Source: Neotamlana nanhaiensis
Lineage (GTDB): Bacteria > Bacteroidota > Bacteroidia > Flavobacteriales > Flavobacteriaceae
Direction of reading: 5' to 3'
Assembly: GCF_000943555.1 (NCBI RefSeq)
Contig: NZ_JTDV01000001.1
Coordinates: forward strand, 372,001-436,000
Length of the DNA: 64,000 bases
The translations under genes and the position numbers were made by a program. This document shows, piece by piece, positions 1 through 64,000 of the stretch (position 1 is its first letter; every line of letters begins with the position of its first letter). The notes under the pieces were generated by a model that saw only the letters and a program-made list of their open reading frames with translations, had not been told where the DNA came from and ran no database searches.

Positions 1-798
1 AATTTTAAATTAGGCAAACAAACTCTCGAAGCAACCATATATTTTGATGGCGAAAAGCAAAGTATAAAATCACCTATTACCATTTTAAATAGTGAATTAC
101 CAAAAGTGTATAAGTATAAAATTATAAACGAATACCCACACGATATTACTTCGTACACTCAAGGTTTAGAGTTTTTTAATGATACACTTTACGAAAGTAC
201 CGGACAGTACAAAGAATCGAAACTGCGCAAAGTAAACTATAAAACTGGCGAAGTTGTTAAAAATATAAATTTAGACGATGAGTATTTTGGGGAAGGCTTA
301 ACCATACTAAAAAACAAAGTGTACCAACTTACTTGGCAAAAAGGCACTGGGTTTGTGTATAATGTAGATACATTTGAAAAATTAAGTAGTTTTAAATACG
401 GAAACAGTAAAGAAGGTTGGGGCTTATGCAATAACGATACGACACTTTATAAAAGCGACGGTAGTGAAAAAATTTGGCTTTTAAACCCCGAAACATTAGC
501 CGAAGAAAGTTTTATACAGGTTTATACCAATAAAGGAAAAATTGTTGGTATTAATGAAATGGAATGGATTAACGGACAAATTTATGCCAACCGTTACCAA
601 AAAGATGGTGTGGCTATTATTAACCCTAAAAACGGAGGTATTGTTGGTGTCATTGATTTTTCTCCGCTTAAAAAATTAGTTACTCAGCATGACGGACTTG
701 ATGTTTTAAACGGCATCGCATACAACCCTAAAACAAAAACTATTTTTGTAACTGGTAAACGTTGGGATAAGCTTTTTGAAGTTGAAATTGTAGAGTAA
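1..798 (+). CDS. Glutaminyl-peptide cyclotransferase, 5'-truncated by the window edge
   Basis: The reading frame is open from base 1, so this is the C-terminal 265 residues of a longer protein; an internal GTG at 106 is not a believable start because the frame continues upstream. The body from about residue 38 matches the glutamine cyclotransferase family (PF05096-type beta-propeller), with YPHDITSYTQGLEFF, GEGLT, EGWGLC, DGSEKIW, NEMEWING and a C-terminal GKRWDKLFEVEI. Family members convert N-terminal glutamine of peptides to pyroglutamate. In Bacteroidota the propeller commonly follows an N-terminal domain on an exported lipoprotein, and the tail of such a domain appears to be residues 1-36 here. 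The signal sequence is outside the window. The gene is followed by a hairpin terminator and stands apart from the minus-strand genes downstream. Confidence 0.88.
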   Translation, partial: NFKLGKQTLEATIYFDGEKQSIKSPITILNSELPKVYKYKIINEYPHDITSYTQGLEFFNDTLYESTGQYKESKLRKVNYKTGEVVKNINLDDEYFGEGLTILKNKVYQLTWQKGTGFVYNVDTFEKLSSFKYGNSKEGWGLCNNDTTLYKSDGSEKIWLLNPETLAEESFIQVYTNKGKIVGINEMEWINGQIYANRYQKDGVAIINPKNGGIVGVIDFSPLKKLVTQHDGLDVLNGIAYNPKTKTIFVTGKRWDKLFEVEIVE

Positions 799-812
799 AT
801 AAATTATAACAT

Positions 813-858
813 AAAAGAGACTCCTAACCTTAGGTAAGATTAAGAGCCTCTTTTCAAT
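813..858 (+). terminator. Intrinsic terminator after the cyclotransferase gene
   Basis: AAAAGAGACTC at 813-823 pairs with GAGCCTCTTTT at 844-854 with one mismatch, and a T-rich run follows. It starts 14 bases after the stop codon. The same hairpin is A/T-flanked on the other side, so it could also stop minus-strand transcripts from the ABC permease operon. Confidence 0.75.
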
Positions 859-1052
859 TTTTCATTATTATTTACTGTTATATTAATGAAAAACTAACAC
901 CTTTTATAAATGTAGCTTCATCGAAATCCTCTAATTTAAACGATGCTATTTTTTAGATTTTTCAATTCCCATCAAGATGTTAAGTACCTGCCTGCTGCTC
1001 TATTAAACCTTAATTTGTATTATTAAAAATTATGCAGAACTCAGGTTAATAC

Positions 1053-2483
1053 TTATAAAAATAAATTTTTAGCCGATTTATCTTTTAAATGCTTACTTCC
1101 TAATACAAAAAACAACAATAAACTAATAAGAGTTAAGGCTATGAAGTTAAACCAAACCTCGTTTTTTATTCTATTTTCATAATTAAACTGAGGCATAGAG
1201 CTATAATCTTCAAGCGTAAACTTTTCATTTTTAAATAGCATAGGCACCAAATAGTTTCTCCATCTAACCGAGAACTCAAATACTTGTTTTTTATAATCAT
1301 TATAGTGCTTTTCTGAAGTACCTGAAATATTATTTAATGCTTGCTGCATTAATATGGCTGGAGAAATGTACTTAAACGTACTTATTAAATGCTGCTGTTT
1401 TTTTAATTGAATATCGTAATCATTTAACAAAGGCTTGGTTTTTTCTTCCATAACCTTTTCTGATGCAAAATAATTATGCCAAAAACCAAAACGTTGCTCG
1501 TCGTTATTTTGTGCTAACTCGGGGTGAGTTCGCAAATAATCGTTCATTATTTCGTTTTGTTTTTCTTCATTTTCCTTTTTAATTAAACGTATTTCGTTAA
1601 TCATTTTTAAACGCGACGGTGTAGGGTAAAGAGCACTACCTATTTGATTTATAGTAGCAGGTATAACCATTACCAATAATAGCCAAACTCCTATTAACGC
1701 TAAAGCGTTTTTTGAAGAATTATTAATTTTAACATTAACAATAAAAGCTGCTACAAACCAAAATAAAACATAAGCCGCTATTATTAAAAACAGTCCTATT
1801 AAATTAGTAACTTGGGCTAAGGCGTTAACCGAAAAAAGTAACATTGTCAACAACACTATTATCCATGTTAATAATGTAATAATAACATATCGTATAGCTA
1901 ATTTTTGAAGCAACCAACTCATTATAGCAATAGGTTGAGCTCCTAGTAATTTAAGTGTACCTAACTCTTTTTCTTTAGATAAAATGTTATAGGTAAACGT
2001 AATGATTAACAAAGGCAATATGTAAATAATTACGAAAGCCAAATCGAAATTACCAAAAAGCAATTGTACTGGATTTACCATTTCAGAATAGTCTAAAGCA
2101 AAATTATTTCCATATACCTTGGGGCTTTTAAAATGTGTATACATATCGCTTTGCCCTGTCGCCAAAAATGACAACTCTTGCGGTTTCATGATGGCTAATC
2201 GCGGGTATTGGTATCCTACAGTCATGGGTTCGTTTGGTTTTTGCCAATAAGGCATATCTGGTTTTTTACCAGCTTCAAAAACTTTTAGAGTTTCTACTAA
2301 AACACTATCCCTTTTTTGTAATTCTTTTTTTACTACTGTTATATCGTTAAGGCGCTTATCGACATTTTTCTTTCCGTTAAAGGTAGCAAAGGCAAAAAGC
2401 ATTGCAATGCTTACCAATAAAATTAACAGCCACTTACTACGTGTTAGCAGCTTTATTTCGTACAATAAATTGTTACTAAACAT
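1053..2483 (-). CDS. ABC-2 type transporter permease, DUF3526-type (second of pair)
   Basis: A 476-residue membrane protein. It has an N-terminal cytoplasmic stretch and a first membrane span at about residues 17-34. A long extracytoplasmic loop follows, then a cluster of five spans at about 150-290, another loop, and a last span near 450-468. The motif TYNILSKEKELGTLKLLGAQ after the second span is the cytoplasmic coupling segment typical of ABC-2 permeases of the NosY-like group, as is a long loop rich in charged and Gln residues. It is the last gene of a three-gene operon: its start lies 3 bases after the stop of the first permease. Together with the ATPase it should form a heteromeric exporter. 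The substrate is not visible in the sequence. Confidence 0.82.
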   Translation of the reverse strand: MFSNNLLYEIKLLTRSKWLLILLVSIAMLFAFATFNGKKNVDKRLNDITVVKKELQKRDSVLVETLKVFEAGKKPDMPYWQKPNEPMTVGYQYPRLAIMKPQELSFLATGQSDMYTHFKSPKVYGNNFALDYSEMVNPVQLLFGNFDLAFVIIYILPLLIITFTYNILSKEKELGTLKLLGAQPIAIMSWLLQKLAIRYVIITLLTWIIVLLTMLLFSVNALAQVTNLIGLFLIIAAYVLFWFVAAFIVNVKINNSSKNALALIGVWLLLVMVIPATINQIGSALYPTPSRLKMINEIRLIKKENEEKQNEIMNDYLRTHPELAQNNDEQRFGFWHNYFASEKVMEEKTKPLLNDYDIQLKKQQHLISTFKYISPAILMQQALNNISGTSEKHYNDYKKQVFEFSVRWRNYLVPMLFKNEKFTLEDYSSMPQFNYENRIKNEVWFNFIALTLISLLLFFVLGSKHLKDKSAKNLFL

Positions 2484-2486
2484 GCT

Positions 2487-3890
2487 TTATATTTTTTTTG
2501 AAGTCATTATTAATCCTATAAAAGGTAATACCAGCCACAGTGCAATGAAGAGTATATTTTGTCTGTTTTCGCTTAATATTTCGCTTAATAACGGTGGTGT
2601 AAATTTAAATTTTGGTAGCTTTTTGAATTTATCGGCTCCCATGGTGTAACCACGTTCACCCACTTTCATATTATCTTTTATATCGTAGTTTAAAAATTTT
2701 TGCTTTTCTAGTCTATATGCTTCTGCAGCTTGAGTAAATTTCCAATGTAAATTATTGCTTGTATTAGCTATATCCATTGATAAAAAACGGATAGGAACAA
2801 AAGGCGAAATAAATGACAGATTTTTATAGGTTTGATTTTGATTTACAGCTATATCATTTAATATGCTATAGTGTTTGTCATAAACTTGAGCTTCAAACTC
2901 TTCTCCTTTTTGCATACGGTATCCAGCATAATTAAATGGTAATTGGCTAATGCTATCTACTCCGTATTCTTTTAAAGTTTCTATTTCTAATTGCTTTGCC
3001 GCTTTACTCCATGGGTTGTGCCCATCTAAACCTTTTTGCTTATCTTCTGCAATTCTAGAAGCAAATTCAGATTTTGACGGATAAGGATGATTGCTATTAG
3101 CAAAATTGGTTGCTATTTTAGGTGTTATGAAACTAAAAAGCACCCATATTACTAAACTGGAAACCAAAGATACCCCAGAAGACTTACTCCACATCGAAAT
3201 CAAAACGGTAAGTGTTGTAATAACAGCATAATATAATGTATAAGTAAAAAAAAGCACACTTAAACTCATCCAACTAAAAAAAGCTACCCCTTGCAAGTTG
3301 GATAAAATAATTCCGGTGGTAATAAAAACTAAAGCCGTAAGTAATAAAATTGGTAAAAATGTTGCTAACCATTTACCTAGTGCTAATTTTACAGGATGCA
3401 CTGATTGGCTTTTTAAAAGGGTAAATGTTTTAAGCTCAAACTCTTTTGTATAGGCATTATACCCTATTAAAATAATTATTAATGGGAATAGATAAATTAA
3501 AACAAAATTAATTGAAAGCGTACCAAAACGCGCTAAACTTGTTTGGTCGCTTGCTTCGCTAAATGAAGCTTCATTTCTATTATGGGCTTCCAAAAAAATA
3601 GAGCTACCAGTGTATTGGGTTACCCCATAATCAAACAATGATAATGCAAATTGAGGCTTAAAAGCGTAAGTACCATAATGCGCTGCTGAATGTGGATTTT
3701 TTTCGCTTTGTGTTTCCCAAATATTACGTTCTTTAGTCTTTGAGATGCTATACTGTTCGGTGTTTTTTTTATATTGATTTACACCTGTTACAGTTGCTAT
3801 AAGTAATAAAACTAATAGAATAATTGATGCTATTTTAAACCGCCCATCCCTTATTAGCTCTTTTAATTCTTTTAAAACTATATTTTTCAT
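2487..3890 (-). CDS. ABC-2 type transporter permease, DUF3526-type (first of pair)
   Basis: A 467-residue paralogue of the neighbouring permease with the same plan: one N-terminal span at about 20-38, a large outer loop, a cluster of spans at about 130-270, a second large loop and a C-terminal span. The outer loop carries HSAAHYGTYAFKP and LEAHNRNEASF, which I recognise as conserved in Bacteroidota DUF3526 permeases. The coupling segment reads YNAYTKEFELKTFTLLKSQ. The gene begins 2 bases after the ATPase stop and ends 3 bases before the second permease, so the three are almost certainly co-transcribed. Homologues are often labelled as involved in multicopper enzyme maturation by resemblance to NosY. 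That link is family-level only, and no cuproenzyme gene is present here. Confidence 0.85.
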   Translation of the reverse strand: MKNIVLKELKELIRDGRFKIASIILLVLLLIATVTGVNQYKKNTEQYSISKTKERNIWETQSEKNPHSAAHYGTYAFKPQFALSLFDYGVTQYTGSSIFLEAHNRNEASFSEASDQTSLARFGTLSINFVLIYLFPLIIILIGYNAYTKEFELKTFTLLKSQSVHPVKLALGKWLATFLPILLLTALVFITTGIILSNLQGVAFFSWMSLSVLFFTYTLYYAVITTLTVLISMWSKSSGVSLVSSLVIWVLFSFITPKIATNFANSNHPYPSKSEFASRIAEDKQKGLDGHNPWSKAAKQLEIETLKEYGVDSISQLPFNYAGYRMQKGEEFEAQVYDKHYSILNDIAVNQNQTYKNLSFISPFVPIRFLSMDIANTSNNLHWKFTQAAEAYRLEKQKFLNYDIKDNMKVGERGYTMGADKFKKLPKFKFTPPLLSEILSENRQNILFIALWLVLPFIGLIMTSKKI

Positions 3891-3892
3891 TA

Positions 3893-4606
3893 TTAACTTA
3901 TGTTTTGAAAGTTCATAATATCTAAATATGTAGTCTCCAGTTCTTTTAAAGAAATATTTGCCGTTTCTATATAATTTTGCAATACTCCAGAACGCATAAT
4001 TCCAATATGTGTACTAACCTCTTTAGCTCGAAACAAATCGTGAGTTGCCATTAAAATAGCTACATTATTCGCTTTCATTTGCGTTAATAAATTAATAAAC
4101 TCATTACTCGATTTTGGATCTAAACCTGATGTTGGCTCGTCTAGCAATAACACTTTTGCTTGTTTAGCGATAGCTAAAGCTATGCCTACTTTTTGGCGCA
4201 TACCTTTCGAAAAATTTTGTACTCGCTTGCTGTGGGCATCGTTTTGTAACCCTGCCTCGCTTAAAAAAGATTTTAAGTTGTTAGTATTAAAATTTTTACC
4301 AGATAATTTTGTGAAATAATCTAAATTTTCAATTGCAGTTAATGTAGGGTATAACATCAAATTCTCTGGAATATAGGTAAGTAATGATTTTGTTTTTAAA
4401 GCATTTTTGGTAACATCTAATCCATTAATTTGGGCTGTTCCTGATGTTGGATCTAAAAAGTTTAATAACATATTTATGGTTGTAGATTTACCTGCTCCAT
4501 TTGCTCCCAAAAGGCAAAGAATTTCGCCCTCGTTTACGGTAAAAGATAAATTACTTACAGCTGTAAAATCACCATAAGTTTTAGTAAGGTTTTTAGTAGT
4601 TATCAT
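3893..4606 (-). CDS. ABC transporter ATP-binding protein
   Basis: A 237-residue nucleotide-binding subunit of normal length. The Walker A motif GANGAGKST is near residues 34-42. The signature region reads NFSKGMRQKVGIALA, a common variant of LSGGQ in NosF/CcmA-like ATPases. Walker B with the catalytic Glu is VLLLDEPTSGLDP, followed by the switch His in MATHDLF. It would energise the two DUF3526 permeases encoded directly downstream with 2- and 3-base gaps. It is the first gene of that operon. The 114-base gap upstream separates it from a small secreted Cys/His-rich protein that may share its promoter. Confidence 0.95.
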   Translation of the reverse strand: MITTKNLTKTYGDFTAVSNLSFTVNEGEILCLLGANGAGKSTTINMLLNFLDPTSGTAQINGLDVTKNALKTKSLLTYIPENLMLYPTLTAIENLDYFTKLSGKNFNTNNLKSFLSEAGLQNDAHSKRVQNFSKGMRQKVGIALAIAKQAKVLLLDEPTSGLDPKSSNEFINLLTQMKANNVAILMATHDLFRAKEVSTHIGIMRSGVLQNYIETANISLKELETTYLDIMNFQNIS

Positions 4607-4720
4607 AATATTTAATTGATTGATTTTTTTAATTTATATAAGTGCTAATAATAACACATTGATATACCGTTAATAAAATTGCTCTCATTAACGTTATCTA
4701 TTTTTATATGTATATTAAAG

Positions 4721-5017
4721 CTATTTTGCTGGTGGAGGTCGGCAAAATAAAGTGTAGTTAGTATGATTTGGCTCATACTGAAATGTGTAAGTGCCTATAA
4801 GTTTATTACAAAAATCAACCCTGTCATATTGCAATGATGTATAAGTACCATTACAAACAAAGAGTGCACTATTAGCTACTATTACATACTCACAAAGATT
4901 ACAATGATCTTGATTATCAAAATCATTATCATGAGCTAAGGCATGTAAACCACAAAGTTTAACACTAATAAAAAATATTAGATAAAAAAGAGCAAAATGT
5001 GATTTAAACTTGTCCAA
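4721..5017 (-). CDS. Small secreted Cys/His-rich protein, possible metal binder
   Basis: A 98-residue protein that I cannot assign to a named family. A hydrophobic N-terminus (residues 7-22) looks like a signal peptide or anchor. It is followed by HALAHD (25-30) and DHCNLCEY (37-44), giving H25, H29, D30, H38, C39 and C42 as candidate metal ligands. Three further Cys (55, 70, 92) lie in the C-terminal half, and the protein ends in CRPPPAK. This pattern of an early His/Cys cluster and a terminal Pro run resembles small periplasmic proteins found near metal or TonB-linked transport genes in Bacteroidota. It is codirectional with the ABC exporter, 114 bases upstream of the ATPase. A role in metal handling with that exporter is inference from motifs and position. 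Confidence 0.68.
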   Translation of the reverse strand: MDKFKSHFALFYLIFFISVKLCGLHALAHDNDFDNQDHCNLCEYVIVANSALFVCNGTYTSLQYDRVDFCNKLIGTYTFQYEPNHTNYTLFCRPPPAK

Positions 5018-5049
5018 AAAAAACTATTTAACTATTATGTTATAAAACA

Positions 5050-5068
5050 TTTGCTTTTAAAAAGCAAA
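5050..5068 (-). terminator. Possible weak terminator after the class V aminotransferase gene
   Basis: TTTGCTTTT and AAAAGCAAA form a 9-base inverted repeat around a single A, which in practice is a 7-base stem with a short loop. It lies 21 bases after the stop of the aminotransferase gene on the minus strand. The T run after it is interrupted, so termination may be incomplete and the small Cys/His gene could be reached by read-through. Confidence 0.4.
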
Positions 5069-5089
5069 AACCTGTGTAAATAAAAATTC

Positions 5090-6595
5090 TTAATCAACAA
5101 GAAACCACTCCTTAGTTATTTCCTGCTCTGTATTCGCTTTACTATTGTGTATATATTCGTTTTTAATAGCGTTATAAGTGTAATCGTCTCCCCAAGTTAT
5201 ATAGTTTTTTGCCACTTGTTCAATGGCATCACAAATAAACTCGATCTCGTTATTGGTCATGGTTGGATGCACTGACATACGAATCCAACCCGGGCGCTCA
5301 ATTAAGCAACCTTCTAATATTTTTTGCTCGATAGCTTTTGATTTGGTTTGGTCAACGTGCAATAAATAATGCCCATAAGTGCCTGCACAAGAGCAGCCGC
5401 CACGTGTTTGTACACCAAAACGATCGTTAAGTAATTTTACTATTAAATTAAAGTGTACATCTTCAATAAAAAATGAAAACACCCCTAGCCTTTCTTTATG
5501 ATTTGGAGCTAGTAATTTTAAGTTTTCAATTTTTGATAATTTTTCAAAAACCAAAGCATTAATTTCATGCTCACGAGCTATAATGTTTTCAACACCCATA
5601 GCTTCTTTTAATTGAATTGAAAGCGCAATTTTAATCGCTTGTAAAAAACCAGGTGTTCCGCCGTCTTCACGGGTTTCAATATCATCAATATAATCATGGT
5701 CACCCCAAGGGTTGGTATAATTTACGGTACCGCCACCTGGATTATCTGGCACTAAATTCTTATATAATTTCTTATTAAATACTAACACCCCAGATGTCCC
5801 TGGACCACCTAGAAACTTATGAGGTGAAAACGTTACAGCATCTAAATATTCATCCTCATCCTCTGGATGCATGTTGATATTTACATAAGGGGCCGAACAT
5901 GCAAAATCTACAAAACACAATCCGTTATTTTGATGCATTAGTTTAGCGACTTCATGATAATTGGTTTGAATACCTGTTACGTTAGAACACGCTGTAATAG
6001 CCGCGATTTTAATAGGCACCTCACTATATTCATCTAATAGTGTTTCTAGTTTTTTTAAACACGGTAAGCCTTCGTCGTTCGATGGAATAACCTTTACTCG
6101 GGCTATCGTTTCTAACCAGCTGGTTTGGTTAGAATGATGTTCCATGTGGGATACAAAAATAATAGGGCGTTTTTCCTCTGGAACTTCGGTATGATCTTTT
6201 AAATTTTCGTTGAGTTTAATCCCCAAAATACGCTGAAACTTATTGATAGCTCCTGTCATTCCTGTACCAACGGTGATTAAAACATCGTCTTTTGATGCAT
6301 TCACATGGTTTTTAATAATGTTACGTGCATCGTGGTAGGCCAAAGTCATTGCCGAACCTGTAATTGATGTTTCGGTATGTGTGTTGGCTACAAAAGGACC
6401 GATTTCATTAAGAAGTTTTTCTTCAATAGGACGATACAAACGACCACTAGCAGTCCAATCGGCATAAATAATTTTTTTCCTTCCGTAAGGCGATTCAAAA
6501 TACGTATCGCTACCAACAATATGATTTCTGAACTTTGAAAAGTATTGCTCTAAACTTGACGACGTCGTAACTTTATTCTTCTTTTTAAAAAACAT
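5090..6595 (-). CDS. Class V aminotransferase / cysteine desulfurase-like PLP enzyme
   Basis: A fold-type I PLP enzyme of about 501 residues, longer than SufS/IscS (about 400). Landmarks in order are IIYADWTASGRLYRP (substrate end), VGTGMTGAINKFQ (phosphate grip), SHMEHHSNQTSW (ring-stacking His), ITACSNVTG, VDFACSAPY (PLP-nitrogen Asp) and TFSPHKFLGGPGTSG with the Schiff-base Lys. Then RGGCSCAGTYGHYLL sits where SufS-type desulfurases carry their active-site Cys loop. The protein could therefore be a desulfurase or a related lyase, and the substrate is unknown. I place the start at the Met coding for MFFKKKNK (6595). A second in-frame ATG 12 bases upstream (6607) is possible but abuts a strong palindrome. 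No suf or isc genes are adjacent. Confidence 0.85.
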   Translation of the reverse strand: MFFKKKNKVTTSSSLEQYFSKFRNHIVGSDTYFESPYGRKKIIYADWTASGRLYRPIEEKLLNEIGPFVANTHTETSITGSAMTLAYHDARNIIKNHVNASKDDVLITVGTGMTGAINKFQRILGIKLNENLKDHTEVPEEKRPIIFVSHMEHHSNQTSWLETIARVKVIPSNDEGLPCLKKLETLLDEYSEVPIKIAAITACSNVTGIQTNYHEVAKLMHQNNGLCFVDFACSAPYVNINMHPEDEDEYLDAVTFSPHKFLGGPGTSGVLVFNKKLYKNLVPDNPGGGTVNYTNPWGDHDYIDDIETREDGGTPGFLQAIKIALSIQLKEAMGVENIIAREHEINALVFEKLSKIENLKLLAPNHKERLGVFSFFIEDVHFNLIVKLLNDRFGVQTRGGCSCAGTYGHYLLHVDQTKSKAIEQKILEGCLIERPGWIRMSVHPTMTNNEIEFICDAIEQVAKNYITWGDDYTYNAIKNEYIHNSKANTEQEITKEWFLVD

Positions 6596-6611
6596 AATGA
6601 TTCTCATTTAT

Positions 6612-6642
6612 AAAATCACTCTAAATATTTAGAAGTGATTTT
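6612..6642 (-). terminator. Palindromic hairpin between dsbD and the class V enzyme gene
   Basis: A nearly perfect 31-base palindrome: AAAATCACT-CTAAAT pairs with ATTTAG-A-AGTGATTTT, with one bulged base and almost no loop. It sits 34 bases after the dsbD stop and just upstream of the next start. It may be a terminator for the dsbD operon. It could instead be an operator for the aminotransferase gene, since palindromes this close to a start often bind a dimeric regulator. Confidence 0.5.
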
Positions 6643-6676
6643 AATCCATCAAAAAAATAGTTATCGATATAAATAA

Positions 6677-8668
6677 TTATTTACCTGTTGCTGCTTTGAA
6701 GTTTTCTATTCCTGTTTGCAACCACTTTTTATAAGCCTCAACATCTGGCGTGTAACCAACAGGAGTAGTTAAGTTGTCTTCGTTATGGTCCATAAGTACG
6801 TAAAAGGGTTGCGAATTTGCTTTATATTTTATGGTTTGTAATTCGCTCCATTTTTGGCCAATGTATTTTAACTGTTTTCCTGGTTTTAATTGAGATTCCG
6901 TTACCTCATTAGCTTCCAACGGGCGCTTATCATCAACATATAACGATATTAAAACCACATCGTTTTTAAGCATATTTAAAACCTCTGGCTTAGGCCATAC
7001 GTTCTGTTCCATTTTTCGGCAATTTACGCATGCCCAACCTGTAAAATCTATCATCACGGGTTTACCAACTTCTTTGGCGTAAGCTAATCCTTTATCGTAA
7101 TCGTTAAACGCTAAAATATCGTGTGGTGCTAATAAGTGAGCACCATCTGGTAGTTCGCTGTGCGCAGCCGCCATAGCTCCTCCTCCTACTTTTGTATAAC
7201 CAACACCATAAGGCGACTCGCTATACTCTTGTGGTGGCGGAAAAGCACTTATTAAATTTAATGGTGCGCCCCATAAACCAGGAATCATATAAATGGTGAA
7301 CGATAATACGAGTAACCCAAGCCCTAATCTACCCACAGAAATATGCGTTAATGGCGAATCGTGAGGTAATTGAATTTTTCCGAAAAGGTAAAATGCCAAC
7401 GTACCAAAAACGGCAATCCAAATGGCCAAAAATACCTCTCGCTCTAGTAAATGCGCTTGTAAAACTAAATCGGCTTGTGATAAAAATTTAAAAGCTAAAG
7501 CTAATTCTAAAAAGCCTAAAACCACTTTTACCGTGTTTAACCATCCTCCTGACTTTGGCAGAGAGTTTAACCATCCGGGGAAAGCTGCAAATAATGCAAA
7601 TGGTAATGCTATGGCTAGTGAAAACCCTAACATACCTATTATTGGTGCTAAGCCACCTTTTGAAGCTGCTTCAACTAGTAAAGTTCCAACAATAGGACCT
7701 GTACATGAAAAGGACACAATAGCCAAGGCTAATGCCATAAAAAAGATGCCTACTAAACCTCCTCGATCAGCTTGCGAATCTACTTTGTTTGCCCATGAAT
7801 TAGGTAGCATAATTTCGAATGCGCCTAAAAATGAGAGTGCGAAAACAACTAACAGCAAAAAGAAAATGATATTAAACCAAACATTTGTTGCTAACGCATT
7901 TAAGGCATCAGCCCCAAATATTCCTGTTACTGCTGTACCTAATAACACATAAATAATAATGATACAAACCCCATAAATAATGGCATTTTTAATTCCTACG
8001 GCTTTGTTTTTACTTTGCTTGGTAAAAAAACTCACCGTCATAGGTATCATTGGGAATACACATGGCGTTAGTAAAGCTGCAAAACCTGATAAAAATGCAA
8101 TGAAGAAAATGCCCCAAAGTCCTTTTTTAGATTCTGGGTTTGTATCTTCAACATCACCCGTTGTCGCGGTAACTTCATCCTCGCTAGCAGATACTAATTT
8201 CGTATCAGCCGCAGTATTATTGTTTAAATTAAAGGTCAAATCGACTTCGGTTGGTGGTAAACAACGTGTATCGTCGCACACCATAAATTCTACAAAACCA
8301 TCAATGGCATCGACCGATTCTTTTAACTGTATTTTTTGTTTGAAGGTTGCTGTTTTTTCGAAAAACTTAATTTTCATTTCAAAAACAGGGTCATCAATGG
8401 TGTGTCCTTCTTCTTCTGAAGTATTACCAACAATTTGAATTGCACCACCGCCATCATCATAGATAAACGAGGTTGGTATAGGCCCTTCTTCTGGTACATT
8501 TTGGGAGTACAAATGCCAACCATTTTCAATAGTTGCTTTTGAGACTAAAATGTATTCGGTATCTGATATTTTTTCAACTGAAGTTGACCATTTTACTGGC
8601 TCTAAAATTTGTGCAAATACGGCTGATGAACATATAAATGCCGCTAATACAAAAAGAATTTTCTTCAT
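6677..8668 (-). CDS. dsbD: Thiol:disulfide interchange protein DsbD
   Basis: A 663-residue protein with the full three-part DsbD plan. A signal peptide ends near residue 19. The periplasmic alpha domain (about 20-155) keeps the redox pair in CDDTRCLPP (C131, C136). The membrane domain (about 185-455, eight or more spans) has its redox Cys in [12 protein letters not shown] and [11 protein letters not shown]-terminal thioredoxin-like gamma domain carries the CVNC active site near residues 545-548 in [14 protein letters not shown]. DsbD moves electrons from cytoplasmic thioredoxin across the inner membrane to periplasmic thiol proteins. Likely clients here are the two TlpA-like proteins of the nearby uptake locus, though that is inference. 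It is co-transcribed with a stand-alone alpha domain gene ending 12 bases upstream. Confidence 0.95.
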
Positions 8669-8680
8669 TATTTAGGGTAA

Positions 8681-9142
8681 CTATTTGATATTAAAAACTA
8701 AATCGGCTTCGGTTGGTGGCAAACATCTGCTATCGTCGCAAACCATGAATTCTACAGTACCATTAACAGTAAATGGTGCTTTTGATTTTAGTTTTATACG
8801 TTGTTTAAAATTGGCTTTATTCTCGAAATACTTAATTTCCATTTCAAAAATAGGATCGTTTACGGTATGCCCTTTTTCTTCTGAAGTATTTCCTTTTTTT
8901 AGATAATCTTTTGTACTCGCATAAGTAAAAGTTGTGGCTATTGGACCACCTTCTGGAACTTGCTGCGAATATAAGTGCCAACCCGTTTCTATAGTTGCCG
9001 TTGCAGTTAGTTCGTATTCTGAATCTGATATTTTTTTAACCGAAGTACTCCATTTTACAGGCTCTAGTATTTGCGCATGCCCTAATGAAAAACATACTAC
9101 AGCGATTACTAAAAGTATGGTTTTTATAGATTTATATTTCAT
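8681..9142 (-). CDS. Stand-alone DsbD N-terminal (alpha) domain protein
   Basis: A 153-residue exported protein that is clearly a duplicate of the N-terminal domain of the adjacent DsbD. Both begin with a signal peptide ending in AQ, then share [11 protein letters not shown], the xxGWHLYSQ motif, NTSEE-GHT and FMVCDD-RCLPPTE. The redox pair C-DDSR-C is kept, so it can probably exchange disulfides. It lacks the membrane and thioredoxin domains. The gene lies 12 bases upstream of dsbD on the same strand and should be the first gene of that operon. It may act as an extra soluble carrier that accepts electrons from the DsbD membrane domain and delivers them to other periplasmic partners. The family is often labelled protein-disulfide reductase DsbD domain-containing. 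Confidence 0.9.
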   Translation of the reverse strand: MKYKSIKTILLVIAVVCFSLGHAQILEPVKWSTSVKKISDSEYELTATATIETGWHLYSQQVPEGGPIATTFTYASTKDYLKKGNTSEEKGHTVNDPIFEMEIKYFENKANFKQRIKLKSKAPFTVNGTVEFMVCDDSRCLPPTEADLVFNIK

Positions 9143-9241
9143 AATGTATGTCTTTTTATGTTTTTACTTAAAGATTCTAATATCAAGCCACAAACTTACA
9201 AATTAACCCACGGCTTAATTGCCTCTTGAAGCAAATTTAAC

Positions 9242-12049
9242 TTATTGTTCTGGTTTAAAAACAATTTCGTAGTTAGCGCCACCAGTTAGTATGGTTTTTG
9301 CTATTTTTTGAATATCCTTTTTGGCTATTCCGTTTACAATTTTTTCGAAGTTTTTTGGATCGTTAATATTAGTATCATATCTAAAATAATTCACCAAAAC
9401 ACTCATATCGTAACCGTTTTTATCTTTAGATTGCTCACGCTCTTTTATAAAATTGGTTTTGGTTTTATTTAAATCGTCGTCAAGAATAGTACCATTTGCT
9501 ATTTTCTCTAATTCACCTTTGGCAATGTTTACCAAATTATCGACCATATCTGGATTACAATCAAATCTAAACGACACATAAGCTTGCGATTTTGGTTCTC
9601 TTGAAAAACTTGCACTTACCCCTGGGCTATAAGCTCCTCCTTCGGCTTCGCGAATGCTTTCTGTAATGCGTAATTGTAAAATATCGCCTAAAACATTGGT
9701 ATGAATTTCGTTGGATTTTGAATAAGGCATTTCCTTTTTGTAAGAAATATTTACGGTCGCTTTAGGGTCTTCCATCTTTAAATAGATATCTTCATCTATT
9801 TGATTAGAAACCCATTCTGAACCATTATCCTTGTAAGCTTCCTTTGTATTGTTTGTTGGCAAACTCGCTAAATACTGCTCTAATAGTGGTTTTAACTGGG
9901 CTTCTTTAACATCGCCAACTATAAAAAACTCGAAATCTGAAGCATCAGCGAAACGCTCTTTATAAATGGTTTCTATTTTATTAAAGTCGATATCATTAAC
10001 GTAATCTTGATTAAAAATACGTTCTTTTGGGTTGCTTTTTCCGTAAAGGGTTACCGTCATACTATCACGCATTTTTTCACCAATATCTTTACTTCTTCTA
10101 ACTAAATAATTATCGATATTACTTTGTAATACTTTAAAGGCTTCATCGTCAAAACGAGGTTTAACAAAATACACATGCACCATTTGAAGCATGGTTTCAA
10201 CATCTTTTGTATTTGAGCTTCCTGAAACCGATTCGCTTATTTCTCCTAAACTTACTCGAACACCTGCTGTTTTTCCTGCTAGCACTTTTTGTAAATCTGT
10301 AGCGTTAAAATCACCTAAACCAGACATCCCAATTAAATTACCTAGCATATTTGCCGATGGTAAATCAACATCATTTAATAATGATTTCCCTCCATAACTA
10401 TAGGCATTTAAAGCAACTTTATCTTTCTCTTTATCTACAAACTTGTAATGTACTTTTATACCATTACTTAATTGGTACGTTGTTGCACCCGTTTGCTTGT
10501 TATTTGTTGTTTTTGAAATGGTTCCTGGTGTTATGTTTAAATCGGAAACCAAAGTTTTTCCTGCCAAAGCTTCGGTGTATGGCGTAATAGTTTCATCATT
10601 CTCAACTTTACTAATGATGGCTTTAGCTTGAGCTTCAGTTAAATTTTCTTGTCCTTCTACCCCAGTTACGGTAATAAACCTATTCTTTTTAGCGTATAAA
10701 TGTTTGATAGTATTATGCACATCTTGCGGAGTTACTGCTACTAAAATTTGTTGCGCTAAGGCATACTCTTTCTCAACATCGGTAATGGTTGCATTGCTTA
10801 AAAAGTTGTTTTGAATACCACGTTCTATTTGTCCGTGACTTCTATCGTCTAATTTAGCAATTTGGTTTTCGTATGATGTTTTTATTTTGGTAATCGACCT
10901 ATCAATTTCCGATGGTAAATAACCAAATTTTACAGCACGAATCACTTCGGTTAATACTTCTTGAAAAGCTTTTTGCTGCTCGTTTGGTTTAGGATAAACA
11001 GCAATGCTAAAGGAATTTGTTGTGCGTGACATTTGCCCGTAACCTAAACGTCCTGCTAAAAAATTAGCTTCAGGTTTTTGTGATTTTTCTGAAACACGCT
11101 CTGATAACAAACTAGTAGCCATAGACTCTAATAAACTACGTTTTAAATCGGCCACAGTTTCATTTTCTAATGATTTTTTATGACGGATACCAAAACTAAT
11201 ATTTGCTGTTGACACTTCTGGATCTGTTCCTAGGCTATACAACATCTCGTCATGCTCTGGAATATCTACCACGTAACGCTCTATTGGATTTTCTACTGCC
11301 GGAATTTCAGAAAACAAATTGATTATTTTTTGCTCAATATCATTTACATCAACATCACCAATTATAGCGATGGCTTGTAAATCGGTTCTATACCAATCGT
11401 GATAAAAATCGCGTAACGCTTTGTATTCGAAACCTTCAACAATATCCATTAAACCAATAGGCATTCTATCGGCATATTTTGAGTAATTAAATCTAATTGG
11501 TAAGCTTGCTTTAAACAAACGCATGCGCCCGCTTTGGCGTGTACGCCATTCTTCTTTAATTACACCACGTTCGGCGTCAATTTCTTCTTCGGTTAATAAC
11601 AGATAGTTAGACCAATCATGTAAAACCGTTAAACAGGTGTCTACCAAACCTTCTTTTGTTGGTATGTTGTTTAGGTTGTACACTGTTTCATCAAAACTCG
11701 TGTAGGCATTAATATCTTTTCCAAAAACAGCACCGTGTTTCTGTAAAGTGTTTAAAATACCTTTTCCAGGAAAACTCTCGGTACCATTAAACGCCATATG
11801 CTCTAAAAAGTGTGCTAAACCTTGTTGGTTATCATTCTCTAAAATTGAACCTACATTTTGAATAATGTAATAGCTTGCCGCATCTTTAACTACATCGGTA
11901 CTTTTTATGTAGTACGTTAATCCGTTTGGCAATACCCCTTTTTTAATTGAGGTATCAATTGGTAATGGTTCGTTTAAATTAATGTTTTGTGCAGTAACTG
12001 TAAGCGTTAACGTTACCAGAAAACTAAGAGCAATACATACGCGTTTCAT
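9242..12049 (-). CDS. M16 family zinc metallopeptidase (pitrilysin/insulinase type), exported
   Basis: A 935-residue two-halved M16 protease with a signal peptide ending near residue 20 (TVTAQ). The inverted zinc motif is H80-FL-E83-H84 in GLAHFLEHMAFNGT, and the distal ligand is probably E160 in the segment EEEIDAERGVIKEEW, 76 residues on. The C-terminal half repeats the fold without the zinc motif and would clamp peptide substrates. M16 enzymes of this size degrade peptides up to a few kDa in the periplasm. It lies downstream of, and in the same direction as, the TlpA-SusCD locus, but a strong hairpin (12098-12123) separates it, so it probably has its own promoter. A role in trimming peptides brought in by the SusCD pair is plausible but inferred. 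Confidence 0.93.
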   Translation of the reverse strand: MKRVCIALSFLVTLTLTVTAQNINLNEPLPIDTSIKKGVLPNGLTYYIKSTDVVKDAASYYIIQNVGSILENDNQQGLAHFLEHMAFNGTESFPGKGILNTLQKHGAVFGKDINAYTSFDETVYNLNNIPTKEGLVDTCLTVLHDWSNYLLLTEEEIDAERGVIKEEWRTRQSGRMRLFKASLPIRFNYSKYADRMPIGLMDIVEGFEYKALRDFYHDWYRTDLQAIAIIGDVDVNDIEQKIINLFSEIPAVENPIERYVVDIPEHDEMLYSLGTDPEVSTANISFGIRHKKSLENETVADLKRSLLESMATSLLSERVSEKSQKPEANFLAGRLGYGQMSRTTNSFSIAVYPKPNEQQKAFQEVLTEVIRAVKFGYLPSEIDRSITKIKTSYENQIAKLDDRSHGQIERGIQNNFLSNATITDVEKEYALAQQILVAVTPQDVHNTIKHLYAKKNRFITVTGVEGQENLTEAQAKAIISKVENDETITPYTEALAGKTLVSDLNITPGTISKTTNNKQTGATTYQLSNGIKVHYKFVDKEKDKVALNAYSYGGKSLLNDVDLPSANMLGNLIGMSGLGDFNATDLQKVLAGKTAGVRVSLGEISESVSGSSNTKDVETMLQMVHVYFVKPRFDDEAFKVLQSNIDNYLVRRSKDIGEKMRDSMTVTLYGKSNPKERIFNQDYVNDIDFNKIETIYKERFADASDFEFFIVGDVKEAQLKPLLEQYLASLPTNNTKEAYKDNGSEWVSNQIDEDIYLKMEDPKATVNISYKKEMPYSKSNEIHTNVLGDILQLRITESIREAEGGAYSPGVSASFSREPKSQAYVSFRFDCNPDMVDNLVNIAKGELEKIANGTILDDDLNKTKTNFIKEREQSKDKNGYDMSVLVNYFRYDTNINDPKNFEKIVNGIAKKDIQKIAKTILTGGANYEIVFKPEQ

Positions 12050-12097
12050 GAAAATTTTAGGTTTTAAATATGAGTTTAATTTTTAAGTTATTATTTT

Positions 12098-12123
12098 AAA
12101 GGGCTGTAAAGCTACAGCCCTTT
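12098..12123 (-). terminator. Strong hairpin terminator closing the TlpA-SusCD operon
   Basis: AAAGGGCTGTA and TACAGCCCTTT form a perfect 11-base stem around a 4-base loop. It stands 117 bases after the stop of the minus-strand TlpA gene and 48 bases before the M16 peptidase start. The rest of the 191-base spacer (12050-12240) is AT-rich and shows no gene. Confidence 0.8.
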
Positions 12124-12240
12124 CATTGATTTCATAGCAGAGTGACTAATTCTAATTATGAAATAATTATAAATGAATAATCTTTACTGCTAAGACGAAG
12201 GATTTTACATTTCCCCTCTTAATAAAATGTTAAATTTTAA

Positions 12241-13623
12241 TTAATTTGCTTTCACATAGTCAATAAGTGCTGATAATTCTACAACCAATTGGTCATCGCC
12301 CCCACCAAAGCCTGAGCCTTTATACCTTAAGTTACCATTTTTATCTATAATGATTTTTGCAGGAATACTGTTTACACTTAAAGCTTTAGCCATTTCATTT
12401 ACTCCTGTTTGAGGGTTTTTTGTGTCCATATACAAATCAAAATTAAACCCATTTTCATTTAAATAGCTCACCGCGTCTTGTTTAGGTGTTTTGGAGTTTT
12501 CCCAAGTATGGACAAATAAAAATTTAACGTCCTTATCGTTTTTGTATTTGTTTACGGCTTCTTGCATTGCTGGAAAAGATCGTTTACATGGTCCGCACCA
12601 AGTTGCCCATAAATCTATTACTAAGTATTTCCCTTTAAAGTCCTCTAGTGTATGGATTTTACCATCAATATCTTTTAAAGTGAAATCAGGAGCTTTTTCC
12701 AAAACAACTTTTTTTATAATGTCTTCTTGACTCTGTTTTGTAATTTCACCAACTATTTCTTTTGAATACATGTTAAAGTCATTTTCAGGGAACACTTTTT
12801 TATATGTAGTAGCCCATCGATTCTTTAACTCAGTATTTCCTTGTCCCGATCTAATTAAGCTGTCTAGCACTACAAATGCTTTTCTATATTGCTTGTTTTC
12901 CATAAGCAAATCGCTATAACGCTTAATTTTTTTTGAGGTTTTACTTTTCATATTAAAAAAAGACTCTTCAAAATAATCTAAAGCTTTCTGCCATTGTCCC
13001 CTAGTTTCAAAAATTTCACTATATAATTCAACGTATCTGTAATAATCATCTTTATTATTTAAACCAATTCTATAGTTACGCAAAGTTTCATTTAGTAATG
13101 CTTCAATATCATCTGGAGACTTTTCAATAAGCATTGTTGCACAGTATTTTACTACTGTATTTTTAATTTCATTATTATCTATTAAGTTGAAGTATTTTAA
13201 AAAGTGCTCTGTGCTCTTGTTTTTTGCAGATCTATCACAGGCTATTAAATATAAGCTATCAAAGTCGAAATCACTATTTTCAAATTTAACCAAAAATGCT
13301 TCAACCATAGTTTCCATCGTTTTTACATTTTCTTGTTTACTTATTGCTAAAATGTTTTCGTTTGCTGCAACTTTGCCGGTAGGAAACTTTTCTATGATTT
13401 TCTTTGTGATTTCGCTTATTTTTTCCCCATTTCTTTTAGATCTGTAGTAAGAAATGATGCTTTGCATATCACTCTCGCTACCAAAAAACAATAAAGAATC
13501 AACTTTTTTAGTTAATTGTGTTGTACTAGTAGTATTATTTAACATTTCTACCACTTTATTTTGGGCGTTTATGCTAAAAAAAAAGAAATTAAATAATACA
13601 CTATAAATAACTATATTCTTCAT
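12241..13623 (-). CDS. TlpA-like thioredoxin-family protein, exported
   Basis: A 460-residue protein with a signal peptide (hydrophobic residues 4-20, cleavage after INAQ). A mainly helical region at about 25-310 contains TPR-like segments such as QWQKALDYFEESFFNM and KQYRKAFVVLDSLI. A C-terminal TlpA/AhpC-type thioredoxin domain at about 312-460 starts KAPDFTLKDIDGK and has the active site WATWCGPCKRSFP near residues 342-346. The cis-Pro loop reads NSIPAKIIIDKNG. It would reduce or isomerise disulfides in the periplasm, fed by DsbD. The start follows the preceding TlpA-like gene by 2 bases, so the two are translated as a pair. Such proteins frequently accompany SusC/SusD pairs in Bacteroidota, but their exact substrate is usually unknown. 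Confidence 0.9.
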   Translation of the reverse strand: MKNIVIYSVLFNFFFFSINAQNKVVEMLNNTTSTTQLTKKVDSLLFFGSESDMQSIISYYRSKRNGEKISEITKKIIEKFPTGKVAANENILAISKQENVKTMETMVEAFLVKFENSDFDFDSLYLIACDRSAKNKSTEHFLKYFNLIDNNEIKNTVVKYCATMLIEKSPDDIEALLNETLRNYRIGLNNKDDYYRYVELYSEIFETRGQWQKALDYFEESFFNMKSKTSKKIKRYSDLLMENKQYRKAFVVLDSLIRSGQGNTELKNRWATTYKKVFPENDFNMYSKEIVGEITKQSQEDIIKKVVLEKAPDFTLKDIDGKIHTLEDFKGKYLVIDLWATWCGPCKRSFPAMQEAVNKYKNDKDVKFLFVHTWENSKTPKQDAVSYLNENGFNFDLYMDTKNPQTGVNEMAKALSVNSIPAKIIIDKNGNLRYKGSGFGGGDDQLVVELSALIDYVKAN

Positions 13624-13625
13624 AC

Positions 13626-15011
13626 TTACAAGTTTAGTGTATTTAACAATGCTGTTAATTTTTCTTTCTCGGAAGGTCTTGGTGCCAAATCTTGAATTAT
13701 ATTGCCTTGAGTATCTAACAAAATAAACCTTGGTATCCCTTGAATTTGATAATCTTTAACAAATTGCGATTTGAAAGCATTATCAGCAAAAAGCTGAATT
13801 CCTCCCATTTTCTTTTCGGCAATCATATCTTCCCAAACTTTTTTATCGGACTTGCTATCTACAGAGATACTTACAAACTCAATATTTTTACCATGATACG
13901 TTTTTTCAATTTCTTCTAAATGTGGTATTTCTGCTTTACAGGGGCTGCACCAAGTAGCCCATACATCTATGTAAACATACTTGCCTTTTAGGTCACTTAA
14001 AGAAGTTGTACCACCATTATAGTTAACATAATTTTCAAATTTAGGTGATGGTTTACCTGGTTCTAAAAGACGAAAGGCTTCATAATAATTTGTTACCTCT
14101 TTTTGCTGTTTGGCATCTTTGCTCAGGCTCATGTACTCTTCATAATAGGTCTTTTTATCTTCCTTTATAAACCCAAGATTCATTTTAGTTATTCTAGCTA
14201 ATAAACTTTCTCTAATTGTATCATTTTTAAACTCAGACAAAATTTTAAACTCTGCTTGCCTTTGAGACAATGTAGAGTCTTGCCTTGATATTTTACTTGC
14301 ATTTCTTAAAAGGTCTATAAATAATTTAGTGTTATAATCCATAGAATAAAAAAAGTCGGCCGCATTATGTTCGGTCTCTTCTTTAATTTGATTTGTAAAA
14401 GATTCAGAAGGTTCGTATTCGTTTTTTGTTATTCTAGTATAATTTCTTGGATAATCTGCCAAAATCTTTTGAAGATAATAATCGATGGCATTTTTTTCTA
14501 ATTTTTTTAAGCCTTCCGGTAAGCTGTCTAATTCTGCAAACTTTAGGTTCATTACTTGTTTCAGCGAATCAATGGAATTCAAAAAAGCTGCTTCTTCAAG
14601 AGAATAATATGACCTTACTTTACCTTCAAAATCTTCAATAAGCTGACTTTTAGAAACATAATAATTATTAAGGCTTGCATTGTCTCCTTCAAACTTTAAA
14701 GTTCCCTTTAAGTTATTTGAATTAGCATAAATCTCTACTTTGCCAGAAGCACCTATATAAATTGGCATTCTTTGCTTTTCATAAGAAGCATAATAAATTC
14801 CATCTGAAAGTTCTAAGGTATCTAAAAACTTTCCGTCTTCTTTTACATTAAAAGTTTGCTCAAATCCACTTAAATTCATTAACGTAAAAGTCCCTCCAAG
14901 TGAATTTTCTATTTTCCCTTTTAAGATCGCATAATCTGGGCTCTTTTCATTTCTCTTACAATTAATTAATACTATTGTAAGGAAGATTACAATTAAAATT
15001 TTTGTTCTCAT
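13626..15011 (-). CDS. TlpA-like disulfide reductase, lipoprotein
   Basis: A 461-residue protein with a lipobox-like end to its signal sequence (VLINCKRN), so probably a lipoprotein. The N-terminal part (about 25-120) has a beta-rich look: LKGKIENSLGGTFTLMN and KEDGKFLDTLEL fit the DUF4369-like domain that often precedes TlpA domains. A helical middle follows, then a thioredoxin domain at about 315-461 with PSPKFENYVNYNGG, the active site WATWCSPCKAEIP near residues 351-355 and IPRFILLDTQGN at the cis-Pro. It is the upstream partner of the second TlpA protein (2-base gap) and lies 319 bases downstream of susD on the same strand. The CSPC active site differs from CGPC in its neighbour, which may mean different redox potentials. 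Confidence 0.9.
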   Translation of the reverse strand: MRTKILIVIFLTIVLINCKRNEKSPDYAILKGKIENSLGGTFTLMNLSGFEQTFNVKEDGKFLDTLELSDGIYYASYEKQRMPIYIGASGKVEIYANSNNLKGTLKFEGDNASLNNYYVSKSQLIEDFEGKVRSYYSLEEAAFLNSIDSLKQVMNLKFAELDSLPEGLKKLEKNAIDYYLQKILADYPRNYTRITKNEYEPSESFTNQIKEETEHNAADFFYSMDYNTKLFIDLLRNASKISRQDSTLSQRQAEFKILSEFKNDTIRESLLARITKMNLGFIKEDKKTYYEEYMSLSKDAKQQKEVTNYYEAFRLLEPGKPSPKFENYVNYNGGTTSLSDLKGKYVYIDVWATWCSPCKAEIPHLEEIEKTYHGKNIEFVSISVDSKSDKKVWEDMIAEKKMGGIQLFADNAFKSQFVKDYQIQGIPRFILLDTQGNIIQDLAPRPSEKEKLTALLNTLNL

Positions 15012-15330
15012 TTTATATTTTTTTTATTTATTTAACTATTTAAGCTATTACTAGAAATATTTAGAATTCTTAAAGGAAAGCAAATACTTTCTGTTTTATT
15101 ACTATTAAATTCTAAATGAATTTTCCAAAAACTAATGGTAATAAGTAATATCAAGTTCAAACACGCTCTATTGATAAGCTTCTAGACTTTATTAATAATT
15201 AGTTCAAACAAGCTTTTTAATCGACAGCATTTTAAATCTTCATCATTGATACTATTATGATTTATTACATCATCAAACACCAATAATGAAGACTCAATAA
15301 TGCGGTATTAGAACTATCGCCAATTATTTC
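15012..15330 (-). other. 319-base spacer between susD and the TlpA pair
   Basis: No gene is visible on either strand. Two elements stand out. One is an imperfect inverted repeat TCTTCATCATTG / CAATAATGAAGA (15237-15292, one mismatch, about 32-base loop), which may be a weak 3' hairpin of the susD transcript. The other is a direct repeat AGTTCAAACA at about 15153-15163 and 15201-15210. A promoter for the TlpA pair probably lies here but I cannot place it. Confidence 0.4.
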
Positions 15331-16794
15331 TTAGTAATTATTTTGTTCCATAACCCCTTGGCTAGCAATAATTTCTGTTTCAGGAATTGGAATTGCATAT
15401 TTTCTAGAACCAGGTGTCAAGCTGTAATCAATTAACGATTCGTCTGTTTTTACAGTTGAAAGATCAAATGGGTAAAATTCCCGACTATAAGTTTGATCAT
15501 CATTAGGGTCTTCATTGTGATTTATGCGTCTCATATCAAACCAACGCAAAGAGAAAGGCATTTCACGTCGTCTCTCCTCAAGAATTTTACTAATTGCTTC
15601 ATTCTTAGATGAGGCACTTAAGTTAATATCTGTGGCTGTGTTTTTAATACGCTTTACTCTTAATGAATTAACTACAGTCATTGCTTCTGAAACCCTGTTT
15701 AAACGAGCTAAAGCTTCGGCTTTAGTTAAAATTGTTTCTGCTACAGTTGTACCAGAAGGCACTGAAAATAATCCTAAATGCATGTAACTGATAGTTGGAT
15801 TAAATATTCCGAAGATAGAAGGTCCTCCTTCAACAAAATGATATTCATACCTTAGGTCATTTTCTTTATCATACAATTCAGTTAAACTAGTAGATGGAGC
15901 AATCATTCCGCCGTGATTTGTAACCCTATAATATGTAAATTCTTTCCATGTGATATCTACAGTTTCATAAGTTGAAGGCCATATTGGAAAAATAGAAGAA
16001 TATCCCATTTCAGAGTTATAATCAACAAGACCATCATATTCATTTAATGATAAAGTTGCATACTTTTCGGCTTCAGCATAGTTATTTATGTATAAATAAA
16101 ACCTTGCTGCGAAAGCATAAACAGCAGCTTTATTGGCTCGCCAAGTTTTCTGAGTGTCTCCATCAAATAATGGCTGTTGTATTTTAAGAGCTTCAATTAA
16201 ATCACTTTCAATTTGCTCATAAGTGACTGCCAATGGAACTCTAGTTAAATCCTCTTCAAAACTAGTATTTAGTTTTGAGGGCAACCCCATCTCATTACCG
16301 TTAGCATTGGTATAAGGTAAACAGTAAGAGTTGACTAAAACCCAATAATTATATGCCCTTATAAAATGAGCTTCGGCTTTTAACCTAGATTTATCCTCTT
16401 CGGTTCCTTCAACATTCTCTAAAGAAGTTAGAACTAGATTTGCTGTAAAAACTTTACTCCATAAATCACTCCAATCTCTACTTGACGCCGTTTGTAAATA
16501 TTGACGATCCCAAAAAGCTGCATAAGCAGCCCTTAATTGGCCATAAAACAAAGCAGCTGAAGTATGATATTCAGGTAAAAAATCGAAATCATCTGTTAAA
16601 TATAATCTTTGAAAGCCATCTACTTCCCTACCCATAGTTAAATAATCATCTAATAACGCATCTAGTTCTGTAGTATTTTTCACTATTAAACCTGAGCTTT
16701 TAGAGGGTGCCTCATCTAAGTAATCTTCACATGATGTCAAGCATACTGCTAAAATCATGATATAACTAAATGTATATTTTATATGTAATTTCAT
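15331..16794 (-). CDS. RagB/SusD family nutrient-uptake outer-membrane lipoprotein
   Basis: A 487-residue SusD-like lipoprotein. The signal sequence ends in the lipobox LTSC (Cys near residue 22) followed by EDYLDEAPSK, the classic SusD N-terminus. TPR-like helices follow, including AEAHFIRAYNYWVLVNSYCLPY, and the C-terminal RagB/SusD hallmark ISKILEERRREMPFSLRWFDMRR lies near residues 405-428. SusD-type proteins form the lid over the SusC barrel and capture the substrate at the cell surface. Its gene begins 23 bases after the susC-like stop, so the pair is co-transcribed. No glycoside hydrolase or polysaccharide lyase is nearby. Instead, thioredoxin-like proteins and an M16 peptidase follow, pointing to a peptide-like or thiol-containing ligand rather than a glycan (inference). 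Confidence 0.93.
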   Translation of the reverse strand: MKLHIKYTFSYIMILAVCLTSCEDYLDEAPSKSSGLIVKNTTELDALLDDYLTMGREVDGFQRLYLTDDFDFLPEYHTSAALFYGQLRAAYAAFWDRQYLQTASSRDWSDLWSKVFTANLVLTSLENVEGTEEDKSRLKAEAHFIRAYNYWVLVNSYCLPYTNANGNEMGLPSKLNTSFEEDLTRVPLAVTYEQIESDLIEALKIQQPLFDGDTQKTWRANKAAVYAFAARFYLYINNYAEAEKYATLSLNEYDGLVDYNSEMGYSSIFPIWPSTYETVDITWKEFTYYRVTNHGGMIAPSTSLTELYDKENDLRYEYHFVEGGPSIFGIFNPTISYMHLGLFSVPSGTTVAETILTKAEALARLNRVSEAMTVVNSLRVKRIKNTATDINLSASSKNEAISKILEERRREMPFSLRWFDMRRINHNEDPNDDQTYSREFYPFDLSTVKTDESLIDYSLTPGSRKYAIPIPETEIIASQGVMEQNNY

Positions 16795-16817
16795 CTTAAT
16801 ATTTTTTTGATTAATAA

Positions 16818-19800
16818 TTATAATCCAAGTTGAAATCCAAAAGTAAATCGTGCTGTTGGGTTTCTAGTACCTAATAAATACTCCGGGTCTTCTTTGTATT
16901 TATTGTTTGTAATGACCAATAAATCATTAGCTTGAGCAAATAATTTAAAAGATTGAATATTTAATGTCTTTAGAACATTACTACCTAAATTATAAGACAA
17001 GCTAACTTCCTGCAACCTAACATGGTTAGCACTTTCTATTAAGTAATCTAAAGAACCGTAATTCCAAACTTTATAGGAAGCATCATTATCATCTACTGGA
17101 AGCGTTACAATTTCAGAGGAACTACCATTAATTACTTCATTTAACCTTGCATTTGGAAGTGTTTTAAACCCATTTTGAAAAGGATAATTAAAAGAAGATC
17201 GTCTAAAAACATGTCCAAATTTACTTGTAAAAATAAAAGACATTGTAAAATTATTAATATCAAAAGCTTGGATAAGTCCTAAATTATAGGGTGCGACGGA
17301 AACCCCACTTTCTTCTAGCCAACGTCTGGCTTCTATATCAACAGAAGTAGAGGCCAAACTAATTAATTCTCCATCTGGACCTTCATATCTAGGAACTCCA
17401 TCAACAAAACCAGCATACTTGTAACTCCAAAGGGTATTTGCATTATAACCCTCACTATACGATAACTCTACACCATTTTCAATTAAATTAGCTGCTGTAT
17501 GTTGTGACCTAAATAAGTTTGTAATTTTATTTTCGTTATAAGCAAACGTTACATTACCACGCCATTTAACAGCTTTTGATAGCGGTATTGATGTTCCTAA
17601 GTCTATTTCTATTCCTTTGTTATACATTTCTACGTTGTTTAGCTTTTGGGTAGAAACACCATTAACTAATGGTATTGAAATGTCTGCCAATAAATCCTTG
17701 CCTTTTTTATTGTAAACATCAATAGAGCCAAAAAGCTTACCTCTAAAAACCGAGAAATCTAACCCTAGGTTTAAGGTCCCTGATTTTTCCCACCTTAATG
17801 TTGGGTTTCCAAAACTTGAAATAGTTGCTGTAGTAGAGTTTGTGTTTGGGTCGGGAATTGGAGACAAACTAATTAATGGATATGGAGACGTTGACCTATC
17901 TTCATTTCCATTAAATCCATAAGTAACTCTGGCGATTAGCCTATCTAACCAATCAGCATTTGACAAAAATGATTCTCTTCCTAATTGCCATGAGCCACCA
18001 ACGGACCAAAATGGCGAGTAACGAGATGCTGGGTCGGCAGCAATTAAATTAGAAGCATCTGTTCGATAGCTACCAGAAATTGTGTATTTATGATTATATG
18101 TGTAAGCTAAATTACCAAAAGCGGAAAAAAATCGATCTGTAAAATAAGTAAAGGAATTTGCATACGGAAATGTAACATTACCTGTTAACCAACTTGTTAT
18201 GGCTTTATTTCCCGTTCCGCCAGGACCATTCGGAAATTGTCCAACAGCAAGCGTTTCATCATTATATCCGTAAGTTGTTGGATTTATAAATGTTTCGGTT
18301 ACAGAACTTCTTAGTTCTGTTCCAGCTATGAAATTAACAGCATGTTTGTTCATTGTTTTATTGAAATCCAACAGATTTCTCCAAACATATCCTCTTAACT
18401 TACTTCTATTTTGATCTAATTGGCTTCCTTTTGGTAAATTAAGCACAACGGCTCCTGTAGGAGTCCTATCCCATGTTGCTGAATTATTTATAGAACTCCG
18501 AACGACAAACGAGTCTTCTCCATATAAATACCTGTTGAAAGTATTAAAATTCTCATATTGTAAACGGCTAGAAACACTTAATCCGGGCATTATTTTAGCT
18601 GTTAACCCTGCTTGAATTCTTCCGTTTAATGTTTCGGAAGTAAAGTCACGAGAGTTTAGCTCTCTGACAGGATTATAATAAAAATCGTAAGGAAAAATTT
18701 CTTGAGGCACCAATAAATCAAGTGTAGGTTGGTAATAACCATTAGGAAAACTAACTTGTGTACCATCTGTATTCAAAATCATATCATAAGGCGACCATTG
18801 TTGAATATCTTCTAATAAAAAACCATTCAATTTATTTTCTTGATATTGTAACATTAAAGACATATCAAAATCAAGCCATTTTGAAACATTGGCATTTGTA
18901 CGGTAATTAACTAAATATTTCGTGCTTTCATTACCTTGAAAATCTCCTTTGTTTGATTCATATAGAATTGATGCAGCATTAGTCATTCTTTGTGTAGAAC
19001 CACTAATATTTAAATTTATTTGACTTGTTAAAGGATTAGCTAATATTAAGTTCTCTATCTGTTTTTTATTATCAAGAGTTTGCAAGATCGCCAATTGAGC
19101 ATCTCTTTCTTCCAAAGTTATTCTACCTAAAGCGTGTTCGTTCATATAAGCCATGGCTTGTGACCATGTACCACTTGCAACACGCTCTAAAGTTCCATCA
19201 TTTGAACTAATAGGGGCCCATTTGCCATAAGCTAATTTTTCAAACTCAACTGTTTCAAAAGAGCTTGCGTGTGGACGTACATAATCTAAGTCTAACTTAG
19301 AACCTATTCTGGTAAAAGTACTTATATCTGCCTTAAACGCTTCGCCTCGCTTACCAGATTTGGTAGTAATAACAATAACACCGTTTGCTGACCGAGCACC
19401 CCAAATAGAAGCTGCGGCAGCGTCTTTTAATACCGTAATGCTCTCTATATTATTAGGGTTTATATTATTAAAAGCATCTTGTACTGGAAACCCATCGACA
19501 ACGACTAGAGGCTCTGTTGAGGCACTTAAACTACCTATTCCTCGAATAGTAAAGGATGTATTTCCATCGGCATCAATTGTTGCTGCCATTCCTGCTGTAG
19601 TTCCAACCAACCTCTGTGCTATATTTGAGGCTGGATGTTCTATTTGTTCTTTAGAAACACTTTTAAAAGCACCAGTAGCTCTTTCTTTAGATAGGGTTTG
19701 ATAACCAGTAGATACAATTTCTACTGCTTGCAATTCTGTAACACTCTCTTCTAAAACGATATTATAAACGTTTTTTTCAAGGGTTATCAATTCAGAATAA

Positions 19801-20387
19801 TGTTTATAACCTAATCCATAAGCAACAACATAATAATCTACCTCTGCTTTAAGTGAAAAACTACCATCAAAATCGGTAGAGGTTCCATAAATTATAAAAT
19901 CTGTGTTTGCAGATTCATTAGTTGGCAGTTTATTTGACACATAAACTGTAATTCCAGGCAGCGGTATTCCATTCTTGTCTTTAACAGTTCCAGATATTTT
20001 TTTCTCTTGCAATGTTTCTGAAACTTGATTAATGATAATTACATTATCATTTTGTAGTGTAAAACTAAATTTTCCTTTATTAAAACTTGAGGCGAGCAAG
20101 TCGTTAGCTTTTACGATGCCTTTTTTTAAGCTCACCTTAGGATAATTCTTAAACATATCCACCTGATAAATAAATGTATAATCAGTTTGATTCATTATTA
20201 ACTCAAAAACCTCGTCTACACTTAGTGTTTTGTTGGCATCAACCGTAATTTTTACATTTTGAGATAAGATGTTGTTTGATGTAAAACCAAATACAGTTGT
20301 GCATAATAAGAATATAAAACTCTTCATAACAACTTTAATTAGTTTCTTTCTGTGAGAGAAAAAAACATTCCTTAAATTAATTTCCAT
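16818..20387 (-). CDS. SusC/RagA family TonB-linked outer-membrane protein with STN signalling domain
   Basis: An 1189-residue TonB-dependent transporter. After an N-terminal basic stretch and signal peptide (a start at residue 21, MKSFIFLL, is an alternative) comes an STN domain at about 45-115 (VDEVFELIMNQTDYTFIYQ). Next are a carboxypeptidase-regulatory-like beta sandwich (about 130-215), a plug with the SusC signature VVVDGFPV and INPNNIESITVLKDAAAASI at about 225-345, and a beta-barrel to the C-terminal Leu. The STN domain is the part of such receptors that contacts a FecR-type anti-sigma factor. The adjacent FecR and ECF sigma genes fit a trans-envelope relay in which ligand binding induces this locus. 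It pairs with the SusD-like protein encoded 23 bases downstream. Confidence 0.95.
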   Translation of the reverse strand: MEINLRNVFFSHRKKLIKVVMKSFIFLLCTTVFGFTSNNILSQNVKITVDANKTLSVDEVFELIMNQTDYTFIYQVDMFKNYPKVSLKKGIVKANDLLASSFNKGKFSFTLQNDNVIIINQVSETLQEKKISGTVKDKNGIPLPGITVYVSNKLPTNESANTDFIIYGTSTDFDGSFSLKAEVDYYVVAYGLGYKHYSELITLEKNVYNIVLEESVTELQAVEIVSTGYQTLSKERATGAFKSVSKEQIEHPASNIAQRLVGTTAGMAATIDADGNTSFTIRGIGSLSASTEPLVVVDGFPVQDAFNNINPNNIESITVLKDAAAASIWGARSANGVIVITTKSGKRGEAFKADISTFTRIGSKLDLDYVRPHASSFETVEFEKLAYGKWAPISSNDGTLERVASGTWSQAMAYMNEHALGRITLEERDAQLAILQTLDNKKQIENLILANPLTSQINLNISGSTQRMTNAASILYESNKGDFQGNESTKYLVNYRTNANVSKWLDFDMSLMLQYQENKLNGFLLEDIQQWSPYDMILNTDGTQVSFPNGYYQPTLDLLVPQEIFPYDFYYNPVRELNSRDFTSETLNGRIQAGLTAKIMPGLSVSSRLQYENFNTFNRYLYGEDSFVVRSSINNSATWDRTPTGAVVLNLPKGSQLDQNRSKLRGYVWRNLLDFNKTMNKHAVNFIAGTELRSSVTETFINPTTYGYNDETLAVGQFPNGPGGTGNKAITSWLTGNVTFPYANSFTYFTDRFFSAFGNLAYTYNHKYTISGSYRTDASNLIAADPASRYSPFWSVGGSWQLGRESFLSNADWLDRLIARVTYGFNGNEDRSTSPYPLISLSPIPDPNTNSTTATISSFGNPTLRWEKSGTLNLGLDFSVFRGKLFGSIDVYNKKGKDLLADISIPLVNGVSTQKLNNVEMYNKGIEIDLGTSIPLSKAVKWRGNVTFAYNENKITNLFRSQHTAANLIENGVELSYSEGYNANTLWSYKYAGFVDGVPRYEGPDGELISLASTSVDIEARRWLEESGVSVAPYNLGLIQAFDINNFTMSFIFTSKFGHVFRRSSFNYPFQNGFKTLPNARLNEVINGSSSEIVTLPVDDNDASYKVWNYGSLDYLIESANHVRLQEVSLSYNLGSNVLKTLNIQSFKLFAQANDLLVITNNKYKEDPEYLLGTRNPTARFTFGFQLGL

Positions 20388-20440
20388 AAATTTGTTCTGT
20401 TAGTTAGTTAACATTTTTAATTAATTAGCGTTTTTAGAAT

Positions 20441-20487
20441 AAGGGATAAAGTTTTTTTACTTTGGCGAGTGGAAACTTTAGTCCCTT
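20441..20487 (-). terminator. Hairpin between fecR and susC (attenuator-like)
   Basis: AAGGGATAAAGTTT (20441-20454) pairs with AAACTTTAGTCCCTT (20473-20487) with one bulged base, giving a stem of about 14 base pairs with an 18-base loop. It begins 3 bases after the fecR stop codon. The long T run is on the plus-strand side, so on the minus-strand transcript it may be a processing or partial termination site that sets fecR lower or higher than susC. Confidence 0.55.
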
Positions 20488-20489
20488 TT

Positions 20490-21653
20490 TTATTTTTTAA
20501 TCGTAATCGTGTTGTTGTTTATATCATAGGCTTGAATAAAATTTGTGTTTTTTATAAGGTTTAAAATATTTTCGATGTTTTGATGCTTACTTAACTGCCC
20601 ATTAAACATGATGTTTTCTGTAGATTCATCTTCAAAAACTACCGTAACATCGTACCAGCGCGAAAGCACTTTCATTATTTCTTTCAAGGATTTGTTTTTA
20701 AAACTGAATAAACCATTCTTCCAAGCGATTTCGTACTTGGTTTCAACTGTGCTAATAAGTACGTTATTATTCATTTTATTAACAACAGCTTGCTGATTAG
20801 GAACAAGGTTTTCGCTATGCTCATTGACCTGAAGTGCCACTTTACCTTCTACTAGCGTGGTATAAATATGCGATTCGTCTGCGTAAGCTTTTACATTGAA
20901 CTCGGTTCCTAAAACCTCAATTTCTTGACCTCGGGTAAAAACTTTAAATTTTGTACCGTGGTTGGCTTCGCTTGGAGAAACATCAAAATAGGCTTCACCA
21001 TAAATTAACTCAACAGTTCTTGGGCTATTTTTTGTAAAACTCACCGGATATTTTAATTGCGATTCGGAGTTTAACCAAACCTGAGTACCATCGGCTAGTT
21101 TAATAACAAATTGTCCGCCACGTGGTATTGTTAAATAATTGTAAGCAATAGCAGTGCTTGAGCTATCTTGGTTATAAACTAAGTGCTCACCGTTACTTTC
21201 TACACTGCCTTCTTTATATATTTTACCTTTTTCTAACTCAACCATGGTTCCATCTTCGCGAGTTAACACCGCTTTATCTGTACCTGCTTGAATAGTTGTG
21301 GTCGCTAAGTTATTCTCGATATTTGCAGTTTCAGCATTGTTTCTCAATAAAAAATAGAAACCCATAAAAACAACAATCGCTGCTGCTACCCCATAGGTTA
21401 TCATTTTTCTATTAATTAAGGAAATTACTTTTTTAGGCTTTGGCGATTCATCTTTTATAGCATCTAAAATATTAACAAGCATGCGCTCTTTAATATCTTG
21501 CTCTGGTCCCAAAGCTTCTACCCAGTGGTTTTCTTTTTGAAAACTTTCGTAGTAGTTAACAAGAAGTTTAAGCTCGTCGGCAGTAGTTTTACCATCTAAG
21601 TACCGTTCAATTAATTTTTGAAAAAACTTATTATTTATAGTGTTGTTATCCAT
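20490..21653 (-). CDS. FecR family anti-sigma factor / sensor
   Basis: A 387-residue single-span inner-membrane protein. The cytoplasmic N-terminal part (about 1-85) starts NKFFQKLIERYLDGKTTADE, the usual Bacteroidota FecR lead. One membrane span lies at about 90-108 (YGVAAAIVVFMGFYFLL). The periplasmic FecR domain at about 170-270 includes TIPRGGQFVIKLADGTQVWL and VELIYGEAYFDVSP. A C-terminal DUF4974 domain at about 310-387 includes LKEIMKVLSRWYDVTVVF. It should hold the sigma factor inactive, or activate it, in response to the STN domain of the adjacent SusC protein. It is encoded 182 bases downstream of the sigma gene. The spacer between them is very A/T-rich and I see no gene in it. Confidence 0.93.
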   Translation of the reverse strand: MDNNTINNKFFQKLIERYLDGKTTADELKLLVNYYESFQKENHWVEALGPEQDIKERMLVNILDAIKDESPKPKKVISLINRKMITYGVAAAIVVFMGFYFLLRNNAETANIENNLATTTIQAGTDKAVLTREDGTMVELEKGKIYKEGSVESNGEHLVYNQDSSSTAIAYNYLTIPRGGQFVIKLADGTQVWLNSESQLKYPVSFTKNSPRTVELIYGEAYFDVSPSEANHGTKFKVFTRGQEIEVLGTEFNVKAYADESHIYTTLVEGKVALQVNEHSENLVPNQQAVVNKMNNNVLISTVETKYEIAWKNGLFSFKNKSLKEIMKVLSRWYDVTVVFEDESTENIMFNGQLSKHQNIENILNLIKNTNFIQAYDINNNTITIKK

Positions 21654-21835
21654 GTTTTTAAATATTGAAGTTTAGCGGTATACCTTTATAGTGTAGATAT
21701 TGTTATTTATCCCCTAAAAAAAATTAATAAAAATTTAATCTTTTTTTAAAATTGATTAAAATAACTCAACAAAAAGAAGAAAAAACAGCTTTAAATCAAC
21801 TCAAAAAACGAAAAACATTAAATAAAATGCATTTT

Positions 21836-22405
21836 CTACTTCAATAAAAAAATAAGTAATCCCACACTTATTAAACCGCCTAAATTAGACCGTAAAACCC
21901 TTAAAGCTAATGTGATATGATTCTCAACTGTTTTAGTAGATATACCCAATTTTTCGGCAATTTCCTTATGCGACAACTGTTTATTTCTGCTTAACACATA
22001 AACTTCTTGACATTTTTTAGGTAAAGTTTTAACTATAAGGTTAATTTGTTCGACTAGTTCGTCGTGCATAAGTTTCGTTTCGGGAGTCGTGTATTGAAAT
22101 CTTTGGTTTAAATCTTCAAACAGTTCTACATTTGTCACCTTATTTTTTCTAAACTCAGCGAATACCTTATAACGTACGCAAGCATACAAATAAGATTTAA
22201 TAGATATTATAATTTGAAGTTTCTCACGGTTATTCCAAAACTCTATAAATACATCTTGAATAATTTCTTCACATTGCTCCTTATCTTTTAATAAATTATA
22301 TGAAGATATATAAAGCGGCTTCCAATAACTTTCATAGAGTTGAGTAAAAGCTATTTTATCACTTTTTTTTAAGCGTTTTAATATGTCAATATCGCTATTT
22401 GTCAT
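21836..22405 (-). CDS. RNA polymerase ECF-type sigma-70 factor
   Basis: A 189-residue ECF sigma factor. Region 2 (about 23-90) contains FTQLYESYWKPLYISSYNLL and CEEIIQDVFIEFWNNREKL. Region 4 (about 120-175) contains the helix-turn-helix LSHKEIAEKLGISTKTVENH. The last 15 residues (GGLISVGLLIFLL) are strongly hydrophobic, a feature seen in many Bacteroidota ECF factors next to FecR genes. It is the first gene of the sigma-fecR-susC-susD series and diverges from the yceI cassette across a 203-base spacer. A -7-like element TAGTTTTG lies on the minus strand at 22416-22423, which would give a very short leader. It probably drives transcription of the SusCD genes and perhaps itself. Confidence 0.94.
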   Translation of the reverse strand: MTNSDIDILKRLKKSDKIAFTQLYESYWKPLYISSYNLLKDKEQCEEIIQDVFIEFWNNREKLQIIISIKSYLYACVRYKVFAEFRKNKVTNVELFEDLNQRFQYTTPETKLMHDELVEQINLIVKTLPKKCQEVYVLSRNKQLSHKEIAEKLGISTKTVENHITLALRVLRSNLGGLISVGLLIFLLK

Positions 22406-22541
22406 AACCAGAAACCAAAACTAATAATTTATTTGAAACTAGAAACCTTTAATACATCTTCAAAGAATAAAGAAAAAACCTTCAAATATTTTAAAAAACA
22501 TAAGTTTATAGATTAATTTTTAAAAATATTTTATCTAAGGC

Positions 22542-22555
22542 ATGACATAAGTCAT
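22542..22555 (+). promoter_or_regulatory. FNR/CRP-geometry palindrome upstream of the YceI cassette
   Basis: ATGAC-ATAA-GTCAT is a perfect 5-4-5 inverted repeat with the same spacing as the FNR consensus TTGAT-N4-ATCAA. Its centre is about 41 bases upstream of the transcription start predicted from the -7 element GACATTTG (22578-22585), the position used by class II activators of the CRP/FNR family. It also lies in the spacer divergent from the sigma gene. Confidence 0.55.
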
Positions 22556-22577
22556 ATTTTACCCTCTCTTTTGTAAG

Positions 22578-22585
22578 GACATTTG
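22578..22585 (+). promoter_or_regulatory. Candidate -7 promoter element for the YceI cassette
   Basis: GACATTTG matches the Bacteroidota -7 consensus TAnnTTTG at all but the first base. It would give a start site near 22589-22591 and a leader of about 20 bases. No good -33 TTG is present at the usual spacing, which fits a promoter that depends on an activator at the upstream palindrome. Confidence 0.4.
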
Positions 22586-22608
22586 TAGTGTAATTAAAAA
22601 CAAAAAAT

Positions 22609-23193
22609 ATGACACTACTTAAAACAATAGCAAGATATAAATTACTAGCATGTATTTTAATCTTATTCGTCTCTCAAGCAACCATTGCCCAACAATTTAA
22701 ATTAAATAACACCTCTACTTTAAGTGTTTTAGGCACTTCTAGTCTGCACGACTGGCACATAACTAGTAAAACCTATAGTGGCTCTATTGCTTTTAACGAT
22801 TTAAACTCTGGCGATTTAAAAAACTTAAACATTTCTATCCCAGCAGAGAGTTTAAAAAGTGGTAAAAATGCCATGGATAAAAACACTTATAAAGCGCTAA
22901 AAACAAACAAATATAGCACTATAACTTTTCAGTTAACCAAGGTAAATGGCATCACTAAAAAAAGTGATGGCAAGTACACCGCAAAAACCACAGGAAACTT
23001 AACCATAGCAGGTGTTAAAAAATCAGTTCCATTAGAATTCGAAATCGATGCAACGACTAGCAATGTTGTAAAATTAGTAGGCAAGAAAACCTTTAAAATG
23101 ACCGATTTTAATATCGATCCACCAACAGCTCTTTTAGGAACTATTACTACAGGCGACGACGTAACCATCGAGTTTAACTCTGTATTTAAATAA
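22609..23193 (+). CDS. YceI family periplasmic protein
   Basis: A 194-residue exported protein with a signal peptide ending near residue 28 (ATIAQQ). The mature part is one YceI lipocalin-like barrel: FKLNNTSTLSVLGTSSLHDW at the N-terminal strand, KNLNISIPAESLKS, the conserved M-D-KNTYKALKT segment, and FKMTDFNIDPPTALLGTI near the C-terminus. Some YceI proteins bind isoprenoid chains such as polyprenyl quinone precursors in the hydrophobic tunnel; the ligand here is unknown. It is the first gene of a cassette with an outer-membrane barrel protein (31-base gap) and a second YceI-like gene. Expression is probably driven from the FNR-type palindrome and -7 element upstream. Confidence 0.93.
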   Translation: MTLLKTIARYKLLACILILFVSQATIAQQFKLNNTSTLSVLGTSSLHDWHITSKTYSGSIAFNDLNSGDLKNLNISIPAESLKSGKNAMDKNTYKALKTNKYSTITFQLTKVNGITKKSDGKYTAKTTGNLTIAGVKKSVPLEFEIDATTSNVVKLVGKKTFKMTDFNIDPPTALLGTITTGDDVTIEFNSVFK

Positions 23194-23224
23194 AAAATAA
23201 TAAACCAATTAATTTATAAAAATC

Positions 23225-24493
23225 ATGATATCATTTATTAAAAAATCAATAGTATTAGTTGCCATTTTACTTGGCACAACCTTACTGGCGCAGACCAGAG
23301 ATTTAGACAATTACAGATTACCAGACCAACGTGATATAAATGTTTTTGAAGCCCCTAAAACAAGCGAAACAACTTTTGATGGGGTTAAAGTTCGCATTGG
23401 TGGTGCATCAACCCTACAATATCAAGCATTAGATCATGAAAACTCTGGAGATACTCCTTTAGCGGGAATTGGTGCTAACTTTAACTTAGCTACAGCAAAT
23501 TTAGATTTAGACGTTGTTCTTGCTGATGGTGTTAGAATGCACTTACGTACTTATTTATCTTCTAGACACCACCCAGAACCTTACGTAAAAGGTGGTTATT
23601 TTCAAATTGATAAATTAGATTTTATTAGTGAAGGATTTTTAGAAGATCTTATGAAAAACGTTACTATTAAAGTGGGACACATGGAAAACAACTATGGTGA
23701 TGCTCACTTTAGAAGAAGCGACAACGCGCAAACTATGTACAACCCATTTGTAGGCAACTTAATTATGGATGCGTTTACTACCGAAGTTGGTGGTGAGGTT
23801 TACTACCGTAACGATAAAGGCATTTTAGTCATGTTAGGTATTGCTAACGGAAAATTAAATCAATCTACCGAAAAATCTGCATACGGTAACACTGGTGGCG
23901 CCTCATTTTTAGCTAAATTAGGTTACGACAAACAGTTTACTGACGATTTTAGATTTCGTTTAACAGGTTCTTTATACAACACGGGATATGTACCAAATTC
24001 ATACTTGTACGCTGCAGATAGAACTGGTTCTAGATACTACCATGTTTTACAAGCCGAAAGTGCTACAAGCGATAACTTTAGATCTGGACGTTACAATCCT
24101 GCATTTGGCAACAAAGTAACTGCTATTATGATTAACCCTTTTGTAAAATATAAAGGCTTAGAATTCTTTGGAACCTATGAAAACACAAGCGGAAATGCTG
24201 TTGGTGCTGAAAAAAGAACAGCTACTCAATATGCTGGTGAAGTGATTTACAGATTTGGTAAAAACGAGAACTTCTTTATAGGCGGTCGTTACAACGTTGT
24301 TGACGGTGAAGAGGCTTCTGGAGACGATATTACCATTAAAAGAACACAACTTGGCGCTGGTTGGTTCATGACTAAAAACATCTTAATGAAAGCTGAATAC
24401 GTTAACCAAACCTACGATGGTTTTGCTACTGGAGGTCTTTACGACGATGCTAAATTTAATGGCTTAATGTTAGAGGCTGCCATTAGCTTCTAA
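23225..24493 (+). CDS. Outer-membrane beta-barrel (porin-like) protein
   Basis: A 422-residue exported protein with a signal peptide ending LLAQ near residue 22. The rest is made of alternating strands typical of a porin: VKVRIGGASTLQYQAL, NLATANLDLDVVLADGVRMHLRTYL, TIKVGHMENNYGDAHFRRSD, EVGGEVYYRNDKGILVMLGIANG, FFIGGRYNVVDG and a final strand FNGLMLEAAISF ending in Phe, the usual barrel C-terminus. MHLRTYLSSRHH and KVGHMENNYGD resemble phosphate-selective porin O/P-like barrels, but I do not assign a substrate. It sits between two YceI-type genes on the same strand, with 31 bases from the first and a perfect hairpin before the second. Confidence 0.82.
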   Translation: MISFIKKSIVLVAILLGTTLLAQTRDLDNYRLPDQRDINVFEAPKTSETTFDGVKVRIGGASTLQYQALDHENSGDTPLAGIGANFNLATANLDLDVVLADGVRMHLRTYLSSRHHPEPYVKGGYFQIDKLDFISEGFLEDLMKNVTIKVGHMENNYGDAHFRRSDNAQTMYNPFVGNLIMDAFTTEVGGEVYYRNDKGILVMLGIANGKLNQSTEKSAYGNTGGASFLAKLGYDKQFTDDFRFRLTGSLYNTGYVPNSYLYAADRTGSRYYHVLQAESATSDNFRSGRYNPAFGNKVTAIMINPFVKYKGLEFFGTYENTSGNAVGAEKRTATQYAGEVIYRFGKNENFFIGGRYNVVDGEEASGDDITIKRTQLGAGWFMTKNILMKAEYVNQTYDGFATGGLYDDAKFNGLMLEAAISF

Positions 24494-24513
24494 TTTATAA
24501 CAACTATACAAAC

Positions 24514-24556
24514 TAAGTCTTAATGCTAGCGTAAAACCACCTAGCATTAAGACTTA
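24514..24556 (+). terminator. Perfect hairpin between the barrel gene and the second YceI-like gene
   Basis: TAAGTCTTAATGCTAG (24514-24529) pairs perfectly with CTAGCATTAAGACTTA (24541-24556) around an 11-base loop, 21 bases after the barrel stop codon. There is no clean T run, so it may be a processing or partial termination element that lowers the second YceI-like gene relative to the first two. Confidence 0.65.
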
Positions 24557-24578
24557 ATAATTTCTAAACTTATCCGTT

Positions 24579-25157
24579 ATGAAAAAAATAATTTTAATCC
24601 TTACAGTTTTAATCACATTTGGTTTTTCTAACAAGTTTGCTACAAAAAAGACTTTAATTTTTGTAAAACCAGAGAGCAGTTTAGTTATTAACGGAAAAAC
24701 TAACGTAAATACATTTAATTGTACTTACAATATTGAAAACCTAAACCAACCTATCCCTGTAAATTTCGTAGCAAACAGCAACAAACTCATTTTTAAAAAC
24801 ACCTATTTACCTTTGGTTAATGTATATTTTGACTGTGGTAATAAAATGATGAATAAGGATTTTAGAACCTTACTAAAATCTGAAGATCATCCTAAAATTT
24901 ACTTAAGGCTAAAAGAAATTACAACCATCAACGCCAATCATTTAACAGCACTAATTGCTTTAGAATTAGCTGGTAAAACCAAATTATATAGCATACCCGT
25001 TACATTTCAATTAAATAACAGTATAATAAATATTAATGGTAAAATAAACATAGATCTCTATGATTTTAACCTAGAACCACCTAAAAAGTTTTTAGGCATG
25101 GTAGCAGTTAATAATAATATTGATGTGAATTTTAATCTTTTTTTAGAAAAACAATAA
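24579..25157 (+). CDS. Divergent YceI-like exported protein
   Basis: A 192-residue protein with a signal peptide at about 1-20 (IILILTVLITFGFSN). It keeps the overall YceI layout in a diverged form: TLIFVKPESSLVINGKTNVN at the first strands, DFRTLLKSEDHPKIYLRLKEI in place of the usual lysine-rich hinge, AGKTKLYSIPVTFQLNN, and DLYDFNLEPPKKFLGMVAVNN corresponding to DFNIDPPTALLG of the first copy. The tunnel-lining residues are less conserved than in the cassette's first gene. It probably binds a different ligand or works as a partner protein. It ends 1 base before the stop of the convergent sprF-like gene, leaving no room for a terminator between them. Confidence 0.8.
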   Translation: MKKIILILTVLITFGFSNKFATKKTLIFVKPESSLVINGKTNVNTFNCTYNIENLNQPIPVNFVANSNKLIFKNTYLPLVNVYFDCGNKMMNKDFRTLLKSEDHPKIYLRLKEITTINANHLTALIALELAGKTKLYSIPVTFQLNNSIININGKINIDLYDFNLEPPKKFLGMVAVNNNIDVNFNLFLEKQ

Positions 25158-25158
25158 A

Positions 25159-26136
25159 TTACTTATGCACCGCACTCTGCACACAAGGACAATTACTAAT
25201 GCCTTGTAGAAAATCTAAACCAACGGTTACTACATGCGTTCCAGAGTTATAACTAGCTAAATCGTTCATGGTTATTTGGTAGGCATAACCAAAATATAAA
25301 ACCGATTTTTTAAACCCAAGCATAGGCCCAATATTTAGTGGTTTTAAAAACTGATCGTTAAGATAGCGATACGAAATACCTCCCCAAATATAATCTTCGT
25401 TGCGGTTATATTTTCTAACCTTAAAGTTTATATCGGTACTAGAACGACGGTCGCTCGCAAAAAATTGATAAAACACCGAAGGTTCGTACTCTATCCCACT
25501 TTTTTTAGGTCCAGGAATGGTATATCCAGAATATACTTGAAAATTTAAAAGTAAATTTGGCTCAAGTTGGGCAATTTCATCTTCAATATCTTTACTTAAA
25601 ATATTGTTTGCATTAAAGCTTAAAAAAAAGCCTTTCATTCTAAACAAAGCACCAACATCAAAGTTATTATTTCCGCGTCTTCTATCGTCCATTAAAGCTG
25701 GTAAACCTGTTGGGTTTCTATTATCTGCATTAATTTTTTCAACTGCGATTCTAAAATTATTAAAGTTATATGAAAGTCCTAAAGACAAGTACATTTTTCG
25801 ATAATAATCTAAAGTAAGGTGATGGGCAAACGAAAATTTTGCTCCTGTTTGAAGCGTATATCCATTTTTATCGTTATAAAACGACAAGCCTAATCCAGAG
25901 CGATTTGAAATTCTAAAATCACCATAAATAGATTGATTATCGGGTGCTCCTTTTATGCCTACCCACTGTGTTAAGGCATTGGCTCGAATTTTTAAATTAT
26001 CGCCAATACCGGCATAAGTTGGAGAAACCACAAAATTATTATCGGCTAAATATTGCGTAAAAACCGGTAAATTCATCTCTTGCGCATAGCCTTTAACTAA
26101 GACTATAAAAAGTAAATATGCTATTAATTTTTTCAT
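25159..26136 (-). CDS. sprF: PorP/SprF family type IX secretion membrane protein (SprF-like)
   Basis: A 325-residue outer-membrane barrel of the PorP/SprF family. A signal peptide ends near residue 19 (KGYAQ). It is followed by the family opening MNLPVFTQYLADNNFVVSPTYAGIGD, in which the protein describes the F-Q-Y and N-P/SPTYAG pattern, and KIRANALTQWVGIKGAPDNQ. Later features are GLGLSFYNDKNGYT and GISYRYLNDQFLKPLN. SprF proteins are needed to secrete or anchor T9SS cargo with a type B sorting domain, such as SprB. The gene starts 6 bases after the stop of the giant SprB-like gene, so it is the last gene of that operon, as in Flavobacterium johnsoniae sprB-sprF. Confidence 0.92.
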   Translation of the reverse strand: MKKLIAYLLFIVLVKGYAQEMNLPVFTQYLADNNFVVSPTYAGIGDNLKIRANALTQWVGIKGAPDNQSIYGDFRISNRSGLGLSFYNDKNGYTLQTGAKFSFAHHLTLDYYRKMYLSLGLSYNFNNFRIAVEKINADNRNPTGLPALMDDRRRGNNNFDVGALFRMKGFFLSFNANNILSKDIEDEIAQLEPNLLLNFQVYSGYTIPGPKKSGIEYEPSVFYQFFASDRRSSTDINFKVRKYNRNEDYIWGGISYRYLNDQFLKPLNIGPMLGFKKSVLYFGYAYQITMNDLASYNSGTHVVTVGLDFLQGISNCPCVQSAVHK

Positions 26137-26142
26137 AATCTG

Positions 26143-29100
26143 TTATCTATATAAGGTGAAATGTCCAACAAAACTTCTGTTATCATTGCTATCGTTAAGT
26201 TTTACAACATACCAATAATCTCCCGTTGGTAGTGGCTTACCTTTGTAATTACCATCCCAAGTATCGTTTACACCAAGCGTTGCTATTTTACGTCCGTATC
26301 TATCAAAAATATCGAAAGTAATGTTTGGATATTGTCCCACACAACCTGGTCCCCATTCGTCTAAATCGTTATCATTATTTGGGGTAAAGTAATTAGGAAT
26401 ACACACATCAATAAACTCAAAATAAGCTGTTGTGGTTGCCACACACCCATTACTATCGGTTACAGTTACGGTATAATCGCCCGAAGCATAAATAAAATAG
26501 CTATTTTCACTTCCTTGGTCGTCGCCATTTAAAGTATACTGGTAATTACCAGAACCTCCTGTGGCCGTAGCAACAATTTCGTTCATATCGCCTTGAGCAA
26601 GCGAAATCGCTAATGGATTGTAATTTTCAATTTCGAAAGCTATAATTTCTTCACAGGTATTGGTATGGCGAACGGTAATAAAATGTGTTCCAGGAGAAAT
26701 ATCGGTAAATATATTACTAAGCTGATAACTTCCACCATCTAAAGCATAATCAATATCACTTAAATCGATATTTGTATCATCTACGGTTACCGTTACCATA
26801 TTACTTGTAGCATCGATTCCGTTGGTACAATATTCAACATCAATTTCAGCTGAAAAATCTACCGCCTCTGGGAATGTTATATTCCATTCCGATTCACAAC
26901 CAAGGGCATCAACAATATAAACAATATGATCGCCACCAGATAAATTCGTAAAATCGAATAGTGTTTGTGTTGCTGTTCCTACGGTATATGTTCCGTTAGG
27001 ATCATCTAAAACGACGCTATACGGCATTTCTCCGCCTGAAACTTCTATACTAAATTCGCCGTCTTGATCGCCCGAACAAGCTTCAGGATACATAGAATCT
27101 GGAACAATTGTTATAACTACTGGAATAGGATCTTCAATAATAAAATCATACAACACATAGCATCCTAATTCATCTTGAACAATAACTTGATAAGTTCCTG
27201 CCGAAAGGTTTTCGAAGGTATCTTCTTCAAAAAATTGATCTAATCTTGGTGAAATAGCATACTTAATAATTCCTGTTCCGCCAGAAGCGGTTACTTCTAA
27301 ACGACCATTACTAGTTCCTGGACAAGTTACATTTGAAACATTAAAACTTGCTGTTAAAGGAGCATCTGGTTCGGTAATAGAAACAGAGTTACTTATAGTT
27401 AAACAATCGCCACTATCAACTCTAATTTGGTAGTCACCGGCTGGTAAATTTGTAAAAACACCCGGACTATCTTGAGTTACTGGCGTAATGGCATTACCCG
27501 CAGTATCCTCCAAAGTATAAATATAATTTCCTAAACCTCCTTCGGCAGTAGCCATAATAACACCTGTTGTGTCTCCAGAACAATTAATTGTTGCGTTTAC
27601 TACATCTAAATTAATTATTAACGTTGGTAAAGGTTCAATAGTTATTTCATTTGATACTACTGATGTACAACCATTCGCATCTCTTACATAATATTGATAT
27701 GTTCCATCTGAAACAGCGAATGTTACAGACGATGTAAATGATCCTAAAATTGTAGCAAAATTAGCTGTTTCACTATATTCATAACTACCTGTTCCACCTG
27801 TTGCACTTAATGTTAAAGTAGATTGCGTTAAACAGGTTTGCGATGTTTCTTTTACTAAGCTTGCTTGTACTTCGTTAGGCTGATTAATTGTTATATCCAC
27901 TGAAGTAGCACTACAATTATAACCATCTGTTACGGTTATATTATAAGTTCCTGCAGCTAAACCATCGAAAACTGGATTCGTTTGCGGGCCTGAGCTACTT
28001 ACAGTTGGTGAAAGCATATTTAAAGTATACGTGTAATTACTACCTTGACCGCCAATTGCAGACACGGTTATGCTTGCGTTAGCATAACCATAACAAGATA
28101 ATAAAGTTGTATCTGGAACTGCGGTAACTACAATAGGATCTGGATTAACCAATACCACATTTACCGAAGCTATACATCCATTTACATCTCTTACACTAGC
28201 TGTATAATTGTTAGCTGTTAAATCTTGAAAATTTGGATTCGATCCGTAAGGTACAACTACCGCGCCACCTGTAATTTCAAGTTGATATTCGTAACCTAAC
28301 CAACCTCCAGCTGCAACAACTGTAATGGAACCATCATTATTTCCAGAAACACAAGTTATTTCGGTATGGGTTTCATTAATTGTTAATGCTTCCGTTGGGG
28401 CATCAATTGTAAAGTTTCGTGCTACTGTACAATATGGCGTATTAGTTAAACTTGCTGTAATGGTATATGTTCCTGAGGTTAACCCAGATATAGTAGTTGG
28501 TCCCGCGTTTGGTACTGTACCCGTGGTAACCGTAGCTCCAGAAGTATCTGTTACAATATAACTAAACTCACCAGATTCATCGGTTGGTGTTGGTATTCTA
28601 TCAACAAACGTTACATTTACACTACCATCATTATCACTAAAACAAGTTACATTTACAACAGAATCTATTTCTAAATCGAATGTATTAGGATCGTTCACGT
28701 AATGTACGCTCTCGACAATACAATTAGTATCTAAATTTGTAACCGATACGGCATAATTACCAATTGGTAATCCTGTAAATATACCTATGGTATTGGTTTG
28801 GTTATAAACACTTCCATAAACGCCCGAAGCATCAATATCTTGAACAGTAAATTCTAAATTAGTTGGTGTTGGACCAGTAGTATTTGCTGTTACTGTGATG
28901 TCTTCATCGTTAGTACAAGTAATTGTATTATCAACCGTAATATCTAAACTATCTATGGCTGTAAATGGAGTTATGCTTGCTGAGGTGCTTCCAACACATC
29001 CATTATCATCATACACATTAATTGTGTAAGTTCCTCCTGAAAAATCAGATTCTATATATGATGTTTCTGCACCATATTGCACCACTGTTCCGCCTTTAAT

Positions 29101-32100
29101 AAACTCATAAATGGTATAATTTCCAGAACCGCCAGTTACAGTAGAAACCGATATTGAAGCATAATTTGCTGCATTTACTCCAGAATTACAAGCATACTCT
29201 ACTACAGTTGGAGCTGTAATTACAATAGCATCCGCTTCGTTTACCACAACACTTTCTGTTGCAACACAACCTCTTCCTGAATTCACTTGAACGGTATAAG
29301 TTCCTACACTTAAACCTGTAAATACATTTGATGTTTGAGCAGACACTACAATTGGCGCCGTTATTTCGTAAGTATAAATTGGGTTATCGTTAGTTACTGG
29401 TAAATTTACAGTAATAGTACCATCGCTACCGCCATTACAACTTACATCGGTTGATGTTGCTGTAAATGTAACTGGTGTTGCTGCATCTAAAACAATAGTT
29501 GCGTCGTTAGTACAAGATGTAGTTACATCGGTTACGGTAACTGTATAAGTTCCAGATGGTACACCAGAGAATACATTTCCGCTTAAACTTACACTTGCTG
29601 GATTTGGACTTATTGCATAACTATAAGTTCCTGAGCCTCCAATAGCATTAACAGTTATAACGCCATCATCATCTGTACAAGATGGTACTGTTGTTAATTC
29701 TGGTGTTATTCCTAGAGCATCAAATACCTCAATAGTATTGGTACTTGTAGCGGTACACCCATTGGCATCTCTAACTGTAACAGTATAAACTCCTGGTGTA
29801 TTTACTGTTAATGTATCACTTGTTTGATACGAATTTCCACCATCAATACTATATTCAAAAGGTGCAACGCCGGTTGTACTGGCTATTGTAAATGTATAAG
29901 CATCTCCAGTTAAGTTACATTGATTTGATGATAAACTTGGTAATGTTACTGTTGGTAAAGGATCGGATGTGATTGTAACATCTAGCATTGCCGGACAGTT
30001 GTTAACATCTAACACATAAACATCCCAATTTGTATTTACTGAAATATCTAGAATAGCCGAATTATTATTTGAATAATCTCCCGCTATTGGAGTTACGCCA
30101 TCTTCAACAAAAGCATAAGTATATGGCGCCGTTCCTCCACTTGCGCTAACGGTTACTTGAGCACCAATATTACAATTTGCATTTACATTACTTGTTTCTG
30201 TAATGCTAACACTTGTTGGTTCTGTTACTGTAATAGATGTTGTTGCTGTACAGCCCGTAGTCTCGTCGGTTACCTCAACAGCATGTGTTCCTGCAGCTAA
30301 ACCATTAAGTACAATGGTATTAGACGTTTGCCCAGAAATAACTGTGGTTCCCCCATCTACTGAATAACTATATGTGCTATTAAAATTTGAAACTGTAAAA
30401 GTTATGGCACCATCGGCACTTCCGTTACAGCTTAGGTTTGAAACTAACTGTCCCGATACCGAAATATTTGTAACAGGATTAACGGTGTATGATTCTTGAT
30501 ACGTACATCCATTGGCATCTGTAACTTCAAATGTGTAGGTATTTGGCAATAATCCTGTAAACACACCTGAAGCAGCTCCAGTAGTGTTTGTTGTTGCACT
30601 TGCAGGCGCTAAAATAGCATACCCTAATGGCGCATCTCCACCGGTGGCCGTTAACGTAACTGTGCTTGTTGTTACTAAACAGGTTATATTGGTAGATGAA
30701 AAATCTAAATCGGTTGGTGGATTTAACGCTGGTACATTTTGTATTACCGTAGCACTTAAACAACCATTACTGTCCATAACAACTATACTTACGTTTCCAG
30801 ATGCATTTGTGCTGAACGTATTAGCCGATGAAAATGATGTTCCACCATCAAAACTATAAGTATATGGTGCGGTTCCACCACTTGCTGTTACAGTAACAGT
30901 TGCGGCTTGCGATGCATTTGAAGCGTCGCAGGTTAAGCCTTGTGTTAAGGTTGCATTTGCAACAACAATAGCTGGTTCGGATAATACAACAGGTACAGTA
31001 GCCGAAATACATGATTTACTATCGCGCACCACTACATTATAGGTTGAAGCTGTTAATCCAGAAAATACATTCGAACTTTGGAATGTCGTTCCGTTATCAA
31101 TACTATATTCATAAGGTCCTTCTGTACCTGAAGCGGTTACGGTTATAGTACCATTACTTCCTCCGTTACAACTTATATCGGTATGAGATTCTGTAGCTAT
31201 TGGAGTTCCTAACACATCAACAGTTACAACACTAGACGTTGCTTGACACGCTTGACTATTAGTTACTCTAAACTCGTAAGTTCCAGAGGTAGTTACTGGG
31301 TAAGTAGCGCTTCCAATATTGGTGAAAGCACCGCCGTTAAAACTTAACTCATAAGTATAAGGTCCCGAACCTGTGCCTCCGCTTGGTGTTAACACAATGG
31401 TTCCTTCTGGAGTAGTTGTACAGTCTAAATCTTTAGTTAAATCGGCATCCAATTGCAACTGCGGATCAATAGTGTAAGTAGTTGACGCAATACAACCGTT
31501 ATCATCTTGAATACTTAATGTATAAGTTCCTGGCGAACTTAAATTAAAACTTGGACTGGTTTGGTATGCGCCGCCAATACTATAGGTTGCAACACTATTA
31601 TATGTTGTACCTGTAATAGTTATTGCTAATGGATTACCTACATAACATTGAGGTGTTAATGTATTAATTGTTGGTTCGGCATCTCTAGGTAAATAAATTG
31701 TATCAAATTGAATACATCCGTAAGCATCGCGAACATAAATATCGTAAGTTTCATCGCCTGCAAGATTAAATGCATTAGATGCAGACCAATTTCCTGGTAC
31801 AATAGGATTACCCGTAACCACTGCTTGATATTCATACGGTCCTGTTCCATCGCTAGCCGTAGCTACAATTGTTCCTAAATTATTACAATTTGCATTTTCT
31901 GAAACTATTGCCGTTACCGATAATAATATAGCAGATTCGGTGATATTAAATTCGGTACTAACAACGCTACAACCTTCATTTGTAGCACCCGAATCTTCAG
32001 TAATTACAATAACATAATTTCCAAAATCTAAAGTTCCTAAATTAGTAACTGTTAATGTACCATTGGCTGGTACAGTTCCTGTTCCAGAAACTCCTGTTGG

Positions 32101-35100
32101 ATTTAACGATAACGATTCTCTTATATCGTAAGTTACATTGGTTGCAACGCCATAAGTGCTATTAATATTAAAACTTACTGTTCCATCGGCACTTCCTGTA
32201 CAGGTAATATTATTTGGCACCACACTCGATGCTGTTAAGGTTGAGTTTGTTGGAATAGGAATATCTGCTTGCTCATAATAATAACACATTGTAGCTTCAT
32301 CGTAAACCACAAAAGTATAAGTTGCTCCAGGCACTAAATTTATAAAAGTAGTTTGTCCTGGTAAAGTTTCGTCTTGCCATGGTGCCGTTGTTGGCGCTGT
32401 ATAAACCATTCCAGGACCTGTGTAAATCGCAAAATGAAATGGTCCTGATCCTGTTAACGGCGTTCCTATTGATACCGTTGCAGATCCTCCAGTTGAACAA
32501 TCTGCTGGTGGTGCAATTACAGAAATATCTAAATCGTCTGGTGGTGAGGCCACAAGAATATTTTGTACCATTGCAGTACACCCATTAGCATCTGTAATTA
32601 TTATTTCATATAAACCAAAATCAACTACTTCAAATACTGCAGTTGAACCATTTTGGTTGGTAATAGCATTATCATAACCATTTACACCAGTTACATGATA
32701 GGTGTAATTTGGTGTACCACCAGAAACCGAATTAATAGTAATTGTTCCTAACGAAACACCGCCTGCGCCACAAGTTATTGGCGTTACGGTATGCGATAAA
32801 ACCACGGGTGTTGGTTCTGTTATAGTAATAGTATCTGTATCGGTACAACCTTTAGCATCGGTTACTGTAATCGTATAGCTACCTGCTGCTAATCCTGCGG
32901 TTTGGGTACCATAATCTGTTCCTGTGGTATTATTAAATACGTTTATTACATATGGAGGTGTTCCTAAAGTCGTATTAATGGTAACATCAATAGCCGCATT
33001 AGCTTCACCACTACACGTAATGAATGCTGTTTGGGTAACTAAAGAAATCTCAGGGTTTACAGGGTTTGTAACAGTAATATCGTTAGTTTCAACGCTACAA
33101 TTATTAGTGTCTGTTATTCTAAATCTATAAGTACCAGCAACAGTTGTATTGTAAGTAAATGAACTTCCTGTTGGTGTTGGTGTAACTACTGTATAAGTTG
33201 CTCCACTATCTGTAGATACTTCGTAAGTGGTATATGAAGCTGATCCGCCTGAAATATTTACATCTATAGTAGCATCGGTTGGTGCAGAACAAGCAATATC
33301 AGTTGTAAGCAATGCATTGGCTAATAATTGTGGATTAACAACCAACGTTTGTGTGGCTGTACAACCATTGTCATCTCGAATTGTAAAAGTATAAGTTCCT
33401 GGTGATGTGATAGTAAAATTAGGACTCGTTTGATAACCCGTTCCCATACTATACATGGCTGTTCCTACAGATACCGATCCGCTTAATGTTACAACTAAAT
33501 CACTTCCAATATAACATTGCTGAGCAATTGGGTTTAATATAGGCGTTGCATCTTGAGAGATATTAACTGTTGTAAAGGTGATACAACCATTATTATCTCG
33601 AACATACACATCCCAAGTTAAATTGGTTGCCGAATTAGTATCAACCGTAATTACGTTGCTATTTAAATACGCTGTTGCTATTGGCGCTGTGGCACCTGAA
33701 ACAACGGCTGCATAAGTGTAATTTGGAGTTCCTCCAGAAGCTGATACCGTAATTTGTGATGTATCGTCATCACAATAAATATTTGTTGTAGTTGCCGAAA
33801 CAGCCAACGCACTTGAAGGTTCCGTAATGGTAACCGAAGTTGTATCGGTACATCCAGTGGCCTCATCGGTCACTTCAATAGTATAAGCCCCAGCATTTAA
33901 ACCGGTTAACGAAATAGAAGGTCCTGTTTGTCCTGTAACAACAGTTGTTCCTCCATCAACGGTATAACTATAAGTACTTCCAAAATTTGAAACATCAAAT
34001 GTTATCGCTCCTGTGGTATCACCAAAACAATCAACATCGGCAATTAAGGTTCCTGTTACTACAATATTTGTAACTGGAGTTATAGTGAATGATTCTTCAT
34101 AAAAACAACCATTTTCATCGGTTACTCTAAACACGTAAGTATCCGGTGTTAATCCTGTAAAAATTCCTGTAGAAGCTCCTGTAGTATTTGATGTCGCACT
34201 TGCAGGCGATATAATACTATAAGTTAATATACCTACACCATTGGTAGCGGTTAAAGTAACATCGCTAGTAGTTATTAAACAGGTAACCGCCGTTGCAGAA
34301 AATGATAAATCTGAAGGTGGATTTAAAGCCGTTAAAGTAACACTATCGCTATAAATACATCCGTTAGCATCTCTAACCGAATAATTTATAGTTTGGTCGC
34401 TTCCATTATCGTTAATTGTTAATGTATTCGTTGAAGTATATCCGCCACCATTAAAACTATATAAATACGGAGCTGTTCCTGTTGTAGGTACTGCAATAGT
34501 TATTTGAGCTGGATCGAATGTATTTGAAGCATTACAAGAAAAACCTGTAACAGTATGCGATGTCGCTAATGCTGTTGGAGCTGTTAAGGTTGCAGATCCG
34601 TTATAAATACAACCGTTAGCATCTCTTACTACGTAAGTATAAGTCCCTTCGGATAAATTATCATAAAATGATGCTGATGTAAATCCAGCTGAATCAAAAT
34701 TATATTCGTAAGGTGCTTGTCCGTTTGAAACTACAATTTGTACCGATCCATTAACATCACCATTACATAAAGGATTAATAACTGTTTCTGTTGCCGTTGG
34801 ATTGGTTATTGGATTAATAACAACTGAAGCTTCTGCAACACAGCTTTCAGCATCTGTAATTCTAAAATAATAGGTTCCGCTGCTTGAAGCAACATAAGTA
34901 AACGGGCTAGCTGCTGGTGTTGGTGCTATTGCAGTAAATGTAGTGCCATCGTTAGACACCTCATAACTTGCATATGGTGTATAGCCACCGTTAAAACTAA
35001 TCTCTATTTCGGCATCAGGAGTTGTTGTACAATCTAATCCTTTTAAAACTGTTGCATTTAATTGTAATTCAGTTGCAATGGTTTCGGTATCTAAAGTTAC

Positions 35101-38100
35101 TGTACACCCGTTTGCATCTCTAACAATAATATCGTAAGTACCTGGTGTTAAATTGTTAAATGTGTTTGAGGATGTAAATGCACCTCCATTAATATTATAC
35201 TCATAAGGTGCTAAACCTCCAGAAGCCGAAACCTCTAATGTTATACCACTACCACTATTATAACAATATCCGCTAGTTGCAGTAACTGTTGCTGTTGGTG
35301 CCGACGGATTTATTACTAAAACTGTGGTTGTTGTTGTACAACCGTTAGCATCAGTCGCTCTTATCGTATAATCTCCTTCTGCTACATCTGCAAGAACACC
35401 GTTAGTAGGGAAAGTTTCAACTAAAGTTAACGTAGCAGTATCTAATAATTCATATGTATAAGCAGCAGTACCTCCTGTAGCAGAAGCTGTTAATGTTGCT
35501 CCTGTTAAACATGTTGGTGCTGTTTGTGAAATAGAAACACTTAACGCTGAAGGCTCTGTTATCTCTTGATCCAATGAAAATTCACATGTATCTGCAGCAT
35601 CTTCATATCTAACTAAAACCGTATAATTTCCTGCAGATAAATTATCTATAGTGTACGGTGAAGTGGTTTGCGTTAACCAAGTTGTGCCGCCATCAATAGA
35701 ATATTGGTATCCGTTGTTAGTATCATAATTTTCTACAGATATTTCAATAGAACCATCTGATGCTCCTGAACAAGATACATTACTAAAACCAGTTACATCG
35801 GCAGTAAATTCATTTCCAGACTGAACAACAAATGGAAAATCTACTTCGGTAATACAAGAAACAGGTAATTGATATACGCGAATATCATCAATAGCCAAAT
35901 CATTTCCACTAATTCCAAAAATATTAGTACGTACAACAAAATCTAAAGTTGTATTTGCTCCAGGATTTAACTCCAAATTATACTCAATCCACTGTTCATT
36001 ATTAGGAATATTCCCTGTAGTTATTGAAGATACAATATTCCCCGTAGCCGGATCTAATACAGCTAATAGTAAATCTGGCTCAATTATATGACTACTAGAA
36101 CGTACAACATTCGCAACAAACAAATTAACTCTAAGCGTCTGATTTGGTATAATATCTGTAATACGTTTTCTGTAGAAATTATCATCTAAAGAAATTCCTG
36201 CTGTGGTTGATGGATCGCCTACGTTAACCAATAAGTATCTCCCAAAACTAGAACGATTTCCTGTAGTATGGTCGGCAGGATTCCACCAAGCTCCAAACGG
36301 ACTTTCAATATTGTAAGTAACAGAATACTCACCGTCGTTTACACTAATGCCACCACGCCCAGGACCTGGCCTATGTTGAGATTCAAAGATGTAAAATTCA
36401 ATTCCTGAAGATTCTACGTTTTCTTGTCCGAAACCAAAATCTTCGTTTAATAAATTACTATAAGTTGGTACATTATCTAATTGATACCTTACTGTAATAA
36501 CATGAGATCCTTGAGGCACATCTAAAAATGTTCTTGGATCTGACGTATTTGTGTTTTCTACACCATCTAATAAATAGGTATAAGTAAAAGAATCTGTCTC
36601 TTCATTCGTAACAGTTACCGTTGTATTCGCTGTACCATCACAGTTAAAATCTGGATCACTTACTATAATTGTAGGTGCCACTGGCTCTGGAGCTAATGTT
36701 ATTTCTGGCATAGCATAAATACAACCATTCGCATCTCTTACATATAAAGTATACGTTCCAGGCATAACATAAGCACTATTTGTAGCACTCCATGTGGCTT
36801 GATTATCAAAACTATATTCATAAGGAGGCGTTCCACCTTGCGGATTGGTTATGCGTACACGACCTTCTCCATTTGGCCCACAACCGGCCAATTCGGACAC
36901 ACCACTAGCAGCCGTTAATGCGTTATCGGGTTGGGTAATGGTTAAATCTTGCGTACCACTTAAACATTCTACACCGTTTAATGTAAATCGAACCTGCGTA
37001 GTATAAGTACCTGAATTTAAGTTTGAAAATATAGGTGAAGTACTATAAGTTACACCATTATCTATACTATATTCTACTGTAAAACCATTTGCATCGTTTA
37101 CATTAAAAGTAATTTCTCCTGTATTAGCATTATAACATAATATGTTATTAGATGATACCGTAAACGTAGGCACATCAATAGCATCTACAACTATGGAGGT
37201 TTCAGCAGAACAGTTATTATAATCTACAACCGTAATATTATAGGTTCCTGCATTTGTTACACTATATGTAGGTGTTCCTTGGAAAACGGTTGTACTATTT
37301 ATAAAATATGAATATGGTGGTGTACCTCCAACAGGGTAAATAGTAATTTCGCCATCTGTACAGGTTAGAGGTGTTGTTAATGCCGCTGTTACTGTAAGTT
37401 CTGGCGGATTATTAATTTCAATATCTTGGGAATATTCACAGCCATCTTCGGTAGAAACGTTAACAGTATATGTACCAGGGTTTAAGTTACTAAAGGTATA
37501 ATTATTATCGTTTATTGGACCAACATTATTTATTAAAGTAGCCCCTTGATAAATTGAAAAGAAATACTGCGGACGCACATCGTTAGCAGCTAAAACGACA
37601 CTTCCTAAATCGCCATAACACAAGGGCTGATTAATAATAGTTGATACTGTAAAATCGCGCTCGCGAACTTGTACATCTGGTACAGAAAAAATACACGGAT
37701 TTGGCGTAACACCAATTTGACGAATAAACACCTCGTATAAACCAGCTGTTGTAACGGTAAACACATTACTTGTTTGGTAGTTTGTACCATCTATACTATA
37801 CTCGTATCCACTTGGTACACCACCTACTCTAATTTCACCTGGTGTTGTACAATAAATATCTCTTGCTGTTACATTGGGTACTAAAATATTTGTATAGACG
37901 TTAAAATAAAATTGATTAAAACAACCTCCATCATAATTTAATGTTAATCGGTATTGCCCTTCGGTATCAATGGTATAATCTGGACCTGTAGCTACTTGGT
38001 TCCAAGTACAAGCATCATCTTCGTTCGCACAGTCTTGATTTGTTACTGCTGTACAACTACTTTCATCTAACTTTTCCCAAATTATTGAAGTCGTATCTGT

Positions 38101-40023
38101 AATACCAGTTTCAATGAGTCTGGTATCATTAGCGCCACATAAATAAAAATTAGGCAATTCTTTACCATCATTAGGACAAGTTACAACTTGATCTGCAAAA
38201 GGAATTAAAGGATTAGTAACCCCAGCACCAAAAGTAATAACCTCGAAAACTTGATCGGTAGATTGACAAGGTGCCACCGCTGAATTATGTACGTAATACG
38301 TACCTGTTTCGGTTACTGTTAGTGTTTGCTCGGTGCCAATTACTGGCGTGCCAGAAGGACTTGTAGACCACGAATAGGCATCGTAACCAGAACCTGCTGT
38401 TAAGGTTGTACTTGCACCACACAATATAACTTCTTCCTCGAAAGTACAATTAATATCGGCTAAAAAGTTAGTTGCTCCAGGCGTTAACAAGCAGCCAGTA
38501 TTGGTTGCAAAACTTGGATCATCGGAAATAGTAAAATCGGTATTAATAGTACCTTGATATGTAGAGAATGCCTGATTGCTAACAATATTAGAACAAGCAT
38601 CGTTTAATAAACTACACGATGATACCACCGTAACCATAAATCTAATTTCGGTAACCGGATCGTTTTCTTCAACAACAGATTCATCTACCGCAAAAATAAT
38701 TTCACGTGTCGCAGCATCATAACTTTGTACAGTAACGCCAGGTGGTAAAACGCCTAAATCTGTTGGGTAATTAAACACAACATTTTCTGGAAGAATATCA
38801 CGTATTGTTAAATTGGTTGCATCATCATTTCCAGTGTTCTGAAAGCCTATGGTATAATAAAGTTCGTCTCCTAAATTTACTTCTTGGTTTCGAATATCAT
38901 TACCAAATTCGTCCTCTACAATTTTCGTTAAAACTATATTTGGAGCAATAATTTCGATAGCGAAAGCACTAAAATAGTAGTAATAAATATCTAAATTACT
39001 ACCTAAACTAATGGTAGCACTTGTTGCATTATTAGCAATAATTGAATTTCCTGCATTTGGAATACTAATTATACCTGCATCGAAACCTAAGGTGTTCGAT
39101 CCGTTAGGGTTTCGAGCTGTAAAAAGTTCTGGCGTATTGGTGTTTGGGTCGATGTACGACACCGTACTATTAAAAAAGTTATTGCCGGGTCTAATTACAG
39201 TACCGGCATTGTTTGTTGCATCAATAGTATTTCCATTAAGTCTTAAATAATCGCCAGAATACCGCCGATCTCCTTCAATAGTACTAAAAGCAAATTCAGC
39301 GCGAACTGGCCCTGTTGGTATCGTTCTAAAACCAGAAACAGGAAAGGTTTCACTTATGGTACTGGTTATTCTTGTAAACCCATCAAACGATGTAATGTAT
39401 TTACTTGGCAATAGAGGGTCTTCATAAACTACAAAAAGAGACCAACCTGCCGAAAGACCTTCGGAATTAGGCTTTGGACCAACTAAAGATGAAATATTTG
39501 CCACCGCATAAGTTCCTTCCGGATCGGCTAAGGCAGTTACCATATTGGTTACATCATGGTAATATACATAGGTATTAGAGTTTCTGTCGTTTGAAGCATT
39601 TTGGTAATATACCTGTGTTCCTGTAATATCAACATAACTACCACCAGGCACTTTAAATTTAACATCAGAAATTGGAGAATTGCCATCTACCACGGCACTC
39701 CAATAAAGTCCTGCATAAACCACCTGATAACAAGTTACATCGTCTGGTACATTTAAGTCGGCACTACTAGAATTAAACGTAGACGCATCACCATCAATAT
39801 CTACATGAACTGCTGCATTTGCTCTATCGTTAGTATCGTTACCATTATAAGGATTTGTAGGATGTAAACCAACATTACTGTTACCAATTAAAAGAATATC
39901 ACCCTTAATGGCTTGATCGTACCTTGGAGAAAACGGCACTAAATTTTGCCCAAAAAAGCTGCTATAACAACCTAATGTTAGTGCTATAGCTAGAACAATT
40001 TTTAAAAAGTACTTTTTTTTCAT
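26143..40023 (-). CDS. sprB: Giant SprB-type cell-surface adhesin with type B T9SS sorting domain
   Basis: A 4626-residue secreted protein. A signal peptide (about 1-26) precedes a unique N-terminal domain (about 27-350). A DUF11-like segment follows at about 361-460 (VLTKIVEDEFGNDIRNQEVN), then PKD-like stretches. From about residue 790 to 4535 there are several dozen SprB repeats of roughly 70-85 residues, each with a G-G-T-APY-YS core and ending near GTYTVTVTDANGCTAT. A jelly-roll-like domain interrupts them at about 1185-1395. The C-terminal type B sorting domain (about 4540-4626) starts CIPNYFTPNNDND and ends PLPTGDYWYVVKL...FTLYR. SprB is the motile adhesin that moves along the surface during gliding. 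Order with PorP-like, SprC-like and SprF genes matches the F. johnsoniae sprCDBF operon. Confidence 0.93.
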   Translation of the reverse strand: MKKKYFLKIVLAIALTLGCYSSFFGQNLVPFSPRYDQAIKGDILLIGNSNVGLHPTNPYNGNDTNDRANAAVHVDIDGDASTFNSSSADLNVPDDVTCYQVVYAGLYWSAVVDGNSPISDVKFKVPGGSYVDITGTQVYYQNASNDRNSNTYVYYHDVTNMVTALADPEGTYAVANISSLVGPKPNSEGLSAGWSLFVVYEDPLLPSKYITSFDGFTRITSTISETFPVSGFRTIPTGPVRAEFAFSTIEGDRRYSGDYLRLNGNTIDATNNAGTVIRPGNNFFNSTVSYIDPNTNTPELFTARNPNGSNTLGFDAGIISIPNAGNSIIANNATSATISLGSNLDIYYYYFSAFAIEIIAPNIVLTKIVEDEFGNDIRNQEVNLGDELYYTIGFQNTGNDDATNLTIRDILPENVVFNYPTDLGVLPPGVTVQSYDAATREIIFAVDESVVEENDPVTEIRFMVTVVSSCSLLNDACSNIVSNQAFSTYQGTINTDFTISDDPSFATNTGCLLTPGATNFLADINCTFEEEVILCGASTTLTAGSGYDAYSWSTSPSGTPVIGTEQTLTVTETGTYYVHNSAVAPCQSTDQVFEVITFGAGVTNPLIPFADQVVTCPNDGKELPNFYLCGANDTRLIETGITDTTSIIWEKLDESSCTAVTNQDCANEDDACTWNQVATGPDYTIDTEGQYRLTLNYDGGCFNQFYFNVYTNILVPNVTARDIYCTTPGEIRVGGVPSGYEYSIDGTNYQTSNVFTVTTAGLYEVFIRQIGVTPNPCIFSVPDVQVRERDFTVSTIINQPLCYGDLGSVVLAANDVRPQYFFSIYQGATLINNVGPINDNNYTFSNLNPGTYTVNVSTEDGCEYSQDIEINNPPELTVTAALTTPLTCTDGEITIYPVGGTPPYSYFINSTTVFQGTPTYSVTNAGTYNITVVDYNNCSAETSIVVDAIDVPTFTVSSNNILCYNANTGEITFNVNDANGFTVEYSIDNGVTYSTSPIFSNLNSGTYTTQVRFTLNGVECLSGTQDLTITQPDNALTAASGVSELAGCGPNGEGRVRITNPQGGTPPYEYSFDNQATWSATNSAYVMPGTYTLYVRDANGCIYAMPEITLAPEPVAPTIIVSDPDFNCDGTANTTVTVTNEETDSFTYTYLLDGVENTNTSDPRTFLDVPQGSHVITVRYQLDNVPTYSNLLNEDFGFGQENVESSGIEFYIFESQHRPGPGRGGISVNDGEYSVTYNIESPFGAWWNPADHTTGNRSSFGRYLLVNVGDPSTTAGISLDDNFYRKRITDIIPNQTLRVNLFVANVVRSSSHIIEPDLLLAVLDPATGNIVSSITTGNIPNNEQWIEYNLELNPGANTTLDFVVRTNIFGISGNDLAIDDIRVYQLPVSCITEVDFPFVVQSGNEFTADVTGFSNVSCSGASDGSIEISVENYDTNNGYQYSIDGGTTWLTQTTSPYTIDNLSAGNYTVLVRYEDAADTCEFSLDQEITEPSALSVSISQTAPTCLTGATLTASATGGTAAYTYELLDTATLTLVETFPTNGVLADVAEGDYTIRATDANGCTTTTTVLVINPSAPTATVTATSGYCYNSGSGITLEVSASGGLAPYEYNINGGAFTSSNTFNNLTPGTYDIIVRDANGCTVTLDTETIATELQLNATVLKGLDCTTTPDAEIEISFNGGYTPYASYEVSNDGTTFTAIAPTPAASPFTYVASSSGTYYFRITDAESCVAEASVVINPITNPTATETVINPLCNGDVNGSVQIVVSNGQAPYEYNFDSAGFTSASFYDNLSEGTYTYVVRDANGCIYNGSATLTAPTALATSHTVTGFSCNASNTFDPAQITIAVPTTGTAPYLYSFNGGGYTSTNTLTINDNGSDQTINYSVRDANGCIYSDSVTLTALNPPSDLSFSATAVTCLITTSDVTLTATNGVGILTYSIISPASATSNTTGASTGIFTGLTPDTYVFRVTDENGCFYEESFTITPVTNIVVTGTLIADVDCFGDTTGAITFDVSNFGSTYSYTVDGGTTVVTGQTGPSISLTGLNAGAYTIEVTDEATGCTDTTSVTITEPSSALAVSATTTNIYCDDDTSQITVSASGGTPNYTYAAVVSGATAPIATAYLNSNVITVDTNSATNLTWDVYVRDNNGCITFTTVNISQDATPILNPIAQQCYIGSDLVVTLSGSVSVGTAMYSMGTGYQTSPNFTITSPGTYTFTIRDDNGCTATQTLVVNPQLLANALLTTDIACSAPTDATIDVNISGGSASYTTYEVSTDSGATYTVVTPTPTGSSFTYNTTVAGTYRFRITDTNNCSVETNDITVTNPVNPEISLVTQTAFITCSGEANAAIDVTINTTLGTPPYVINVFNNTTGTDYGTQTAGLAAGSYTITVTDAKGCTDTDTITITEPTPVVLSHTVTPITCGAGGVSLGTITINSVSGGTPNYTYHVTGVNGYDNAITNQNGSTAVFEVVDFGLYEIIITDANGCTAMVQNILVASPPDDLDISVIAPPADCSTGGSATVSIGTPLTGSGPFHFAIYTGPGMVYTAPTTAPWQDETLPGQTTFINLVPGATYTFVVYDEATMCYYYEQADIPIPTNSTLTASSVVPNNITCTGSADGTVSFNINSTYGVATNVTYDIRESLSLNPTGVSGTGTVPANGTLTVTNLGTLDFGNYVIVITEDSGATNEGCSVVSTEFNITESAILLSVTAIVSENANCNNLGTIVATASDGTGPYEYQAVVTGNPIVPGNWSASNAFNLAGDETYDIYVRDAYGCIQFDTIYLPRDAEPTINTLTPQCYVGNPLAITITGTTYNSVATYSIGGAYQTSPSFNLSSPGTYTLSIQDDNGCIASTTYTIDPQLQLDADLTKDLDCTTTPEGTIVLTPSGGTGSGPYTYELSFNGGAFTNIGSATYPVTTSGTYEFRVTNSQACQATSSVVTVDVLGTPIATESHTDISCNGGSNGTITVTASGTEGPYEYSIDNGTTFQSSNVFSGLTASTYNVVVRDSKSCISATVPVVLSEPAIVVANATLTQGLTCDASNASQAATVTVTASGGTAPYTYSFDGGTSFSSANTFSTNASGNVSIVVMDSNGCLSATVIQNVPALNPPTDLDFSSTNITCLVTTSTVTLTATGGDAPLGYAILAPASATTNTTGAASGVFTGLLPNTYTFEVTDANGCTYQESYTVNPVTNISVSGQLVSNLSCNGSADGAITFTVSNFNSTYSYSVDGGTTVISGQTSNTIVLNGLAAGTHAVEVTDETTGCTATTSITVTEPTSVSITETSNVNANCNIGAQVTVSASGGTAPYTYAFVEDGVTPIAGDYSNNNSAILDISVNTNWDVYVLDVNNCPAMLDVTITSDPLPTVTLPSLSSNQCNLTGDAYTFTIASTTGVAPFEYSIDGGNSYQTSDTLTVNTPGVYTVTVRDANGCTATSTNTIEVFDALGITPELTTVPSCTDDDGVITVNAIGGSGTYSYAISPNPASVSLSGNVFSGVPSGTYTVTVTDVTTSCTNDATIVLDAATPVTFTATSTDVSCNGGSDGTITVNLPVTNDNPIYTYEITAPIVVSAQTSNVFTGLSVGTYTVQVNSGRGCVATESVVVNEADAIVITAPTVVEYACNSGVNAANYASISVSTVTGGSGNYTIYEFIKGGTVVQYGAETSYIESDFSGGTYTINVYDDNGCVGSTSASITPFTAIDSLDITVDNTITCTNDEDITVTANTTGPTPTNLEFTVQDIDASGVYGSVYNQTNTIGIFTGLPIGNYAVSVTNLDTNCIVESVHYVNDPNTFDLEIDSVVNVTCFSDNDGSVNVTFVDRIPTPTDESGEFSYIVTDTSGATVTTGTVPNAGPTTISGLTSGTYTITASLTNTPYCTVARNFTIDAPTEALTINETHTEITCVSGNNDGSITVVAAGGWLGYEYQLEITGGAVVVPYGSNPNFQDLTANNYTASVRDVNGCIASVNVVLVNPDPIVVTAVPDTTLLSCYGYANASITVSAIGGQGSNYTYTLNMLSPTVSSSGPQTNPVFDGLAAGTYNITVTDGYNCSATSVDITINQPNEVQASLVKETSQTCLTQSTLTLSATGGTGSYEYSETANFATILGSFTSSVTFAVSDGTYQYYVRDANGCTSVVSNEITIEPLPTLIINLDVVNATINCSGDTTGVIMATAEGGLGNYIYTLEDTAGNAITPVTQDSPGVFTNLPAGDYQIRVDSGDCLTISNSVSITEPDAPLTASFNVSNVTCPGTSNGRLEVTASGGTGIIKYAISPRLDQFFEEDTFENLSAGTYQVIVQDELGCYVLYDFIIEDPIPVVITIVPDSMYPEACSGDQDGEFSIEVSGGEMPYSVVLDDPNGTYTVGTATQTLFDFTNLSGGDHIVYIVDALGCESEWNITFPEAVDFSAEIDVEYCTNGIDATSNMVTVTVDDTNIDLSDIDYALDGGSYQLSNIFTDISPGTHFITVRHTNTCEEIIAFEIENYNPLAISLAQGDMNEIVATATGGSGNYQYTLNGDDQGSENSYFIYASGDYTVTVTDSNGCVATTTAYFEFIDVCIPNYFTPNNDNDLDEWGPGCVGQYPNITFDIFDRYGRKIATLGVNDTWDGNYKGKPLPTGDYWYVVKLNDSNDNRSFVGHFTLYR

Positions 40024-40271
40024 AAGCAGGAGAATTTTTAAAGTGCATTTTGCTTTGGGTACAAAATCAAATTTCTAACTGCTTAAAGACTCAAAAACCA
40101 GATTATTCTTACTTTTAAATTCACCTAATCCTATTTTGATAGCCTTTAAACGATGTAAATATCGTGAATTTTTTATTAACATAAGTAATTTTAACAGAAA
40201 AATTATGCGTTTTAACGACATAAAAACGTCAAGCGTCTATCAAACTTAAATATTTTGTAGTATTTTTTGTA

Positions 40272-43127
40272 TTAATTTTGAATATTTACAATTGATGCTT
40301 TACTGGTATAGGCAGAAGTACCACTATTTTGCATTGCAGCTCTAGCCTCCGTTAAGCTACCAAACGCCTTGGTATACACGTAGTATTTACTGGTATTAAC
40401 ATCGTAGAAGAAATCGACAGCATTATTACCAGATTGAATGACTTTACGAACAAAATCATCGCGCTTATCCGTACTAGAATGTACCGCTAACACTAAATAG
40501 TATCCAGCTTCAACATTATCGACACGATTAATTATTACAATATTATTTGGTATAACTTCTCCAAAATCAAAATCGCTAATTACTGGGGCATTATCGGCAA
40601 TTGAGGTTGTTTCTTTTAATGTCTTAAGTGCCGCTCTATCTTTATTATAACGTGCCTGTTCGTTATCGAAGGCGGCACGCTTTATGCGACGTTTTCTTTC
40701 AAAATCGGTAGCTTCCTTAATTTCAACTAACTGCTGCAATAAAGTTTCCTTAGTTTTTAAAATTTGGGTTTGTTCCGATTTTAATTTATCTATTTCTTCA
40801 GCGTAATACGTATTTACCTCATCTTTAGCATTTCGTGTATTTTTTAGACGCGCTTTATACAAGGCCTCTAACTCAGCAATACGCTTATTTTGAGCCTCTA
40901 AGGCATTATCAATTTCTAATTTTATGGCTTCTAATTTAGCATTTTCGGCCGATACACTTTTGAAAGGTTTAGGCTGCTGATAAATTCCTTGCTCGCTTAA
41001 ATCGTTTTCTTCTTTTAAATCGGCTAAATCTTGTTTTCTGCTCGCAACGGCCTCTTTTAAACGTTGTATTAAATTTTGCTGTTCAATTTTAGCACTTACA
41101 GTTAATTCGGTTAGGTTTTTCATTTCTAATGATTCCCTATCCTTTGAAACTGGAATTAGTACGCCATCTAACATTACTGTATCTAATGCTTTTTCGGCCG
41201 CTTCAGCTAATCGTTGCGCTTCTGCTTCCGCCTTAGCTTTGGCTTCGGCTGCCAATCGCTCTTCCTCTTGTTTCGCTAATGCCTCCGCCTCAGCTTGTTT
41301 TTTAGCTTCTTCAGCTAATCGTTGCACTTCTGCTTCCGCCTTAGCTTTGGCTTCGGCTGCCAATCGTTTTTCCTCTTGTTTCGCTAATGCATCGGCTTCA
41401 GCTTGTTTTTTAGCGTCTTCGGCTAATCGTTGCGCTTCTACTTCCGCCTTAGCTTTGGCTTCGGCTGCCAATCGTTCTTCTTCTTGCTTCGCTAATGCCT
41501 CCGCCTCAGCTTGTTTTTTAGCGTCTTCGGCTAATCGCTGCGCTTCTGCTTCGGCCTTAGCTTTGGCTTCGGCTGCCAATCGTTCTTCTTCTTGCTTCAC
41601 TAATGCACCGGCTTCTGCTTGTTTTTTAGCTTCTTCGGCTAATCGTTGCGCTTCTACTTCCGCCTTAGCTTTGGCTTCGGCTGCCAATCGTTCTTCTTCT
41701 TGCTTCGCTAATGCCTCCGCCTCAGCTTGTTTTTTAGCGTCTTCGGCTAATCGCTGCGCTTCTGCTTCGGCCTTAGCTTTGGCTTCGGCTGCCAATCGTT
41801 CTTCTTCTTGCTTCACTAATGCACCGGCTTCTGCTTGTTTTTTAGCTTCTTCGGCTAATCGTTGCGCTTCTACTTCCGCCTTAGCTTTGGCTTCGGCTGC
41901 CAATCGTTCTTCCTCTTGTTTCACTAATTCCTCCGCCTCAGCTTGTTTTTTAGCGTCTTCGGCTAATCGTTGCGCTTCTGCTTCCGCCTTAGCTTTGGCT
42001 TTGGCTTCGGCTGCCAATCGTTCTTCTTCTTGTTTCGTTAATGCCTCCGCTTCAGCTTGCTTTTTATCCGTTTGGTTACTTTCCTTAGGTGTTGCTTTAG
42101 GTTTTGCAATTGGTGTTTTTGTAGTTGATTTACGCTTAGTAACCGGCTTTTTACGCTTTTTACTAGATGTTAATAATGCTTGCTCGTCGTCGTCGCCATT
42201 ATAAAGAAAACGCTTGTCTTTATTATTAAATGTATAAGCTAAAGTTAATTCGTGAGAACTACCAAAACTAGCCAAATCACCAATTGCTTTTTCGTAATTA
42301 TATTCTAAAGCAATAGTTTTTGTAATATTAAATCCTACACCTCCAGATGCACCGTAAAGCGTGTTATAGCCCAATTGTGCCCAAACACCTTTAGGTACGG
42401 TAAGCATGACCACGCCTGAAACTATAGTTTGCTCTTTTTTAAATTCGGAACGCACAAAACCCGTAAATTTACTTTCATCGAAAAACCCACGACTTTCTAA
42501 ATATCCCGTGTACATGATATGACCTTGAACGGATTGCTCTGGGTTATTTTCTAACATGGTTGATGTTGTAAAATTATAAGCTACAACATTATTTAAAGAC
42601 ACGCCAAAATCGAAAAACATAGTACCATAATTAATTCCAGGATTGATAGTAATTAATGTATTTGACGGAATATTTTGTAATGAAGGATCTTGATAATTTG
42701 TAACAACGCTTCCTTGGTTAATACCACTTTTATAGGCTCCAAGATTAAGTCCGAAGGTTAAATTTTGATCGCGATTTATAACCGCATTATAAGCCACGTT
42801 TACTACACCTCCAAATGTAGTTAAAACGCCATAATTTTGTTGAAACAAACCTAAACCTGCGCCTAAATTTTCTTTAAAACGACCAGCATAGCTAAACAAA
42901 TAGGTTTGTGGTGCGTTTTCAAAGCCCATCCACTCACGTTTATTTGTAATACTGATATATTTATTTTGTTCGCGAACAAAACTAAAGGTTGGATTTATTG
43001 CATATTTATTAAAACGCAACGAATTTCTTACTGGTAATTGTAAAGCCACAACGCCATCTTGCTCCTGCGCACTAAGATGCTGCAAAAACAAAACAACTAA
43101 AATTAAGTATGGCACTAGTTTTTTCAT
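40272..43127 (-). CDS. sprD: PorP/SprF-like barrel fused to repeat coiled coil and SPOR-like C-terminus (SprD-like)
   Basis: A 951-residue protein in three parts. Residues 1-20 are a signal peptide, and about 21-315 form a PorP/SprF-type barrel (LRFKNKYAINPTF-like opening, NKREWMGFENAPQTYLFSY, GLGLFQQNYGVLT). Residues about 353-645 are a highly charged coiled coil of 36-residue repeats rich in AEAKAKAEAEAQRLAEDAKK. More coiled coil follows to about 860. The end (about 873-951) looks like a SPOR-type fold: GYYLVLAVHSSTDKRDDFVRKV and YYVYTKAFGSLTEARAAM. The barrel would sit in the outer membrane while the coiled coil and SPOR-like end could reach to peptidoglycan. Position between the SprC-like and sprB genes is that of F. 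johnsoniae sprD; the symbol rests on synteny. Confidence 0.82.
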   Translation of the reverse strand: MKKLVPYLILVVLFLQHLSAQEQDGVVALQLPVRNSLRFNKYAINPTFSFVREQNKYISITNKREWMGFENAPQTYLFSYAGRFKENLGAGLGLFQQNYGVLTTFGGVVNVAYNAVINRDQNLTFGLNLGAYKSGINQGSVVTNYQDPSLQNIPSNTLITINPGINYGTMFFDFGVSLNNVVAYNFTTSTMLENNPEQSVQGHIMYTGYLESRGFFDESKFTGFVRSEFKKEQTIVSGVVMLTVPKGVWAQLGYNTLYGASGGVGFNITKTIALEYNYEKAIGDLASFGSSHELTLAYTFNNKDKRFLYNGDDDEQALLTSSKKRKKPVTKRKSTTKTPIAKPKATPKESNQTDKKQAEAEALTKQEEERLAAEAKAKAKAEAEAQRLAEDAKKQAEAEELVKQEEERLAAEAKAKAEVEAQRLAEEAKKQAEAGALVKQEEERLAAEAKAKAEAEAQRLAEDAKKQAEAEALAKQEEERLAAEAKAKAEVEAQRLAEEAKKQAEAGALVKQEEERLAAEAKAKAEAEAQRLAEDAKKQAEAEALAKQEEERLAAEAKAKAEVEAQRLAEDAKKQAEADALAKQEEKRLAAEAKAKAEAEVQRLAEEAKKQAEAEALAKQEEERLAAEAKAKAEAEAQRLAEAAEKALDTVMLDGVLIPVSKDRESLEMKNLTELTVSAKIEQQNLIQRLKEAVASRKQDLADLKEENDLSEQGIYQQPKPFKSVSAENAKLEAIKLEIDNALEAQNKRIAELEALYKARLKNTRNAKDEVNTYYAEEIDKLKSEQTQILKTKETLLQQLVEIKEATDFERKRRIKRAAFDNEQARYNKDRAALKTLKETTSIADNAPVISDFDFGEVIPNNIVIINRVDNVEAGYYLVLAVHSSTDKRDDFVRKVIQSGNNAVDFFYDVNTSKYYVYTKAFGSLTEARAAMQNSGTSAYTSKASIVNIQN
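41190..42068 (-). repeat. In-frame 108-bp tandem repeats inside the SprD-like gene
   Basis: The anchor GCTGCCAATCG recurs at 41248, 41356, 41464, 41572, 41680, 41788, 41896 and 42010. That is six exact 108-base steps and one of 114 bases, so each unit codes 36 residues. Alternate units resemble each other more than neighbours do, giving a 216-base higher-order period. The stretch 41419 to about 41695 appears identical to the one 216 bases further on, a sign of recent duplication. Confidence 0.93.
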
Positions 43128-43128
43128 G

Positions 43129-44565
43129 CTATTTTATTACCGTAATCGATCCTTTTTTGGTTTGGTTATTTTCTGCTTTTATAATGTAATAATACACCGG
43201 ATTAATGCTTGTGAACACAATGGTTTCCTCGGGCCAGTTATTTAAATAATTATTAGTTTGTAAAACCACTTTACCTTGCGAGTTTATAATAGTAACTTCG
43301 GAATTTGAACCACTCACATAATGTTGCGGAATAACCCAAGTATCGTTTATACCATCACCATTAGGACTAATGGTATTGGGAATATTTTCGACATCTGGGA
43401 AAGGTTCAGAAACTTTGAATTGATGTGATAGTACAGTTTCACAACCACTGGTTTGGGTAACAATTACGCTATAATCGCCCGTTTTGTCAACAATGAGCGT
43501 ACTATTTGTTTCGCCCGAAATTTCAGTTTCATTTAAAAACCATTGAAACTTAGGTTCGTTAGCATCAGTGGAAACACTTACCGAAACAGTTTCTCCTTCA
43601 ATTAAAGCAAATGTTTCTTCTACATTTATACTACTTGTAAAAGTCATAGTATCTAAATCGATTGAAGCCGTAGTACTGCAACCGCCTAAATCGATATCGA
43701 CAGCATATAACCCCGATTGATTGGTTTTATACATTTGATTTGTAGCGCCTTCAATTAAATTCCCATCTAAATACCATTGATAAGCATTTGCACTTATAGC
43801 ACTTAAGGTGGTTTCGCCAGCACTCGCACAATACGGGTTACCTAAACTTGAAGTTATTTCGGAAGCATTGCCTGAAGCTGATTGCGTAATTGATACACGG
43901 TTAGAGTAAGAGTTGGATGTGCAAGTGCCATAATTTGTCTCGGCAAAATAGGTTCCTGCTTCGGTAACTTCAAAAGTTAAACCTGTATGTACAACTACTG
44001 AAGTTGTTTCGGTAATTACTCTACGCCAATTAAAGGTTAATGCTGGATATTGAAGCGGTGAATCGTTATCGGGATTACCAGGATTATCAACCGTTAGCAA
44101 ATAACTTCCACCTGCACAAAATACACCCGTTGAAATTAAATTATTTATTGAAAACGGTGTGTCTTGAATTTTGTAATAGGCAGCAAATGCTACGGATGGC
44201 GTACTCGATGCCACAGGAGCTGTACTTTTAACTTTAACTTTATAGCCCTCGCCCGAAACAGTATCGGGAAACGCAAAGGTTATGGTAGCTGGTGATGCTG
44301 TAATTTCACCCTCGGCCGATGTGTATATGGTTGTGGCATTAGCAAAATCGCCTGAAGCATCAGATAATTCTAAAATAAATTGATTTGAAGCTAACAACGC
44401 CGTATTTGGTGAGAATGTAAATGTAACATTGTACTCATTAAACGACGGACTTGCACAGGCTTGAGTAAACCCCAAACTTGGCTTACCAATTACTATTTGA
44501 GCGTTTAGCAATTTTGGCAAAACCATGGCTAACACCAGTATAAAAGTAATGCTTAAGTTCTTCAT
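43129..44565 (-). CDS. sprC: Type B T9SS-secreted protein with Ig-like domains (SprC-like)
   Basis: A 478-residue secreted protein with a signal peptide ending LLNAQ near residue 22. The body has beta-sandwich domains with Cys pairs and PKD/Ig-like motifs (SAGETTLSAISANAYQWYLDGN, QFKVSEPFPDV and SGLYAVDIDLGGC). The C-terminal gliding-motility sorting domain starts IPNTISPNGDGINDTWVIP near residue 395 and ends YYYIIKAENNQTKKGSITVIK, a type B CTD like that of the giant adhesin. It ends 1 base before the SprD-like start, so the two are tightly coupled. In F. johnsoniae, sprC lies in this position of the sprCDBF operon. Sequence supports T9SS export directly; the sprC name rests on gene order and size. 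Confidence 0.82.
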   Translation of the reverse strand: MKNLSITFILVLAMVLPKLLNAQIVIGKPSLGFTQACASPSFNEYNVTFTFSPNTALLASNQFILELSDASGDFANATTIYTSAEGEITASPATITFAFPDTVSGEGYKVKVKSTAPVASSTPSVAFAAYYKIQDTPFSINNLISTGVFCAGGSYLLTVDNPGNPDNDSPLQYPALTFNWRRVITETTSVVVHTGLTFEVTEAGTYFAETNYGTCTSNSYSNRVSITQSASGNASEITSSLGNPYCASAGETTLSAISANAYQWYLDGNLIEGATNQMYKTNQSGLYAVDIDLGGCSTTASIDLDTMTFTSSINVEETFALIEGETVSVSVSTDANEPKFQWFLNETEISGETNSTLIVDKTGDYSVIVTQTSGCETVLSHQFKVSEPFPDVENIPNTISPNGDGINDTWVIPQHYVSGSNSEVTIINSQGKVVLQTNNYLNNWPEETIVFTSINPVYYYIIKAENNQTKKGSITVIK

Positions 44566-44711
44566 TTTTATTACTTTTTAAAAACGTCCCGCGAACTTTT
44601 TACTACTCTTATAAAGTTTGGTTGGTATAAATAGATGTCCCAACAATGTGGTATTTAAATTAAATTGGGAATACTATTAGCTTTGGGGCGTATGGTTGTT
44701 GGGTTACATGC

Positions 44712-46040
44712 TTAATCGTTATCTAAATCTGGATCGATATTAGTGGCCATAATTTTGTTAATTCTGAGTCTAAAATCTGGCTTCTTTTCATTTTTAGAAT
44801 CTATAAAAGTTTCAGAATCTTCACCTTTAGAATATACATTAAAAAAGGCGCTATTACCGTACCAGTTTTCTAAATCTTCGTTATTAGTGTTGTTTTCAAT
44901 AAAAATATTTCCGTTACAGTTATTAAAATACATTTCTGAAAACTTAATTTTATCTAAACTTTCTTGGTTAATCCTAATGGTATTTTGAAAAACCACAGCT
45001 GGATTAAACCCAGAAATTACACTTTTATTTAAATCTAACGCAGCATTTTCGCCAACATAAACCGCTTCGTTAACCAAGCCTTTTTCAATATCGGCATTAA
45101 TATTCTCGCTCGCTGTTACAAAAGTTAGGTTTTTTGCGGCAACAAAAGTATTTTTCTTAGAGAAATCGACTTCTTGTACATTATTATATGATTTCACTTG
45201 TAAACTACGAGCTACCTCACTGTTAGATACATATGGCGAACGAATAGCAATAGAATTTTCGACTATGGCTTGTGCGCCGAAATTAAATTTAAAATCGTTA
45301 CCAGATGCTCGATACGACACCATTTTGGTTAAATGCGGTGCACCGCCCCATACTTTATAAGAATCGCCAGCAGAATAGCTTGACATAACATTTTGGAATA
45401 TGGTTTCGCTACCAACACCAGCTAACAGTAAACCATTCATATACCCTATATTACGTAATCTGTTACCTGCATATTCAATGCGAACATAGCGTAAAATCCC
45501 AGAATTATCATCGGCGTTAACCCCGCCAAAATTTGCACTAGCATAGGCAGCAGGTTCTAAATTATGATAATATTGTGCTACCGAACCATTTCCAAACTTA
45601 TTTGAAGGCGCATTACCTAATATAATAATACCACCCCAATCGCCTGGGCGTTTCGATATTTTTTCTGAAGTAAAAACTATAGGATCGGTCTCGTAGCCAT
45701 CGGCAATAATTTTTGCGCCTCGGGTTATCGTTAACGAAGCCTTAGTTTCGTAATCGCCAATTATAACTGTACCTGGCTCAATAGTAAGTGTGGCGCTATC
45801 TTTTACAAAAACATTACCTACTAATAAATAAATATCGCGTTTATTTAATTTGGTGTCTTTGGTAATATCTCCCGTTAAAATTTTATTAGGCTCGCCGTAA
45901 TCTTTTGTTGCAGATTTAAATTCAGTCCAATAATTTAGCCAATTGGTTGCGCCATAAATTCCTTTTTCTTGTTGTGCAAACGTATTACCCGCAATAAACA
46001 GGCAAATCCATAACACTTTAGTAACGTTATTCATAGTCAT
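44712..46040 (-). CDS. Exported beta-helix-like protein, first gene of the spr-type operon
   Basis: A 442-residue exported protein with a signal peptide ending NTFAQ near residue 22. The middle reads as a right-handed beta-helix: short repeating strands such as GNVFVKDSATLTIEPGTVIIGDY, ASLTITRGAKIIADG, PIVFTSEK and GDWGGIIILGNAP. Similar repeats with LTIEPGTVI are found in many exported Bacteroidota proteins. The C-terminus ends DPDLDND and shows no clear T9SS sorting domain. It is the first gene after a good -33/-7 promoter (46089-46119) and is separated from the SprC-like gene by 146 bases. Its position suggests a part in gliding or surface adhesion, but no function can be read from the sequence. 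The first Met or the Met two codons later may be the start. Confidence 0.78.
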   Translation of the reverse strand: MTMNNVTKVLWICLFIAGNTFAQQEKGIYGATNWLNYWTEFKSATKDYGEPNKILTGDITKDTKLNKRDIYLLVGNVFVKDSATLTIEPGTVIIGDYETKASLTITRGAKIIADGYETDPIVFTSEKISKRPGDWGGIIILGNAPSNKFGNGSVAQYYHNLEPAAYASANFGGVNADDNSGILRYVRIEYAGNRLRNIGYMNGLLLAGVGSETIFQNVMSSYSAGDSYKVWGGAPHLTKMVSYRASGNDFKFNFGAQAIVENSIAIRSPYVSNSEVARSLQVKSYNNVQEVDFSKKNTFVAAKNLTFVTASENINADIEKGLVNEAVYVGENAALDLNKSVISGFNPAVVFQNTIRINQESLDKIKFSEMYFNNCNGNIFIENNTNNEDLENWYGNSAFFNVYSKGEDSETFIDSKNEKKPDFRLRINKIMATNIDPDLDND

Positions 46041-46088
46041 AATTTTAGGTTATTAGTAGCTTTGGGGAAGCTTATTAATATGGTTACT

Positions 46089-46119
46089 CAAAAATATAAT
46101 AAAATCCACAAAATACCAA
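46089..46119 (-). promoter_or_regulatory. Flavobacterial-type promoter for the spr-type operon
   Basis: On the minus strand, TTG (46119-46117), a 20-base spacer and TATTTTTG (46096-46089) match the TTG / TAnnTTTG promoter consensus of Bacteroidota. The predicted start is near 46084, about 44 bases before the first ATG of the operon. Confidence 0.6.
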
Positions 46120-46230
46120 TTTTAACGTTAAAATACACAAAATCAACATGTATTTTCATTATTTTATCGATGAAATACACAATTGTCTTCGTTTTGCTAT
46201 GTGCATTTTATTATTTTTTGGAATTTAATA

Positions 46231-46261
46231 AAAAAAAGAAGCTTAAATCACTTCTTTTTTA
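46231..46261 (-). terminator. Intrinsic terminator after the 148-residue exported protein gene
   Basis: AAAAAAGAAG (46232-46241) and CTTCTTTTTT (46251-46260) form a perfect 10-base stem with a 9-base loop. It lies 28 bases after the stop of the 46288-46734 gene, with T-rich flanks on both strands, so it can stop transcription from either side. Confidence 0.8.
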
Positions 46262-46287
46262 ACACAAACTAAAAATAAATAAGAGTA

Positions 46288-46734
46288 TTATCGAAACTCA
46301 CTAAATTCGTGTAGCGATTTCATAATTTCTTCATAAAACAGTATCGCTGCAATTAAGTTTTTTGTATCGGAATAAGGTAAAAATGTATTTTGAAATTCTT
46401 TAGTACTTTCAAGATATTTATCAGTTTCTTCAAACTGCGTTTCCAACATTTTACGATTATCACTTGTATTAGGAATTCCTAGCGTAGTCATTGTTATACC
46501 TGGCTTTGTAGCAAAAGAAATATAAGGTAAGGTTTTCACTAAGCTTTCAATACGCTCTATATATAAGGTAAGTAATTCCCCTTTTTGCATCGCCTGTAAT
46601 TCGGCTTTATTATGGTATTTTCTAATAGCTACTTTTTCACTAATAATACTTTGGGCTTCTTTCTTTTTTTGTGCAAAAGCAGAATTTGCCATTAAAAAAA
46701 CACTGAAAATAAGGAGTATAACTTTGGTTTTCAT
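46288..46734 (-). CDS. Exported protein of unknown function
   Basis: A 148-residue protein of unrecognised family. I start it at the Met of MKTKVILLIFSVFLMANSAFAQ (46734), because that is a textbook signal peptide, whereas the open frame extends 33 codons further upstream without one. The mature part is mostly helical and charged (AIRKYHNKAELQAMQKGELL, YIERIESLVKTLPYISFATK, LETQFEETDKYLESTKEFQN). It has no Cys and no obvious motif. It stands alone between two terminators, upstream of the spr-type operon promoter and downstream of the metal-efflux genes. Nothing in the sequence ties it firmly to either group. Confidence 0.75.
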   Translation of the reverse strand: MKTKVILLIFSVFLMANSAFAQKKKEAQSIISEKVAIRKYHNKAELQAMQKGELLTLYIERIESLVKTLPYISFATKPGITMTTLGIPNTSDNRKMLETQFEETDKYLESTKEFQNTFLPYSDTKNLIAAILFYEEIMKSLHEFSEFR

Positions 46735-46832
46735 TACATAGACTTTAGGGTTCTGATGCAAATTTATGTAATTTATCGTAAAAAACAAGCGTTTTATCGA
46801 TTTATTTATCAACATTGTATTGTTAAAAACCA

Positions 46833-46868
46833 AAAATGCCGTTTTATCGTTATGTAAAACAGCATTTT
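46833..46868 (-). terminator. Intrinsic terminator closing the metal-efflux operon
   Basis: AAAATGCCGTTTTA (46833-46846) pairs with TAAAACAGCATTTT (46855-46868) with one mismatch around an 8-base loop. On the minus strand the stem is followed by TTTTTGGTTTTT. It begins 24 bases after the stop of the HMA lipoprotein gene. Confidence 0.85.
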
Positions 46869-46892
46869 AGGGTAAATTTGAACTAACGCTTC

Positions 46893-47288
46893 TTACTTGC
46901 CAAGTTCCATCTCATGGTCGTATTGGCAGCAACCTGGTAAATTTTTGTAAGCATCTTCATTTCCCGAAACCTTATCGGTGTCGTAACCAGAAGCTGCAAT
47001 AGCTTTATGGATTGCCATTTCGTTAGTTTTATCGCTATTAAAAGCTACATCGATGGTCTTTTTATTTTTATCCCAAGTTGCATTTGCAACACCTTCTACA
47101 CTACTTGCCGCCTTTTCAATGGTGCTTTTACACATACCACAATTACCACGCACACCAAATGAGGTGTTTGCTAAAGCTAAATCTTTAGTGGTTTCGGTTG
47201 CTGTTTCTGTTTCTTTTTTTGTTTCACTTTTACAACTTGTAAATACGATAGCAGCTACTACTGCCAAACTTAAAATTGTTCTTTTCAT
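46893..47288 (-). CDS. Heavy-metal-associated (HMA) domain lipoprotein
   Basis: A 131-residue protein with a signal sequence ending FTSC (Cys near residue 19), so a probable lipoprotein, followed by a Thr/Glu-rich linker. An HMA fold at about 45-115 has the metal-binding pair in GNCGMCKSTIEKA (CxxC) and ends IHKAIAASGYDTDKV. The tail adds CCQYDHEM, two more Cys and a His that could extend the metal site. It would bind a soft metal such as Cu(I) or Ag(I) in the periplasm and pass it to the efflux adaptor. It is the last gene of the metal-efflux set, 65 bases after the CusB-like gene, and is closed by a strong terminator. Confidence 0.9.
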   Translation of the reverse strand: MKRTILSLAVVAAIVFTSCKSETKKETETATETTKDLALANTSFGVRGNCGMCKSTIEKAASSVEGVANATWDKNKKTIDVAFNSDKTNEMAIHKAIAASGYDTDKVSGNEDAYKNLPGCCQYDHEMELGK

Positions 47289-47353
47289 TGTTCTAATTTT
47301 ATATGTTATTCTATTAATTCTCTTGTTATGTTATTTTTCTATAATATATGGTG

Positions 47354-49066
47354 TTATTCTATGATTTGTTTTACTTCTCCGCAAGTTAACATGGCATCAC
47401 CAAAATATGGATTTCTTATTTGTTTTTCTTTACTTAACCAATATGCACCTTTATCGCTATTTGCCATCGGGCAATATTCTACAAAAACAGTTTCATTTAT
47501 GCCGAATGATTTTATAGCACGAATCATGTTATCTGATAATACTTTAAAATGATTACGTTGTATTTTAATATCGGAAGCTTTAGAAATTTCTTGTGAAGCT
47601 GCTTTTATGTCATTTTGTAATATCATCCAATAATTGTGAGCATCACCTTTTAATAACTCCATATTAATATGACTTAAATTCTGCAACAATGCATTGATTT
47701 CTTCTTTGGTTTGCTTAACATCATCGGCAACTAATGCATCTTTTACCTTAATATAATTGTTGTATACGATATTTAGTTCGTGTTGAAACGCTACAGGCGA
47801 TTCTAAGCGATTTGAAAAATCTTCTCCAGAGTCACTTTTATTAAGATTATTCATCATCGATTTTTTTCCTTGCAATTGCGCTGCCGCATCTACTGTAAAC
47901 GTACCATTAGTAACGATTTCGCTTCCGGAAACTAAGCCGTTTAAAATTTCGTAATTGCTGCCTATTTTATTTCCTAGTGCTACTTCTTTCATTTCAAAGA
48001 TTGGTGCATTAGGTTGGGACTTCACATAAACCACCGAACGTTCTCCCGTCCAAAGTACAGCCGATGCTGGCACAAGCAATGTAGCTTCACTCCTATTATT
48101 TACAGCTTCAATTTTTGCGGAAACAAACATTCCGGGTTTAAAAACAGCGTCCTTATTATTTAACTGGACGCGTAGATTTACCGTTCGCGTTTTAGAATTT
48201 AAAACAGGATCGATAAAATCAACCACACCACTAAACGTTTTATTAGCAAACGCTTTGGTATAAACGTTTACCGATTGCCCTTTTTTGAATAGACTGATTT
48301 GATTTTCGTAAACATCAAAATTTCCCCAAACAGTATTTAAATTTGCAATTTTGAGTAATGTTTGTCCTTGTTTTATATAATCGCCTTCGGCAACTAATTT
48401 TTCGGTTACAGTTCCTGAAACAGTTGCGTAAACGGGAAAATTCTCAATGACTTTACTTGTTGTTTCAATGTTGTTGATTTGATTTTCGGAAAGTTTCCAA
48501 AGCTTCAACTTATTTCTTACCGCTTTATATAATGCTGATTGCGACGCTTTTAAGGAAGCCGCAGTAATTAATTCTTGCTGAGCTGCATATAATTCTGGCG
48601 AATAAATAGTTGTTAATAATTGGCCTTTACGGACTTCTTCTCCTGTAAAATTTATATTTAGTCGCTCAATTCTTCCTGAAAAATAACTGACTTGCACCGC
48701 ATTTTCTTCTTCGTTTTCGGCAATTTTTCCCGATAAGGTAATGCTATCATTTTCAGCTCCAGCCATTCCAACTACCGTGGTTTGAATGTTTGCCAAAGCC
48801 ATGGCATTGGGTGTTAATTTAAATTGATTAGCGGTTAAACCATCCGCACCAGCTTCAGCAGGAATTAAATCCATGCCACAAATGGGACAATCTCCAGGTT
48901 CTGGTTGCATAATTTGTGGATGCATTGAGCAAGTCCAAAGTTGCTTGGTATGCGCTTGATCTTGATGCTCATGCGAAGGATTTTCGTTTGATGAACCACC
49001 AAAAAAGAGCCATCCTAAAAACACGCCAACAATTAGAATAATAAAATATATGCTATACTTTTTCAT
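47354..49066 (-). CDS. cusB: CusB-type periplasmic adaptor of heavy-metal RND efflux
   Basis: A 570-residue adaptor with an N-terminal membrane anchor (about 5-22). A heavy-metal-binding domain follows at about 43-72 (WTCSMHPQIM, GDCPICGMDLIP; C46, C60, C63). The membrane-fusion body (about 75-400) contains the lipoyl/barrel segments GKIAENEEENAVQVSYFSGR, TVSGTVTEKLVAEGDYIKQG and VLVPASAVLWTGERSVVYV-like strands. A C-terminal DUF3347-type helical domain (about 410-520) and a closing CPMANSDKGAYWLS / IRNPYFGDAMLTCG segment add further potential Cu ligands. It links the CusA pump to the CusC channel and hands over periplasmic metal. It begins 1 base after the HMA-MauE gene. Cu/Ag specificity is inferred from the family. 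Confidence 0.92.
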   Translation of the reverse strand: MKKYSIYFIILIVGVFLGWLFFGGSSNENPSHEHQDQAHTKQLWTCSMHPQIMQPEPGDCPICGMDLIPAEAGADGLTANQFKLTPNAMALANIQTTVVGMAGAENDSITLSGKIAENEEENAVQVSYFSGRIERLNINFTGEEVRKGQLLTTIYSPELYAAQQELITAASLKASQSALYKAVRNKLKLWKLSENQINNIETTSKVIENFPVYATVSGTVTEKLVAEGDYIKQGQTLLKIANLNTVWGNFDVYENQISLFKKGQSVNVYTKAFANKTFSGVVDFIDPVLNSKTRTVNLRVQLNNKDAVFKPGMFVSAKIEAVNNRSEATLLVPASAVLWTGERSVVYVKSQPNAPIFEMKEVALGNKIGSNYEILNGLVSGSEIVTNGTFTVDAAAQLQGKKSMMNNLNKSDSGEDFSNRLESPVAFQHELNIVYNNYIKVKDALVADDVKQTKEEINALLQNLSHINMELLKGDAHNYWMILQNDIKAASQEISKASDIKIQRNHFKVLSDNMIRAIKSFGINETVFVEYCPMANSDKGAYWLSKEKQIRNPYFGDAMLTCGEVKQIIE

Positions 49067-49067
49067 T

Positions 49068-49799
49068 TTAAAAAATTAACATTAATACCGCCATAACAAT
49101 CATAATGGCATTTTCAATAAGTGTAGCCTCCGTCATTGGTAATTTAAGCACTGTACCCAAACAAGCGCAACGAATGGCTTTTTTATCAAGCAAGGTTTTT
49201 GTTACTCCAATGGTTGTTATTCCTAAAATAACTAAGGTTATAATTAATGCCAGTTCAATTTGAAATCGCATTAAAAACATTAGTCCTAATGCAGTTTCTA
49301 AAAACGGATAAATTTTACCGTAAATAGGTACGCGTTTTGCCAACGGATCGTACATACTAAACGACTCTGGAAATCCTTTTAAATCTAGCATTTTAAAAAA
49401 GCTGAAAACGATGCAAAATAATCCCATAAAATCTAGCATAAATGCCGACCAAGACCAATTTTTATAATGCAACAACACACTAGCAGAAACGATATAAAAA
49501 ATAATAAGTAACAACGGTTTTAACTGTTGCAACTTACTTTCTTTGCTTTCTGCAGGCATGCTCATGGCGTTTGATGATTCAAAAACATTGCGTTCTTTTT
49601 TCTCTGTTATCTGGTATTTTTCGGGTAATGCTTTTTGTAAATCTTGGGTTGAAATATGCGAACTCATTGTTATTTCGGCTTCACCCTTTTCTAGATTTAC
49701 CGCAACATCGGTTACGCGATCTAAAGCGGTTAAGTTTTTTTCTACCGAAGCTTTGCAACCATTGCAGGTCATTCCCGTTATATTATATGTATATGTCAT
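49068..49799 (-). CDS. HMA domain fused to MauE/DoxX-like membrane protein
   Basis: A 243-residue fusion. Residues 1-70 are an HMA metal-binding domain (YNITGMTCNGCKASVEKN; C12 and C15) ending in YQITEKK. After a linker, about 90-243 form a four-span membrane domain of the MauE/DoxX type, with KMLDLKGFPESFSMYDPLAKRV, IYPFLETALGLMFL and KKAIRCACLGTVLKLPMTE, where C-A-C is a potential redox or metal site. Such fusions are regular members of Bacteroidota CusABC-type loci and probably move metal or redox equivalents at the inner membrane; the mechanism is not established. It lies 3 bases after the CusC gene and 1 base before cusB, in one operon. Confidence 0.88.
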   Translation of the reverse strand: MTYTYNITGMTCNGCKASVEKNLTALDRVTDVAVNLEKGEAEITMSSHISTQDLQKALPEKYQITEKKERNVFESSNAMSMPAESKESKLQQLKPLLLIIFYIVSASVLLHYKNWSWSAFMLDFMGLFCIVFSFFKMLDLKGFPESFSMYDPLAKRVPIYGKIYPFLETALGLMFLMRFQIELALIITLVILGITTIGVTKTLLDKKAIRCACLGTVLKLPMTEATLIENAIMIVMAVLMLIF

Positions 49800-49802
49800 G
49801 TT

Positions 49803-51038
49803 TTACTGAATTAAATAATTTATAATTGTGCTTTGTTTGTAATATGTTTTTACCGCTTCAATTTGATTTATTTGAAATTTAAGCTGTAACTCTTGAATAT
49901 CTAGAACATCATTAAAATTTATAGTGCCCGTTTCGTAGCTTTTAATAAGAATTTGTTCAGCATCTTTGGCCTGATTCAGATTTTTTAAAGCCGTTTGATG
50001 ACTTATTCTTGCTGAAATGCGTTCGTTTTTAGCTTGAGACAACACCGTTTTTAACGTGTTTAATCGTGCTTGTTTTTGATAATTAATTTCCTGCTGTTCG
50101 AGTTCGTTTTGTTTAGAAACCGATTTATACTTTTTATTGAAAATAGGAATTGAAACCGACACCATAGGCATTAGAATATCCTTACCATTATCGGAAAAGT
50201 TAATATCTGGTCGTGGCGACACATTTATATAATCTATCCCAAAACCAATCATCGGGCTACTTTCTTTTTGATTTAACAGTTCTGATTTTTCAATGGATTC
50301 ATACAATTTATCATACTTTAAAAGCTCTGGATGAATAGATAAATCATTAATGTTTAAATCAAAATCTTCCGTAGGAATCGTTAAACTATCAACTACATTT
50401 ACGGCAACTGTAGTTTCTCTATTTAAAAGATTATTTAGACCGTTTTCTTCTGCCAAAAATTGCTGATGCAAAACTGCTTTTAATTGCTCCATATCGTTTT
50501 GTCTCATTTGTAAACGCAGCACATCAACCGCTGATGCTTGACCAACCTCAACCGAGGTTAGCGCCATGGTTTCGTAGGTTTTTAATAACGCTATATTTTC
50601 TGCTAGAACCGCCTGTTTTGCTTTATTCGCATATAAATTATAATACGATTGTGCCACCGAGGCCATGAGTTTACGTTTGATTATAATAATATCTTGATAT
50701 TTTGCATCGGCCAATGAGGTTACATAAGCTTCACGCGATGTAATTGTGCCAAACCAAGGCAACATTTGTTTTGCTGAAACTTTAAAACGTTGCGCGCCTG
50801 TTCGGGTTTCTGGCTCGCTAACAAAATAACCGACACCAAATTCTGTATTAGGCATAGTGTTGACTTCATTTACCTTTTCGGAAGCCCTTTTGTACTGCAA
50901 TTCGAACTGCTGAATTTCAGGATTATTCTGCAAAGCTTCATCGATTAATAGTTTTAATTCTTGAGCATTGACAACTGAACACAGCAAACAAAAACCAAGT
51001 ACCAGAACCAATTTTATATGTTGTGATTTATGCTTCAT
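49803..51038 (-). CDS. cusC: TolC-family outer-membrane channel of metal efflux (CusC-like)
   Basis: A 411-residue outer-membrane factor. I start it at MKHKSQHIKLVLVLGFCLLC (51038), a proper signal peptide ending VNAQ; the open frame continues 18 codons upstream into the pump gene. The body has the two TolC-like helical repeats: LLIDEALQNNPEIQQFELQY, SYYNLYANKAKQAVLAENIALLKTYE and EVGQASAVDVLRLQMRQNDM, then KQARLNTLKTVLSQAKNERI and YETGTINFNDVLDIQELQLK. It forms the exit duct for the RND pump. Its start overlaps the 3' end of the cusA-like gene by 11 bases, so translation is coupled. Confidence 0.9.
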   Translation of the reverse strand: MKHKSQHIKLVLVLGFCLLCSVVNAQELKLLIDEALQNNPEIQQFELQYKRASEKVNEVNTMPNTEFGVGYFVSEPETRTGAQRFKVSAKQMLPWFGTITSREAYVTSLADAKYQDIIIIKRKLMASVAQSYYNLYANKAKQAVLAENIALLKTYETMALTSVEVGQASAVDVLRLQMRQNDMEQLKAVLHQQFLAEENGLNNLLNRETTVAVNVVDSLTIPTEDFDLNINDLSIHPELLKYDKLYESIEKSELLNQKESSPMIGFGIDYINVSPRPDINFSDNGKDILMPMVSVSIPIFNKKYKSVSKQNELEQQEINYQKQARLNTLKTVLSQAKNERISARISHQTALKNLNQAKDAEQILIKSYETGTINFNDVLDIQELQLKFQINQIEAVKTYYKQSTIINYLIQ

Positions 51039-54000
51039 TTTGATTTTTTTTAAGTTGAAATTCCGCTTTCCAGCTATATAAAACAGGCACAATAAAATAG
51101 GATGTTACATCGATTATCATACCGCCAAAAATGGGAATTGACATGGGTATCATAATATCACTGCCTTTTCCTGTTGATGTTAAAACAGGCAATAATGCTA
51201 AAATGGTCGTTACTGTTGTCATTAAACAAGGACGAATACGTTTTGAAGCTGCTTCTAAAGTTGATGCTCGTATTTCTGAAACTTTTAATGGCGCATTTGC
51301 TTTAAAAGATTGTGTTAGGTACGTTGCCATAACGACACCATCGTCTGTAGCAATGCCGAACAAGGCAATAAAACCAACCCAAACGGCAACGCTTAAATTA
51401 ACCGTTTTCATGTTAAACAGTGTCCTGATATTTTCACCAAAAACACTAAAATTTAAAAACCAATCTTGTCCGTAAAGCCAAATCATAACAAAACCACCTG
51501 CAAAGGCCACTGCAATACCAGAAAACACCATTAATGTGGTTGACACCGAACGAAATTGAAAATAAAGAATTAAAAAGATGACCAACAAAGCTAACGGTAC
51601 AATAACAGCTAAGGTTTTTTCAGCGCGCAACTGATTTTCGTAGGTTCCTGTAAAATTATAGGTTATTCCTTTGGGTACGATTAATTCACCTGAATCAATA
51701 TGTTGCTGAATGAGTCTTTGGGCATTTTCTACAACATTAACCTCTGCAAAACCATCTAATTTATCAAACAACACATAACCAACTAAAAATGTGTCTTCAC
51801 TTTTAATAACCTGTGGCCCTTGTTCGTATTTTATCGTTGCCAATTCACTCAATGGCACAGGACTTCCGTTAGCTACTGGAACGTAAATCTGCTGTAAATC
51901 GGTTGGATTTTCTCGTAAACCTCTTGGGTAGCGCACGCGAATAGCATAACGCTCTCTACCTTCAACCGTTTGGGTTAATGGCATGCCACCAACGGCTACT
52001 TTTAAAACATCTTGAACCGTTTCCACACTTACACCATATCGTGCTATATTTTCTCGATTTATATCGATTAGCAGATAAGGTTTACCCACAATTCTGTCGG
52101 CAAAAACGGCTTCTTTTTTTACACCTTCGGCTTGTTTTAAAATAGTTTCTAACTGCATGCCAAAGGCTTCAATGGTTTTTAAATCTTGACCTTTTATTTT
52201 TATACCCATTGGCGCACGCATACCAGTTTGTAACATTACCAAGCGGGTTTCAATAGGCTGTAATTTTGGTGCGGAAGTCACTCCTGGTAATTTGGTAACT
52301 CTTACAATTTCGTTCCAAATATCGTCTGGTGATTGTATTTCGGGTCGCCAGTTTCGGTAGAATTCGCCGTTGTTGTCTTCGATTAGTTGAGACTTTTCAA
52401 TATTTAACAGCCTTGATTCAATAACCGCTTTGTTCTCGACTGCGCTCGAACTGACAGCTACATTTTCATTATAAATTAATCTGCCATCTTTCAATTCATA
52501 TAAACCATCTTCATTTACTTTATAACGTTGCCGTTCACCTTGCGCATTCAACATATATTCTGGTTTATATTGAATAATATTTTCGTACATGGATAAAGGT
52601 GCTGGATCAAGAGCCGATTCGGTTCTACCTGCTTTTCCCACCACGGTTTCAATTTCTGGAATGCTTGCAACCGCCATGTCTAATTGTTGTAACACGCGTT
52701 TATTTTCTTCAACTCCGGCATGAGGCATCGATGTTGGCATCAGTAAAAACACTCCTTCATTTAACGATGGTATAAACTCTTTTCCTGTGTTTTTATAGAT
52801 GAAAAAACCAAATATTAAAAGCGTAACAGGTATTGTTAAAAACAATAATCTGTTTGCCAATGCCCATTTTAAAATTCGCGTGTAATAACGCTTAAAGAGC
52901 GAAAATGCACCTAATAACCCGAGGCAAATTACGGCTACGAAAATCAAGTTCAACAAAATGCTTTTATCTACACCTAAAGGTCGCCAATACGCTGCTAACA
53001 AAAAGACTATCGCTATTGCCGAAATAATTATTTCTCCATTTTCTAATTGACCTAAAGGAAGAAAACGATAGCGTCTATACAAATGAAGCAATCCAAACGC
53101 AACTAAAACTAAACCTAACCAATAACCATAAATTATTATGGCGATACCTAAAACTATTAAAATACCGTTTAAGACTAGCGAAACGCGTATTTTCACCTGA
53201 ATTTTTCGGAATAAAAACGCTGCAAACGGCGGAATTAAAAATAAAGCGATTACCAATGAAGCTATTAACGCAAAGGTTTTGGTAAATGCTAGCGGACGAA
53301 ACAACTTTCCTTCGGCTCCTATCATGGTAAAAACAGGAATAAAACTGATGATTGTCGTCATAACCGCAGTAACAATAGCTCCAGATACTTCAGCGGTAGC
53401 TTTATAAACGATTTTATTTATTGTGTTTTGACTATTTTTTTCAGAAGCAAGATTCTGAGATTCATTGTCACTTGTTCCTTGTTCTGCTAATTTTTCATTT
53501 TCATCTAAATGCCTAATAATATTTTCCGATAGGATAACACCAACATCAACCATGGTGCCTATGGCAATCGCAATACCTGATAACGCCACAATATTGGCAT
53601 CAACATTAAAAAGTTTCATAGCAATAAACACCATTAAAACGGCAACTGGCAATAAACCTGAAATTAAAACCGACGCCCTCATATTGTAAACCATAACAAT
53701 AATCACCAAAATGGTTATTAGAATTTCGAGGGTTAACGCTTCATTTAAAGTGCCAAGGGTTTCATTGATAAGCGCTGTTCTGTCATAAAACGGCACAATA
53801 GTAACTTGCGAAGTTGAACCATCTGCCAATGTCTTTGTTGGTAATCCTGCACTTAGTTCGTTTATTTTTGCCTTTACATTATTAATTACCTCTAACGGAT
53901 TTGCACCATATCGCGCCACAACCACACCGCCTACAACTTCAGCGCCTTCTTTATCTAAAATACCTCGTCGCGCTGCTGGTCCTAATGTCACTTTTGCTAT

Positions 54001-54834
54001 GTCTTTTATTTTTATTGGTGTAAAATCTTCTGAAGCCACCACAGCATTTTCAATATCTGATATCGACTTAACATAGCCCAAACCACGCACCAAATACTCG
54101 GCTTGGTTAATCTCTAAAGTTTGCGCTCCAATATCTCGATTGCTTTCCTTTACAGCCTTCACAACCTGATTTAAACCAACGTTATATTGGCGCATGAGCT
54201 CTGGATTGACGTCCACTTGATACTCTTGAACGTAACCACCAATTGAAGCAACTTCGGACACCCCACTTGCTGAAGATAATGCGTATTTCACATAGTAATC
54301 TTGAATGCTACGCAATTCGTGTAAATCCCAACCACCGGTGACATTGCCTTGCTTATCGCGCCCTTCTAGAGTGTACCAAAATATTTGCCCTAAACCTGTC
54401 GCATCTGGTCCTAGCGAAGGATTTACACCTTCTGGCAATAAACCACTTGGTAATGCATTCAGTTTTTCGAGAATACGGCTGCGGCTCCAGTAAAATTCGA
54501 TATCTTCTTCAAAAATGATATAGATACTCGAAAACCCAAACATAGATGAACTACGAATCGTTTTAACTCCAGGAATACCCAGTAATGATGTGGTTAACGG
54601 ATAGGTTATTTGGTCTTCGATATCTTGTGGCGAACGACCATCCCATTTGGTAAATACAATTTGCTGATTTTCGCCAATATCTGGAATAGCATCAACGGCT
54701 ACAGGGTTACTTGGTAAAAAGCCAGTATCCCAATTAAAAGGCGCATTTACAGTTCCCCAGCCTATAAAAAGAACCAGTAATAAAACCGCAACGAGTTTAT
54801 TTTCTATTAAAAATTTGATGCTTTTGTTTAGCAT
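51028..54834 (-). CDS. cusA: CusA/CzcA family heavy-metal RND efflux pump
   Basis: A 1268-residue RND pump, about 200 residues longer than E. coli CusA. I start it at MLNKSIKFLIENKLVAVLLL (54834); the frame is open for 24 codons upstream without conserved sequence. Landmarks are GWGTVNAPFNWDTGFLPSNPVAVDAIPDIGENQ, the first periplasmic porter domain, IAIGTMVDVGVILSENIIRHL with the proton-relay Asp of TM4, MTTIISFIPVFTMIGAEGKLFRPLAFTK and a C-terminal FGIATDDGVVMATYL. Extra sequence lies in a linker near 460-490, in a membrane-rich insertion at about 548-655 (four or more spans) and in a periplasmic loop near 790-835. The last contains a REP-like DNA element (52432-52456). It heads the structural set just after the HYC_CC_PP gene. 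Confidence 0.93.
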   Translation of the reverse strand: MLNKSIKFLIENKLVAVLLLVLFIGWGTVNAPFNWDTGFLPSNPVAVDAIPDIGENQQIVFTKWDGRSPQDIEDQITYPLTTSLLGIPGVKTIRSSSMFGFSSIYIIFEEDIEFYWSRSRILEKLNALPSGLLPEGVNPSLGPDATGLGQIFWYTLEGRDKQGNVTGGWDLHELRSIQDYYVKYALSSASGVSEVASIGGYVQEYQVDVNPELMRQYNVGLNQVVKAVKESNRDIGAQTLEINQAEYLVRGLGYVKSISDIENAVVASEDFTPIKIKDIAKVTLGPAARRGILDKEGAEVVGGVVVARYGANPLEVINNVKAKINELSAGLPTKTLADGSTSQVTIVPFYDRTALINETLGTLNEALTLEILITILVIIVMVYNMRASVLISGLLPVAVLMVFIAMKLFNVDANIVALSGIAIAIGTMVDVGVILSENIIRHLDENEKLAEQGTSDNESQNLASEKNSQNTINKIVYKATAEVSGAIVTAVMTTIISFIPVFTMIGAEGKLFRPLAFTKTFALIASLVIALFLIPPFAAFLFRKIQVKIRVSLVLNGILIVLGIAIIIYGYWLGLVLVAFGLLHLYRRYRFLPLGQLENGEIIISAIAIVFLLAAYWRPLGVDKSILLNLIFVAVICLGLLGAFSLFKRYYTRILKWALANRLLFLTIPVTLLIFGFFIYKNTGKEFIPSLNEGVFLLMPTSMPHAGVEENKRVLQQLDMAVASIPEIETVVGKAGRTESALDPAPLSMYENIIQYKPEYMLNAQGERQRYKVNEDGLYELKDGRLIYNENVAVSSSAVENKAVIESRLLNIEKSQLIEDNNGEFYRNWRPEIQSPDDIWNEIVRVTKLPGVTSAPKLQPIETRLVMLQTGMRAPMGIKIKGQDLKTIEAFGMQLETILKQAEGVKKEAVFADRIVGKPYLLIDINRENIARYGVSVETVQDVLKVAVGGMPLTQTVEGRERYAIRVRYPRGLRENPTDLQQIYVPVANGSPVPLSELATIKYEQGPQVIKSEDTFLVGYVLFDKLDGFAEVNVVENAQRLIQQHIDSGELIVPKGITYNFTGTYENQLRAEKTLAVIVPLALLVIFLILYFQFRSVSTTLMVFSGIAVAFAGGFVMIWLYGQDWFLNFSVFGENIRTLFNMKTVNLSVAVWVGFIALFGIATDDGVVMATYLTQSFKANAPLKVSEIRASTLEAASKRIRPCLMTTVTTILALLPVLTSTGKGSDIMIPMSIPIFGGMIIDVTSYFIVPVLYSWKAEFQLKKNQNEA
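52432..52456 (-). repeat. REP-like palindromic element within cusA coding sequence
   Basis: The core TCGA-CTGCGC-TCGA with flanks GTTC and ACTGACA matches a short palindromic repeat widespread in intergenic DNA of Flavobacteriaceae. Here it is read in frame and codes AVSSSAVENKA, in a periplasmic loop that looks longer than in related pumps. Confidence 0.65.
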
Positions 54835-54950
54835 TGCTTTTTGAATTTTAGTAGTAAGTACAAAATATAGCGTACACGATTTGCGCTTTATCGAGCGATA
54901 AAACACAACATTCCTGAATCCTTTATGGATTAGGAATTATCTACTAAAAA

Positions 54951-55364
54951 TCAAATTAAATAGGTTTCGTCTAGTTTAAAGATTTGCCTAGAGACCAGAG
55001 GCGGCTTGTATGCGTCGAACGAAGTATTCGTGATACGCTCACCTTCAAAAAGTTTAATATAAGTGTAAATGAATGATGCAATGAAAACCTGCTGATCGAA
55101 AGTAATTTTATCAACCGAATGCTGTAATTCGTTTTGACCTTCAATGGTTAATTTCTTATCGGCACAACAACTTTTTGTAGTTACTGCACAATTGTCGGTT
55201 GATGGTTTTTGCATCTCCATACCGCAACCTTCAGCTTTTTGAAACACGGTAGTTTCAACCAAAGTTTCTCCGCAATAATGCATATTCACTGTGAACGACA
55301 TCGTAGTTATTAATACTACAAATGCCATTAACAAAGCCATTATTTTACGGAATATTGTTTTCAT
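54951..55364 (-). CDS. HYC_CC_PP family small exported protein
   Basis: A 137-residue exported protein with a signal peptide (about 1-25). It carries the three marks for which the family is named: HYC at 29-31 (NMHYCGETLVE), CC at 66-67 (TKSCCADKKL) and PP at 121-122 (YKPPLVSRQIF). Further Cys at 47 and 59 give a Cys-rich segment with Met and His nearby, well suited to a soft metal. Family members are typically encoded beside Bacteroidota copper or related metal-efflux genes, as here; their exact action is not settled. It is the first gene of the metal-efflux set, 116 bases upstream of cusA, with a palindrome and a -7 element right before its start. Confidence 0.9.
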   Translation of the reverse strand: MKTIFRKIMALLMAFVVLITTMSFTVNMHYCGETLVETTVFQKAEGCGMEMQKPSTDNCAVTTKSCCADKKLTIEGQNELQHSVDKITFDQQVFIASFIYTYIKLFEGERITNTSFDAYKPPLVSRQIFKLDETYLI

Positions 55365-55368
55365 TTGA

Positions 55369-55394
55369 TTTACAAATTTACGAATTTTTGTAAA
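55369..55394 (-). promoter_or_regulatory. Palindromic operator overlapping the metal-efflux promoter
   Basis: TTTACAAA (55369-55376) and TTTGTAAA (55387-55394) form a perfect 8-base inverted repeat with a 10-base spacer, 4 bases upstream of the HYC_CC_PP start. On the minus strand, TAAATTTG (55380-55373) is an exact -7 consensus inside it, predicting an almost leaderless transcript. A dimeric metal-responsive regulator binding here would cover the promoter. Confidence 0.5.
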
Positions 55395-55437
55395 ATAGTA
55401 ATTTAATTAACAGAAGTTTAGAACTAAAAAAAATCAG

Positions 55438-55805
55438 TTACAACCCTTTTACATAAACCCAATGCCCGTTTTCCGTAGCAAACTCTGAAGTTTCATTAAT
55501 AACATCTAACTTACCGTTTTCCATAAAATAGGCTTTAAATTCGACAGTAGTGTCTGTCGATTTTAAAACTTCTAATTTCACCCAAACCACAGATTTCGTC
55601 CATTTTTCAAGTGATTTATAATCGTGTTTACTTGGTCTTGTTTTTGAATGATGACTTTTAGATAAATAATCAATATTTACCAAAACAAATGCACTGTATC
55701 TGGAACGCATAAGTGCTTCGCAAGTTGATACAGATTCTATATTTAGATGCGCTTTTTCGCAGCAATCTTGATACAAAAGATTGGGGTTACACGGACAATT
55801 CATCA

Positions 55806-55806
<1 letters not shown>
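55438..55806 (-). CDS. YchJ family protein
   Basis: A 122-residue protein with a zinc-type SEC-C motif at the N-terminus: CPCNPNLLYQDCC (Cys at 4, 6, 15 and 16 by the first Met). The YchJ core follows: EALMRSRYSAFVLVNIDYL, then TWxx-like KSVVWVKLEVLKS and TTVEFKAYF. YchJ proteins are widespread small cytoplasmic proteins whose biochemical role is unknown. The start codon overlaps the stop of the upstream gene in TAATG, so translation is coupled; the next Met is also possible. It is the last gene of the minus-strand run that begins with the ankyrin gene. Confidence 0.88.
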
Positions 55807-56183
<377 letters not shown>

Positions 56184-56225
56184 TTATTAAAAACAAATCT
56201 AATAAAACTGATAAATCTTAGAATC

Positions 56226-56918
56226 CTATTTTAACTTCTGGTTTGTATTATTTATTTCTTGCTTTGCCAACTCAAATGCCTTTGATCTTTTAATTTGTTC
56301 TTCGAGATTCCATTCAAAATTAAATCTGTTTTTAAGGAAGACTGCAATTGAATCTAATCCAATTGCAGTTCTTCGTTGGTCAATATTTTCTAGATCAAAA
56401 ACAGGCCAAAGATTAAAACTTTTGGTTTCTGGATAGTACTTCATTTGTCCTCCATAAATCTGCAGGTCTCCTCTTTCTGTAGCTATCCTGTCCTCTGCTC
56501 TTACCAAAAATCGCGGTTCTAATTTCTTATCTTTAACGGCTTGCTTCATCATTGGCAGGTAGTGTTTCCGAACTTCATTATCTGAGTGTTGTATCACATT
56601 ACATATAGTCCAATTACCACGTTCTCCAATCATTTCTTTTGCTGGCCAGCCATAATCTTTAAGAATATTTTTTACTCTACTTTCATTAATGATATGATTC
56701 TTATTAATAATTACTTGTTGTTCTTTTACCAATTCTGAATCAACACCATAGATAGACATCAAAGAATCTCTTGTTCTAATGGGTAATTGTTCTGTTTTCC
56801 AGATATCGTCAATTAGTGCTAATAAGTTTTCTTCTTTTACAGAAGCCTGCTCTTTTGTTTTAGTTTTATTTGAGCAATTAAATAATAGCGCTAAACTAAA
56901 TAATAAGATATATTTCAT
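56226..56918 (-). CDS. DUF6624-type lipoprotein
   Basis: A 230-residue protein with a signal sequence ending in a lipobox-like FNCSNK (Cys near residue 15), so a probable lipoprotein. The domain at about 35-200 has the features I associate with DUF6624: a DQ-like start RTRDSLMSIYG, KNILKDYGWPAKEMIGERG, NVIQHSDNEVRKHYLPMMKQ, EDRIATERGDLQIYGGQMKY and a closing RRTAIGLDSIAVFL. The biochemical function of this family is unknown. It lies in the eight-gene minus-strand run divergent from the AraC-type regulator. Confidence 0.8.
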   Translation of the reverse strand: MKYILLFSLALLFNCSNKTKTKEQASVKEENLLALIDDIWKTEQLPIRTRDSLMSIYGVDSELVKEQQVIINKNHIINESRVKNILKDYGWPAKEMIGERGNWTICNVIQHSDNEVRKHYLPMMKQAVKDKKLEPRFLVRAEDRIATERGDLQIYGGQMKYYPETKSFNLWPVFDLENIDQRRTAIGLDSIAVFLKNRFNFEWNLEEQIKRSKAFELAKQEINNTNQKLK

Positions 56919-56989
56919 TCTTTTGAATTTTATACAATGTTTTTATTAATGAATTTCAAAAATAGCTAGTGGTAGTTTTTTTAAAATTA

Positions 56990-57430
56990 TTAGTTTAAAT
57001 AATTGAAAAACAACTCCACAAAAACACTTATAATAACACTTACCACAGTTGATAAAATTGATATCCGCTTTAATTTAAATGTATTTGAAAATGCTAACCA
57101 TAGGCAGACAATAGCGCAAATTGAAAAAATTATTGTTCCGTATAAAGGCACTAAACTGTTAAAAAGCCCTATTACATTAAAAATAGGATCTAACAAAGCC
57201 GTAAACCCGAAAAGTGCTAAAGAGAAATTCGTTTTTTTATGCCCTATCAATAAGTAATAACTTGCCATTATAAGCTCAATACTTATAACGAAAGGCCCAA
57301 ATTGGTTATAATATGCTCTTTTAAAATATGCTTCAACCCCTTGAAGAAATTCAATTTTTAAAAAAAAGTTAATACTTAAAGCTACTCCTACAATTAAAAA
57401 CGCTATTGCAATAATTTTTCTATTTTTCAT
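56990..57430 (-). CDS. Four-span membrane protein of unknown function
   Basis: A 146-residue integral membrane protein with spans at about 6-24, 45-62, 72-115 (two close spans) and 122-143. No catalytic or binding motif is visible. It resembles small DoxX-like or YfhO-like helical bundles only in general shape. It is flanked by the DUF6624 lipoprotein gene (71 bases) and the beta-barrel gene (96 bases) in the same direction. Confidence 0.65.
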   Translation of the reverse strand: MKNRKIIAIAFLIVGVALSINFFLKIEFLQGVEAYFKRAYYNQFGPFVISIELIMASYYLLIGHKKTNFSLALFGFTALLDPIFNVIGLFNSLVPLYGTIIFSICAIVCLWLAFSNTFKLKRISILSTVVSVIISVFVELFFNYLN

Positions 57431-57526
57431 TCTATCTATTTAAATTTCAAAACTTAAAGCCAATTAGAATATTTATAAAAGGTACTAAATTTTAATTATT
57501 TTCCATTATTTCGCATTTATCAAAGC

Positions 57527-58129
57527 CTAAAACCAGTTAAACCCTAATCCTATATTAAAAATTACAGCATCTCGGTGTGCATCTCCTTCTAAATAAACAC
57601 TGCCTAACATTAAATTAGATTGTATATTAAGTGCAAAGTTTTTCTTTTTGTAAATTTCGTAACCTGTACTAGCCTTAACCGCAAAGCCAAAGTTCCAATC
57701 GTCATTTACATCGTCTTTAATGTCGTAAAGAGCTGGTGAATCTACAGCTAAACCAAGGCCTCCATTAATCCACCAACGATCTTTCACCCAATATTGAAGT
57801 GAGGGAAGCACAGCTCCAAAATGCCTGTCGTTATCTTGAAACTCGTATATATTTCCTGGAAAAGAAATCGCCACTGCTAGTCTTTCATTTAGCATATATC
57901 CAAACTTTAAATCTGGAAAAACAAATGCTCCTTGAGATTTATCGAATGTTTGAATACCAGCACTATCTTCTAAACTAATAATGCCTCCACCTACTACAAA
58001 TTCGAAGATAAAGCCATCTCTTTGTGTTGTCGTTTCAGGTTTTGTGCTTTGTGCGTAAGTTACGCTTGATAATAATGCGAAGGCCACAAAAGCCATTTTT
58101 AATAAGATTTGTTTTTTAATTGTCTTCAT
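57527..58129 (-). CDS. Outer-membrane beta-barrel protein
   Basis: A 200-residue exported protein, started here at the second of two tandem Met-Lys-Thr-Ile openings (58129), which gives a normal signal peptide MKTIKKQILLKMAFVAFALL ending TYAQ. An in-frame ATG 27 bases upstream (58156) is a duplicated copy. The mature part is an eight-strand type barrel: FIFEFVVGGGIISLED, FPDLKFGYMLNERLAVAISF, RHFGAVLPSLQYWVKDRWWI, NGGLGLAVDSPALYD and a terminal strand VIFNIGLGFNWF ending in Phe. Such small barrels resemble the outer-membrane protein beta-barrel families of Bacteroidota; function unknown. It neighbours a lipoprotein gene and a membrane protein gene in the same run. Confidence 0.78.
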   Translation of the reverse strand: MKTIKKQILLKMAFVAFALLSSVTYAQSTKPETTTQRDGFIFEFVVGGGIISLEDSAGIQTFDKSQGAFVFPDLKFGYMLNERLAVAISFPGNIYEFQDNDRHFGAVLPSLQYWVKDRWWINGGLGLAVDSPALYDIKDDVNDDWNFGFAVKASTGYEIYKKKNFALNIQSNLMLGSVYLEGDAHRDAVIFNIGLGFNWF

Positions 58130-58223
58130 AATTGTTTGTTTTTTGATTGTTTTCATTTTAATTGATGTTTAAATTGTTCGTTTTTTGATTGATAATTTCT
58201 ATTTTAATTAATAGTTGTTTTTG

Positions 58224-58811
58224 TTATTTTGAATATTCGATTAATTCCTCTACATAATGAAAATCGCCTTGATTTTGAGTAAGTTTTATGAAATTTTTTA
58301 CATCTGGCGCATATAACCAAATTTCAGTTTCATCGGCGCTATATCCTCTAGAATTTGTGGTTTTACCTGTATACTTGATTGTATATGCCATAAATGTTCC
58401 CGCCTCTACTGTTTCTTCTTGGTAAGATAGCACTTCGGCGTTTTGACTTTGTTTTCCAGTTGTTCCATCCTGACTTGTCCAATTGTTTTCGTATTTCCAC
58501 TTTTTACCCACCTTAAGAGGCCAGTCGTACTTTGGTGTTTTACTTTCTTCTGGTTTCACAATCTCTGTAACAGGAATGGTGTCCTTTCCAATAGTTATAC
58601 CTAAGTTTCCTTTAAAATCTACTATTTCTCTGGTATCTGTTCCATTGGAACGCACTTCTCCTTCAGTAGTTACACCCTTGTATTTCCAAACCCATTTCTC
58701 GCCGATAGTATAATCGGTTAGTGTTGGTTGTTGATATGCTCTGGATTTAGTTTTATGATTACACGCACTAAGGATGATCAAAACAAATAGTATAATAAAT
58801 CGGTTTTTCAT
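58224..58811 (-). CDS. Lipoprotein of unknown function
   Basis: A 195-residue protein with a lipobox LSACNHK (Cys near residue 16). The mature part is beta-rich with repeated W/Y strands, such as EKWVWKYKGVTTEG, KVGKKWKYENNWTSQDG, VEAGTFMAYTIKYTGKT and ADETEIWLYAPDVKNFIKL. The pair G-KW-Y and VEAGTF-AY-I is common in Bacteroidota lipoproteins of unassigned function that resemble a LolA/DUF3108-like half-barrel, which is a guess. It sits 44 bases downstream of the acyltransferase gene and 67 bases upstream of the barrel gene. Confidence 0.7.
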   Translation of the reverse strand: MKNRFIILFVLIILSACNHKTKSRAYQQPTLTDYTIGEKWVWKYKGVTTEGEVRSNGTDTREIVDFKGNLGITIGKDTIPVTEIVKPEESKTPKYDWPLKVGKKWKYENNWTSQDGTTGKQSQNAEVLSYQEETVEAGTFMAYTIKYTGKTTNSRGYSADETEIWLYAPDVKNFIKLTQNQGDFHYVEELIEYSK

Positions 58812-58855
58812 TTTATTTTTAGTTAATTGGACTGGTTATTTATAATTTTTAAATT

Positions 58856-59965
58856 TTAACTGTTGTATATTTCTTCATTAGTCACAACATTTAGCTTATC
58901 TTTTTTCTTAATATCTACTTTCCAGTTTAAGCCAAATAAGGGTCTAAGAATAGGTATTCTCTTGATAACAAACTCATAAAGCAGATAACACCCAATAAAT
59001 GTGACACATGTTATTAAAGCGAACGCTATTAGTGCCGGTAAGTGTAAAGGCAGTATAAATTTGGCGGCCAAAAAAAGCACAATCATATGTATGATATAAA
59101 CAGGATATGCCGCTTTACTTAAATATGATAAGGCCTTGCTAGGTTTGTTTAGGTATTGATAACAAAATCCGAATATGGAGAAAATCCAACTATTACTCTC
59201 TACAGCGGTTAAATATAAAGGTCCTTCGGCACCATATATAACATATCTTACTGCGTACAGAATTGCTGCCAACCCTAAAAAAAGCCACTTCCATTGTTTT
59301 ACTGTATTCCAAAATATATGTCCTGTACTCATAAAAAGGAATCCGAAAAAGAATGCTAGTAAGCCAATTGCAAAACCATGCCAGGTTTGAGCATACATTG
59401 CAAAAGGTTTTGGTTGAAATAGTAATACTTCTGCAATAAAAAATACATTGACTGAGAATAAACCTAGTGGATTGCTAAATAATCGTGTTAAAAGAGATAT
59501 TGGTTTTGAAAACACACCTTTTCTTATACCGTAGAAAATTGGAAGCCCAATAAGTACATAGATAAAAATATTTCCTAAAAACCATAGGTGTCCCATATGA
59601 GGATAGTAACCTAAAGGCATATTGTAAAAATCTTGAAAGACATACATATGCAACGGCGTTAAAGCCACAAAACCGAACAAAAATGGCACTAATATTCGTC
59701 TTGTGCGTTCTTTAAGTAATTCTATATTATTACGCTTTCTCAGCGCAAAATACACTCCCATACCAGAGACATAGAAAAGAATTGGTATTCTCCACACATT
59801 TAACATAGTCATTGGTTGCCATAATGCCGTGGAGGTTTCGTCGCTTCTTAAAAAAGCTATAAACATTGCCCAAGGCTGAAACACAATAGCAATATGATAT
59901 ATTAACAAAAGTGCAATAGCTATAACTCTAAGCCAATCGATATCGTAACGTCTTTCAGTTTTCAT
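58856..59965 (-). CDS. Acyltransferase 3 family membrane protein
   Basis: A 369-residue membrane protein with about ten spans and the acyltransferase 3 opening MKTERRYDIDWLRVIAIALLLIYH (D9, R13 and H23 in the region that forms the active site in this family). Later family features are IPILFYVSGMGVYFALRKRN, RTRRILVPFLFGFVALTPLH, MGHLWFLGNIFIYVLIGLP and AYPVYIIHMIVLFL with a second His. It has the overall look of the OpgC/MdoC-like branch that transfers acyl groups to glucans or other envelope glycans, but the substrate cannot be read here. It lies 28 bases after the ankyrin gene in the same direction. Confidence 0.88.
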   Translation of the reverse strand: MKTERRYDIDWLRVIAIALLLIYHIAIVFQPWAMFIAFLRSDETSTALWQPMTMLNVWRIPILFYVSGMGVYFALRKRNNIELLKERTRRILVPFLFGFVALTPLHMYVFQDFYNMPLGYYPHMGHLWFLGNIFIYVLIGLPIFYGIRKGVFSKPISLLTRLFSNPLGLFSVNVFFIAEVLLFQPKPFAMYAQTWHGFAIGLLAFFFGFLFMSTGHIFWNTVKQWKWLFLGLAAILYAVRYVIYGAEGPLYLTAVESNSWIFSIFGFCYQYLNKPSKALSYLSKAAYPVYIIHMIVLFLAAKFILPLHLPALIAFALITCVTFIGCYLLYEFVIKRIPILRPLFGLNWKVDIKKKDKLNVVTNEEIYNS

Positions 59966-59993
59966 AATATAGAATTTGTTAGTTTATTAAATT

Positions 59994-60578
59994 TTATTGC
60001 AACATCATTGCTATAACAGGTCTTGCCTTTTCTACTTCTGCGAGATCTAAAGTAAAGCCCATAGGTTGTAATTGCTTAATAAGCATTTCGTAGACTGGTT
60101 TCATTTGCGAAAAATCACTCAATACGGTTTCTCTAGGTGTTGCTCCAAAATTGTTTTTTATGGTTTTATCGGCTCCAGCATCTAACAACATTTTAACCGT
60201 TTCTGTTCTTCCAAAAAATGCAGCAGTATGTAAAGCGGTACTACCATCATTATTTTTAATTGATAAATCAACTTTAGCTTGTAATAATGCCGCTACTATT
60301 TTTGGTTTATTAAAAGTTACCGCTGTTAATAAAGGCGTAGAACCACTCATAGTTTCAATTTTATTAATATCCGAACCATTTGCTATGTGTTGTTTTACCA
60401 CTTCAAAATTATTTGCGATGATAGCTTCGTGAATGTCTTGACTTGGTTTAGCTATTTCCTTGTTTGAAGTTGCTGCTACATTTTTAGCCTCTTTTTTCTG
60501 CAAACATGATGTTAACGACAATGCCACTATACATATAACAGTGAAACTTTTTAATTGATTTTTAATTGATTTTTTCAT
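59994..60578 (-). CDS. Ankyrin-repeat lipoprotein
   Basis: A 194-residue protein with a signal sequence ending LTSC (Cys near residue 25), so a probable periplasmic lipoprotein. Residues about 48-160 hold three to four ankyrin repeats: DIHEAIIANNFEVVKQHIANG, GSTPLLTAVTFNKPKIVAALL and GSTALHTAAFFGRTETVKML, followed by a diverged unit GATPRETVLSDFSQMK. The repeats would form a protein-binding surface. It is the first gene of the eight-gene minus-strand run and diverges from the AraC-TPR regulator across 227 bases that carry direct repeats. Confidence 0.85.
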   Translation of the reverse strand: MKKSIKNQLKSFTVICIVALSLTSCLQKKEAKNVAATSNKEIAKPSQDIHEAIIANNFEVVKQHIANGSDINKIETMSGSTPLLTAVTFNKPKIVAALLQAKVDLSIKNNDGSTALHTAAFFGRTETVKMLLDAGADKTIKNNFGATPRETVLSDFSQMKPVYEMLIKQLQPMGFTLDLAEVEKARPVIAMMLQ

Positions 60579-60653
60579 GATTTTAAATTTTAATAATTAT
60601 TGTTTCGTTTTGATGTTACAAAGATGCAATCAACGCTGAAGCAACAGTAAATA

Positions 60654-60720
60654 GTTATGAATCAAGAGTTATGAAGTTTAACGCAAGACTATAAATTATG
60701 AAGCATGACTATAAATTATG
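60654..60720. promoter_or_regulatory. Direct-repeat array between the ankyrin gene and the AraC-type regulator
   Basis: GACTATAAATTATG occurs at 60687-60700 and again at 60707-60720, exactly 20 bases (about two helical turns) apart. The related GTTATGAA lies at 60654-60661 and 60668-60675. Such phased direct repeats are typical AraC-family binding sites. They would suit control of the divergent run, of the regulator itself, or of both. Confidence 0.55.
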
Positions 60721-60805
60721 GCGCAAACCGAAATAAAACCGTAAAAATCTGATTTAAAAACTCGTGTTAAAATTTTACTTATCTTCGTTGCTATTACACA
60801 AACAA

Positions 60806-62902
60806 ATGACGATAAACAATACATCAAATTCATTTTTATCTGAAGCGAAATCCATAGTTTTAGATCATATTTCTAATGAACAATTTGGTGTTTCTGAGTT
60901 AGCAGATAAAATGCATATAAGCCGTTCTAGTTTACTCAGAAAAATAAAAAAGCAAACCAATTTGTCTGCTAGTCAGTTTATCAGAGAAGTTCGTTTACAA
61001 AAAGCTTCAGCGTTATTATTAGAAACTGACTTAACTGCTTCTGAAATTTCATTTGAAGTTGGTTTTAGTAATCCTTCGTATTTTACAAAATGCTATCGCG
61101 AATATTATGGCTATCCGCCGGGTGAGACAAAAACCAGAAAAGCGGAAGAACAAAATACGTCTCATAAAAATGAAGAAGAAACCAATGAAGAAGAAACCAA
61201 TGAAGTTATTGTAAAAAACAAAAACATTAACAGATATGTTATTGCAATCGCCTTCTTATCAATAGTTGCTATTGTCTACTTTTTTAAGGATAAATTCACG
61301 TCGCCGCCATCAAAAATAAATAAAGAGAAGTCGGTTGCTTTTTTGCCATTCAAAAATCTAAGTGAAGACAATTCTAATTTATATTTTATTAATGGCGTTA
61401 TGGAATCTTCGCTTAATAATCTTCAGAAAATTAAAGATTTACGAGTAATCAGCAGGACTTCCACAGAAAAATATAGAAACAACACTAAAACCATTTCAGA
61501 AATTGCTGAAGAATTACAAGTCAATTATTTAATTGAAGGAAGTGGACAAAAAATAGGAAATGAGGTACTTATTAGTATTCAAATGATTGACGCTAATGAG
61601 GACACCCCCATTTGGTCCGAACAATACAAATATCAACTTGATGATGTTTTTGAGCTTCAAAACACTATTGCTAAAAAAATAGCCGTCGCCATAGAAGCCA
61701 ATGTAACCCCAAAAGAATTGGCGCTTATTGATAAAAAACCCACGGAAAATATAATTGCTTATGATTTTTATTTAAAAGGATTAGAAAATCAAAAAGAGCA
61801 AAGTGAAGCAGGATTAAATAAGGCTATACTTAATTTTGAAAAAGCTATAGAACACGATTCAAAATACGCTAATGCCTACGCTCAAATTGCTATTTGTTAT
61901 TATTATTTAGATTTAAATAAAATTGAGAAAAAATATTTAGATCATTTAAATGAGTATGCAGATAATGCCTTGTTATATGATGCTACTTCAGAGTTGCCTT
62001 TAATTGCAAAAGCGTTGTATTATATAAACACAAATGAGTTTAAGTTAGCCATACCTTACTTGGAAAAAGCACTAGAATACAATCCCAATGCATCTTCTGT
62101 AGTTTTAATTTTATCTGATTTATATGCTCGTGTTGTGCCAGATACAAATAAATATCTTACTTATGCCTTAAAAGGAATGAAATTGAATATTGAAGCTAAC
62201 GATTCTGTAGCTAAAAGTTATGTATATTTAAACTTAAGCAATGCATTAGTGCAAAATGGTTTTGCAGAAAAAGCTTCGGAATATATTGAGGAATCCTTAA
62301 AATATAATGCAAAAAATCCTTATGCTCCGTATTTAAAAAACTTTATAGATTATGCTAATAATAAAAACCTAAAAGCCTTAACTAAAAAAATGCTTTTAGA
62401 GTGGAAAAAAGATACGTTACGTGCCGATATAACTCAAGAATTGGCAAAAATGTACTATTTTCAAGAGGATTACGATAATGCTCTTTTTTATTATGAAAAG
62501 TATATTAAAATACTTTCTATCAATAAAATTGATTTGTATCCTGCCGAAAATATAAAAATAGCATACACCTATAATAAAATGGGCTTTTCTAAGGAAGCCG
62601 AACACTACTTAAATAAATATACAGACTATCTTGAAAAAGATGAATCTATTTACAAAGAGGCTGGTTTAGCTGTACTTTATCTTTATAAAAATATGCCGGA
62701 TAAAGCTATAGAAGCTTATACCAGATTCAGTTTACAAAATGATTTTCAATATTGGGTCATTTTATTTATTCGAGAAGATCCTTTATTGAAGCGATTGCAA
62801 AATCATCCAAAATATGAGGAAACTATTAAGCGCATAGAATCACGATTTTGGGAAAATCATAAAAAACTTAAAGAAACTTTAGAAAAGGAAAAATTGTTAT
62901 AA
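60806..62902 (+). CDS. Membrane-anchored AraC-family regulator with FlgO-like and TPR domains
   Basis: A 698-residue protein, started at MTINNTSNSFLSEAK (60806) because the 14 codons upstream lack family character. An AraC-type helix-turn-helix domain at about 10-115 (LADKMHISRSSLLRKIKKQT, LTASEISFEVGFSNPSYFTK) precedes a single membrane span at about 142-161. Next is a FlgO/TolB-N-like domain at about 175-310 (SVAFLPFKNLSEDNSNLYFI, VNYLIEGSGQKIGNEVLISI, VFELQNTIAKKIAVAIEANV). TPR repeats at about 313-680 follow. The DNA-binding part would be cytoplasmic and the sensing part periplasmic, like CadC-style one-component regulators. It probably controls the divergent eight-gene run through the repeats at 60654-60720. 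Confidence 0.9.
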   Translation: MTINNTSNSFLSEAKSIVLDHISNEQFGVSELADKMHISRSSLLRKIKKQTNLSASQFIREVRLQKASALLLETDLTASEISFEVGFSNPSYFTKCYREYYGYPPGETKTRKAEEQNTSHKNEEETNEEETNEVIVKNKNINRYVIAIAFLSIVAIVYFFKDKFTSPPSKINKEKSVAFLPFKNLSEDNSNLYFINGVMESSLNNLQKIKDLRVISRTSTEKYRNNTKTISEIAEELQVNYLIEGSGQKIGNEVLISIQMIDANEDTPIWSEQYKYQLDDVFELQNTIAKKIAVAIEANVTPKELALIDKKPTENIIAYDFYLKGLENQKEQSEAGLNKAILNFEKAIEHDSKYANAYAQIAICYYYLDLNKIEKKYLDHLNEYADNALLYDATSELPLIAKALYYINTNEFKLAIPYLEKALEYNPNASSVVLILSDLYARVVPDTNKYLTYALKGMKLNIEANDSVAKSYVYLNLSNALVQNGFAEKASEYIEESLKYNAKNPYAPYLKNFIDYANNKNLKALTKKMLLEWKKDTLRADITQELAKMYYFQEDYDNALFYYEKYIKILSINKIDLYPAENIKIAYTYNKMGFSKEAEHYLNKYTDYLEKDESIYKEAGLAVLYLYKNMPDKAIEAYTRFSLQNDFQYWVILFIREDPLLKRLQNHPKYEETIKRIESRFWENHKKLKETLEKEKLL

Positions 62903-62953
62903 ACTAGGTTTTATACTATTGGAATCTAATTTTAAACAACACTAAGTTTAATT

Positions 62954-64000
62954 TTACTTCCCGATACAAAAATTAGCAAATATATTCCCAAGTAAATCAT
63001 CACTAGTTATTTCACCAGTAATTTCACCAAAATGGCATAGCGCCTGACGAATATCAATAGCCATTAAATCACCCGATAAACCAGACTCTAAACCGTATTT
63101 CACCTTTTGAATTTCTTCAAAAGCCTTTAAAAGCGAATCGTAGTGTCTGGTGTTTGTAACAATAGTTTCATTGTTTTTTAGTGCGCCAGTATTCACAAAA
63201 TTTAGAAGTTGAGTTTTTAAATCTTCAACACCTTCGCCACTTTTTGCAGATATTGATAAATACTGAGAACCTTCAACCGCGCTTAAAGTACTGTTTAAAC
63301 TTTGCCTTTTGTCTTCAGTTAACTTATCGATTTTATTCGCGATAATTAGTAATGGTTTTAACGGGTATTTATTCTTGATTTTTTCAATTTCAACCACGAT
63401 ATTTTCAGATTTCTTATCATCACCCGAAATAGCATCAGCATCAAATAAATAAATCACAACTTGCGCCTGCTCTATCTTCTCGAAGGTTTTTTTAATACCA
63501 ATACTCTCCACCACATCTTTGGTATCGCGAATACCTGCCGTATCTATAAACCTGAAGCCAATGCCGTTAATTACCAATTCATCTTCAATGGTATCGCGTG
63601 TGGTTCCCGCTATATCACTAACAATAGCACGTTCTTCGTTTAAAAGCGCGTTTAACAGTGTTGATTTACCAACGTTTGGCTCGCCAACAATTGCTACTGG
63701 TATCCCGTTTTTAATTACGTTTCCTACTGCGAAACTGTCTATTAATCGTTTTAAAACAAACGAAATTCGCTCTACCAAATCTTTAAATTGAGTTCGATCG
63801 GCAAATTCTACATCTTCCTCTGCAAAATCGAGCTCAAGTTCTATTAATGATGCAAAATTGAGTAATTCTTCACGTAGTTTAGCAATTTCAGTTGAAAATC
63901 CACCACGCATTTGTTGCATGGCTATTTGGTGGGATGCTTCGTTATCGCTGGCTATTAAGTCGGCTACGGCTTCGGCTTGACTCAAATCTAATTTACCATT
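62954..64000 (-). CDS. mnmE: tRNA modification GTPase MnmE, 5'-truncated by the window edge
   Basis: The last 348 residues of MnmE; the frame runs past base 64000 and the N-terminal folate-binding domain is outside the window. Visible are the helical domain (LSQAEAVADLIASDNEASHQ), the G domain with P-loop GEPNVGKST, the switch I segment IAGTTRDTIED, DTAG, NKID and SAKSGEGVEDL, and the C-terminal FCIGK with the essential Cys. MnmE with MnmG makes the 5-carboxymethylaminomethyl group on U34 of certain tRNAs. It is convergent with the AraC-type regulator gene, 51 bases apart. The stretch before SAKSGEG contains LSAVEGS, coded by DNA that resembles a decayed REP element (see findings). Confidence 0.95.
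   Translation of the reverse strand, partial: NGKLDLSQAEAVADLIASDNEASHQIAMQQMRGGFSTEIAKLREELLNFASLIELELDFAEEDVEFADRTQFKDLVERISFVLKRLIDSFAVGNVIKNGIPVAIVGEPNVGKSTLLNALLNEERAIVSDIAGTTRDTIEDELVINGIGFRFIDTAGIRDTKDVVESIGIKKTFEKIEQAQVVIYLFDADAISGDDKKSENIVVEIEKIKNKYPLKPLLIIANKIDKLTEDKRQSLNSTLSAVEGSQYLSISAKSGEGVEDLKTQLLNFVNTGALKNNETIVTNTRHYDSLLKAFEEIQKVKYGLESGLSGDLMAIDIRQALCHFGEITGEITSDDLLGNIFANFCIGK

Follow-up and report, generated by a model that had tools for sequence, protein, structure and literature searches.

Introduction

Among described repeat systems, the closest to the element treated here is the superfamily of CGTC-tagged REPs (Di Nocera et al. 2013, PMC3733652). In the sections of that paper on which we draw, these units are palindromes with an unpaired end tag, CGTC, often TGTC (or CCTC), a stem of 8-9 bp in which AT is almost invariable in the first two positions, a loop of 4-5 bases and a tail that is mostly CCA. 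Head-to-head dimers predominate, with no dedicated transposase. According to the same sections, the superfamily is present in Bacteroidetes, G. forsetii being among the positive species; intragenic in-frame units occur, and two Xanthomonas species carry different REPs in recB at about the same position. Two further systems are related by their effect on proteins. The Rickettsia palindromic elements (Ogata 2000, 2002; PMC10969869), of about 150 bp and with a conserved peptide, lie in frame in unrelated protein genes, and the enterobacterial RU repeats (Delihas 2007; PMC2759123), which are MITE-like and 103-168 bp long, supply open frames that join annotated proteins, as described in the cited parts of these sources. 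In-frame palindromic elements are already known, both as Rickettsia elements and as intragenic REPs.

Here we describe a REP-like unit that is read in frame within a cusA gene of Neotamlana nanhaiensis, an observation that the present analysis confirmed. As with the Rickettsia elements, a palindromic element lies in frame within protein genes; unlike them, as far as the cited text describes them, the unit has 25 bp, lies mostly outside long ORFs and is concentrated in one cusA loop. The locus resembles the RU repeats in that small intergenic repeats turn into protein sequence, and differs from them in its shorter unit and in its single hot-spot loop, of which the cited part of that source reports none.

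Results

A REP-like unit in the coding sequence of cusA

The window, i.e. the whole 64-kb stretch of DNA that was analysed, contains the following features.

51028..54906, minus strand: cusA ORF as listed (1292 aa, GTG start), RND heavy-metal efflux pump
52354..52557, minus strand: lineage-specific periplasmic loop, CusA residues 784-851, a hot spot for repeat units, placed by alignment with E. coli CusA; its class varies between orthologues
52432..52456, minus strand: complete REP-like unit that encodes approximately VSSSAVEN; on the gene strand it has tag TGTCA, arms GTTC/GAAC and core GAGCGCAGTCGA
52436..52449, no strand assigned: 14-base core TCGACTGCGCTCGA, with 6 copies in the own genome
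52452..52456, minus strand: unpaired tag that ends the unit (TGTCA in the direction of the gene), recognised from tag counts and arm pairing in the genome copies
52420..52431, minus strand: 12-base stretch at the place of the dimer spacer, with the same offset as in orthologue L044
52396..52419, minus strand: place of the second, inverted dimer unit known from orthologues L044 and L095, with no recognisable repeat in the window

The cusA product matches the Pfam family ACR_tran (PF00873, E 9e-184) and the E. coli CusA chains of the PDB (best E 2e-187); by this domain and its homology to solved CusA, it is a predicted CusA-type heavy-metal RND pump. Judged from the sequence, its true start is likely the internal ATG at residue 25 (MLNKSIKF). 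The ORFs at 47354-51092 resemble, in a reading of the ORF list, MFP, heavy-metal-associated and outer-membrane partners.

On the plus strand, positions 52432-52456 read GTTCTCGACTGCGCTCGAACTGACA, 25 bases with the structure GTTC-TCGACTGCGCTC-GAAC-TGACA; on the minus strand, the unit is read inside AVSSSAVENKA of cusA. The sequence and position that the original prediction had given for this element were exact, and the in-frame reading was confirmed: the unit codes in a periplasmic loop and leaves the frame unbroken. E. coli CusA aligns up to residue 783 and again from residue 852, a single residue replacing 784-851. The loop is thus missing from E. coli CusA. Its excess length is not a fixed 25 residues: across 81 loops the length varies from 50 to 88 residues, with 58 in the commonest class and 69 in the window. 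An AlphaFold model of residues 706-1085, built on a 32-row alignment, was weak (mean pLDDT 65). The loop blocks flanking the unit reached 80-86 and the two unit-holding blocks 54 and 50, low values that are at most compatible with a predicted flexible loop tip.

The unit belongs to a dispersed repeat family

In the 64-kb window, the 14-base core occurs once (chance expectation 0.06 at up to 2 mismatches), so that its repeat nature is visible only at the genome level. Pattern searches were carried out in the own genome (4.02 Mb, 37 contigs), each pattern being paired with a reversed-pattern control. They gave 6 matches for the 14-mer, 38 for TCGACTGCGCTC and 53 for TCGACTNCGCTC, against 0 for the reversed control every time. 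The core is therefore a dispersed palindromic repeat, situated mostly outside long ORFs as predicted. By their 42-base context, 51 of the 53 TCGACTNCGCTC places are distinct, and the remaining two derive from a doubled contig. This contig (C2) has 377,790 bases, exactly 2 x 188,895, a spacing at which its repeats reappear (loci L170 and L171); in the single stretch compared, its halves are identical at 4896 of 4896 bases. It can be read either as a doubled contig or as a circular replicon read twice, and on either reading it inflates repeat and gene counts.

The 51 distinct copies share GAGCGNAGTCGA by construction of the search. Outward from the core, the arm positions 1 to 5 form Watson-Crick pairs in 50, 49, 45, 43 and 33 copies, against shuffle means of 38, 26, 15, 18 and 31. 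None of 500 shuffles reached the observed pairing at positions 1-4, and 110 of 500 did so at position 5, which is not significant. The arms thus covary: there are 19 different four-base arms, and GTTC, the arm of the cusA unit, is present in 2 of the 51 copies. Position 6, the first base outward of the arm and the last base of the tag, pairs in 1 of 51. The tag position holds TGTC or CGTC in 36 copies, with TGTCA in 31. Next to the tag, the first stem position is A-T in 31 of 51 and the second is variable, and the core end bases G and A are unpaired. Seven pairs of copies lie less than 100 bp apart; read by hand, six are head-to-head with the tags outside and one is tail-to-tail. Across the family, TCGACTGCGCTC was found in 84 of 149 genomes, and its reversed control was absent from all 149. 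The unit thus belongs to a REP-like repeat family of Flavobacteriaceae that forms hairpins and carries a TGTC tag.

Compared with the CGTC-tagged REPs, as these appear in the sections cited above, the family has in common the unpaired TGTC/CGTC tag and the dominance of head-to-head pairs. It differs in its stem, which covers about 5 positions and whose covarying arms enclose a fixed core of 12 bases, and in having no CCA tail, the commonest three bases after the arm being CTT (9 of 51) and TTT (8 of 51). The unit is therefore REP-like and close to the CGTC/TGTC-tagged superfamily, but its stem and tail do not match the description in that source. Unlike the GTAG REPs mobilised by RAYT, it carries the tag TGTC, and a search of its genome for PF01797 (Y1_Tnp) gave no match. 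RAYT was rejected as the mobiliser: PF01797 is present in 16 of 34 genomes with at least 10 cores and in 42 of 115 others (Fisher p 0.32; 149 family genomes, counted by hand), a coarse test of RAYT, as PF01797, the one family searched, also covers IS200-type transposases.

The exact 25-base unit also lies in a metagenomic viral contig, IMGVR_UViG_3300022693_003285 (L251:13214-13238), where it stands last in an open frame of 95 codons. It is read there in the same frame as in cusA (FVSSSAVENALFTEA), and this is the sole contig with the exact 25-mer among the viral contigs searched.

Coding copies in other genes

Six of the 51 copies lie in long ORFs, spread over five genes, and the other 45 lie outside; a long ORF had 150 aa or more in one scan and 120 aa or more in another, shorter ORFs being left aside. 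At random, about 48 of 51 would be expected in ORFs if the coding share of the window, roughly 0.95, is applied, an estimate that is high because this share counts ORFs down to 60 aa. Core copies in two further loci (L025 and L027) lie in long open frames but upstream of the first start codon, and they were left uncounted as coding. The copies of this repeat, called class A below, are distributed as follows.

cusA: one copy
IcmF-like mutase, 1185 aa (L166, 3736-7290, minus strand): two inverted copies
2-hydroxyacid dehydrogenase, 331 aa: one copy
GatB-AspS fusion, 1123 aa (L167, 4311-7679, minus strand): one copy, in a linker
PNPOx-like protein: one copy, beginning 17 residues before the protein end

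The six coding copies are read as xSAVE in four cases and as STAL/STTL in two. The insert regions correspond to breaks or gaps in PDB relatives (mutase residues 487-557, dehydrogenase about 276-295, CusA 783-852). A C beside the core, which gives no stop codon in any frame, is found in 7 copies, 3 of them in genes, and a T in 44, of which 3 are in genes; that stop-free C-type units are commoner in genes (Fisher p 0.028) is suggestive only, the comparison being post hoc and the numbers small.

For the dehydrogenase, 10 of 30 loci had a readable segment. It is SSSSAVEM in the own gene, and three genus sisters have DTSGAVEM with equal length and without the exact core; in six other genera, the segment differs in sequence and has 43-54 residues versus 50. 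The IcmF cores are confined to the own gene (segment readable in 16 of the 25 loci examined, L191-L215). By eye, a GTTCAGGATGACA-type repeat end stands beside the two units of the mutase, in the stretch missing from PDB relatives, and L192 holds an apparent decayed version of this insert (NVTLDTIERS, EEILRQAQHDN). In the GatB-AspS fusion, the linker carrying the A unit (LSAVE) comes after the GatB domain and before the OB fold.

Several repeat classes occupy the loop of CusA orthologues

The cusA sample comprised 91 loci with 88 different protein rows, 11 from relatives (second pieces L052 and L065 left out) and 80 of at least 573 relatives in named genomes. The loop was read by anchors in 81 loci and seen in 8 of the remaining 10; L124 and L147 stayed unread. 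Allowing 1 mismatch, the A core gave 21 matches, 20 of them inside the loop, and the reversed control 2, of which one falls in the L120 loop. For a second pattern, B, with 3 mismatches allowed, 10 of 12 matches lay inside the loop, and its control gave none. A third pattern, D, gave 2 matches at up to 2 mismatches, both in the loop and counted without a control. A generic TGTCA-hairpin scan over the cusA loci returned nothing informative.

Taken together, a recognisable unit is present in 30 of 91 loops: A in 17 (nine with SSSAVEN), B in 10 (the assignments of L097 and L120 being weak), D in 2 and E in 1. Class E (L105), known solely from its fold and by eye, folds as a dimer at -27.7 kcal/mol; the second D-like unit of L138 was likewise recognised by eye. 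Orthologues with and without the element thus both exist, and those that carry the peptide have the same DNA for it, so that the peptide is not shared through unrelated sequence. Six cusA loops (L043, L044, L076, L091, L093 and L095) carry the 25-mer without a single difference, and the fourfold sites upstream of the loop are 31-35% identical among L043, L044, L091 and L095.

A complete inverted dimer, SSSAVEN...ISTALNVT, is found in L044 (identical to L093) and in L095; in L044, dimer and spacer span about 61 bp. Between L044 and L095, the second unit is identical at 24 of 24 bases and the spacers differ. The window has an intact left unit. At the place of the second one, identity to this unit is 10/24, a value that is also the median for the 72 loops lacking SAVE; a decayed second unit was considered there and dropped, as 10/24 is no better than in loops without a unit. 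In L073 and L091 the identity is 14/24, against a maximum of 13 among these 72 loops.

In the 8 searched genomes of 9 that host B, the B 15-mer is single-copy, at cusA, in 7, and the eighth has no exact copy. B was therefore ruled out as an abundant repeat of its hosts, and the B units did not come from such a repeat; a wider B pattern is repeated in other genomes (9 of 296 genomes of the order). The long B pattern had no match in the viral-contig scan. The B-type pattern TCATTGCGAG...GTGGCAATCT occurs at 7 places in the own genome of the window (6 when the doubled contig is counted once), so that more than one hairpin-type repeat class coexists there. At up to 1 mismatch, class D is found beyond its cusA copy at 4 places in one host genome (G030) and at none in another (G029), and it has no match at all in the genome hosting class E (G031).

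Loop classes are incongruent with the gene tree

A tree of the 91 cusA rows was built with the loop columns removed (quick LG+G4; 26 of 85 inner branches open, with a warning on two outgroup rows), and recombination elsewhere in cusA could distort it. The loop classes had been set from the loops before the tree. On this tree, the 10 B rows need 10 changes, of which starred branches force at least 5, and the nine A-pair rows need 7, of which they force at least 6. In AU tests, a single clade was rejected both for the nine A-pair rows (p 2.7e-10) and for a B set (p 5.7e-6) that had been trimmed, after the tree, from ten rows to eight with near-identical loops. Not forming one clade also fits one old insertion followed by many losses.

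The sharpest case is independent of the tree. L105 and L106, near-identical CusA genes of two Lacinutrix, have different repeat-derived loops, of class E and class B respectively, and make a suitable natural pair on which a loop swap can be tested. Over the five blocks that precede the loop, their identity is 94-98%; it drops to 42% in the loop block, is 88% in a block of 42 bases that contains the loop end, and is 94-100% in the six blocks that follow. Against the distant L096, L106 is 94% identical in the loop block, versus 70-87% in the five blocks before and 62-88% after, and 61 of 66 bases around the B unit are shared. With the seven other B loops, L097 and L120 left out, 59-62 of 66 bases are identical, DNA outside the unit included. 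The sister pair L105/L106 shows one clean replacement, with a tract of about 60 bp swapped.

A plasmid search for close cusA genes gave 7 plasmid records at E 1e-60 or better, with a best identity of 60%, and these 7 records provide no evidence of recent plasmid spread. Within the genus, one member (G002) has no close CusA (best E 4.7e-25), and the CusA proteins of two others (G001 and G003) do not group near the own CusA in the tree; from these sequences, the cus locus looks mobile within the genus.

Discussion

We consider it probable that palindromic units became coding in a tolerant CusA loop, which is hypervariable and probably flexible, and that the loops then spread by short-tract recombination. 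The loop would look like a site at which repeats land and turn into protein. Palindromic units, single or as head-to-head dimers, would now and then end up in the CusA loop. They would be tolerated if the frame is stop-free (here xSAVE, or STAL for the inverse unit) and the site lies outside the conserved fold. Short-tract homologous recombination via the conserved flanks would then carry the loops from one cusA gene to another across genera, and with such exchange the loop class does not follow the gene tree. In this scheme, we infer how the units moved (the PF01797 search gave no mobiliser), in which direction events ran and whether the peptide is neutral or useful. The window copy would have arrived by exchange and not by fresh insertion. 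The original prediction saw in it a mobile repeat inserted into the gene: a repeat is indeed coding there, but a jump into this particular gene is not required, since the unit is half of an inverted dimer in two relatives and the loop classes are scattered over the cusA tree, a distribution that suggests loop exchange among cusA genes. One feature stands apart from this account, as a simple tract copy does not explain how L044 and L095 share both dimer units with different spacers.

This same feature speaks for repeated independent insertion, in which a trans-acting enzyme would target the same loop site, perhaps with an older unit as its target, without any gene exchange. The presence of four classes in one loop fits such targeting, and the IcmF-like gene likewise holds an inverted pair. 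Against it, L043, L044, L091 and L095 have the GTTC/GAAC arm in common, an arm that 2 of the 51 own-genome copies carry among 19 types, and the B loop of L106 matches seven others also outside the unit. The search for PF01797 gave no match in the own genome, and in the 149 family genomes its presence shows no link to copy number. We regard this route as possible but unlikely.

Vertical descent appears less probable still; here an old insertion would have survived in part of the lineages, with loss or decay elsewhere, under a nucleotide-level constraint on the unit. It would account for the apparently decayed units (e.g. L045, L046, L123) where L075, L078 and L130 have near-intact ones, and for the dehydrogenase segment, of equal length in all four genus members although three are without the exact core. 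It does not sit well with an identical 25-mer across genes of low fourfold identity, nor with near-sister genes that have different loops, and the pair L105/L106 already tells against it; the AU rejections also weigh against it, within the limits of a quick tree and a B subset chosen after it. Finally, that an ordinary CusA peptide matches the repeat by chance or codon use, as the single core within the window might suggest, can be set aside with near certainty: the genome search refutes it, the tag, complementary arms and core fit the pattern of 51 distinct genome copies, and orthologues without the unit exist.

Under the preferred reading of tolerated units spread by loop exchange, we think that the loop peptide is more probably carried along as a tolerated passenger than kept by selection, and the term "domesticated", used at first in the sense of selected for function, is not supported. 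A bolder reading, which we put forward tentatively and with more doubt than confidence, is that the CusA loop acts as a diversity cassette: repeats of several classes would serve as raw material and tracts of about 60 bp would be passed between genera, a changing exposed loop being perhaps favoured by escape from phages or bacteriocins or by the fit to partner proteins.

In the accessible text of the open-licence papers searched, we found no description of the CusA case, of intragenic Bacteroidetes REPs, of Flavobacteriaceae palindromic repeats or of in-gene repeats of this kind, nor does the part of PMC12306157 that was available describe such a case. What may be new is the combination of four repeat classes at one hot spot with loop swapping between genera, by which the locus also differs from the CGTC-tagged REPs as described in the cited sections; a flavobacterial case may already be listed among the intragenic REPs of PMC3733652.

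For annotators, the practical meaning is that such loops diverge from the gene tree. Intragenic REPs are known mostly gene by gene, and one loop with at least four classes, seemingly moving between genera, makes the usefulness of repeat-derived protein directly testable. The orthologues form a natural series, in which some loops are empty, others hold a fresh unit, an apparently decayed one or a different repeat, so that the passage of a noncoding repeat into protein becomes datable and testable. If the diversity-cassette reading is true, the repeats would be a standing source of new protein surface, beyond passengers.
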